This document shows positions 1-37,282 of a stretch of 37,282 bases of DNA, in pieces. Where the stretch lies: assembly GCA_948469375.1 (NCBI GenBank), contig CAOKLO010000011.1, positions 1 to 37,282 of the forward strand. Direction: 5' to 3'. The DNA comes from an uncultured bacterium. GTDB taxonomy: Bacteria > Bacillota > Clostridia > Oscillospirales > Oscillospiraceae. The notes below the pieces were generated by a model. It saw only the letters and a list, made by a program, of their open reading frames with translations, was not told the DNA's origin and did no database searches. The position numbers were made by a program, and so were the translations under genes. Numbering within the stretch: the first letter of the stretch is position 1; each line of letters begins with the position of its first letter.

Positions 1-6
1 AAAAAC

Positions 7-44
7 GAATCTCTATCCCCTGTGTTTTCAAGGGATAGAGATTC
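7..44 (-). terminator. 13-bp inverted repeat, possible leftward terminator
   Basis: Arms 7-19 and 32-44 are perfect reverse complements around a 12-nt loop. Read leftward, the stem is followed by GTTTTT (positions 6-1), as in a rho-independent terminator. Read rightward there is no T tract. No leftward gene is seen to its right, so it may instead insulate parA, act as an attenuator or operator for parAB, or stop antisense transcription. Only the structure is certain. Confidence 0.4.
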
Positions 45-77
45 CGAGAGGCTATCAAAGAGTAAGGAGGACGGACC

Positions 78-899
78 ATGAACGCACAGATTATGGCGGT
101 AGTCAACCAGAAGGGCGGCGTTGGGAAGTCAACCACCTGTGCCAACTTGGGCGTAGGGCTGGCTCAAGCGGGAAAGAAGGTCCTGGTTGTGGACGCGGAC
201 CCCCAGGCATCGCTTTCCATCAGCCTGGGCCACCACCAGCCGGACCAGCTGCCCGTCACACTCTCCGACATGATGGGGAAGGTCCTGACGGACCAGCCCA
301 TTGCCCCCGGCGAGGGCATCCTGCACCACCCGGAGGGGATCGACCTCATGCCCTCCAACATCGCGCTGTCGGGCATGGAGGTATCCCTGGTGAACGCCAT
401 GAGCCGGGAAACCATTTTGCGGCAATACCTGGACACGGTGAAACGGCAGTATACCCATATCCTCATTGACTGCCAGCCGTCCTTGGGGATGCTGACGGTC
501 AACGCCCTCGCCGCTGCCAACCGCCTACTGATACCCGTCCAGGCGGAATACCTTCCGGCTAAAGGTCTTGAGCAGTTACTGTCCACGGTCAGCAAGGTGC
601 GGCGGCAGATCAATCCCAAACTCCAGATCGACGGCATCCTCCTGACTATGGTGGACAGCCGGACGAACTTTGCCAGGGACATCAGCGCCCTGCTGCGGGA
701 GACCTACGGCGGAAAAATCAAGGTGTTTTCCAGCGAGATTCCCCACTCCGTCCGGGCAAAGGAGATCAGCGCGGAGGGTAAGAGCATCTTTGCCCATGAC
801 CCCGGCGGCAAGGTGGCGGAGGCGTACCAAAATCTGACAAGGGAGGTGTTGAAACTTGAAAAGCAGCGCGAAAAAAGTAAAGCTGGCCTCGGTAGATGA
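78..899 (+). CDS. parA: ParA/Soj-type partition ATPase
   Basis: This cytoplasmic, nucleoid-binding P-loop ATPase drives segregation of DNA together with ParB. In 273 residues it shows the deviant Walker A motif KGGVGKST (12-19) with both signature lysines, the Walker A-prime VVDADPQ (37-43), and a Walker B-like ILIDCQPSLG around 128-137. There is no N-terminal helix-turn-helix, so it is the short Soj/type Ib-like form. AAGGAGG at 64-70 sits at good distance from the ATG. The parB start lies inside its 3' end (44-bp overlap), so the two form one operon and are probably translationally coupled. In ICEs of this group parAB is thought to stabilise the excised or replicating circle. The role in this element is inferred from the family. 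Confidence 0.95.
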   Translation: MNAQIMAVVNQKGGVGKSTTCANLGVGLAQAGKKVLVVDADPQASLSISLGHHQPDQLPVTLSDMMGKVLTDQPIAPGEGILHHPEGIDLMPSNIALSGMEVSLVNAMSRETILRQYLDTVKRQYTHILIDCQPSLGMLTVNALAAANRLLIPVQAEYLPAKGLEQLLSTVSKVRRQINPKLQIDGILLTMVDSRTNFARDISALLRETYGGKIKVFSSEIPHSVRAKEISAEGKSIFAHDPGGKVAEAYQNLTREVLKLEKQREKSKAGLGR

Positions 900-1794
900 C
901 CTGTTTTCCACGGAGGAAAGCCGCCAGGACGCGGGGCGGGAAAAGGTGGTGGAGATTGCGCTGTCGGAACTGCACCCGTTTCCCAACCACCCGTTTCAGG
1001 TGCGGGATGATGATTCCATGAAGGAGGCGGTGGAGAGCGTGAAGGAGTACGGCATCCTCACCCCGGCAATTGTCCGCCCCCGCGATGAGGGCGGCTATGA
1101 GATCGTGGCGGGCCATCGGCGCAAACACGCCTGTGAGCTTGCAGGGCTGGAGACCATGCCCGCCATTGTCCGCGACATCGACAGGGATATGGCTACGATC
1201 ATCATGGTGGACAGCAACCTCCAGCGGGAGAACATTTCCCCCATGGAAAAGGCCCAGGCGTACAAAATGAAGCTGGAAGCGATACGCCGGAGGGCTGGTA
1301 GACCCTCTAAAGAAAATTCTGCCCAACTTGGGCAGAATTTTCATGGAAGGACTTCCCGCGAAGTTCTGGCGGAAAATGCGCCGGACAGTTCCTCCCAAAT
1401 CCAGCGGTTGATCCGCCTTACCGAGCTGTCCCCCGAGCTTCAGCAGATGGTGGATGATAAGAAGATCGCCGTCACTCCCGCTGTGGAGCTGTCCTATCTG
1501 AAACCGGAGGAACAGGCCCTGGTGGTGGAGACCATCGAGAGCGAACAGGCCACGCCCTCCCTCTCCCAGGCCCAGCGGATGAAGAAGAAAAGTCAGGCTG
1601 GGGAGCTGAACGAGGATACAGTCCTCTCCATCATGTCAGAGGAAAAGAAGCCGGAGAAGTACGACCTGACCATCTCCGGCGACAAGCTCCGCAAATACTT
1701 CCCCCGCTCCTACACACCCCGGCAGATGGAGGACACCATCCTCAAGCTGCTGGAGGGCTGGCAGCGCAAACGACAGCGCAGTCAGGAGCGGTAA
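856..1794 (+). CDS. parB: ParB/Spo0J-type partition protein
   Basis: A 312-residue ParB that would bind a centromere site and stimulate ParA. The N-terminal ParB/Srx nuclease-like domain (about 33-126) includes the GHRRKHA box (86-92) and the NLQREN box (121-126). A helix-turn-helix region follows at about 165-195 (TSREVLAENAPDSSSQIQR), then a C-terminal dimerisation segment. The TTG start at 856 is chosen because GGGAGG (841-846) lies 9 nt upstream and no in-frame ATG comes earlier. The GRPSKEN..QLGQNF linker before the HTH is typical of ParB proteins of clostridial ICEs, and here its codons form a perfect 14-bp palindrome (1312-1342). A terminator follows at 1819. Confidence 0.93.
   Translation: MKSSAKKVKLASVDDLFSTEESRQDAGREKVVEIALSELHPFPNHPFQVRDDDSMKEAVESVKEYGILTPAIVRPRDEGGYEIVAGHRRKHACELAGLETMPAIVRDIDRDMATIIMVDSNLQRENISPMEKAQAYKMKLEAIRRRAGRPSKENSAQLGQNFHGRTSREVLAENAPDSSSQIQRLIRLTELSPELQQMVDDKKIAVTPAVELSYLKPEEQALVVETIESEQATPSLSQAQRMKKKSQAGELNEDTVLSIMSEEKKPEKYDLTISGDKLRKYFPRSYTPRQMEDTILKLLEGWQRKRQRSQER
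1312..1342. repeat. Perfect 14-bp palindrome inside parB
   Basis: Arms 1312-1325 and 1329-1342 are exact reverse complements separated by only ACT. It encodes part of the linker between the ParB N-terminal domain and the HTH (ENSAQLGQNF). It could be a protein-binding site or an mRNA hairpin. There is no T tract, so it is not a terminator. Confidence 0.7.
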
Positions 1795-1818
1795 CAACTC
1801 CATATGGATTGAGAAGGT

Positions 1819-1843
1819 GCCGGACGTTGTTCCGGCTTTTTTT
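1819..1843 (+). terminator. Rho-independent terminator after parAB
   Basis: GCCGGA (1819-1824) pairs with TCCGGC (1831-1836) around a 6-nt loop, followed directly by seven T residues (1837-1843). It lies 25 bp after the parB stop and closes the partition operon before the SLH gene. Confidence 0.85.
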
Positions 1844-1877
1844 GTGCCCAAAATCAAAAGAAAAGGAGATTATTTCA

Positions 1878-4109
1878 ATGGTAAGAACCAAAAACAAGGG
1901 CCGGATGCCCTTCATGAGCCTGCTGCTGGCGCTGTGCATGGCCCTCACCCTGTTCTCCGCCCAGGCGTTCGCCGCCTCCGAGACGGACCCCGGCGACACG
2001 GACCCGCCCCAGGAGGAAACCGGGCTTCCCACGGACCCGCCGGAGCAGGAGGCAGAACCCGGCCCCATCATGGTGGACGTGCTGGGCGTGGAGCTGCCCG
2101 CCTGCGATGTGGTCTACAACGGCAGCAGTCAGCCCTACCCCCACGCCGGACTGTTCACCGGCCTGGAGGGCGTGAAGTCCGCTGACATTTCCTACACCGG
2201 GACCCTGCCCAACGGGAACGCCTATGAGCTTCCCGCCCCGCCGGTGGACGCTGGCAGCTATACCGTGCGCCTCGCTCTGACGGCGGAGGACGCCTACACG
2301 CTGAACGCGGACCGAATTGAGGCGCAGATGACCATTTCCAAGGCTCCCCAGTCCATGCCCAACCCGCCCCTGATTGCTGGCCGGACCATCTCCACCATCA
2401 CACTGACGGAGGTCTCCGGCGCGGAGTACAGCATGGACGGCGGCGAGACGTGGCAGGACAGTCCCCGCTTCACCGGCCTGTCCCCGGATACCGCCTACCG
2501 CTTTACCCAGCGGATGAAGGAGGCGGACAATTTCCTCCCCTCCGACAGTCAGACGGTGGAGGCCCGGACCGTGGCGGACACCGGACTGCGCTATGAGATC
2601 GACTTCTTCCATGAGGCCATCTATTTTGATACCAGCGTGGTGGCGGTCAGTACCGACCGGAACATGACCGCCCTCCTGACAAACGGTGCGTCCATCGAAC
2701 CGGGCGCGGTCCTCTATCTGCGCCTCATCGACAGCGGCACCGGCGAACCCGGCTCCATTACTGCGGAGACGATGCCGGACCGCCCCGATGCACCGGAGGT
2801 AAAGGCAGACCTCCATACGCTGACGGTGAACACCACCAGGAGCATGGAGTGTTCCGTCAACGGCGGCAAGACCTGGGAGCGGTGCGCCTTGGACATGGAT
2901 GTATCCGATTGGACCGGCAAGAAGTTCCTTGTCCGCGAAGCCGCAACAAGCAATCAGTTTTCCAGCGAGGCGGCGGAGATCAGCATCCCTGCCCGTGGGG
3001 AGAGGCCGTCCGTCACGCTGGATACCGCCGCTGAAACCATCAGCACCACCACGGATATGGACTGCTCCACGGACGGCGGCAGGACCTGGACCCCCTGCAC
3101 CGGCCCCATGGACGTTTCCGAACTGACCGGGACAGACCTCCTTCTCCGCTTCCCCGGCAGCAGCGCCGCGCCGCCCAGCGATACCGCCACAGTGAAGATT
3201 CCCGCCCGCCGCAGGGCTCCCGCTGTGACCGGCACCAGTGAGACCCGCCTGGGATACCGGGACGGGGCGCTGGTTCGGACGGAGCGGGGCATGGAGTACC
3301 GCATCACCGGCGGGAACTGGACGGAGATCACCGGCAGCACGGTGGCCCCGCTGGCCCCCGGCACCTATGAGGTCCGCTATGCCGCCACAGAGGCCGAGTT
3401 TGTTTCGGAAATTCAGAAGGTGGTCATTGCCAAGGGGGAGCTGGCTGTCGCGCCGGATTCCAAACTGTCCCTGCTGAACCGTCAGGATCACATTGCCTAC
3501 ATCGTTGGACGAACCAGCACCCAGGCCGCGCCCAATGCCGACATCACCCGCGCCGAGGTCGTGACCATTCTCTACCGTCTGCTGACCCAGGAAGCCAAAG
3601 CGAACTACGGCACCAGCGCCGTCCCCTTCCAGGACGTGTCCGTCAGCGCGTGGTACGGCCCCGCTGTGGCCACTTTGGCGAACATGGACGTGCTCAACAT
3701 CTATCCGGGCGGCACCTTTGAGCCGAACCGCAAGATCACCCGTGGGGAGCTGGCGGCGATTCTCGCCTCCTTCTGCGGCACAGCGGAGGATTCCGGCAGG
3801 GACCGGTTCTCCGACATCTCCGGGAATTGGGCGCGGCGGTACATCAATCAGGCGGCGGAGGCCGGTCTGATCTACGGCTACACGGACGGCACCTTCCGTC
3901 CCGACCAGAACATCACCCGCGCCGAAACCATTGTCATGGTCAACCGGATTCTGGGCCGTTCCGCTTCCGCTGACACAGTGCTGCGGGGCTACAAAACCTT
4001 CTCCGATGTTCCCACCGGCGCGTGGTACTACTGGGACATCGTGGAAGCGTCCAATCCCCACGGCTTTCAGATGAACGGTTCCACAGAAAAATGGACCGCC
4101 ATTGGGTAA
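1878..4109 (+). CDS. Secreted SLH-domain surface protein with Cys-pair repeats
   Basis: A predicted exported cell-surface protein of 743 residues. The start at 1878 is chosen because AAAGGAG (1862-1868) precedes this ATG and it yields a clean signal peptide: basic MVRTKNKGR, a hydrophobic core, then an AFA-AS cleavage site near residue 32. The middle holds an MBG-like segment and several related Ig-like repeats with the pattern S.DGG.TW (near 2440, 2860, 3070 and 3300); two copies carry the fuller pattern CS.(D/N)GG.TW..C, possibly giving small disulfide loops. The last ~190 residues hold three S-layer homology domains (TRAE..T/ITRGE/ITRAE motifs with F.D/W....I), which anchor proteins to pyruvylated secondary wall polymer. 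Family knowledge stops at anchoring; an adhesin or mating-contact role is a guess. It is unusual among cytoplasmic accessory genes. Confidence 0.85.
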   Translation: MVRTKNKGRMPFMSLLLALCMALTLFSAQAFAASETDPGDTDPPQEETGLPTDPPEQEAEPGPIMVDVLGVELPACDVVYNGSSQPYPHAGLFTGLEGVKSADISYTGTLPNGNAYELPAPPVDAGSYTVRLALTAEDAYTLNADRIEAQMTISKAPQSMPNPPLIAGRTISTITLTEVSGAEYSMDGGETWQDSPRFTGLSPDTAYRFTQRMKEADNFLPSDSQTVEARTVADTGLRYEIDFFHEAIYFDTSVVAVSTDRNMTALLTNGASIEPGAVLYLRLIDSGTGEPGSITAETMPDRPDAPEVKADLHTLTVNTTRSMECSVNGGKTWERCALDMDVSDWTGKKFLVREAATSNQFSSEAAEISIPARGERPSVTLDTAAETISTTTDMDCSTDGGRTWTPCTGPMDVSELTGTDLLLRFPGSSAAPPSDTATVKIPARRRAPAVTGTSETRLGYRDGALVRTERGMEYRITGGNWTEITGSTVAPLAPGTYEVRYAATEAEFVSEIQKVVIAKGELAVAPDSKLSLLNRQDHIAYIVGRTSTQAAPNADITRAEVVTILYRLLTQEAKANYGTSAVPFQDVSVSAWYGPAVATLANMDVLNIYPGGTFEPNRKITRGELAAILASFCGTAEDSGRDRFSDISGNWARRYINQAAEAGLIYGYTDGTFRPDQNITRAETIVMVNRILGRSASADTVLRGYKTFSDVPTGAWYYWDIVEASNPHGFQMNGSTEKWTAIG

Positions 4110-4135
4110 ATCCAGCCAGAAAGGAGCGATTTTCT

Positions 4136-4744
4136 TTGTATATCAACACATTTCAGTACACAGCGGCGGACGTGGACTGCAAGCTGTGTACCCAGTACGG
4201 CGGGAAGAAGCGGGGCTGCAAGGCGGAGGGCTGTCCCTGGCTGGCGGAGCGGATCGAGGCCGGTGTGGTGGGCTATGAGGAAGCCGTCATGGAAACCTTC
4301 CCCCACGATGCCCACATGGACGCGAGGCTGCACACCGCCATCCGGCGCTTTTCCGGCTCCATGTTTCTGAACGCCGAGCACCGCCAGCGCATGGAGTATC
4401 TGAAAATCCGCCTGGGCTATAGCCGCCGCCGGGACAACCCGCCCTATTTCGCGGCCATGTATCTGCTCACCGCCAATGCGGACATCTACAACGCCGCCGC
4501 CAACTGCTTCTGCCGTCAGGGGATCGAGTTTGACTACGCGGTCATGAAGAACATGTCCCCCCACAACTACACCCTGTTCTCTGCGGCGCGGGACATCTAC
4601 AACGATGCCACCGGCGTGACCCTCAGCGACCTTGCTAACCGGGAGGTCACGGACACGCTGGTATTCAGCCTCATCACCAACGCCCTGCTGATCGCCCGGT
4701 ACGGCTGCGCCGTCCTGGCAATCAGGGAAAGGGGGAAGCGGTGA
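4136..4744 (+). CDS. Conserved-looking ICE accessory protein, function unknown
   Basis: I do not recognise this 202-residue protein. TTG at 4136 is taken as the start because AAAGGAG (about 4120-4126) lies correctly upstream; the frame stays open further upstream, but those codons overlap the SLH gene and have no ribosome site. The N-terminus has a cysteine cluster (C..C.....KRGCKAEGCPW) that could bind metal. The rest looks helical and soluble, with no membrane segment. Its stop overlaps the start of the next gene by 4 bp (GTGA), so the two are probably translationally coupled. Confidence 0.75.
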   Translation: MYINTFQYTAADVDCKLCTQYGGKKRGCKAEGCPWLAERIEAGVVGYEEAVMETFPHDAHMDARLHTAIRRFSGSMFLNAEHRQRMEYLKIRLGYSRRRDNPPYFAAMYLLTANADIYNAAANCFCRQGIEFDYAVMKNMSPHNYTLFSAARDIYNDATGVTLSDLANREVTDTLVFSLITNALLIARYGCAVLAIRERGKR

Positions 4745-5010
4745 AGCCGGTCCACCTGCCCATCACAGGCCACGATCTGCTGGCGGTGGAGCGGTATCAC
4801 GACGACACCCGCCACATGATCGAATTTCTGGTATTCACGGACTGCCCCCTGGGAGCGGCGGGGCAGTACATCCGGCGCTTTCTCACCGAGGCGGACTACG
4901 CCGCCGCCCTGGAGGCCCAGCGGCGCGGCTGCATCAGCATCCGCAGGCACGGCCACATCATTGAGGGCCATATCCTGCCCGATAAGCCGAAAAAACGGCG
5001 GGGAAAATAA
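4741..5010 (+). CDS. Small hypothetical protein, coupled to upstream gene
   Basis: An 89-residue soluble protein of unknown function that begins with GTG in the 4-bp overlap with the preceding gene. It has a mixed alpha/beta look and a very basic tail (KPKKRRGK), which could contact nucleic acid. No known motif was seen. Translation presumably depends on ribosomes finishing the upstream gene. Confidence 0.7.
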   Translation: MKPVHLPITGHDLLAVERYHDDTRHMIEFLVFTDCPLGAAGQYIRRFLTEADYAAALEAQRRGCISIRRHGHIIEGHILPDKPKKRRGK

Positions 5011-5029
5011 TTTTTAGGAGGTTTTTTTC

Positions 5030-5545
5030 ATGTACAAGATTGATTCTCTGGAGAACGCTGTCCGCGAGTTGTACTACTCCGGCATCGCCGGGGCGGACTA
5101 CGAGGACGCGGCGGTGGAGGCCATGCTGGACAGCATCGACTTCTACGCCCTGCTGCAAGCGGTCCGGCACAACGCCAAGACCGTCCACACCTACACCACC
5201 CACGGCAAAGCGCCCAAGTCCTTCAACTACCGCAGCGGGGAGCTGTTCAACCAGCGGGCCACACGCCTCTATGAGGACGTGGACCAGACCTGCTATAACG
5301 GCGATGTCCTGACGGGCCGCACCTATGAGCTGTGGCTGCTGGAGGACATGAGCCTTGTGTCCGTGGCCTGCGTGTCGCTGGCCTGTGACAGCGAGAACTT
5401 CGTCAGCCAGTACCGGGAGGTCAGCGGGGAGCGGGGCTGGCCCTGGGACAGCGGCCTCTGTCTGAGCCTGGAGGACCTGACGGAGAATCTGCTGGAGATG
5501 TGCCTGCCCTGCGGCGAGTGCAACATGCCCGTCTATGAGCTGTGA
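5030..5545 (+). CDS. Hypothetical acidic protein
   Basis: A 171-residue protein with a strong ribosome site (AGGAGGT near 5017) and ATG start. It is acidic and soluble, without signal peptide or membrane segment. The C-terminal region is cysteine-bearing (CLPCGECNMPVYEL), with a CxxC-C arrangement that might bind metal. I do not recognise the family. It sits between two other unrecognised genes and the PP-loop enzyme and is probably co-transcribed with them. Confidence 0.75.
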   Translation: MYKIDSLENAVRELYYSGIAGADYEDAAVEAMLDSIDFYALLQAVRHNAKTVHTYTTHGKAPKSFNYRSGELFNQRATRLYEDVDQTCYNGDVLTGRTYELWLLEDMSLVSVACVSLACDSENFVSQYREVSGERGWPWDSGLCLSLEDLTENLLEMCLPCGECNMPVYEL

Positions 5546-5558
5546 TTCTGGATAGAAA

Positions 5559-5582
5559 GGGGTAAGAACAGGCTGTTCCCCC
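5559..5582 (+). promoter_or_regulatory. Hairpin covering the ribosome site of the PP-loop gene
   Basis: GGGG (5559-5562) pairs with CCCC (5579-5582), and GAACA (5566-5570) with TGTTC (5574-5578) around a GGC loop, leaving a TAA bulge. The only Shine-Dalgarno-like sequence before the ATG at 5583 (AAAGGGG, about 5556-5562) lies about 20 nt upstream and partly inside the stem. Folding would hide it or alter its distance to the ATG. Translational control is inference. Confidence 0.35.
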
Positions 5583-6380
5583 ATGGCGGGGAAGAAAGAA
5601 AACGCGGAAACCTTTACGTCCGTGGCGCTGAGCGGCGGCAAGGATTCGAGCGCGCTCCTGCTGCTGATGATCGAAAAGGACATGCCCATTGACGCGGTGA
5701 TACGGGCGGACACTGGGATGGATTTCCCTGAGATGGAGGACCACATTGGCAAACTGGACGAGCTTCTCTACCGGGAACGCGGCATCCATGTTACCACCCT
5801 GCGCCACCCCCACGGTTTTGAATGGATGATGTTTGACGAGCCCAAGCAAAAACCGAGCTGTCTGGAACGCCGTGCCAGATTGGGGATACCGCCATATGGC
5901 AACGGTTGGCCTGGGGTAAAGGTCCGCTGGTGTACCGGACAGCTCAAGACCCACCTGATGGATAAAGAGGTCAACCGGCTGAAAAAGGGGAAAAGCGCCT
6001 TGCATTGCATCGGCGTTGCCGCTGACGAGGCACACCGCTGCAAGGATGATCCCCACAAACGCTATCCTCTGGTGGAGTGGGGCATCACCGAAGCCCAGGC
6101 GTTGCAAATTTGCTACGACCGTGGCTTTGACTTTGGCGGGCTTTATCAAATCTACCGCCGCGCTTCGTGCTGGTGTTGTCCCCTCCAGAGAATTGGGGAG
6201 CTGAAAAAACTCCGGCAGCACCACCCGGAACTGTGGGCGCGGCTGCTGGATATGGACAACCGGGCGCGGGCACAGTTTGGTCCCGGCCCGCTGGGACAAT
6301 TCAAGAAGGACTGGAGCGTGGCACGCCTGGAGGAACGCTTCGCCAGGGAGGACGCGCAGAGCGCGGATACGACAAAATAA
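5583..6380 (+). CDS. PP-loop ATPase, PAPS-reductase-like family
   Basis: A 265-residue cytoplasmic enzyme of the phosphoadenosine-phosphosulfate reductase/PP-loop family, which activates substrates by adenylation or uses PAPS-like nucleotides. The PP-loop SGGKDSSAL is at residues 17-25, RADTGMDFPE follows at 41-50, WCTGQLK at 116-122, and a CWCCP cysteine cluster at 196-200. Such cysteines often hold an iron-sulfur cluster or act in sulfur transfer. Stand-alone members are common in phages and ICEs, where the substrate is usually unknown. It is not an obvious DndC or a core sulfate-assimilation enzyme, since no partner genes are adjacent. A link to nucleic-acid modification is possible given the other modification genes in this element, but is not shown. 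Confidence 0.8.
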   Translation: MAGKKENAETFTSVALSGGKDSSALLLLMIEKDMPIDAVIRADTGMDFPEMEDHIGKLDELLYRERGIHVTTLRHPHGFEWMMFDEPKQKPSCLERRARLGIPPYGNGWPGVKVRWCTGQLKTHLMDKEVNRLKKGKSALHCIGVAADEAHRCKDDPHKRYPLVEWGITEAQALQICYDRGFDFGGLYQIYRRASCWCCPLQRIGELKKLRQHHPELWARLLDMDNRARAQFGPGPLGQFKKDWSVARLEERFAREDAQSADTTK

Positions 6381-6403
6381 TTTCAAGATTGGAGTTGAGG
6401 TAA

Positions 6404-7303
6404 GTGGCTGTATACCGGGTTGAGCGGACGCGGGATTACACTGTCATGTGTAACTATCATTTGAAGGACAAGGCTTTGAGCCTCAAGGCCAAGGGGCTGC
6501 TGTCCATGATGCTCTCCATGCCGGAGGAATGGAACTACTCCACGCGGGGCCTTGCCGCTATCTGCAAGGAGGGCGTGGAGGCCATCGGCAACGCGCTGAA
6601 GGAGCTGGAGAAGGCGGGCTACATGGTGCGCCGCCAGCTGCGCGGGGACAATGGCCGGATCACCGATACGGAGTACATCATCTATGAGAAGCCCCAGGAC
6701 ACGATGCCGCCCGCGCCGGAGGAACCGGTCGAGCCTGAACCGGATACAGATACCCCGGATACCGTCCCGCCGGATACGGATTCTCCATATACGGGTTTCC
6801 CGGATATGGTGGAGCCGGATGCGGAAAACCGCCCGGAATTAAATATAAAGAAATCAAGAATAAAAAAATCAAGTACTCATGGATCAAATATTCATTCTAT
6901 CCTTCCCCCCTGCCCCCCGGCACCAACGCCTCCGGCGGAAGGAAGGAACGAAGTGACGGAGAAGCGAGAAGAGATTCGTGAGCAGATTGAGTACGGCCTG
7001 ATTACCAATCCCGCCAATCGGGAACAGGTGGACGAGTTCGTGGAGATCATGCTGGAGGTGGCGCTGTCAAAGAGTCCCATCATGAAGATCGGGCGGAACG
7101 CGGAGTATCCCACCGCCCTGGTCCAGCAGCGGTTTGAGCGTATCAACAGCAGTCACATCGAGAAGGTCCTGGATGCCATCCGGGAAAATACTACCCGCGT
7201 CTGGAACACGCGGGCCTATCTGCTGGCGGCGCTGTTCAACGCGCCGTCCACCACGGACAATCACTACACCATGCTGGTCAACCACGATATGAACGGCGGC
7301 TGA
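6404..7303 (+). CDS. Replication initiator-like protein (N-terminal HTH, C-terminal DUF6017)
   Basis: A 299-residue protein starting with GTG, preceded by a weak GAGTTGAGGT. Residues 1-95 form a winged-helix domain of the replication-initiator/DnaD-like type (ALSLKAKGLLSMMLSMPEEWNYS..GLAAICKEG..AI..AL.ELE..GY). Residues about 105-145 are a Pro/Asp pentapeptide repeat, followed by a basic KKSRIKKS patch. The C-terminal ~110 residues match DUF6017. This architecture is the presumed replication initiator of these ICEs. The repeat region is encoded by a tandem DNA array with an AT-rich block next to it, so the origin may lie inside the gene, as with lambda O and RepA_N plasmids. A terminator overlaps the stop codon. 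Confidence 0.8.
   Translation: MAVYRVERTRDYTVMCNYHLKDKALSLKAKGLLSMMLSMPEEWNYSTRGLAAICKEGVEAIGNALKELEKAGYMVRRQLRGDNGRITDTEYIIYEKPQDTMPPAPEEPVEPEPDTDTPDTVPPDTDSPYTGFPDMVEPDAENRPELNIKKSRIKKSSTHGSNIHSILPPCPPAPTPPAEGRNEVTEKREEIREQIEYGLITNPANREQVDEFVEIMLEVALSKSPIMKIGRNAEYPTALVQQRFERINSSHIEKVLDAIRENTTRVWNTRAYLLAALFNAPSTTDNHYTMLVNHDMNGG
6725..6829 (+). repeat. Tandem 15-bp repeats, iteron-like, inside rep
   Basis: CCGGATAC-type units begin at exactly 15-bp steps: 6740, 6755, 6770, 6785 (degenerate, CCATATAC), 6800 (CCGGATAT) and 6815 (CCGGATGC), plus a weaker unit at 6725. The consensus is CCGGATACGG followed by five variable bases. At protein level this is a (P)D-rich pentapeptide repeat. Regular phase, position in a replication gene and the adjoining AT-rich block make initiator-binding iterons plausible. 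Confidence 0.7.
6838..6900. other. AT-rich block, candidate DNA unwinding element
   Basis: Only 12 of these 63 bases are G or C (hand count), in a gene that is otherwise GC-rich. It lies directly after the 15-bp repeat array, the usual order of iterons and melting region in a theta-type origin. It also encodes the basic linker NIKKSRIKKS. Origin activity is inferred. Confidence 0.5.
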
Positions 7304-7317
7304 GAGGCCGCTTTTTT
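7296..7317 (+). terminator. Terminator overlapping the rep stop codon
   Basis: GCGGC (7296-7300) pairs with GCCGC (7307-7311); the loop contains the TGA stop (7301-7303). Six T residues follow (7312-7317). The short stem suggests partial termination between rep and the transfer genes. Confidence 0.65.
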
Positions 7318-7340
7318 CGTGCCCGGAGAAAGGAGAGCGC

Positions 7341-7379
7341 ATGAAATATCTGCTGCGCCGTCTGGTGGTCCCGCCCTAG
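7341..7379 (+). CDS. Possible 12-residue leader peptide
   Basis: An ATG preceded at correct spacing by AAAGGAG (7329-7335) opens a 12-codon frame, MKYLLRRLVVPP, ending at TAG (7377-7379). It lies between the rep terminator and pcfB. The good ribosome site is the only support. It could be a leader peptide, a remnant, or chance. Confidence 0.3.
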   Translation: MKYLLRRLVVPP

Positions 7380-7430
7380 CGCGGGGCGCTGCCACGGCAC
7401 AAAATTTGAGCGAAAGGAGGCGAAGGTCCC

Positions 7431-7913
7431 ATGCAGGAGGAAGTGGAGAGCAGGACCCTGACCCTGGCGGTCAACGGTGCAAAGTTCTCTGGGCGGCTGC
7501 TCAAAGCCGCCGTCTGCAAGTACATGGCCCACCGCAAGGAGGTCAAGCAGCAAAAGAATCGGGACGGCCCCGTGGTCCCCCACGGCAAGCAGTCCGTGAA
7601 GGAGTTGATCGGGCAGGGGCAGGGGGTGTCCAACATCGAGCTGACGGACCCCTCCATCCGGGACTTTGACCGCATTGCCCGAAAATACGGCGTGGACTAC
7701 GCCGTCAAGCGGGACAGGAGCAGCGACCCGCCCCGTTTCCTGATCTTTTTCAAGGGCCGCGACAATGACGCGATCACCGCCGCGTTCCAGGAGTACACCA
7801 ATCAGAAGGTCAAAAAAGCCTCCCGGCCCTCGGTGATGAAGCGGCTGGAGGCGTTCAGGGACATGGTGGTGGACAGCGCGGATCGGGTCCGAAAGAAGGT
7901 GTTGGAGCGGTGA
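7431..7913 (+). CDS. pcfB: PcfB-family (DUF3801) conjugation accessory protein
   Basis: A 160-residue soluble protein of the PcfB/DUF3801 family. In Enterococcus pCF10, PcfB works with the VirD4-type coupling protein PcfC at the membrane as part of substrate recruitment. Recognisable features are the N-terminal VNGAKFSGRLLKAAVCKYM segment and the later TDPSIRDFDRIARKYGVDYAVKRD...PPRFLIFFKGRDNDAI..AF..Y block. AAAGGAGG lies at about 7414-7421. Its stop overlaps the virD4 start by 4 bp (GTGA), which fits translational coupling with its partner. Confidence 0.9.
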   Translation: MQEEVESRTLTLAVNGAKFSGRLLKAAVCKYMAHRKEVKQQKNRDGPVVPHGKQSVKELIGQGQGVSNIELTDPSIRDFDRIARKYGVDYAVKRDRSSDPPRFLIFFKGRDNDAITAAFQEYTNQKVKKASRPSVMKRLEAFRDMVVDSADRVRKKVLER

Positions 7914-9382
7914 AACAGGTCAATATCAAGAAGCTGGTCATTCCCAACATCCCCTACTTCGTTCTGGGGCTCTACGCCACAAAGCTGGGCGAGGCATGGC
8001 GGCTGGCGGCGGGAGCGGACGCTTCGCAGAAGCTGCTGCACATCATGGACGGCCTTGTGCTGGCCTTTCAGTCCGCCGCCCCCAGCTTCCACCCGTTCGA
8101 TCTGCTGGTGGGCATCGCCTGCGGCGCGGCCCTCCGGTTCGCGGTCTACATGAAGGGCAAAAACGCCAAGAAATACCGCCAAGGAGCGGAATATGGTGCG
8201 GCTCGTTGGGGCAACGCCCAAGACATTGCCCCTTATGTCGCACCAAAGTTCGAGGACAACATCATCCTCACCCAGACGGAGAGCCTGACCATGAACAGCC
8301 GCCCAAAGGACCCAAAAACAGCTCGGAACAAAAACGTGCTGATTATCGGAGGCTCCGGCAGCGGTAAAACTCGCTTTTGGTTGAAGCCCAACCTCATGCA
8401 GTGTACGTCAAAATCCTACCCGGTTTCGTTCGTGGTCACTGACCCGAAAGGCACAATCGTTCTGGAGACGGGGAAACTGTTGCAGCGCAACAAGTACCGC
8501 ATCAAAATCCTAAATACGATCAATTTCAAGAAGTCCCACCACTATAATCCGTTCGCGTACATTCACAGTGAAAAGGACATTTTGAAGCTGGTAACGGCCC
8601 TGATTGCCAACACTTCCAACGGGCAAAAAGGCGCTGACCCGTTCTGGGAGAAGGCTGAAACGCTTCTGTACACCGCGCTCATCGGCTATCTCCACTATGA
8701 GGCCCCTGTGGAGGAACAGAACTTTGCCATGCTGGCTACGCTCATCAACTCCATGGAGGTCCGGGAGGACGATGAGGAATTTAAGAACAGTGTCGATCTG
8801 ATGTTTGAGGAACTGGCTCAGGAGAAGCCCGACCACTTCGCTGTCCGGCAATATGCCAAATACCGCTTGGCCGCTGGCAAAACCGCGAAGTCGATTCTGG
8901 TGAGCTGCGGCGCGAGGCTGGCTCCCTTTGACATCGCCGAACTGCGGGAAGTGACCGCCTATGACGAGCTGGAGCTGGACACGCTGGGAGACCGGAAAAC
9001 GGCACTGTTCCTTATTATGAGTGATACGGATGACACCTTTAACTTCCTGATCTCCCTCTGCTACACCCAGCTTTTCAACCTTCTCTGTGAAAAGGCGGAT
9101 GACGTGTACGGCGGACGGCTCCCGGTCCATGTCCGCTGCCTCATTGACGAGGCGGCGAACATCGGGCAGATTCCAAAGCTGGAAAAGCTGGTTGCCACCA
9201 TCCGAAGCCGGGAGATTTCCGCTTGTCTGGTTTTGCAGGCGCAAAGTCAGCTAAAAGCCATATACAAGGATAATTGTGACACAATTATCGGCAATATGGA
9301 CGCGAAAATCTTCCTTGGCGGCTCCGAACCCACCACGCTGAAAGAGCTTTCTTCCTCGCTGGGCAAGGAGACCATAGACACC
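7910..9382 (+). CDS. virD4: VirD4/TraG-type coupling ATPase, exon 1
   Basis: The 5' exon (491 codons) of the type IV coupling protein that brings the relaxase-DNA complex to the mating channel. The N-terminus has two hydrophobic segments (about 12-28 and 62-80) for membrane anchoring. Walker A GGSGSGKT is at 147-154 and Walker B LIDEAANI at about 409-416, followed by the TraG-type QAQSQL motif. The GTG start overlaps the pcfB stop. The exon ends after GAC ACC (GKETIDT) where a group II intron begins. Unspliced, the frame adds 16 intron-coded residues and stops at 9433, losing the last ~111 residues. Exon 2 at 11886-12221 restores the frame, giving a protein of about 602 residues, normal for the family. 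Confidence 0.93.
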
Positions 9383-9966
9383 GTGCGCCCAGATAGGGCA
9401 TTGAGTAAAGTAGCAAAAGGCACTACCCCGTAAGATAACGCGGGAAACAGCCTGCCTAACCGAAAGGCGAAAGCTGACACGGGAACACAGCACGGCAGGA
9501 AAGCAGTAAGTCACCTGAAGATAAGTTGGTGCGACTGAACTGCAATGTTAAGCGGATATGAGGCTGAAGTTGGGTTTACTGAACGCAAGTTTCTAATTTC
9601 TGTTATTGGTCAGACGGAGGAAAGTATCTGAAACCTCTGGCACAAGGACGATTGATTATAGGTGTCAATCAATCGGTTGTCAAAAAAAAAAAAACTTGTG
9701 CAATCTGTAGGGGAACCTATGGCAAGGAAACGAAAGCGAAGTCCGACAATCCGCATTTGCCTGTACTCAGTGCTAACTGGGGATGCCCTAAACAGGAACG
9801 CCACCTAAAGGAGGTGAACCACCGGCTATGGCTGTAGAGCCTGAAAATCCTGCATGGGTACGGAACGCCCATAGTAGTCCGCGAGGGTTAATGACCCTTA
9901 CATGGCGAAGGGGCGTAGTTATTGCGTACTAAAATCGTAAATTGATTAGGGAGGAAAGCCTCGCAA

Positions 9967-11766
9967 ATGAAACCAACAATGGAGATTTTAGCAAGAATCA
10001 GCAAAAATTCATTGGAAAACAAGGAAGAAATATTCACGAAACTGTACCGCTACCTGCTGCGCCCGGACATTTATTTTGCAGCCTACAAAAATCTGTATGC
10101 AAACAAGGGAGCGGCAACAAAGGGAGCAACGGATGATACAGCAGATGGGTTCAGCGAAGCAAAAATAGCAAAAATCATTCAAAAGCTCGCTGACGAAACC
10201 TATCAGCCTACCCCGGTCAGAAGAACCTATATCCAGAAAAAGAACGGCTCGAAAAAGAAGCGTCCCCTGGGAATCCCCACATTCACGGACAAGCTGGTGC
10301 AGGAAGCCCTGCGTATGGTGCTGGAAGCAGTTTATGAACCTGTTTTCCTGCCGGTATCCCACGGATTTCGGCCTAACAGAAGCTGCCACACGGCGCTGAA
10401 ATCCTTGAAACGGGAGTTCAACGGCGCACGGTGGTTTGTCGAGGGGGATATAAAAGGCTGCTTTGACAACATCGACCACCAAGTCCTCGCTGGGTTAATC
10501 CACAGCAAAATCAAGGACGCCCGTATTATCAAGCTGATTTACAAATTTCTGAAAGCCGGTTATCTGGAGGATTGGCAGTACCACAAAACCTACAGCGGCA
10601 CACCGCAGGGCGGCATTATTTCTCCGCTGCTGGCTAACATCTACCTGCATGAGCTGGATAAATTTGTAATGAAGCTAAAAGGCGAATTTGATACCCGCTG
10701 CAAAGAACCTATCAGAACCGAATACCGTCTGTTGAGCAACGAAATTCAAAATCTTTCCTATCACATTGGCAGGGCAGATGGCATTGAAAAAGAACGTATG
10801 CTTGCCGAATATCGGCAGAAACGGAAGTTGATGTTAAAAATGCCCTGTACCGCTCAAACGAGCAAATGTATCAAATATATTCGCTATGCGGATGACTTCA
10901 TCCTTGGTGTGAAAGGGAGCAAGAATGATTGCGTCTGGCTGAAAGAGCAGTTGTCCAAATTCATTGCTGGGACGCTGAAAATGGAACTCAGCGCAGACAA
11001 GACACTCATAACACACAGCAGCCAAAGCGCACGATTCCTGGGGTATGATGTGCGGGTTCGGAGAAACGGGATAATAAAACGTGGCGGCCCTGGCAGAAAG
11101 ACAAAGCGGACGCTCAATAACTCCTGCGAATTAGCCGTTCCATTCAACGACAAAATTCACAAATTCATCTTTGCAAACAAAATTGCGGTACAAAAGGACG
11201 ACGGGACGCTATTTCCAGTACATCGTGCGTCCCTGCTGCGGCTCACAGACCTTGAAATCGTCTCAGCCTACAATGCGGAGCTGCGGGGAATTTGCAACTA
11301 CTATGGGCTTGCCAGTAATTTCTACAAGCTGTGTTATCTGGCTTATCTCATGGAGTACAGCTGCTTGAAAACCCTTGCCAGTAAGCATAAATGCACCATC
11401 TCCAAAGTCGTTGCCATGTTCAAGGACGGAGGCGGAAAATGGGGTATCCCCTACAAGACGAAAACAGGTATAAAGAGATGCTACTTTGCAAAATACGCCG
11501 ACTGCATAGGCAAATCTGACCCCTCAGATGTGGTGTGTAATGCCGCAGTCATGTATGGGTATTCCAGAAATGCGCTCGAAAAGCGGCTAAAAGCAAAGGT
11601 TTGTGAGTTATGCGGTACGACCGAAAGTGATTGTTATGAAATCCACCATGTAAACAAGCTCAAAAATCTAAAGGGTAAACAGTCCTGGGAAATCGTAATG
11701 ATTGCAAAACGCCGTAAGACGCTGGTCGTTTGCAGAAAATGCCATATTGCGATTCATAACCAATGA
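9967..11766 (+). CDS. ltrA: Group II intron reverse transcriptase/maturase with HNH endonuclease
   Basis: A 599-residue LtrA-family protein that helps the intron RNA fold and splice and drives retrohoming. Blocks seen in order are: an N-terminal RT-0 region; RPLGIPTFTDKLVQEAL (RT1/2); GFRPNRSCHTAL; the WFVEGDIKGCFDNIDH block (about 155-170) with the first catalytic Asp; GTPQGGIISPLLANIYLHELD; and IRYADDFILG with the YADD active site at 307-310. A maturase (X) domain follows. The C-terminal ~55 residues are an HNH-type domain with CELC, EIHHVNKLK and CRKCHIAIH. No frameshift or missing catalytic residue was seen. It is less G/C-biased at third codon positions than the ICE genes, fitting independent origin. 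The ATG has GGGAGGA about 12 nt upstream. Confidence 0.95.
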   Translation: MKPTMEILARISKNSLENKEEIFTKLYRYLLRPDIYFAAYKNLYANKGAATKGATDDTADGFSEAKIAKIIQKLADETYQPTPVRRTYIQKKNGSKKKRPLGIPTFTDKLVQEALRMVLEAVYEPVFLPVSHGFRPNRSCHTALKSLKREFNGARWFVEGDIKGCFDNIDHQVLAGLIHSKIKDARIIKLIYKFLKAGYLEDWQYHKTYSGTPQGGIISPLLANIYLHELDKFVMKLKGEFDTRCKEPIRTEYRLLSNEIQNLSYHIGRADGIEKERMLAEYRQKRKLMLKMPCTAQTSKCIKYIRYADDFILGVKGSKNDCVWLKEQLSKFIAGTLKMELSADKTLITHSSQSARFLGYDVRVRRNGIIKRGGPGRKTKRTLNNSCELAVPFNDKIHKFIFANKIAVQKDDGTLFPVHRASLLRLTDLEIVSAYNAELRGICNYYGLASNFYKLCYLAYLMEYSCLKTLASKHKCTISKVVAMFKDGGGKWGIPYKTKTGIKRCYFAKYADCIGKSDPSDVVCNAAVMYGYSRNALEKRLKAKVCELCGTTESDCYEIHHVNKLKNLKGKQSWEIVMIAKRRKTLVVCRKCHIAIHNQ

Positions 11767-11790
11767 TTCAATGCTGACCAAGCGATAACA

Positions 11791-11824
11791 GAGCCGGATA
11801 CATTGAGAGATGTAAGTCCGGTTC
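11791..11824 (+). ncRNA. Group II intron domain V
   Basis: These 34 nt fold as a canonical domain V. GAGCCGGAT (11791-11799) pairs with GTCCGGTTC (11816-11824), a two-base AA bulge sits at 11814-11815, and the upper stem ACATT/GATGT is capped by a GAGA (GNRA) tetraloop at 11805-11808. The catalytic AGC triad is at 11792-11794. Length, bulge and loop are all standard, which argues that the ribozyme core is functional. Confidence 0.9.
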
Positions 11825-11885
11825 CCGGAGAGGGTGGTGCAAACCTGCCATAGTAATATGGCAAGGCGGTGCCTCCCTACTCCAC

Positions 11886-12221
11886 TACAACACCGGTGAA
11901 AGCCGGGGCCGTGAGACCTCCCACTCGCTCAATTATCAGAAGCTGGGCAAGGCCCTCATGGACATTGATGAGCTTGCGGTATTGGACGGAAGCAAGTGCA
12001 TTTTGCAGCTGCGGGGCGTTCGCCCCTTCCTGTCCAGTAAGTACGACATCACCCGGCATCCCAACTATAAGTACCTGGCTGACTTTGATAAGAAAAACAC
12101 TTTCGACATAGAGGGTTTTCTTTCAACGCAGCTGAAACCGAAGCCCTCCGAGGTCTACGATGTGTTCGAGGTAGACGTATCGGAGGATGACATTGCGGAA
12201 CCTGCTGGTGAAAATGAGTAA
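11886..12221 (+). CDS. virD4: VirD4/TraG-type coupling ATPase, exon 2
   Basis: The 3' exon of virD4, 111 residues beginning YNTGESRGRETSHSLNYQKLG and running through ELAVLDGSKCILQLRGVRPFLSSKYD, the conserved C-terminal part of the TraG/VirD4 ATPase, to an acidic tail. It has no start codon or ribosome site of its own and makes sense only after the intron at 9383-11885 is removed. Automated annotation could miscall it as a short separate gene starting at ATG 11958. Acidic C-terminal tails in this family often take part in substrate recognition; that role is inferred here. Confidence 0.92.
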   Translation, partial: YNTGESRGRETSHSLNYQKLGKALMDIDELAVLDGSKCILQLRGVRPFLSSKYDITRHPNYKYLADFDKKNTFDIEGFLSTQLKPKPSEVYDVFEVDVSEDDIAEPAGENE

Positions 12222-12291
12222 CCGGCGGTAGTCCGCAAACAGGGGAGAATGCGCCTTCAATCATTTATTTTCAATTTTTGGAGGTACATTT

Positions 12292-12507
12292 ATGGCTTTC
12301 TTCACTTCTGCTGTCACTACTTTGCAGACCCTCGTTGTGGCTCTGGGCGCTGGCCTGGGCGTGTGGGGCGTCATTAACCTGTTGGAGGGTTATGGAAACG
12401 ACAACCCCGGCGCGAAGTCCCAGGGCATGAAGCAGCTCATGGCGGGCGGCGGTGTGGCCCTGATCGGTACGACCCTGGTCCCCCTGCTGTCCGGCCTGTT
12501 CAGCTGA
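12292..12507 (+). CDS. Maff2-family small membrane protein (VirB2/TrbC-like)
   Basis: A 71-residue protein with two hydrophobic helices (about 7-30 and 47-70) joined by a short polar loop with a GNDNPGAKSQGMKQ motif. This matches the Maff2 mobile-element family found beside VirB6 and VirB4 in Gram-positive ICEs. Size and topology resemble VirB2/TrbC pilin-like subunits, so it may be a structural channel subunit; that function is inferred. TTGGAGGT lies just upstream (about 12277-12284). Two hairpins separate it from trbL, which may allow it to be made in excess. Confidence 0.88.
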   Translation: MAFFTSAVTTLQTLVVALGAGLGVWGVINLLEGYGNDNPGAKSQGMKQLMAGGGVALIGTTLVPLLSGLFS

Positions 12508-12512
12508 GCGGC

Positions 12513-12526
12513 GCGGCTGAGGCCGC
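12513..12526 (+). promoter_or_regulatory. Small hairpin after maff2
   Basis: GCGGC (12513-12517) and GCCGC (12522-12526) form a 5-bp stem with a TGAG loop, just after the maff2 stop. There is no T tract, so it is not a classical terminator. It may contribute to transcript 3'-end stability. Confidence 0.4.
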
Positions 12527-12573
12527 AGCAACCCTATCAACCGGGCGGAGCGCATGAACCCGCCCTATCCCAT

Positions 12574-12599
12574 GCCCCTCCCGCGCAGGCGGGAGGGGC
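12574..12599 (+). promoter_or_regulatory. Strong 11-bp GC-rich hairpin before trbL
   Basis: GCCCCTCCCGC (12574-12584) pairs perfectly with 12589-12599 around a GCAG loop. It is followed directly by the trbL ribosome site (AAAAAGGAGG) and not by T residues. It is a candidate mRNA-processing or stability element that separates expression of the pilin-like Maff2 from the channel protein. Confidence 0.5.
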
Positions 12600-12619
12600 G
12601 AAAAAGGAGGTAGACCCCT

Positions 12620-13489
12620 ATGGGTTTCGTATGGGATGCCCTGACTGACTGGCTGAAAGAGTTGCTGGTCAGCGGTATTCTCAGCAATCTGAGCGGGATG
12701 TTCGACAGTGTGAACGATAAGGTGGGGGACATCTCCACCCAGGTCGGCATGACCCCCCAGGCGTGGAACAGCGGCATTTTCAGTATGGTGCAGACCCTCT
12801 CTGAAACCGTCATTCTTCCTATTGCCGGGGTAATCCTCGCCTTTATCATGACGCTGGAGTTGATTCAGCTCATCGCTGATAAGAATAATCTCCATGATGT
12901 GGACACCTGGATGTTTTTCAAATGGACGTTCAAAACGGCCTGTGCCGTCCTGATCGTCACCAACACCTGGAACATCGTCATGGGCGTATTTGATGTGGCG
13001 CAGAGCGTTGTCGCCAGCGCCTCCGGCGTGATCAGCGGCAGCACCAGCATAGACCTGAACACCATCATCCCGGATTTGCAGACACAGCTGGAAGCAATGG
13101 AACTGGGGCCGCTGCTGGGACTGTGGGTACAGTCCATCTTTGTCGGCATTACCATGTGGGCGCTGACAATCTGTGTTTTCCTCATCACATTTGGCAGGAT
13201 GATTGAAATCTATCTCGTCACCAGCGTGGCCCCCATTCCTATGGCGGCAATGCTGGGCAAGGAGTTCGGAGGCATGGGCCAGAACTACTTGAAATCGCTG
13301 TTCGCCCTGGGATTCCAGGGCTTTCTCATCATGGTGTGCGTTGCAATTTACGCCGTTCTGGTGCAGGGCATCGCCGTCAGCGGGGATGTCAGTTCCGCAA
13401 TCTGGACGTGTATGGGATACACAGTGCTGCTGTGCTTTACCCTGTTTAAGACGGGGAGCCTGACAAAAAGCGTATTCGCGGCGCACTGA
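12620..13489 (+). CDS. TrbL/VirB6-like polytopic channel protein
   Basis: A 289-residue integral membrane protein of the VirB6/TrbL group (CD1112 type) that forms part of the inner channel of the mating apparatus. It has an amphipathic N-terminus and about six hydrophobic segments (near 55-80, 98-118, 168-198, 205-225, 235-260 and 265-285). The GRMIEIYLVTSVAPIPMAAM segment is characteristic of the family. AAAGGAGG lies upstream of the ATG. Its neighbours, Maff2 before and PrgI-VirB4 after, complete the expected type IV secretion set, though a minus-strand gene and modification genes interrupt the block. Confidence 0.9.
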   Translation: MGFVWDALTDWLKELLVSGILSNLSGMFDSVNDKVGDISTQVGMTPQAWNSGIFSMVQTLSETVILPIAGVILAFIMTLELIQLIADKNNLHDVDTWMFFKWTFKTACAVLIVTNTWNIVMGVFDVAQSVVASASGVISGSTSIDLNTIIPDLQTQLEAMELGPLLGLWVQSIFVGITMWALTICVFLITFGRMIEIYLVTSVAPIPMAAMLGKEFGGMGQNYLKSLFALGFQGFLIMVCVAIYAVLVQGIAVSGDVSSAIWTCMGYTVLLCFTLFKTGSLTKSVFAAH

Positions 13490-13503
13490 CGCCGAGAGTT
13501 CGG

Positions 13504-14133
13504 TCAAATTGGATGCTCCGATTTAGTATATTGTTCTGCCACATGAAGTCCCTTCTCATCGTACCATGCGCTAATTTGAGAGATTATTTTTTGCCGCATC
13601 TGCTGCTTATCTAGCAGTTGATAACTGTAGTCACAGCTTGCCTCCATAAGGGCGAGTTCTACGTTCGTTTCTGAAATCAGCCGGTAGCTTTTCCTCTGAC
13701 CAATGTATTTGGTTCGTAAAGCGTAAAGGCGAAAGGTTTCACCGTTGTTTCGGAGTGCAAGAAATATCTCTAACGCCAACAGACCAACAGGGGTGCTTTC
13801 ATCAACAATGAAAGTATCAAAGCCGTGTTCAAGCGCCCAAGAATAGACCTTCTGTACACTTCTCCGATAATGTCGTGCTGTCAGAAAATTACACTTCCGC
13901 TTTTTGTACCCACCGCTGAACAGCATGGTGTTTTCCAGTTGTAAAACCGGCTCTGAGCGAATGCATTCTTCGTACTCCCTGTCTAATTCCTCTGCCAGTG
14001 AGCGAAATTCCTGCTGTTCGGCAATACCGGCAAGTTCCTGTGCGCGGGATTCATACCAGGCAGGATTAATTCGCATTTTCAGATCTTCAAAGGTCATGCG
14101 AATATGGAATCTGAGTCGTTGGTATTGTTGCAT
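13504..14133 (-). CDS. Minus-strand cargo protein, possible divergent SLOG/YpsA-like fold
   Basis: A protein of about 209 residues encoded against the direction of the transfer operon. Its DNA is visibly more AT-rich than its neighbours, which suggests later acquisition. The start at 14133 is preceded by AGGTGAT; GTG 14145 and ATG 14142 are alternatives. I do not recognise it firmly. Residues about 85-180 run FLTARHYRRSVQKVYSWALE, then HGFDTFIVDESTPVGLLALE and IFLALRN..., then a G-Q pair. This resembles in order the YpsA/DUF1273 members of the SLOG nucleotide-binding superfamily, but the usual glycines are mostly missing. It ends 14 bp from the convergent trbL gene. Expressed alone, it could be cargo with a sensing or defence role; that is speculative. 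Confidence 0.7.
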   Translation of the reverse strand: MQQYQRLRFHIRMTFEDLKMRINPAWYESRAQELAGIAEQQEFRSLAEELDREYEECIRSEPVLQLENTMLFSGGYKKRKCNFLTARHYRRSVQKVYSWALEHGFDTFIVDESTPVGLLALEIFLALRNNGETFRLYALRTKYIGQRKSYRLISETNVELALMEASCDYSYQLLDKQQMRQKIISQISAWYDEKGLHVAEQYTKSEHPI

Positions 14134-14310
14134 TATTATCATCACCTGCTACTTTCTGTCTATGGTTTAAGACTGCCCTCACTATATATAACGTAGCAGA
14201 CGTGCAAAACGGGACACTACTTCACATTTTTTTCAAAAAGCAGAGTGAAGTAATTGCTGTTCTGCCATAAGACATGCCACACTAACCGCTGAAAAGGAGG
14301 ATGGAACCCT
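14134..14310. promoter_or_regulatory. Divergent intergenic region with inverted repeat
   Basis: An AT-rich gap between the minus-strand gene and the DUF3848 gene. TATATATA is at 14183-14190. An 8-bp inverted repeat, TACTTCAC (14218-14225) and GTGAAGTA (14245-14252), flanks a T-rich/A-rich spacer. It is the expected place for divergent promoters and an operator, but I found no -35/-10 pair of good quality on either strand. Confidence 0.4.
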
Positions 14311-14733
14311 TTGAATAACGCACAGTTGCTTTCTGCCCTGCAAGTGAAAATGGCGGCAGAGCAGGACAAGTTTCGGGATTGGCTTCTGAGCCAATCCCCG
14401 GAGGAAATTCTGAGGCACACCTTTGAATACTCGGTGCGGCAGGACATCGTTCTGCTGATGGACAATGCACAACTCAGTAGCAAGGACCTGCGGACCCTGC
14501 TGTCCTCGCCAACGCCGCTGGCCGATGTGTTTGATGCCTTCAACGGCATGGATACCGGCATCGTGGACACCATCCAGGCGTGTATGGAGGAAAGCGCCGG
14601 TAGGATGCGGGAAGCGGCACGGCATAATTCTACGGTTATTCCGCAGAGGCCGTCCGTGCTGGGTAAGCTCCAGACCAAGGCACCGGAAACGCCCAAATTG
14701 CACAGTGCGAAGAAAGAGCACGGTGCGCGATGA
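14311..14733 (+). CDS. DUF3848 family protein
   Basis: A 140-residue soluble protein matching DUF3848, a family confined mostly to conjugative elements of Clostridia; its function is unknown. The family-like core is LLSALQVKMAAEQDKFRDWL, then SQSPEEILRHTFEYSVRQDI, and later LLSSPTPLADVFDAF. The start is TTG at 14311 with AAAGGAGG at about 14293-14300. The basic C-terminal tail is variable. Its stop overlaps the start of the radical-SAM gene (GCGATGA), so the two are co-translated. Confidence 0.85.
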   Translation: MNNAQLLSALQVKMAAEQDKFRDWLLSQSPEEILRHTFEYSVRQDIVLLMDNAQLSSKDLRTLLSSPTPLADVFDAFNGMDTGIVDTIQACMEESAGRMREAARHNSTVIPQRPSVLGKLQTKAPETPKLHSAKKEHGAR

Positions 14734-15655
14734 AGGTCGGGATCGTGGATGTAGACAGCCACCGGTGGCCCAACCTCTGTCTGATGAAGCTGTCGGCGTG
14801 GCACAAGGCCCAGGGGGACACGGTGGAGTGGTGGAAGCCCGCAGGCTGGTACGATCTCGTCTACAAAAGCCGCGTGTTCACGGACACCTACTCCAGGGAC
14901 AGGATCATCGTCAGCAACGCCGCCCAGGTGATTCGGGGCGGCACCGGCTACGGCCCCGGCCCTGACCTCCCGGACGAGGTGGAGCATATCTACCCAGACT
15001 ACAGCATCTATCCGCAGTTCCCGGACACCGCCTACGGCTTTCTGACGCGGGGGTGTCCGCGTTCATGCCCTTTTGCATCGTATCGGGGAAGGAGGGGCGG
15101 CACAGCGTAAAAACAGCCGATCTCTCCGAGTTCTGGAGCGGGCAGCGAGAAATCAAACTGATGGACGCTAATCTGCTGGCCTGCCCGGACCACGGAGAAC
15201 TGCTGGTTCAGCTTGCGGAGAGCCGCGCCTGCGTGGACTTCTCCCAGGGCCTCGACATCCGGCTCATTACGCCGGACAATGCGGCACTGTTGAACAAAGT
15301 CCGCACAAAAGCGGTGCATTTCGCCTGGGACAACCCTGATATGGACCTTACCCCATACTTCCGCCGCTTCCTGGAGCTGACCAGCATCAAAAACTTCCGC
15401 AAGAGGAAGGTCTACGTTCTCACCAACTACGGCAGCACCCACGAACAGGACCTGTACCGGGTGAACACCCTGCGGGCGATGGGCTATGACCCCTATGTCA
15501 TGGTCTATGAGCGGCCCACCGCCCCGGCGATTACCCGGCATTTGCAGCGATGGGTGAACAACAAGCGGATTTTCCATACCGTTGCCAGCTTTGCGGACTA
15601 TGCTCCCGCACAAAAATTGATAGAAGGAGGCGGCACAGCATTTGGCAGTACATGA
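14730..15655 (+). pseudogene. Radical SAM protein split by a -1 frameshift
   Basis: Two overlapping frames together make one radical SAM protein of about 308 residues. Frame one (14730-15110) gives MKVGIVDVDSHRWPNLCLMK... and ends the normal reading at GFLTRGCPRSCPF. Frame two gives CIVSGKEGRHSVKT... to the stop at 15653-15655. Joined, they restore the cluster-binding motif CxxxCxxC (CPRSCPFC), split between its second and third cysteine. Without a shift the first frame runs into 12 unrelated residues and stops at 15110. The break is at CCCTTTT (15068-15074). It may be a one-base deletion, a sequencing error or programmed frameshifting. Radical SAM enzymes cleave S-adenosylmethionine with a 4Fe-4S cluster; the substrate is unknown. 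It overlaps the methyltransferase start. Confidence 0.8.
15068..15074 (+). other. Slippery-type heptamer at the frameshift point
   Basis: C CCT TTT in the zero frame fits the X XXY YYZ pattern of -1 frameshift sites. Slipping one base back after TTT gives TGC ATC (Cys-Ile), exactly restoring the third cysteine of the radical SAM motif. No clear stimulatory stem-loop was seen downstream. Confidence 0.4.
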
Positions 15656-16820
15656 TCCGATTACACTGGCCTCGCTCTTTGACGGCATAGGCGGCTTTCC
15701 CTATGCCGCCTCTTTTTATGGCATACGCTCCCTGTGGGCCAGCGAGATCGTGCCGGAGTGCGTATCCGTTACCCGGCGGCATTTTCCTGATATGGTCCAT
15801 ATGGGGGACATCACCCAGCTTCACGGCGGAACGCTCCCGCCTGTAGACATTGTGACCTTTGGAAGCCCGTGCCAAGGGCTTTCCGTCAGCGGACAGCGCC
15901 GGGGGCTGGCGGACAAACGCAGCGGCCTCTTTCTGGAGGCCATACGCATTATGGATGAAATGAGGGAGGCGACACATGGCGAATATCCCAAAATCGCGCT
16001 GTTCGAGAATGTCCCCGGCGCTCTGTCATCCGCTGGAGGGCTTGACTATCAGGTTGTCCTCCAGTCGTTCACAAAGGCCCAAATTCCAATGCCTCCATCT
16101 GGAAAGTGGGCAAACGCCGGAATGGTACGAGGCGGAGGCGTTGATCTCGCTTGGTGCGTGTACGATGCCCAACATTTCGGAACGGCACAGCGGCGCAGGC
16201 GCTTGTTTCTTGTCTGCGATTTTGCAGGAGAATGTGCCGGAGAGATACTGTTTGTCCCCAAAAGCCTGCGCGGGTATTTTGAGGCGGGCGGAGCGCCGAA
16301 GCAAGGTCTTACCGCCTTTGCTGAAAGCGGCGTTGATGCAGCAGGCGGGGAAATCGCAAGTCTGAACAGCCGCTTGGCTGAACCACTGTGTATGGGAACC
16401 TCGCAGGCCAACGCCAGTATTTTAGCGGGGCAGTCCCCCACGCTGACCTGCGCCCACGGTCAGGTACCGATCCTGGTCCACCCGCAGATTGCCGGAACCC
16501 TGTGCGCCTCCGGCGCTGGCCTCTCCCGCCCCGCCGGGATGAAGAGTGAAACAGATTTCTGCGTCACCAGTGTCGAGTTTTGTGAAAGCGGAAGCGCGGA
16601 CAATCAGAATTCCGGTCGTATCCGTTTCTGTTTGCGGCGGCTCTCCCCACTAGAGGCGGAAAGGCTGATGGGTTTCCCGGATTTTTGGACGGAGTACGGC
16701 CACGATGGGCGCTCTATCAGCGAAACGAAACGCTATTCTATGTTGGGCAACAGCGTTTGCACACCCTGTGTGGCCTATATCATGCAGGGGATTCAACAGG
16801 TATTACAAAGGAGGAATTAG
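15642..16820 (+). CDS. DNA cytosine-5 methyltransferase
   Basis: A 392-residue C5-cytosine DNA methyltransferase that transfers methyl from SAM to a target cytosine. Visible motifs are I (LFDGIGGFPYAA, 12-23), IV with the catalytic cysteine (GSPCQGLSVSGQRRG, about 75-89), VI (FENVPG, about 121-126), VIII (QRRRRLFLV) and X (MLGNSVCTPCVAYIM). The region between VIII and IX would be the target-recognition domain. The start is TTG at 15642, inside the end of the radical SAM frame, with AAGGAGG at 15624-15630. No matching endonuclease is adjacent, so it is an orphan methylase, most likely protecting the element from host restriction. That use is inferred. Confidence 0.93.
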   Translation: MAVHDPITLASLFDGIGGFPYAASFYGIRSLWASEIVPECVSVTRRHFPDMVHMGDITQLHGGTLPPVDIVTFGSPCQGLSVSGQRRGLADKRSGLFLEAIRIMDEMREATHGEYPKIALFENVPGALSSAGGLDYQVVLQSFTKAQIPMPPSGKWANAGMVRGGGVDLAWCVYDAQHFGTAQRRRRLFLVCDFAGECAGEILFVPKSLRGYFEAGGAPKQGLTAFAESGVDAAGGEIASLNSRLAEPLCMGTSQANASILAGQSPTLTCAHGQVPILVHPQIAGTLCASGAGLSRPAGMKSETDFCVTSVEFCESGSADNQNSGRIRFCLRRLSPLEAERLMGFPDFWTEYGHDGRSISETKRYSMLGNSVCTPCVAYIMQGIQQVLQRRN

Positions 16821-16824
16821 TCTC

Positions 16825-17259
16825 ATGGCCTATGTCCCTGTCCCGAAGGACCTCTCGCGGGTCAAAAGCAAAATCGCGTTCAACATGACAAAACGGCAGC
16901 TGATCTGTTTTGGCGGCGGTGCGCTTCTGGGCGTTCCGCTTTTCTTTCTGCTCAAAGCACCGCTGGGGAGCAGCACGGCGGCGATGTGCATGATGCTGGT
17001 CATGCTCCCGTTCTTCCTGCTGGGTATGTACGAGAAGAACGGACAGCCTCTGGAGAAGGTCGTGGCAAACATCGTGCGCATGTGCTTCCTCCGGCCCCGT
17101 CAGCGGCCCTACCGGACCAACAATTTCTATGCCGCCCTGGAGCGGCAGGACCGGCTCGACAAGGAGGTGTACCACATTGTCCACCGAAAAGCGCAGGCTG
17201 ACGCGCGCGGAGCGTCAGCAGATCGAACAGGCAATCGCAAGGGCAAAAAGGACGGATAA
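16825..17259 (+). CDS. PrgI family (VirB3-like) membrane protein
   Basis: A 144-residue protein of the PrgI family, usually encoded directly before VirB4 and acting like VirB3 as a small membrane partner of that ATPase. It starts MAYVPVPKDLSRVKSKIAFNMTKRQ and has two membrane helices (about 26-43 and 51-69), then a basic cytoplasmic tail. The ATG at 16825 is chosen for its AAAGGAGG (about 16807-16814). Its 3' end overlaps the virB4 start by more than 80 bp in another frame, so production of the pair is tightly linked. Confidence 0.9.
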   Translation: MAYVPVPKDLSRVKSKIAFNMTKRQLICFGGGALLGVPLFFLLKAPLGSSTAAMCMMLVMLPFFLLGMYEKNGQPLEKVVANIVRMCFLRPRQRPYRTNNFYAALERQDRLDKEVYHIVHRKAQADARGASADRTGNRKGKKDG

Positions 17260-19570
17260 AAAGGAGCTGTCCGCCCAGGACAGTATCCCCTATCAGCGGA
17301 TGTACCCGGACGGCATCTGCCGCGTCACCGATACCTATTACACCAAGACGGTGCAATTCCAGGACATCAACTATCAGCTCAGTCAGAACGAGGACAAAAC
17401 CGCCATTTTTGAGGGCTGGAGCGATTTCCTCAACTACTTCGACAGCTCCATCCACTTCCAGCTGTCCTTTCTGAACCTCTCCGCCGCCCAGGACGGCTTC
17501 TCCCGGAGCATTGTCATCCCCCTCCAGCCGGACGGCTTTGACGATGTACGCTTGGAGTACACGGAGATGCTGCAAAACCAGCTGGCGAAGGGCAACAACG
17601 GGCTTTCCAAAACGAAGTACCTCACCTTTGGCATCAACGCGGAAAACATCAAGATCGCAAAACCCCGGCTGGAGCGGATTGAGACCGATGTCGCCAACAA
17701 TTTCAAGCGGCTGGGCGTGGCCTGCTCCCCCATGAACGGCGCGGAACGCCTGCGGCTGCTCCACGCCATCTTCCATATGGACGGCCAGGAGCATTTCCGG
17801 TTCTCCTGGGACTGGCTGGCCCCCTCCGGCCTCTCCACCAAGGACTTCATCGCCCCCAGCTCCTTTGAGTTCAAAAACGGGCGGATGTTCCGCATGGGGC
17901 AGAAGTTCGGCGCGGCCTCCTTTGTCCAGATTCTCGCCCCCGAGCTGAACGACCGGATGCTGGCGGATTTCCTGGACATGGAATCCAGTCAGATCGTCAA
18001 CCTCCATATCCAGTCCGTGGACCAGATCAACGCCATCAAGACCGTCAAGCGGAAGCTCACCGACCTGGACCGGCAGAAGATCGAGGAACAGAAAAAGGCG
18101 TTTCGCGGCGGCTACGATATGGACCTGATCCCGTCCGACCTCGCCACCTATGGCAATGAGGCCAAGAAGCTGCTGCAAGACCTCCAGAGCCGGAACGAGC
18201 GGATGTTCCTCATGACCTTCCTGGTGGTGAACACGGCGGACAGCCAGCGGCAGCTTGGAAACAACGTCTTCCAGGCCAGCTCCATTGCTCAGAAGCACAA
18301 CTGCCAGCTGGTCCGCCTGGACTTTCAGCAGGAGGAAGCCCTGATGTCCTCCCTGCCTCTGGGGCTGAACCAGATCGAGATTCAGCGGAGCCTCACCACC
18401 AGCTCCACCGCCATTTTCGTCCCCTTCACCACCGAAGAGCTGTTTCAGAGCGGCAAGGAAGCCCTCTACTATGGGCTGAACGCCCTCAGCAACAACCTCA
18501 TCATGGTGGACCGCAAGCTGTTAAAGAACCCTAACGGGTTAATCCTTGGCACCCCTGGCAGCGGCAAATCCTTCTCCGCGAAGCGGGAAATGCTCAACGT
18601 CTTCCTCGTCACCGATGATGATATTCTCATCGCGGACCCGGAGGCCGAGTATTATCCCCTGGTCCAGCGGCTGGGCGGTCAGGTCATCAAAATCTCTCCC
18701 ACCAGCAAGCAGTACGTCAACCCCATGGACCTCAACCTGGACTATTCGGACGATGAATCCCCGCTGTCGCTGAAGGTGGACTTTCTGCTCTCCTTCTGCG
18801 ACATCGTGGTGGGGAGCAAGGACGGCCTCCAGCCCGTGGAGAAGACGGTCATTGACCGCTGTGTCCGGCTGGTGTACCAGAACTATCTCAACGACCCCCG
18901 CCCGGAGAATATGCCCATTCTGGAGGACCTCTACAACACTCTCCGAGCGCAGGACGAGAAGGAGGCCCACTTCATCGCCACCGCGCTGGAAATCTACGTC
19001 ACCGGCAGTCTCAACGTGTTCAACCACCGGACCAATGTGGACATCAACAACCGGATCGTGGCCTACGACATCAAGGAGCTGGGCAAGCAGCTCAAGCAGC
19101 TGGGGATGCTGGTCATTCAGGATCAGGTGTGGAACCGCGTCACAGTAAATCGTGCCGCCGGGAAGACTACGCGGTATTACTGTGACGAATTTCACCTTTT
19201 GCTGAAAGGCGAATTGGCCTCCTGGAGTGTGGAAATCTGGAAAAGATTCCGAAAATGGGGAGGAATCCCGACCGGAATTACGCAAAACAGCAAGGACCTC
19301 CTGGCAAGCCCGGAGATTTCCAACATCCTGGAGAACAGCGATTTCATCTATATGCTCAATCAGGCCCAGGGCGACCGGCAGATTCTGGCGAAGCAGCTGA
19401 ACATCTCTCCGCATCAGCTCTCTTACGTTACTCATTCTGGCGAGGGCGAGGGGCTGCTGTTCTACGGCAACATCATCCTGCCCTTTGTGGACCGCTTCCC
19501 CAAGGATACGGAACTGTACCGGATCATGACCACGAAGCCGTCTGAAATGACGGCGGAGGCGGCGGTATGA
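17177..19570 (+). CDS. virB4: VirB4-type conjugation ATPase
   Basis: A 797-residue ATPase that energises the mating channel (CD1110-type VirB4). The N-terminal half (about 30-420) is the CagE/TrbE-like domain. The ATPase half has Walker A GTPGSGKS (about 457-464), DPEAEYYPLVQRLGGQ after it, Walker B YYCDEFH (about 667-673) and a late GITQNSKDLL motif. TTG at 17177 is chosen because AAGGAGGT (17161-17168) stands just upstream; the frame is open for 16 more codons but without a ribosome site. It overlaps prgI before it and shares an ATGA overlap with the hydrolase gene after it. No damage was seen. Confidence 0.94.
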   Translation: MSTEKRRLTRAERQQIEQAIARAKRTDKKELSAQDSIPYQRMYPDGICRVTDTYYTKTVQFQDINYQLSQNEDKTAIFEGWSDFLNYFDSSIHFQLSFLNLSAAQDGFSRSIVIPLQPDGFDDVRLEYTEMLQNQLAKGNNGLSKTKYLTFGINAENIKIAKPRLERIETDVANNFKRLGVACSPMNGAERLRLLHAIFHMDGQEHFRFSWDWLAPSGLSTKDFIAPSSFEFKNGRMFRMGQKFGAASFVQILAPELNDRMLADFLDMESSQIVNLHIQSVDQINAIKTVKRKLTDLDRQKIEEQKKAFRGGYDMDLIPSDLATYGNEAKKLLQDLQSRNERMFLMTFLVVNTADSQRQLGNNVFQASSIAQKHNCQLVRLDFQQEEALMSSLPLGLNQIEIQRSLTTSSTAIFVPFTTEELFQSGKEALYYGLNALSNNLIMVDRKLLKNPNGLILGTPGSGKSFSAKREMLNVFLVTDDDILIADPEAEYYPLVQRLGGQVIKISPTSKQYVNPMDLNLDYSDDESPLSLKVDFLLSFCDIVVGSKDGLQPVEKTVIDRCVRLVYQNYLNDPRPENMPILEDLYNTLRAQDEKEAHFIATALEIYVTGSLNVFNHRTNVDINNRIVAYDIKELGKQLKQLGMLVIQDQVWNRVTVNRAAGKTTRYYCDEFHLLLKGELASWSVEIWKRFRKWGGIPTGITQNSKDLLASPEISNILENSDFIYMLNQAQGDRQILAKQLNISPHQLSYVTHSGEGEGLLFYGNIILPFVDRFPKDTELYRIMTTKPSEMTAEAAV

Positions 19571-21234
19571 AGAAAAATCCCCGCCTCCAGTTTACGGATT
19601 CCGAGCTGAACCCGAAGCTGCGCCAGCGCGTCCGCCGCGCCGGAAAGGCGGCGGACAAGGCGGAGGCGGCGCGGGAGAAGATACCCAAGGCCAAAAAGAA
19701 GGTCAAACGGGCGGTCCTGGACCCGGAAACCGGGAAAATCAAGGCGCGGCTTTTCTTTGAGGAAGTAGACAAGCCGAAGCCCCCCTCCAAATTGTCCCAC
19801 GCCGTTCGGGACACCCCCGGCAATACGCTGGCTGCGACCGTCCACCGGGAAGTGCGGCAGTCCGAGCAGGACAACGTTGGCCTGGAAATCGCCCACCGGC
19901 TGGAAGAAGCGGCGGAGGCTGGCGGACGGCTGGCACAGCACTCCTACCGCGCCGGGAAGTTAAAGCCCTACCGGAAAGCGGCGAAAGCGGAGCGGCAGCT
20001 GGAAAAGGCCAATGTGAACGCCCTGTATCAGAAGCACCTCCAGGACAACCCCCAGCTCTCCAGCAACCCCCTCTCCCGCTGGCATCAGAAGCGGGCCATC
20101 CGGAAGCAGTACGCCGCTTCGGTCCGTTCCGGCCAGAGCGCCGCCGCAACGGTAGAGACTACCGCAAAAACGGCGGCGGAGAAGGTGAAAGAGGGCACGG
20201 ATTTCGTCCGGCGGCACAAAAAGGGCATCGGCATCATTGCCGGACTGGCGGTGTGCGTCTGCCTGCTGCTCAACTGCGTGTCCTCCTGTTCCATTCTGGC
20301 ACAGGGGATCGCGTCCAGCCTGGGCAGCTCCACCTTCCCCTGCGAGGATGCGGATATGCTGGGCGCGGAGGCGGCGTATGCGGGGATGGAGGCGGCGCTC
20401 CAGAATGAGCTGAACAACTATGCCGCCCTGCACCCCGGCTATGATGAATACCGCTTCGACCTGGACGAGATCGGGCATGACCCCTACGTCCTCATTTCCC
20501 TGCTCACCGCCTGCCACGGCGGACCCTGGACGCTCCCGGAGGTCCAGGGGACCCTCGATCTGCTCTTTGACCAGCAGTACACCCTTACGGAGGCCGTGAC
20601 AACGGAGACACGCTACAACGCCGCCGGTCATCCGTATCCCTGGACCGTCTGCAATGTAACGCTGGAGAATTTCGACCTGTCCCACCTTCCGGCCTATCTG
20701 CTGGACGAGGACGGCCTGAGCCTCTACGCCAGCTTCATGGCGAACCTGGGCAACCGGCCCGACCTGTTCCCCGTGGGAGCCTACCCCAACGCCTCCCAGA
20801 CACAGCCCTATCTGGACTATGACGTGCCGCCGGAGGCTTTGGCGGACGCGCAGTTTGCCGCCATGCTCACCGAGGCGGAGAAGTATCTGGGGTTTCCCTA
20901 TGTCTGGGGCGGAAGCAGTCCCTCTACATCATTTGATTGCAGCGGGTTTGTCAGTTGGGTCATCAATCACAGCGGATGGAACGTGGGGCGGCTGGGGGCC
21001 AAGGCCCTGTGTAATCTCTGTACGCCGGTATCCCCTGCCAACGCCCAACCGGGAGATTTGGTGTTTTTCATCAATACCTACAACGCTCCCGACCCCAGCG
21101 CACCCACCCACTGCGGCATCTATGTGGGCAATCACATGATGATCCACTGCGGCTCGCCGATCTCCTACGCCGACCTGAACAGCACCTACTGGCAGGACCA
21201 CTTTTACACCTACGCCAGACTTCCATCCCCATAA
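19567..21234 (+). CDS. Membrane-anchored NlpC/P60 peptidoglycan hydrolase (CD1108-like)
   Basis: A 555-residue cell-wall enzyme of the conjugation machinery, corresponding to the VirB1-like hydrolase of Gram-positive systems. Residues 1-215 are highly charged, Lys/Ala/Glu-rich and probably cytoplasmic. One membrane helix lies at about 219-242. A central extracellular domain follows, with the C-terminal NlpC/P60 domain at about 435-550: YLGFPYVWGG, the catalytic-Cys motif FDCSGF (Cys about 458), PGDLVFF and the histidine motif THCGIYVGN. It would cleave stem-peptide bonds locally so that the channel can cross the wall. Its start overlaps the virB4 stop by 4 bp. Confidence 0.92.
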   Translation: MKKNPRLQFTDSELNPKLRQRVRRAGKAADKAEAAREKIPKAKKKVKRAVLDPETGKIKARLFFEEVDKPKPPSKLSHAVRDTPGNTLAATVHREVRQSEQDNVGLEIAHRLEEAAEAGGRLAQHSYRAGKLKPYRKAAKAERQLEKANVNALYQKHLQDNPQLSSNPLSRWHQKRAIRKQYAASVRSGQSAAATVETTAKTAAEKVKEGTDFVRRHKKGIGIIAGLAVCVCLLLNCVSSCSILAQGIASSLGSSTFPCEDADMLGAEAAYAGMEAALQNELNNYAALHPGYDEYRFDLDEIGHDPYVLISLLTACHGGPWTLPEVQGTLDLLFDQQYTLTEAVTTETRYNAAGHPYPWTVCNVTLENFDLSHLPAYLLDEDGLSLYASFMANLGNRPDLFPVGAYPNASQTQPYLDYDVPPEALADAQFAAMLTEAEKYLGFPYVWGGSSPSTSFDCSGFVSWVINHSGWNVGRLGAKALCNLCTPVSPANAQPGDLVFFINTYNAPDPSAPTHCGIYVGNHMMIHCGSPISYADLNSTYWQDHFYTYARLPSP

Positions 21235-21248
21235 AGCAGGAGGTTTGA

Positions 21249-22061
21249 ATGGAGAGCTTCAGCAATCAACTCTACCACATGGACTGCATGGACCTGCTTG
21301 CGCAGCTCCCGGATGGCTGTGTGTCCATGGTCCTGACCGACCCGCCCTATGGAATCCAATATCAGAACAACTTTGCCCAGCACCCCCACCCCATGATCGC
21401 CGGGGATGACGGCATCGACTACGCGCATTTTTCCAAAGAGTGCTTCCGCATTTTGCGCGATGACGCACACGCCTATTTCTTCACCCGCTTTGACTGCTAC
21501 CCGTATCACTACCAATGTTTGAAGCAGGCGGGCTTTTCCATCAAAAACTGTCTGGTGGTGGAGAAGGGCTCTGTAGGCGGGATTGGCGATTTGCGGGGCA
21601 GCTATGCCAACAACGCCGAGTGGATTATCTTCTGCCAAAAAGGGCGGCGGACATTCCAAAGCACCACGCTGCTGGAAAACCGAAAAAAGGAAGGGACACT
21701 GTTTCGTCCGGGAGCGAACCCCAGCAAACGCTATAAGACCCGGTTCAATGCCTGCTGGTTCGGCGCGGAGTACCCCAAAGCCACCCATAACGCCGTCTGG
21801 CAGAAGAAGAACCAGATATTCCATCCCACTGTCAAAAACGAGGTCTTTTTATCCTGGCTGATTCAGATTTCCAGCCAGCCGGGGGAGCTGATTTTTGACG
21901 GGTTTATGGGCAGCGGCAGCACAGCGGTGGCGGCAATTTCCACCGGGCGGCGCTATTTGGGGGCGGAGATCAACCGGGATTATTTTGAGCTGGCACAGAG
22001 CAGGATCGCCCAAAAAGGAAAGGAGTTGCATCATAATGAATCCGAAGATCAGGAAAATTGA
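21249..22061 (+). CDS. Beta-class DNA N-methyltransferase (DPPY type)
   Basis: A 270-residue SAM-dependent methyltransferase acting on exocyclic amines of DNA. The catalytic motif TDPPYG is at 30-35 and the SAM-binding motif FDGFMGSGST lies near 216-225. This order (IV before I) is the beta class. Tyr in DPPY points to adenine-N6 more than cytosine-N4. A final GRRYLGAEINRDYFELAQSRI block is typical. AGGAGG precedes the ATG. No endonuclease is next to it, so it is an orphan, possibly anti-restriction or epigenetic. It overlaps the DUF4315 gene. Confidence 0.92.
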   Translation: MESFSNQLYHMDCMDLLAQLPDGCVSMVLTDPPYGIQYQNNFAQHPHPMIAGDDGIDYAHFSKECFRILRDDAHAYFFTRFDCYPYHYQCLKQAGFSIKNCLVVEKGSVGGIGDLRGSYANNAEWIIFCQKGRRTFQSTTLLENRKKEGTLFRPGANPSKRYKTRFNACWFGAEYPKATHNAVWQKKNQIFHPTVKNEVFLSWLIQISSQPGELIFDGFMGSGSTAVAAISTGRRYLGAEINRDYFELAQSRIAQKGKELHHNESEDQEN

Positions 22062-22284
22062 CATCGAGTATGAGAAGAACGCGGCAAAGATCACCGAGCT
22101 GCAAGAGCGGCAGCGTGAGCTGGAGAAGCTGCGCCTGGAGCTGGAGAATCTGGACATCATTGGCATCGTGCGAAACATGGGCCTGACCCCGGACCAGCTG
22201 GCGGCGCTCATCCAGGCCAGCAAGACCGCCGCGCCCAGCGGCACCCCCGAGAGGAAGGAGGGAGCGGACCATGTGGAGAACTAA
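22036..22284 (+). CDS. DUF4315 family coiled-coil protein
   Basis: An 82-residue protein matching DUF4315, a small family always seen near DUF4366 in these ICEs; its function is unknown. Residues 5-45 form a charged coiled coil (KITELQERQRELEKLRLELENL), then NMGLTPDQLAALI. The ATG at 22036 has AAAGGAG at about 22018-22024. It overlaps the methyltransferase gene before it and the DUF4366 gene after it, which suggests coupled translation. Confidence 0.87.
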   Translation: MNPKIRKIDIEYEKNAAKITELQERQRELEKLRLELENLDIIGIVRNMGLTPDQLAALIQASKTAAPSGTPERKEGADHVEN

Positions 22285-23638
22285 ACTGCGTATCCTCGCC
22301 ACCCTTCTGGCGGCGGTGCTGCTGCTGTCGGCCTTCACCGCCCCTGCGGGAGGCGCGGACATTGGCATTCAGATCGCCCCGCCCACCGGCTGGACGAACC
22401 GGGATGCCAATGTGACCATCACCATCACGGACCATGCCGGGAACGGCTTTTCGAGGGCAACGGTGAAGGGCGAAGGGGACTGGCGGGACATCACCGCTGA
22501 GCTGGAGCAGCAGTCCGGCCAGTACGATACGGTCCTGACGGTCTCCGGCAACTGCACCGTGACCGTCAACGTCACCGGCTGGGATGGCCAGACCTATGAG
22601 AAATCCCAGGAAATCAAATGCTTCGACCGGGATGCGCCCACCCTGCGCACCAGCTTCACCGCCCAGCAGCTCCATGTGGAGGCCGCTGACACGGCCTCCG
22701 GCGTGGCGGCGGTCTATGTGGATGGACAAAAATATACCGCGCTCGATAACGGCGCGGTGGATGTCCCTCTTGTGGAGATCGGGGCCGATCACCCCAAAAT
22801 CAACGTCCAGGCGGAGGACAACGCGGGGAACCGCTCCCAGGCGGTGACGGTGGAGAACCCCAGCTATCAGACCGCCGCCAAGGAGCCGGAAGCGCCGCCT
22901 GTCCAGACCACGCCGCCCGTGACAACGAAGCCTGTAACTACCACGCAGACCACCACCGCTCTTCCCACGAAGCCCCCCACGGGCGGCGGTAGCACCACGA
23001 CTACTGCGCCGGTTGAGCCTACAGCGCCCAGGGAGCCGGACGGGAAGGAGGAACCCGGTTCCGGTACGGCCCTGACCCCGGAGGGCAATCTGTCCCTCTC
23101 CGATGACATCCACAGCGCCACGTCAGAGGAAAAGCAGTTTGTCACCGTCACCACCAAGAGCGGAAACTACTTCTATCTGATTATCGACCGAGCCGAGGAC
23201 GGCGAGAACAGCGTCCACTTCCTCAATCAGGTGGACGAGGCCGACCTGCTGGCTTTGATGGAAGACGGCGGGACTGGTGCTGCCACTCCCGCCGCCTGTT
23301 CCTGCACGGACAAGTGCAAGGCCGGAGCGGTCAATACCGCCTGTGAGCTGTGCGCCGTGGATATGACGGAGTGCGTGGGCAGGGAGCCGCCCCCGGAGCC
23401 TGACCCGGACCCGGATGTAGACCCCGATCCCGTTCCTGACCCCGATCCGAAACCGGAAAAGGGCGGCAAGAACGGTCTGCTGATCGTTGTGCTGGTGGTG
23501 GCCCTGGCGGGCGGCGGCGCGGCCTACTTCTTGAAATTCAAGAAGAACAAGCCCGACACCAAGGGCAGCGCCGATCTGGACGATTACGACTACGGTGATG
23601 AAGGCGATGAGGACGAAAAGGAGGACGAGGACGCATGA
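22271..23638 (+). CDS. DUF4366 (CD1107-like) surface protein, single-pass membrane anchor
   Basis: A 455-residue exported protein. The signal peptide covers about residues 1-29. Residues 30-200 are an Ig-like beta region (DRDAPTLRTSF, ADTASGVAAVYVDG, VQAEDNAGNRSQAVTV). A Thr/Pro-rich spacer follows at about 210-265, then the DUF4366 core (EEKQFVTVTTKSGNYFYLIIDR...NSVHFLNQVDEADLL), a cysteine-rich segment (CSCTDKC...C.LC....TEC) and an Asp-Pro repeat. A membrane helix (about 400-423) and an acidic cytoplasmic tail end the protein. The family is fixed in this ICE group and is probably part of, or attached to, the mating channel on the outside. Exact role unknown. Confidence 0.9.
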   Translation: MWRTKLRILATLLAAVLLLSAFTAPAGGADIGIQIAPPTGWTNRDANVTITITDHAGNGFSRATVKGEGDWRDITAELEQQSGQYDTVLTVSGNCTVTVNVTGWDGQTYEKSQEIKCFDRDAPTLRTSFTAQQLHVEAADTASGVAAVYVDGQKYTALDNGAVDVPLVEIGADHPKINVQAEDNAGNRSQAVTVENPSYQTAAKEPEAPPVQTTPPVTTKPVTTTQTTTALPTKPPTGGGSTTTTAPVEPTAPREPDGKEEPGSGTALTPEGNLSLSDDIHSATSEEKQFVTVTTKSGNYFYLIIDRAEDGENSVHFLNQVDEADLLALMEDGGTGAATPAACSCTDKCKAGAVNTACELCAVDMTECVGREPPPEPDPDPDVDPDPVPDPDPKPEKGGKNGLLIVVLVVALAGGGAAYFLKFKKNKPDTKGSADLDDYDYGDEGDEDEKEDEDA

Positions 23639-23832
23639 CCCGCTTCACGGACAGCCCTATGGAGGGCATCATGCAGCAGCTTCCCCGCTCCCGCCGGGAC
23701 CGGCCCACGCCGGTCCCGCCCAGGGGCCACCCCTGCCGGGGCTGCAAGCGGTATGGGTATGGCTGCGTCCTGCCCTGCCATCGTGGCGTGACCCGTCAGC
23801 CGGTTATTACTGGTCGCTCTCCTGCTCGATGA
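23635..23832 (+). CDS. Small cysteine-bearing ICE protein
   Basis: A 65-residue protein whose ATG overlaps the DUF4366 stop (ATGA), a strong sign of translational coupling. The N-terminus MTRFTDSPMEGIMQQLPR is followed by a basic Pro-rich stretch and a cysteine motif (CRGCKRYGYGCVLPCHR) that could bind zinc. Small proteins of this look follow DUF4366 in related elements, to my recollection. Function unknown. Its 3' end overlaps the convergent minus-strand gene by 26 bp. Confidence 0.6.
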   Translation: MTRFTDSPMEGIMQQLPRSRRDRPTPVPPRGHPCRGCKRYGYGCVLPCHRGVTRQPVITGRSPAR

Positions 23833-24115
23833 TTCCATAGGGGACCACAATATTTTCCTCTGCCACGGGCGGGGACACTACGCCGTCCATCTGATACTGA
23901 TACCAGTCTGAATCGTTCAGTTCATCCTCCGGGGGATAGGCGCAGACGGTGCATCCGGCATATTCGGGATTCTCCGATAAATCCTCACATATGGCCTCGA
24001 TCAGCCGGTCCATGGCATCGTCAATATCCTCGCCGTACTCCACACCGACCAGCTCATGCTGGTTGTAGTTTTCAATATCTTCATCAGCAATGCGGTAAAT
24101 GATGTACTTTTTCAT
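23807..24115 (-). CDS. Small acidic hypothetical protein, minus strand
   Basis: A 102-residue very acidic soluble protein (MKKYIIYRIADEDIENYNQHE...) with no motif I recognise. Two cysteines are close together (GCTVC). Its own promoter (24148-24176) and a GAGAGGTA ribosome site support it as a real, separately expressed gene. It is convergent with the preceding operon and divergent from topB. Its small acidic nature would fit a DNA-mimic or inhibitor protein, but nothing in the sequence shows that. Confidence 0.7.
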   Translation of the reverse strand: MKKYIIYRIADEDIENYNQHELVGVEYGEDIDDAMDRLIEAICEDLSENPEYAGCTVCAYPPEDELNDSDWYQYQMDGVVSPPVAEENIVVPYGIIEQESDQ

Positions 24116-24147
24116 AGCGATTACCTCTCACAGTATTTGTCTTCCCC

Positions 24148-24176
24148 ATTGTAGCCTGTCCCGCCCTATAAAGCAA
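24148..24176 (-). promoter_or_regulatory. Sigma-A-type promoter for the minus-strand acidic gene
   Basis: On the minus strand TTGCTT (24176-24171) and TACAAT (24153-24148) are separated by exactly 17 bp. The -10 matches five of six consensus bases and the -35 three of six. Start of transcription is expected near 24141, giving a leader of about 25 nt before the ATG at 24115. Confidence 0.6.
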
Positions 24177-24187
24177 CCCATATTTTT

Positions 24188-24217
24188 GAGCGGCCCCGAC
24201 AAAATGCGGGGCCGCTC
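24188..24217. promoter_or_regulatory. 11-bp GC-rich hairpin upstream of topB
   Basis: Arms 24188-24198 and 24207-24217 are perfectly complementary around an 8-nt loop. No T tract follows in the rightward direction, and in the leftward direction it precedes the promoter. It may act as a weak terminator of the upstream operon or as a 5'-leader structure of the topB transcript. I saw no good rightward promoter in 24116-24243. Confidence 0.45.
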
Positions 24218-24243
24218 TCCATTTCAAGAAGGGAGTGATTTCC

Positions 24244-26295
24244 ATGGTTAAGTTAGTGGTCACGGAAAAGCCGTCCGCCGCGATGAACATTGCCGCCGCT
24301 CTGGGGGTGAAGGGCAGAAAAGACGGCTGCATGGAGGGCAATGGCTGGCTGATCTCCTGGTGCGTGGGGCATCTGGCGGAGCTGGCCGAGCCTGCGGTCT
24401 ATGACCCCCGGTACGGCAAGTGGCGGCGGGAGGACCTGCCCATCCTGCCGGAAAGCTGGCGGTTCACCATCAGCGGGAAAACGAGAGACCAGTTTGACAC
24501 CCTGCGGGAGCTGCTGCGCCGGGAGGACGTGTCGGAGGTGGTCAACGCCTGTGACGCGGGGCGCGAGGGGGAATCCATCTTCCGCACGGTCTACTATCTG
24601 GCAGGATGCACCAAACCGATCAAACGGCTGTGGATTTCCAGCATGGAGGACGCGGCTATTCGGGAGGGATTTGCAAACCTCCGTCCCGGTGGGGACTATG
24701 ACGGCCTCCACCAAGCCGCCCTCTGCCGCTCCAAGGCCGACTGGCTGGTGGGCATCAACGCCACCCGGCTGTTCTCCGTCCTCTATGGACGCACACTGAA
24801 CATCGGGCGGGTTGTCTCGCCCACGCTGGCCCTCATCGTCCAGCGGGAGGCGGAAATCACCGCCTTTGAGCCGGTCCCGTTCTATACGGTGGAGCTGGAC
24901 TGCGGCGGAGTGGCCCTGGCTGGGGAGCGGCTGGGGGACAAGTCCACGGCTCAATCCGTTGCCGCCGCCTGCAAGGGCGGAACAGCAATCGTTCAGACGG
25001 TGGAGCGGAAGGAGAAATCCGAAAAGGCCCCCGCCCTCTACGATCTGACCGCCCTCCAGCGGGAGGCCAACCGTACTCTGGGCTACACCGCCCAGGCCAC
25101 GCTGGACTATCTGCAAGCCCTCTATGAAAAGAAACTGTGTACCTATCCCCGGACGGACAGCCGGTATCTCACCGATGATATGGAGGCCACGGTCCCCGCC
25201 CTGGTCTCCGCCGCCGCTGCCGTCTGCGGCCTGGACGCGCCGGGGGAGGTGCTGGCGGGGCAGGTGTGCAGCAGCAAAAAGGTCACGGATCACCACGCCA
25301 TTGTCCCCACCAGGAGCGCGGCCACCACCGATATTCCCGCCCTGCCTCTGGGGGAGCGCGAGGTCCTGCGGCTGGTGTCCCTGGCGTTGCTCCGGGCGGT
25401 CTGCCCGCCCTTCCGGTATGCTGAGACCACTGTGACGGCGGAGTGCGGCGGTCACAGCTTCACCGCAAAGGGAAAGGCCCTGCTGGACATTGGCTGGAAA
25501 GCCTACGCGGACAAAGAGCCGTCTAAGGACAGCGTTCTCCCTGACGGACTGACAGAGGGGATGCCGCTGCCGGTGGAGGCGGTCCAGGTCAAGGAGGGCA
25601 AAACGGCACCCCCGAAGCACTTTACGGAAGACACCATCTTGAGCAGCATGGAGACCGCCGGGGCTGGTGACATGCCCGACGATGCGGAACGGCGCGGCAT
25701 CGGGACCCCCGCCACCCGCGCCGGGATTCTGGAAAAGCTGGTATCCTCCGGGCTGGTGGAGCGGAAAAAAGCCAAGAAGATCACCAATCTCCTGCCCACC
25801 CAGGCGGGCAATTCCCTCATCGCCGTCCTGCCCGAGGCCCTGCAATCGCCCCTGCTCACCGCTGAGTGGGAGCACCGGCTGGGCGAGGTGGAGCGCGGCG
25901 CTCTTTCTCCGGAGGACTTCATGGCGGGCATCGCCGCCCTGGTGACAGAGCTGGTGGACACCTATCAGCCGGTCTCCGGCTGGGAAGTCCTGTTCCCCTC
26001 CGGCAAGGAGCGTGTCGGCCCCTGCCCCCGCTGCGGCGGCGCTGTCTCCGAGGGCAAAAAGGGCTTTTTCTGCGAGAATCCCGCCTGCCGCTTCGCCCTC
26101 TGGAAGGACAGCAAATTTTTCTCCGCAAAGAAAAAGTCCCTCACCAAATCCATTGCCGCCGCGCTGCTGAAGGACGCTCAGGTCCGGCTCAAGGGCTGCT
26201 GGTCCGAGAAAACCGGCAAAACCTACGATGCCACCGTACTCCTGGAGGACGATGGGGAGAAAACAAACTACAAGCTGGTGTTTGACAATGGCTGA
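24244..26295 (+). CDS. topB: DNA topoisomerase III (type IA)
   Basis: A 683-residue type IA topoisomerase that relaxes and decatenates single-strand-containing DNA; ICEs and plasmids carry it for transfer or replication. The TOPRIM domain opens with KLVVTEKPSAA (3-13) and includes the DAGREGE metal-binding motif (about 103-109). RSKADWLVGINATRLFS is present, and the catalytic Tyr is in CTYPRTDSRYL (Tyr about 301). GIGTPATRAGILEKL follows. The C-terminus has a zinc-ribbon (CPRCGG...CENPACRF, about 593-615) as in mobile-element TopB proteins. ATG 24244 is chosen for GGGAGTG just upstream. It overlaps the next gene's ATG by 8 bp. Confidence 0.95.
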   Translation: MVKLVVTEKPSAAMNIAAALGVKGRKDGCMEGNGWLISWCVGHLAELAEPAVYDPRYGKWRREDLPILPESWRFTISGKTRDQFDTLRELLRREDVSEVVNACDAGREGESIFRTVYYLAGCTKPIKRLWISSMEDAAIREGFANLRPGGDYDGLHQAALCRSKADWLVGINATRLFSVLYGRTLNIGRVVSPTLALIVQREAEITAFEPVPFYTVELDCGGVALAGERLGDKSTAQSVAAACKGGTAIVQTVERKEKSEKAPALYDLTALQREANRTLGYTAQATLDYLQALYEKKLCTYPRTDSRYLTDDMEATVPALVSAAAAVCGLDAPGEVLAGQVCSSKKVTDHHAIVPTRSAATTDIPALPLGEREVLRLVSLALLRAVCPPFRYAETTVTAECGGHSFTAKGKALLDIGWKAYADKEPSKDSVLPDGLTEGMPLPVEAVQVKEGKTAPPKHFTEDTILSSMETAGAGDMPDDAERRGIGTPATRAGILEKLVSSGLVERKKAKKITNLLPTQAGNSLIAVLPEALQSPLLTAEWEHRLGEVERGALSPEDFMAGIAALVTELVDTYQPVSGWEVLFPSGKERVGPCPRCGGAVSEGKKGFFCENPACRFALWKDSKFFSAKKKSLTKSIAAALLKDAQVRLKGCWSEKTGKTYDATVLLEDDGEKTNYKLVFDNG

Positions 26296-26743
26296 CCTTC
26301 CGCGCATGAATGAGCGGCAGCGCCGCCGTGCCAAGCGGCTCATCCGCCGCCTGTGTGCCAACTATGACGGCGGCAACTGCCTCCCCCTGGACGATGGGGA
26401 CGTTTGCCCCTGTCCCCAGCTTCTCACGCCGGTCCTCATCTGCAAATATTTTCGCGCCGCCGTCCTCCCCGCTGACTGGGAGCTGTGCGCGGAAATTACC
26501 GGCGAAACGCACATCCGGCGGTGCTGCATCTGCGGCGCACCCGTTCTCTCCCGCTCCAACGCGGCAAAATACTGTCCCTCCTGCGCCCTTCGGGAACGCC
26601 GGAGGCGGGATGCGGAACGCAAGCGCAACCGGCCCCGCGCCTCCGCAAATAGAGGGGCTGAAAGTCTTGCGGCGCAATGCTTTCAGAGCGTGGAAAAGAG
26701 GCAGGGCAAGGATTTACCCCCGGAGGGCAAAAACGAGCTTTAA
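26288..26743 (+). CDS. Cysteine-rich VLP family protein
   Basis: A 151-residue basic protein of the Cys_rich_VLP family of mobile elements. The family pattern runs NERQRRRAKRLIRRLCANYD, GGNCLPLDDGDVCPC, LLTPVLICKYFRAAVLPAD, then a CCICGAPVLSRSNAAKYCPS-CA zinc-finger-like part and an Arg-rich tail. It is probably a zinc-binding nucleic-acid-binding protein; its true function is not known. The ATG lies inside the topB end. The tail beyond about residue 120 looks less conserved. Confidence 0.85.
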   Translation: MADLPRMNERQRRRAKRLIRRLCANYDGGNCLPLDDGDVCPCPQLLTPVLICKYFRAAVLPADWELCAEITGETHIRRCCICGAPVLSRSNAAKYCPSCALRERRRRDAERKRNRPRASANRGAESLAAQCFQSVEKRQGKDLPPEGKNEL

Positions 26744-26818
26744 TTTGCGGAAATCCGCCCCGTATGGGATGGCTGCGGCCTCCCGTGCGGGGCTATCCGT
26801 TTGAAAGGAGGAACCACT

Positions 26819-29800
26819 GTGGCAGACCAAAGACCCACCAACAAGGAACGTGTCAAAGAAATCGTTGCCGGGATCGAGCAGAACATCCAGGAGCTTTTCC
26901 TGAGCGAGAGGTATTTTGACTACCTCCGCACCATGTCCCGGTTTCACCACTATTCCGTCAACAACACCCTTCTCATCCATATGCAGCGGCCCAACGCCTC
27001 CCAGCCCGTGGCGGGCTTTCGGAAATGGCAGCAGTTTGGCCATCATGTGAAAAAGGGCGAGAAGGGCCTGACCATCATCGCCCCCACGCCGCTGAAAAAG
27101 AAAATCGAGGAAATGAAGCTGGACCCGGATACCAAAGCACCCATGCTGGACCGGGACGGGAAGATCATCATGGAGGAAAAGACCGTTGAAATTCCGCTGT
27201 TCAAGCCGGTCAAGGTCTTTTCCGCTGACCAGACGGACGGCAAGCCCCTCCCCAGCCTCGCCGCCCCCCTGACCGGGAATGTGGAGCAGTATGAGGCGTT
27301 CATGGAGGCCCTGCGCCGCACGTCCCCCATGCCCATCTCCTTTGCCCCGCTGGACCCAGGGACAGACGGCCTTTGCAACTTCACCAGGCAGACGATCTCC
27401 ATCCGGGAGGGCATGAGCGAGGTGCAGACGGTAAGCGCCGCCGTCCATGAGATCGCCCACGCGGTCCTCCACAACCGGGAACAGGACCGGCTCACTTCCG
27501 CTGCCGGTACGGACAAGGACCCGCCCACGCCCAAGGACAACAACACCAAGGAGGTGGAGGCCGAGAGCGTGTCCTTTGCCGTCTGCCAATATTACGGCAT
27601 TGACACCAGCGATAACTCCATGGGCTATATCGCCGGGTGGAGTAAGGACCGGTCCCTGCCAGAGCTGAAAGCCAGCCTGGAGACCATCACCAAGACCGTC
27701 AGCGGCTTGATCTCCAGCATCGACAAGCACTTCGCCGAGATTTGTCAGGAGCGCGGCATTGACCTCACCGCCCAGCCGGAGCAGGCCGCGCCGGTGGTTG
27801 AACTGCCGGACACCCCGGAGCGGTTTGTGTCAGATGTGTTCGCCCATATGCAGGAGATGTATGCGGCACAGATGATTTCTGACCCTTTGGGTTCCATCAC
27901 CAGGAGTGAGGCGGAAACGCATTACACGAAAGAAGTATCCCATGGTGATTTTTCCGGTATTCACCATCTCCTGGACAGCCTCCAGGAACAGGCGGTCACA
28001 CCTACCATGCCGGAGCTGCGAAGCCGCCTGGAAAAGCTGGAGGCTGAATGGACCGCTGGCCTCTCCTATGAGGTCAAGCCCTATATCCCCGGCAGCAGCA
28101 TTGACCGCTCTTATCTGGAGGCGCACCGGCTGGCGGACGATGGATTCCGGTATAGCAAGATCATCTTTGCCGGCTCAAATGAAATGTGTTCCGATTTGCT
28201 GCAAAAGCTGGAGGCAAAGGAAATCACGATTGGGGAAGTCCGTGCTTTGGAGCCCGAAGACCGGCTTGAGCCGCAAGTCCCCGCCGCCCAGCCGGAGCAG
28301 GCCGCGCCGGTGGCCGAGGACAGCATAGAACGCTTCTCTGCCGACCTTTACGACTATATGGCCCAGCTTCATCAGGCTGGCATTTTGCAGCATCCCTTTA
28401 CCCAGGATACCAGGGAACAGTCCATTGCGGACGTTGTACAGGAGCTGCGCGGCGGTCATTTTGACGGTCCGCTCAATAGCCTGATGTATATTGCCGGACA
28501 TTTTGCGGGCGAAGGTCGTGCGGTCAACGATCTGATTGACCGCCTGGATAAGCTGGAGGAAGCGGCAAAGTGTCCTACAGAGGAAGAAGCCCTTTTTGTG
28601 ACGGACAGCGCCTTTCTGCATATCCAGGTCACGGATGGCGGCTGCGGCTACACGCTCTACGACAAAGCGACCATGCGCCAACTGGACGGTGGGCAGATGG
28701 AACTGGCGGACGAGGGCGGCAGTCCCCAGGAACGTTTTCGCGCCGCCGCTGACCGGATCGTCAGCGGGGAACCGAATATGGACGGGGCCTCCCTGGAGTT
28801 CGCGCCGGTGGGAATGATAAATGTTTTGAGGGAGGCCGCAGAACGGGCCGCGCCGGAGACTGCGGTGGAGAGCAGGGAGCAGTCCCCCGCCCCGCCGGAA
28901 AAATTGCGGGACATCACGCTGGACGAATACCCCATGCCGGACCCGGAGTATACGATGGAGGACCTGGAGCGGTGCGGCTATCTGGACGGCGACCTGCTGC
29001 CCCTCTCCCAGGACCGGGCGTTGGAACTGATCGACAGGGACATGACCGTCTATATCATGGTGATCGGCGATACGCCCATCATGGCGTTTGACCGTGCGGA
29101 AATCGAGGAACAGCAACCCGGCGCTCTGTTCGCTGTCCCCCGCGAGGAATGGGAGGAAAGCCGGGACTTTCAGCAGGCCGTGGCGGACCGGAGGAACCAC
29201 CAGGAGGAACGGGAGAGCGCGTTTTTGAACCATAGCGGGGACTGCTTCGCCATTTATCAGGTCAAAGATGCCCCCGCGCTGGAGGATATTCGCTTTGAAT
29301 CCCTGGAGTGGATCAGGTCCAAAGGGTACACGCCAAAAAGGGAGAATTATGACCTGATCTACACCGCCCCGCTGCCGGAGGCGGACGGCGTGAACGCCGC
29401 CCTGGACAAGCTCTGGTATCAGTTCAATAACGAGCACCCCACTGACTACCAGTCCCCCTCCATGTCCGTCAGCGACATCGTTGCAATCAGGCGGGACGGC
29501 GTGGTATCCTTCCATTACTGCGACAGCTACGGTTTCCAGCAGCTGCCGGACTTCATCAGGCCGGAGAATTATCTGAAAAACGCGGAGATGGCATTGGAAG
29601 ATGATTACGGCATGATCGACGGCATCATCAACAACGGCCCCAAGGAGGGACCCACCGCTGCCGGACTGGAGGCCCAGGTCAAGGCGGGGCAGACCATCTC
29701 CCTCTTTGATTTGGCCGCGGCCACGCATCGGGAGCACAGGGAGAAAAAGTCCGTCATGGCCCGCCTCCAGCAGAAGCCGCCCCAGCAGGAGAAAAAGCGA

Positions 29801-29836
29801 AAGGCGCTCAAAAAGAGCGCGGAAAAGGAGAGATAA
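26819..29836 (+). CDS. Polyvalent protein: ArdC-like ssDNA-binding domain, zincin protease, repeat modules
   Basis: A 1,005-residue cytoplasmic multi-domain protein of the ArdC/LtrC kind that elements send or express on arrival in a new host to counter defence. Residues 1-130 are ArdC-N-like (YFDYLRTMSRFHHYSVNNTL...FRKWQQFGHHVKKGEKGLTI). A zinc-metallopeptidase follows with HEIAH at 210-214 and the downstream EVEAESVSFAVC glutamate helix. Two related modules begin ERFVSDVFAHMQ (near 27819) and ERFSADLYDYMA (near 28328), each after the same 30-bp DNA repeat. A YodL-like LDEYPMPDPEYTMEDLERCGYLDGDLLPLS block and further LPD-like domains lead to a basic tail, KKSVMARL...KKSAEKER. GTG 26819 is chosen because AAAGGAGG is at 26804-26811. 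Confidence 0.85.
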   Translation: MADQRPTNKERVKEIVAGIEQNIQELFLSERYFDYLRTMSRFHHYSVNNTLLIHMQRPNASQPVAGFRKWQQFGHHVKKGEKGLTIIAPTPLKKKIEEMKLDPDTKAPMLDRDGKIIMEEKTVEIPLFKPVKVFSADQTDGKPLPSLAAPLTGNVEQYEAFMEALRRTSPMPISFAPLDPGTDGLCNFTRQTISIREGMSEVQTVSAAVHEIAHAVLHNREQDRLTSAAGTDKDPPTPKDNNTKEVEAESVSFAVCQYYGIDTSDNSMGYIAGWSKDRSLPELKASLETITKTVSGLISSIDKHFAEICQERGIDLTAQPEQAAPVVELPDTPERFVSDVFAHMQEMYAAQMISDPLGSITRSEAETHYTKEVSHGDFSGIHHLLDSLQEQAVTPTMPELRSRLEKLEAEWTAGLSYEVKPYIPGSSIDRSYLEAHRLADDGFRYSKIIFAGSNEMCSDLLQKLEAKEITIGEVRALEPEDRLEPQVPAAQPEQAAPVAEDSIERFSADLYDYMAQLHQAGILQHPFTQDTREQSIADVVQELRGGHFDGPLNSLMYIAGHFAGEGRAVNDLIDRLDKLEEAAKCPTEEEALFVTDSAFLHIQVTDGGCGYTLYDKATMRQLDGGQMELADEGGSPQERFRAAADRIVSGEPNMDGASLEFAPVGMINVLREAAERAAPETAVESREQSPAPPEKLRDITLDEYPMPDPEYTMEDLERCGYLDGDLLPLSQDRALELIDRDMTVYIMVIGDTPIMAFDRAEIEEQQPGALFAVPREEWEESRDFQQAVADRRNHQEERESAFLNHSGDCFAIYQVKDAPALEDIRFESLEWIRSKGYTPKRENYDLIYTAPLPEADGVNAALDKLWYQFNNEHPTDYQSPSMSVSDIVAIRRDGVVSFHYCDSYGFQQLPDFIRPENYLKNAEMALEDDYGMIDGIINNGPKEGPTAAGLEAQVKAGQTISLFDLAAATHREHREKKSVMARLQQKPPQQEKKRKALKKSAEKER
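27768..27797 (+). repeat. 30-bp direct repeat, copy 1
   Basis: Identical over 30 bp to 28284-28313. It encodes AQPEQAAPV at the boundary just before the first ERF.(S/A)D module of the polyvalent protein. The copies are 516 bp (172 codons) apart, as expected if the module was duplicated together with its linker. Confidence 0.8.
28284..28313 (+). repeat. 30-bp direct repeat, copy 2
   Basis: Second copy of the 27768-27797 sequence, again encoding AQPEQAAPV directly before a module starting ERFSADLYDYM. Intact reading frame between the copies means that recombination between them would remove one module without a frameshift. Confidence 0.8.
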
Positions 29837-29850
29837 GCGTATGACAGACG
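29809..29850 (+). repeat. Gene-junction repeat, copy J1
   Basis: 42 bp covering the 3' end of the ArdC-zincin gene (KKSAEKER), its ribosome site and the start of the next gene (MTD). It matches 30953-30994 at 38 of 42 positions by eye. The first 15 bases recur at 32321-32335. Confidence 0.75.
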
Positions 29851-30980
29851 CTCTGTTTCCCGCCGCCCAGGCACAGCCTGGACCGGATACGCATGAGAAA
29901 TTTGTTTCCGATCTTTTCTTCTATCTCAATGCACTGCAAGAGGCGGGGACCATTAAGATTCAGTATCCCTATTCTCTGGACAAGGATACCGTTGAAAGCC
30001 ACTATCTCAAGAGACTGTCCCAAGGGGAATTTGATGACATCCGCGACCTGTTTTTGCGGGTAATGGACATAACAGACCCGCCTGCTCTGCATACCCTGTG
30101 GGACCGGCTGGAGTGCCTGAGCGACCAGTGGGACGCGGCGCTGGTGTGTAAGGTCGAACCGGATATTGAGTTTGGGCCGCACCGCACCAGAGGCATTGTC
30201 CAGACTTACTTTGAGCTGGACGGAAACCTCGTCCCAGGTGAGATCGCTTTCAAAGGAACACTGAAGCAGTGTCAAAACGTTCTTTACGGCCTGGAGGCCG
30301 GAGAGCTCTCAATGCGGGGACTGCGTGATCGCGAACCGGGCTTTACACCGCCCAAGCCGCACTTTCTCTACAAGGTGGAGGCGGACACGGACGGTCAGTT
30401 CTTTGTCCAGGCGTTTTTGGTAACAAAACAGGCGGAATTTCTCCCCGGGCCGGTGCTGTTCTCTGGGGGCGAGGATGTCTGCTTCGATCTGTCGGAAGAT
30501 CTCAATTGCGGCATATTGGTACAGGATGATTTTTTCACCGCCAGCGAGGCGCGGGAGAGCTGCTATACCACAAAAGACGGCGCAGCGCTGGTCGCCTTGG
30601 TGGGGCCGGACAAGGAAGTCTACCTGGGCAGGCGTGACCACTATGACGGCCACGGACACTATCGCAATGATGAGAAATCCCTTATCCATATTTCGGACAC
30701 CTACAGAGTGTTTAACCTGATCTCCGGCCATGACACGCCCTATTCCTATGATGAACTCCACGGGACAAGAATGTTTTCGGAGAAGGAGTTCGCACGGTTT
30801 ATGGACTTGCAGCTTGAGGGAACAAAACAGCCTCGTGACCACACCAGAGGAACGTTTTCTCAGCCGGAGACCCGCAAGCGCGTGGAGAAGAAGTCTGTTC
30901 TGGCAAAGCTGAGCGTCCCTCTGCCCCGGCGGGAGCATAAAAAATCAGCGCCCAAAAAGAGCGCGGAAAGGGACCGGTAA
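29841..30980 (+). CDS. Polyvalent-region protein with the same repeat module
   Basis: A 379-residue cytoplasmic protein without signal or membrane segments. Its N-terminal ~150 residues (EKFVSDLFFYLNALQEAG...VESHYLKRLSQGEFDDIRDLF...LWDRLECLSDQWDAALVCKVEP) repeat the module seen twice in the preceding protein. The middle holds a second segment (TYRVFNLISGHDTPYSYDELHG). The tail, KKSVLAKL...KKSAERDR, copies the tail of the upstream protein. It therefore looks like a partial duplicate of that gene. Function unknown; by position it belongs to the anti-defence/establishment set. ATG 29841 follows GGAAAAGGAG. Confidence 0.8.
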   Translation: MTDALFPAAQAQPGPDTHEKFVSDLFFYLNALQEAGTIKIQYPYSLDKDTVESHYLKRLSQGEFDDIRDLFLRVMDITDPPALHTLWDRLECLSDQWDAALVCKVEPDIEFGPHRTRGIVQTYFELDGNLVPGEIAFKGTLKQCQNVLYGLEAGELSMRGLRDREPGFTPPKPHFLYKVEADTDGQFFVQAFLVTKQAEFLPGPVLFSGGEDVCFDLSEDLNCGILVQDDFFTASEARESCYTTKDGAALVALVGPDKEVYLGRRDHYDGHGHYRNDEKSLIHISDTYRVFNLISGHDTPYSYDELHGTRMFSEKEFARFMDLQLEGTKQPRDHTRGTFSQPETRKRVEKKSVLAKLSVPLPRREHKKSAPKKSAERDR

Positions 30981-30994
30981 GCGTATGACAGACG
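30953..30994 (+). repeat. Gene-junction repeat, copy J2
   Basis: The second copy of J1 (29809-29850), again spanning a KKSAE-type C-terminus, the ribosome site and an ATG ACA GAC start. The outer 17 bases on each side are identical; all four mismatches fall in the central 8 bases. Confidence 0.75.
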
Positions 30995-31341
30995 ATTTCA
31001 CTCATGTGGAGCATATGGAGGATGTCGTGGGCATCCGGCAGACCGGCGTACCCTGCGGACTGGTCAACCGGCGCATAGAACCGGGGTATGTGCTGGCAAA
31101 TGGCACGGTTCTGCTGGAAAGCGAGAAGGATGAGGACGGGCGCTACATTGGCGGCGCTGGCATGGAGGGGATGTATCTGCGGACCAATGAACGCTATGAG
31201 CCCCTTCCCGGCCCGGACGGGAAGCCCCTCGCGTTTCGCCGCGTTGGCCCGCACTCTGTCCTTGAACATTTGAAAACGCATGAAAAACAGGAGAAAATCA
31301 GGCAAAAGCCGAAGAAAACAAGGAGGGACATGGACCGATGA
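30985..31341 (+). CDS. Small hypothetical protein of the polyvalent region
   Basis: A 118-residue soluble protein, not recognised. It begins MTDDF, reusing the start seen at 29841 because of the junction repeat. The centre (GYVLANGTVLLESEKDEDGRYIGGAGMEGMYLRTNERYEPL) is beta-rich and could be an LPD-like domain. The tail is very basic (KQEKIRQKPKKTRRDMDR). It overlaps the TTRAP gene start by 4 bp and is expressed with it. Confidence 0.75.
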   Translation: MTDDFTHVEHMEDVVGIRQTGVPCGLVNRRIEPGYVLANGTVLLESEKDEDGRYIGGAGMEGMYLRTNERYEPLPGPDGKPLAFRRVGPHSVLEHLKTHEKQEKIRQKPKKTRRDMDR

Positions 31342-31577
31342 ACGCGCTTACATTTGAGGAAAAGAATCTGGTCTGCATCTACAGCGGCGGCGGCACCCGG
31401 CGGGAGACGATCTCCGCGCTGGAGGATATGCGGCGCTATGTGCAGCCGGACGAGACCGAGCTGCTGGAGCTGACCGGCAGCGCCCTGGACAAGCTGCGGC
31501 GCATGGACGATGAGCAGTTCGCCGCCCTGGACCTGATCCCCGACTTTGACCCGGAGGATTCTGCCTATGGCGAATAA
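31338..31577 (+). CDS. Transposon-transfer assisting (TTRAP) family protein
   Basis: A 79-residue protein matching the TTRAP family of conjugative transposons: FEEKNLVCIYSGGGTRRETI..L..M..Y..PDE.EL..L..SAL.KL..M.DE.FAALDLIPDF. It is small, acidic, helical and cytoplasmic. The name reflects its association with transfer regions; the mechanism is unknown. Its start lies in an ATGA overlap with the preceding gene, and its end overlaps the start of the giant methylase/helicase gene by 11 bp. Confidence 0.88.
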   Translation: MNALTFEEKNLVCIYSGGGTRRETISALEDMRRYVQPDETELLELTGSALDKLRRMDDEQFAALDLIPDFDPEDSAYGE

Positions 31578-34500
31578 CAACCTCCAGGCGGCGCTGCAAA
31601 TGGCGGACAACGCCGCGAGGCAGGTCACGGGCAGCTACCGGACATGGACGGACTTCCTGGCTACGTCCGGCAGGCTCTACAAATACCCGTTCCAAGAGCA
31701 GCTTCTGATTTACGCCCAGCGGCCCGAGGCCACCGCCTGCGCGGAGTGGGACTTCTGGAACCAGCGGATGCGCCGGTACATCCGGCGCGGCACCAAGGGC
31801 ATTGCCCTCATTGACAGCAGCCAGGGCAGGCCCGTCCTGCGCTATGTGTTCGATGTCGCGGATACCGTCCGCAGGGATGAGACCGGGCTGAACCCGAACC
31901 TCTGGAAGTATGAGGCGGAACACCAGGACGTGGTAACTGCGGCGCTGGAGAGCCGCTTTGACGCTTCCGGTACGGATGGCCTCGCCGCCCAGCTGGAGCA
32001 GGTCGCCCAAAAGCTGGCGGGAGAATATTGGAATGAGTATCAAAGGGACATCATCCGCACCGTTGACGGTTCCTTCCTGGAGGGGTATGATGCTCTTAGC
32101 ATCGGCTCATCGTTTCGCAGCGCCGCCTCCGCCAGTATCGGCTATACGCTGCTGTCCCGCTGCGGCCTGAACCCGGAAAATCACTTCCAATATGAGGACT
32201 TCCTGAGTGTTTTCGATTTCAACACCCAGGACACGGTGACGGCCTTGGGCGGGGCGGTGAGCCAGTGCAGCGAACAGGTACTGCGGCAGATCGAAACCGT
32301 CATTAAACGCTATGAGCGCGAAAAGAGCGCGGAAAGGGGTATGGAGCATGGAGAACAATCTGACCTACACCCAAGTGGGGGACTATCTGATTCCCAATCT
32401 GGCCCTGCCGGAGCAGCCGAACCGGGACCTGGGCAAGTACGGGCGGATGCGCCTGCGGTATCTGAGGGAGCACCGGCCCGTGGTGTGGAACTGCATGGTG
32501 ATGAAGGGGACGCTGTTCAGCCACCTGCTGGAGATCGAGGACGCGGCGAACAGCCGCCTGGAGCTGCTGATGCCCCAGTTGGCGAAAGCGGCGGGAGCGA
32601 CGGAGCGGCTGAAAGCCACCGATCAGATGGCATGGGTGGGCCTGATGAACAATTGCAAGGCCCAGGCGGAGGAAATGATTCTGTCGGAGCTGATCTACAG
32701 CTGAGTTTCATGCCGCCGGAGATTCCCACACAGCAGCAGCAAATAGAGGCCATTCAGGAGGCAGAGAGCGTGAAAGCGCCCTCTGCCTTTTCCGTCTCAC
32801 AGGCGGACGTTGACCGGCAGCTGCGGATGTACGGCGGAAAAATGCGCATTTTCGAGCTATATCAGCAGGATTTGTCCACAAAAGACCGTGTTGCGGCTAT
32901 CCGGCGGGAATACGGCGCCAGTGGTCACAGCGTTTCCTTTTCAGATGGCAGAGGCGGCTTTTTGGACTACCGGCCCAGCACCGGCATGGAGTTCTGGAGC
33001 AAGCCCACGGACAAGAAATTCATCGTCAGATGGTCTGAGGTGGAGAAGCGGATTCATGAAATGGTTGCGGAGGGCAGCTACCTCTCCCAGGCAGAGATGG
33101 AGAAGTACCGGAGTGACCACCTGGAACAGGCTCCCGTGGAACCGGAACCCGCGCCAATGCCGGAGGCCACCCAGCCGAAACCGCCCACCCCGGCCCGCTC
33201 CCCCCAGGAGGCCATTGACGCGGCGCTCCAGGAGTGGAACGGGGACATTACCAGTAAGCACACCGTTGTCCGCTATATGAAAAACCACGCCCGCGACAAG
33301 GGCACGGCGGCATGGCTGAAAAGCGAATACGGGGATAACCTCCCCGCGTTCCCGGTCCCAGGAGCTGGCACCGACCTCCCCTGGCCCAAGGTGCAGCGGC
33401 GGATTGCCCAGCTTATCCAGAATGACCAGTTCTACACCCAGGAGGAACGGGACAATTTTGATGATATTGACCCCGTGGCCATCCGGGAGGCTCTGGAAAG
33501 CGGCGAGGAAAGCTCCTTTGTCCGGCAGGTCATGGCCGATGTGGAGCGGATCGCCGACCAGGAGGAACAGGCGCAGGAACCGGCAGCACCAAAAGTTCGG
33601 GAAATCTATGAGAAGTATAAGCCCATGGTCAAGGAGCTGGTGCTGGCGGATGCGGCCTATCAGAACGCCTGCCAAAACAGCGATAAGGACCTCGCGCTGC
33701 TTGAGGGCAGCGAAGCGGTCAAACGGGCCGCGATCTCCATCAAAGAAACGGATTTTATGCGGTCTTATTATGATATGCCTGAGTTCCAGAAGCGCCTGCA
33801 CAAAGAGATACTGGACGAAACCTATCCGGTCCTCTCCCAGCCCCGGCAGGAGCGGATTATCATTCCAGACCGTTCCGCCCAGCCGCCCCATGACCCGCTG
33901 GCACCGGCCTACAAAGTGGGCGATACGGTCTATCTTGAAAATACTGCCTTTGAGATCACCGGGATTGGCCTGCTTGATGTGCAGATGCTCGACCCCACGC
34001 TGCGCTACCCCGTTTTCCGAAGTATGAGCAAGGAAGACTTTGAGCGGCTGCTGCATCGGGATCCCCGGAATGACCGGATCACCAGCTACCTGCCCGCCGA
34101 TCTGAGGCGCGTCAACGATGATTTTCGGGAAGTCCTGACCTCCCATCTGCTGACGGACCGGGACAAGGACTACATCTCCGGCTGGCTGCGTTCCGGCGAG
34201 AACAACCGGGGAATTGCCATGCGGCTGTCGGAAGCATTTGCCAGCCGCGCCGAGACAGTCACGCTGGAAACGGGGGATGTCGCGGATTATTTTACCTCCA
34301 CCACCGGTATGGCGGTAGAAATCCAGGATAAATTCGGCACAAAGCAGTCCCGTTCCTGGGAGTCTGTCGCGCCCATCCTCCGGGCGATGTACCAACAGGA
34401 GCTGGACGGCTTCACCCATGAACCGCTCCGGCGGGAACCTGTGGAGCTGGAGGGGCGGCTGCACTATCAGGTGGGCGACAAAGTGGCCTTTGCCTATGGA

Positions 34501-37282
34501 GATCACGAGGTCAACGGCACAATCGGCTACATCGGAGAGATAGATGTCCGCATTGACACCGGCCCCTACGCCTGGAGCCACCAGACGGTCAACCGGGACT
34601 TCTTTGAGGATGCCGTGCGCCACGATGAGCGCAACGCCGGTCTCTTCACGCCGGAAGCTCCCGAGCAGGAGGCCCCGGCTGCGGAACCCGCGCCAACACC
34701 GGGACCGGCAACCATCTATCCGGCGGACAAAAACGGCCTGCCCTACGATGTGGTCTTTCAGCCCCTGCGCTTTGACGGGCCGGAACAGGATTCGCCGGAA
34801 CAGGCCCCCGCCGCCGGGAACTTCCGCATTACGGACGATCACCTGGGCGAGGGCGGGCCGAAAGCCAAGTTCCGCATGAACATGGACGCCATCAACACTC
34901 TCCAGGCCATTGAGCTGGAGGGCCGGTCCGCCACCCTGGAGGAACAGGAGATTTTATCCCGCTATGTGGGCTGGGGCGGTCTGGCCGATGCCTTTGACCC
35001 GGATAAAGCAAACTGGTCCAGTGAGTTCCTGGAATTGCAGGCGGCGCTTACCCCGGAGGAATATGCTTCGGCACGGGCTTCCACCCTCAATGCCCATTAC
35101 TCCAGCCCCACCGTCATCAAGGCCATCTATGAGGCTGTCGCCAATATGGGCTATGAGAGCGGCAATATCCTGGAACCCGCCTGCGGCGTGGGCAACTTCT
35201 TCGGCCTCCTGCCGGAGAGCATGACCGGTTCCAAGCTCTACGGCGTGGAGCTGGACAGCATCAGCGGGCGCATTGCCCAGCAGCTCTATCCCGATGCCAA
35301 TATTATCGTGCAGGGCTATGAGAAAGCAAAGTTCCCCAGGGACTTCTTCGACCTCGCTGTGGGCAATGTCCCTTTTGGGAATTATCCTGTGAACGACCGG
35401 GAGTACAACAAGCTGGGATTCAACATCCACAACTATTTCTTCGCCAAAACGCTGGACCGGGTGCGCCCCGGCGGCGTGGTGGCATTTGTCACCAGCCGGT
35501 ATACCCTGGATGCAAAGGATTCCAAGGTACGGGAGTATCTCGCGGAGCGGGCCGACCTGCTGGGGGCCATTCGCCTGCCGAATAACGCTTTCAAGGCCAA
35601 CGCCGGGACAGAGGTGGTTTCGGACATCCTTTTCCTGCAAAAACGCGATACCCCCGCTGTTGATACCCCTTCCTGGGTGCATTTGAGCGAAAACAAGGAC
35701 GGTTTCGCCATCAACCGCTATTTTTTGGAACATCCAGAGATGGTTTTAGGCGTTCTGACACCGGAAAACACCCAATATGGACGGCAGGAGTATACCGTTG
35801 CGCCCATTCCCGGCACGGGCCTCGCCCAGCAGCTCCATGAGGCGGTGTCCCATATCCACGGCGAGTACCGGGAGGCCGCGCCGCCGGAACTGGACGCGGA
35901 TATTGGGGAAGCGGAGATCACCGCCATTCCGGCGGACCTCAGCGTGAAAAACTACTCCTACGCTGTTGTGGACGGCGCGGTCTACTACCGGGAAAATTCC
36001 CAAATGGTCCAGCCACATCTGACCGCCGCCGCAAAGGAGCGCGTCATAAGTATGGTGGAGCTGCGGGACTGTGTGCAGGACCTGATCGACCTCCAGATGG
36101 ACGAGTTTGCCTCAGACGATGCTATTCAAGGGAAACAGGCGGAGCTGAACCGGCTCTATGACGCTTTTTCCAAGAAATTTGGCCTCGTCAACGACCGGGC
36201 CAACCGGCTGGCCTTTGACCGGGATTCCTCCTACTATCTGCTCTGCTCCCTGGAGGTGCTGGACGATAATGGCAAGCTGAAACGGAAAGCGGATATGTTC
36301 ACCAAGCGGACCATCAAGCAGAATGTCCATGTCACCGGCGTGGACACGGCGATGGATGCCCTGGCAGTATCTATCGGGGAGCGGGCCAAGGTGGATATGC
36401 CCTTCATGGCCCAGCTCACCGGAAAATCGGAGGCCGAGCTGGAGCAGGAGTTGACCGGCGTGATCTTCCGGGACATCCGATGCAATGAGAACCCGAACCA
36501 TATCCCCAAAGCCTTTCTGGATATGGACCGGTTTCCTCTGGTCACGGCGGACGAGTACCTCTCCGGCAACGTGCGCCAAAAACTCCGCATGGCTCAGGCG
36601 TTTCATGCCGCGCTGCCGCCGGAACAGCAGGACCGCGCCAAGGCCAATGTGGATGCTCTGACCGCCGCCCAGCCCAAGGACCTGGACGCTTCCGAGATCG
36701 AGGTCCGGCTGGGGACGGACTGGATCGACAAGTTCTACATCCAGCAGTTTATGTACGAGACGCTGAAAACGCCCAATTACCTGCGCGGCAAGATTGTGGT
36801 CAACCATTCTAAGGCGACAGAAGAGTGGTTCATCAGCGCGAAAAACAGCGTTGACAGCAAAGATGTTGCCGCTTACACCACCTACGGCACCAGCCGCGCC
36901 AGCGCCTACCGCATCCTGGAGGATTCTCTGAACCTCCGGGATGTTCGCATTTATGACACCGTGGAGGACCTGGACGGCAAGGAAAAGCGGGTTTTGAACG
37001 CCAAAGAGACCACCCTGGCGGCGCAGAAGCAGCAGGCCCTCCGGGATGAGTTTAAGGACTGGATATGGCGGGACCCCCAGCGGCGGCAGGCCCTGGTGAA
37101 GCAGTACAATGAGGAAATGAACTGCATCCGGCCCCGTGAATACGATGGAAGCCGGATACAGTTTTACGGCATCAACCCGGAGATCAAGCTGCAACCTCAC
37201 CAGATCAACGCCATTGCCCACGTCCTCTATGGCGGCAATACCCTCCTGGCCCATGAGGTGGGCGCGGGCAAGACCTTTGAGA
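31567..37282 (+). CDS. Giant N6-methylase/SNF2-type helicase protein, 5' part
   Basis: An open frame of more than 1,900 codons running off the right edge; GGAGG (31553-31557) precedes ATG 31567. Residues 1-250 are the usual N-terminal module (SGRLYKYPFQEQLLIYAQRP..TACAEWDFWNQRM.RYI.RGTKGIALID). Residues about 255-380 are a Gly/Pro/Asp/Gln-rich linker encoded in the same DNA as tnpV. Further accessory domains follow. An adenine-methylase domain has ILEPACGVGNFFGLLP (about 1200) and a modified catalytic motif NVPFG (about 1265) in place of NPPF/Y. The frame ends in a helicase Walker A, AHEVGAGKT. Family members are thought to bind, modify and remodel incoming element DNA. Thr/helicase motifs II-VI lie outside the window. 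Confidence 0.9.
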   Translation, partial: MANNNLQAALQMADNAARQVTGSYRTWTDFLATSGRLYKYPFQEQLLIYAQRPEATACAEWDFWNQRMRRYIRRGTKGIALIDSSQGRPVLRYVFDVADTVRRDETGLNPNLWKYEAEHQDVVTAALESRFDASGTDGLAAQLEQVAQKLAGEYWNEYQRDIIRTVDGSFLEGYDALSIGSSFRSAASASIGYTLLSRCGLNPENHFQYEDFLSVFDFNTQDTVTALGGAVSQCSEQVLRQIETVIKRYEREKSAERGMEHGEQSDLHPSGGLSDSQSGPAGAAEPGPGQVRADAPAVSEGAPARGVELHGDEGDAVQPPAGDRGRGEQPPGAADAPVGESGGSDGAAESHRSDGMGGPDEQLQGPGGGNDSVGADLQLSFMPPEIPTQQQQIEAIQEAESVKAPSAFSVSQADVDRQLRMYGGKMRIFELYQQDLSTKDRVAAIRREYGASGHSVSFSDGRGGFLDYRPSTGMEFWSKPTDKKFIVRWSEVEKRIHEMVAEGSYLSQAEMEKYRSDHLEQAPVEPEPAPMPEATQPKPPTPARSPQEAIDAALQEWNGDITSKHTVVRYMKNHARDKGTAAWLKSEYGDNLPAFPVPGAGTDLPWPKVQRRIAQLIQNDQFYTQEERDNFDDIDPVAIREALESGEESSFVRQVMADVERIADQEEQAQEPAAPKVREIYEKYKPMVKELVLADAAYQNACQNSDKDLALLEGSEAVKRAAISIKETDFMRSYYDMPEFQKRLHKEILDETYPVLSQPRQERIIIPDRSAQPPHDPLAPAYKVGDTVYLENTAFEITGIGLLDVQMLDPTLRYPVFRSMSKEDFERLLHRDPRNDRITSYLPADLRRVNDDFREVLTSHLLTDRDKDYISGWLRSGENNRGIAMRLSEAFASRAETVTLETGDVADYFTSTTGMAVEIQDKFGTKQSRSWESVAPILRAMYQQELDGFTHEPLRREPVELEGRLHYQVGDKVAFAYGDHEVNGTIGYIGEIDVRIDTGPYAWSHQTVNRDFFEDAVRHDERNAGLFTPEAPEQEAPAAEPAPTPGPATIYPADKNGLPYDVVFQPLRFDGPEQDSPEQAPAAGNFRITDDHLGEGGPKAKFRMNMDAINTLQAIELEGRSATLEEQEILSRYVGWGGLADAFDPDKANWSSEFLELQAALTPEEYASARASTLNAHYSSPTVIKAIYEAVANMGYESGNILEPACGVGNFFGLLPESMTGSKLYGVELDSISGRIAQQLYPDANIIVQGYEKAKFPRDFFDLAVGNVPFGNYPVNDREYNKLGFNIHNYFFAKTLDRVRPGGVVAFVTSRYTLDAKDSKVREYLAERADLLGAIRLPNNAFKANAGTEVVSDILFLQKRDTPAVDTPSWVHLSENKDGFAINRYFLEHPEMVLGVLTPENTQYGRQEYTVAPIPGTGLAQQLHEAVSHIHGEYREAAPPELDADIGEAEITAIPADLSVKNYSYAVVDGAVYYRENSQMVQPHLTAAAKERVISMVELRDCVQDLIDLQMDEFASDDAIQGKQAELNRLYDAFSKKFGLVNDRANRLAFDRDSSYYLLCSLEVLDDNGKLKRKADMFTKRTIKQNVHVTGVDTAMDALAVSIGERAKVDMPFMAQLTGKSEAELEQELTGVIFRDIRCNENPNHIPKAFLDMDRFPLVTADEYLSGNVRQKLRMAQAFHAALPPEQQDRAKANVDALTAAQPKDLDASEIEVRLGTDWIDKFYIQQFMYETLKTPNYLRGKIVVNHSKATEEWFISAKNSVDSKDVAAYTTYGTSRASAYRILEDSLNLRDVRIYDTVEDLDGKEKRVLNAKETTLAAQKQQALRDEFKDWIWRDPQRRQALVKQYNEEMNCIRPREYDGSRIQFYGINPEIKLQPHQINAIAHVLYGGNTLLAHEVGAGKTFE
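32321..32335 (+). repeat. Gene-junction repeat, short copy J3
   Basis: Fifteen bases identical to the start of J1 and J2, encoding EKSAE in the helicase frame. As in J1/J2 it supplies a GGAAAGGGG ribosome site for an ATG a few bases on, here the tnpV start at 32348. Confidence 0.65.
32348..32704 (+). CDS. tnpV: TnpV family protein, overprinted inside the helicase gene
   Basis: A 118-residue protein of the TnpV family of Tn4451-type and related elements: LTYTQVGDYLIPNLALPEQP, LGKYGRMRLRYLREHRP, HLLEIEDAANSRLELLMPQL, TERLKATDQMAWVGLMNN, AEEMILSELIYS. It lies wholly inside the helicase gene in the +1 frame. Its own ribosome site (GGAAAGGGG, 32331-32339) is correctly spaced from ATG 32348. Third codon positions are 104/118 G or C in this frame (hand count), typical of the element, against 43/118 for the helicase-frame third positions over the same bases. 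Its biochemical function is not established. Automated callers would often drop it because of the overlap. Confidence 0.8.
   Translation: MENNLTYTQVGDYLIPNLALPEQPNRDLGKYGRMRLRYLREHRPVVWNCMVMKGTLFSHLLEIEDAANSRLELLMPQLAKAAGATERLKATDQMAWVGLMNNCKAQAEEMILSELIYS

Follow-up and report, generated by a model that had tools for sequence, protein, structure and literature searches.

In the window, as we call the whole stretch of 37,282 nucleotides of DNA that was analysed, a giant methylase/helicase gene carries a second gene, tnpV, within its coding sequence (Table 1). The tnpV gene is read in the +1 frame relative to its host, and the overlap amounts to 357 bases. Across relatives, the overlap occurs at a fixed site and in a fixed phase, and the sequences bear the marks of selection on both frames. 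It is highly probable that a conserved gene is nested here out of frame and that a single mRNA gives two proteins from the shared 357 bases. Well-documented same-strand nested genes are few in bacteria, and selection in both frames can rarely be demonstrated; here, the many copies of tnpV give the power to read selection frame by frame, down to one excluded amino acid. The arrangement also has a practical side, as gene tables may report either frame in common conjugative elements.

The host gene, its N-terminal module and the nested tnpV

From its ATG to a stop beyond the window on the same contig, the host gene encodes 2,766 residues with Pfam matches to N6_Mtase, SNF2-rel_dom and Helicase_C. 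With methylase and SNF2/helicase in a single polypeptide, the protein belongs to the polyvalent methylase-SNF2 type and resembles a known dyad class, which joins an adenine methylase to an SNF2 ATPase in conjugative elements (e.g. Tn1549-like ones) and for which a role in modifying the incoming DNA has been put forward (Iyer et al. 2017, PMC5512222). The main text of that paper contains neither 'TnpV' nor 'overlapping' (0 occurrences each), and the nested gene is the addition made here.

Ahead of the methylase lies an N-terminal module whose match to ArdcN is weak (best E 0.031; two of nine members at E up to 0.1). A Listeria homologue of the module is annotated as ArdC-like ssDNA-binding, and a comparison with PDB sequences returned no useful match (best E 0.071). 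An upstream ORF in the window (26801-29836) contains a stretch matching positions 16-81 of the N-module at 35 bits, so that part of the module is present twice in the element; a similar upstream match is found in many of the best 80 of at least 569 N-module loci.

The assignment of TnpV to its family is clear, with 142.7 bits against PF14198 (cut-off 27) over model positions 1-111 of 111. A search of PDB sequences with TnpV ended without a usable match (best E 0.23), and NCBIfam offered no helpful name. As the original prediction had it, TnpV possesses its own ribosome site, and the site is widely shared: of 104 non-redundant relatives, 92 have a Shine-Dalgarno (SD)-like sequence ahead of the ATG picked first. 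With the more permissive pattern of such a sequence plus any nearby in-frame ATG, the figure rises to 103 of 104, the sole miss being L276, and an exact GAAAGG at a single fixed spacing is present in 69 of 104.

Several other details of the prediction could be checked directly. Its span of 32321..32760 captured a real overlap with a loose end, since the overlap stops at 32704. The tails with the KSAE motif that close separate upstream genes are both present (J1 and J2), and the third-position G+C counts are exact, with 104 of 118 in the TnpV frame and 43 of 118 in the helicase frame, whose third positions are TnpV second positions. What does not follow from these counts is that TnpV is ancestral, since G+C reveals which frame dominates codon choice and not which is older.

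Table 1. Features of the overlapping genes and their surroundings, in positions of the window
Feature	Position	Strand	Basis
J1 tail KKSAEKER (stop), end of a separate upstream ORF	29810..29836	+	
J2 tail KKSAERDR (stop), end of a separate upstream ORF	30954..30980	+	
TTRAP, putative transposon-transfer assisting protein, directly upstream, overlapping the helicase start	31338..31577	+	PF14203, 68.9 bits
Host CDS, polyvalent ArdC-like/N6-methylase/SNF2-helicase	31567..37282, continuing past the window to equivalent 39867	+	Open frame, Pfam
N-terminal module, ~255 aa, weakly ArdC-N-like	31570..32334	+	Alignment A2
Shine-Dalgarno-like site GGAAAGGGG, 8 nt 5′ of the tnpV ATG	32331..32339	+	
Linker, acidic, cysteine-free, low-hydrophobic, helicase residues 261-379	32347..32703	+	
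tnpV, nested out of frame, 118 aa, ATG 32348, stop TGA 32702-32704	32348..32704	+	Pfam TnpV

Occurrence of the overlap and selection on both frames

Relatives were sampled with the N-module alignment A2 alone, without tnpV, to avoid selecting for tnpV. A profile search of genome contigs yielded at least 569 N-module relatives, of which the best-scoring 80, many of them near-copies, were examined. In 79 of these 80, tnpV lies directly downstream of the N-module in the same phase, and in 78 it is full-length; L106 is cut off by the end of its contig, and in L093 both frames are truncated, with a helicase-frame stop just after. None of the best 80 of at least 569 loci holds an intact helicase that keeps the tnpV region with a broken TnpV frame or start. 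In whole genomes, N-module matches of any length were found in 65 of 295 at the level of the order and in 31 of 398 at that of the phylum, counts that include short matches representing other genes and of which the rest were followed only partly. Wherever an N-module and tnpV were paired, the offset was +1 (175 of 175 pairs, some places being counted twice).

The resulting catalogue comprises 179 full-length tnpV copies, mainly from Clostridia and Bacilli, and bears out the suspicion that the overlap is widespread. One row per cluster at 92% nucleotide identity, which also removes places sampled twice, leaves 104 non-redundant rows: 58 from the whole-genome search, 36 from genome contigs and 10 from plasmids; in seven plasmid rows (L270-L276) the start and end of tnpV were placed by hand. 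Because the catalogue is restricted to near-full-length tnpV, it cannot reveal how often the gene breaks, for which the 80 contig loci serve. All 104 rows carry tnpV at the same site in the +1 phase, with both frames open over the whole of the shorter gene, as in a true nested pair.

Nested tnpV is found across Clostridia, Bacilli, Negativicutes and Tissierellia, and named plasmids extend the list of genera to Cohnella, Virgibacillus, Carnobacterium, Enterococcus, Listeria, Streptococcus, Aerococcus, Anaerococcus, Monoglobus and Selenomonas. In the most distant nested proteins, the score against TnpV drops to 27 bits in Anaerococcus and Aerococcus and to 15 bits in S. agalactiae (among the hand-placed rows, L270 is at only 15 bits); these distant plasmid proteins still keep the place, approximate length and phase of the others. 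The named rows are mostly from Bacillota. Two records titled as lying outside that phylum, Collinsella aerofaciens (L080) and a Paludibacteraceae MAG (L091), also contain nested tnpV and may reflect transfer of the element or misassigned contigs. The genome of the window itself (G000) has two further nested copies, on contigs C107 and C131; in the C107 copy, stops interrupt the N-module frame and tnpV is intact. Loci with an interrupted N-module frame and intact tnpV are L007, L068 and L266.

The helicase frame across tnpV is open far beyond what tnpV itself would dictate. With synonymous codons permuted within each gene as the null, 264.8 helicase-frame stops are expected over tnpV in the 104 non-redundant rows and none is observed, a result that includes genes with a third-position G+C of 0.45-0.55. 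In a set of 72 non-redundant overlapped genes, the count is 0 versus 163.9 expected, against 166 versus 200.5 in the equivalent frame of 32 non-redundant stand-alone genes. By comparison, the other unused frame of tnpV contains 1338 stops (1314.6 expected) and the N-module, read in the equivalent frame, 726 (823.1 expected). Counted by gene, all 113 full-length tnpV genes with an N-module upstream are without a helicase-frame stop, and all 31 without an N-module have 1 to 15; for this count, 16 of 160 tnpV matches were dropped as partial, broken or without ATG, and repeat samplings of one place were omitted (six loci in an early set, eight thereafter). Stand-alone L013 and L038 lie near a contig end, where an upstream N-module would not be visible, and have stops in the helicase-type frame. 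Beyond the overlap, a helicase-frame stop within 300 nt downstream is found in two of 104 rows (L098 and L185). Chance openness in G+C-rich DNA is rejected by the synonymous permutation together with the stand-alone and N-module controls, and the central claim of the prediction, that two real frames share some 357 bp, is upheld.

The amino acids encoded by the linker tell a similar story. Each helicase codon here begins with a tnpV wobble base and is completed by the first two bases of the tnpV codon that follows. Where a T at a pyrimidine wobble would make Cys, it is never used in overlapped genes (0 of 164 cases); stand-alone genes use it in 99 of 174 cases, and the N-module has it in 974 of 1902. 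The difference persists when genes are matched for third-position G+C (GC3; 35 overlapped, 36 stand-alone), with 0 of 49 versus 69 of 137. In the same matched set, TGG (Trp) occurs in 14 of 58 versus 22 of 78 cases, so the TG dinucleotide is not avoided as such, and a dinucleotide effect behind the missing Cys is thereby rejected. Permutation over all tnpV codons predicts 53.1 linker Cys where one is present, the N-module control giving 601 versus 481.7 expected; that single Cys (L273) is the only one among 21,099 linker codons in 179 rows.

Relative to what stand-alone genes would predict for four-fold sites, Asp is 2.3-fold and Glu 2.5-fold enriched, and Tyr, Lys, Trp, His and Phe are underrepresented; after GC3 matching, Asp and Glu stand at 1.8 and 2.2 times, with His, Tyr and Lys remaining low. 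When T is compared with C in the GC3-matched genes, significant avoidance is confined to stops and Cys and does not extend to Tyr, Trp and Phe; where T yields Leu or Ser, it is used more. The share of hydrophobic residues is 12% in the linker, compared with 21% when stand-alone genes are read in the same frame and 34% in the N-module. As the tnpV wobble bases avoid stops and Cys and enrich Asp and Glu, the linker is evidently made. Judged by its composition, it thus behaves as a selected acidic, cysteine-free tether, which is probably disordered. Selection on single linker residues is mild, and the linker sequence evolves faster than TnpV. The original prediction took the linker for a reading of the other frame of tnpV, which holds for the overlap; a purely passive reading is rejected by the excluded Cys and the enriched Asp and Glu.

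Constraint on TnpV was read from 101 sequences binned by the four-fold divergence of the N-module, which runs from 0.06 to 0.68. Helicase-frame four-fold sites inside tnpV differ by 0.01-0.15 over these bins and are near-frozen because they are TnpV second positions; that such helicase-synonymous sites hardly change means that TnpV is constrained. TnpV-frame four-fold sites diverge by 0.07 to 0.51 and, except in the lowest bin, lie somewhat below the N-module (0.51 versus 0.68 in the top bin), in part because skewed base composition lowers their saturation (0.60 versus 0.73). Selection is detectable in each frame of the nested pair, and the synonymous-site comparison that the prediction had proposed as a check finds constraint in both. 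Neither of the outcomes named as contradicting it was seen: linkers of homologues do not freely break the TnpV frame, and the helicase-synonymous divergence of 0.01-0.15 speaks for purifying selection on that frame.

Rival readings, translation and function

Could one of the two frames be an illusion? If only TnpV were real, the helicase reading would be open by chance and the N-module would be a separate short protein. The high third-position G+C of tnpV (mean 0.78 in the 72 non-redundant overlapped genes), the fact that stops in the helicase frame need a wobble T, and the faster evolution of the linker are what one would expect from this. However, the absence of stops extends to genes of intermediate G+C, none of the 31 stand-alone genes keeps the helicase frame open, Cys is excluded from the GC3-matched set with TGG unaffected, and two loci without tnpV (L171 and L228) have the N-module and the methylase region in one frame, so that we regard this reading as scarcely credible. 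Even less credit can be given to the converse, in which only the helicase is real and the TnpV frame a non-functional by-product. TnpV is indeed missing from the seven gene tables in which the host frame is given over the N-module, yet the protein is homologous to a Pfam family with stand-alone members, its frame is full-length in 78 of the best 80 of at least 569 N-module loci, and the helicase-synonymous sites inside tnpV are nearly frozen.

Two further readings concern how TnpV is made or came to be there. Internal SD sequences can stimulate frameshifting, and in the window the TnpV frame stays open for some codons 5′ of its ATG, as it would if TnpV were the tail of an N-module-TnpV fusion produced by programmed frameshifting at the SD-like sequence. 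This is made very improbable by stops that close the TnpV frame ahead of its ATG, at a distance of 11 codons in L006 and 15 in L022, which leave internal initiation as the simplest route, and by the in-frame ATG with SD-like site in nearly all relatives, often at the fixed spacing given above. Alternatively, tnpV might be what is left of a mobilizable element that had entered an snf2 gene, for snf2 genes of Streptococcus suis have been described as integration sites of tnpV-bearing elements (PMC9815147). The chance of this is slimmer still: only tnpV is present, at one site and in one phase, with an intact helicase frame across deep lineages, and there is little reason to expect both frames to survive in an insertion that has decayed.

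If tnpV is a nested gene, as we think, a single mRNA of the conjugative element would encode both proteins. Ribosomes starting at 31567 would synthesise the giant polyvalent protein, with its ArdC-like N-module, linker, N6-adenine methylase and SNF2 ATPase, in which the tnpV region, read in the helicase frame, would form a long acidic tether between the N-module and the downstream domains. Other ribosomes would most likely start internally at the conserved SD/ATG (32331-32350) and, in the +1 frame, produce the 118-residue TnpV. Helicase and TnpV would in this way be co-produced, and TnpV would be made together with a protein that protects and translocates incoming DNA.

TnpV itself is most likely a small DNA-processing accessory acting in excision, mobilisation or establishment, since some stand-alone tnpV genes follow serine recombinase or relaxase-like genes and the TnpV of Tn4451 has been proposed to be Xis-like. 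In a C. coli plasmid, a recombinase gene runs at its end into the start of a stand-alone tnpV, and the same recombinase tail recurs upstream of tnpV in L045 and L048; by sequence inspection, L044 and L251 have stand-alone tnpV after relaxase-like ORFs. In total, about nine of 54 stand-alone contexts have a recombinase- or relaxase-like upstream ORF, only one of them by annotation, and most contexts are uninformative. For Tn4451, an excision role was postulated by homology to lambda Xis (PMC3158075), and the likeness drawn here is that of a family name (Pfam TnpV), without comparison of the Tn4451 sequence itself; there, TnpV is reported as a gene of its own, and here it is nested. The role of TnpV is directly testable, because its start can be removed without altering the helicase.

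A literature search, conducted mostly outside subscription journals, found no description of tnpV nested in a helicase gene. Among known nested genes, comS lies inside srfA of Bacillus subtilis (PMC12350097). Unlike comS, the nested tnpV family has stand-alone members and sits in mobile elements, and its overlap is conserved across several Bacillota classes. In ColE1 and RSF1010, mobilization genes are nested out of frame in the relaxase gene; these, too, are nested genes in DNA-transfer modules, with different proteins and a different host gene.

Age, origin and variant arrangements

How old the overlap is can be approached through a quick N-module tree, rooted on separate ArdC-like genes and containing many long branches. 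Here, tnpV is present in deep lineages, which points to an old overlap, one that by this tree is older than nearly all of the sampled diversity. The rows L171 and L172, which lack tnpV, nest among tnpV-bearing ones, and the position of L228 is not settled.

In trees of TnpV, stand-alone and overlapped copies are mixed, with nine changes in one tree and 11 in another (for the stand-alone label). A single clade of stand-alone TnpV was rejected (AU p 0.0145, 116 columns) in a test that used a quick tree of 92 of 158 rows, with long or odd rows omitted and the overlapped set thinned, and a stand-alone group that had been chosen once an earlier tree was available. Since the stand-alone genes are not a single clade, some may be descended from copies that lay inside helicase genes. 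Two of them, L027 and L029, are placed apart from the main group by both of the larger TnpV trees, whose support near the root is weak, so that some stand-alone lineages may instead predate the overlap.

Our tentative preference is for an overlap that arose once and early in a Gram-positive polyvalent helicase, many free tnpV genes being repeated escapees. What favours a single origin with repeated escape is the constancy of the nested site and phase; such identity in 104 of 104 overlaps would seem hard to reach twice. Smaller elements would have taken tnpV, together with its own ribosome site, from the elements carrying them. The original prediction envisaged a different history, itself compatible with a nested gene, in which separate genes for the N-module, tnpV and the helicase were joined by read-through of tnpV. 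The KSAE-plus-SD tails that end two separate upstream ORFs recur at the end of the N-module, and separate ArdC-like N-module genes exist (L187-L189, L212), both of which speak for this history. Against it, no locus among those examined keeps N-module, tnpV and helicase apart in three genes, and fusions of N-module and methylase without tnpV exist (L171, L228), of which L171, with L172, nests inside tnpV-bearing lineages in the quick tree. We hold a fusion by read-through to be possible but rather doubtful, and favour, with the reserve stated, the single early origin.

Loci without tnpV take several forms. Full N-modules lacking it are decayed in L093 and L162 (the same place as L179), L180 is a stand-alone N-module gene, and L189, L205 and L212 are shorter separate ArdC-like genes. 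Long open frames without tnpV are found in L171 and L172, from one genome, and in L228; those of L171 and L228, the two traced as far as the methylase region, join it to the N-module. These three loci indicate that the host gene can do without tnpV.

How the two frames fare in annotation was seen in the gene tables of 12 plasmid records (PLSDB, incomplete), which list tnpV in three cases, the host frame over the N-module in seven and neither in two; both frames are given over one stretch in none. For a Selenomonas plasmid (L276, 4920-10616), the table lists TnpV and has the SNF2 protein start only after tnpV, and the frame is nevertheless open through the N-module and across tnpV.

Among rearranged loci, L030 (G039:C1) has both the nested gene and the helicase split: the first ~77 TnpV codons lie on one strand, and the remainder of TnpV and a helicase segment on the other, ~1.2 kb off, as after insertion with inversion. 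In L183 (G068), N-module and nested tnpV belong to an open frame of ~640 aa that has no methylase/helicase part and in its place a C-terminus that is ankyrin-like by inspection, an arrangement indicating that the N-module/tnpV cassette can join other partners. Finally, in L046 (G020), the open frame past the linker resembles, again by inspection, the N-terminus of MutS.
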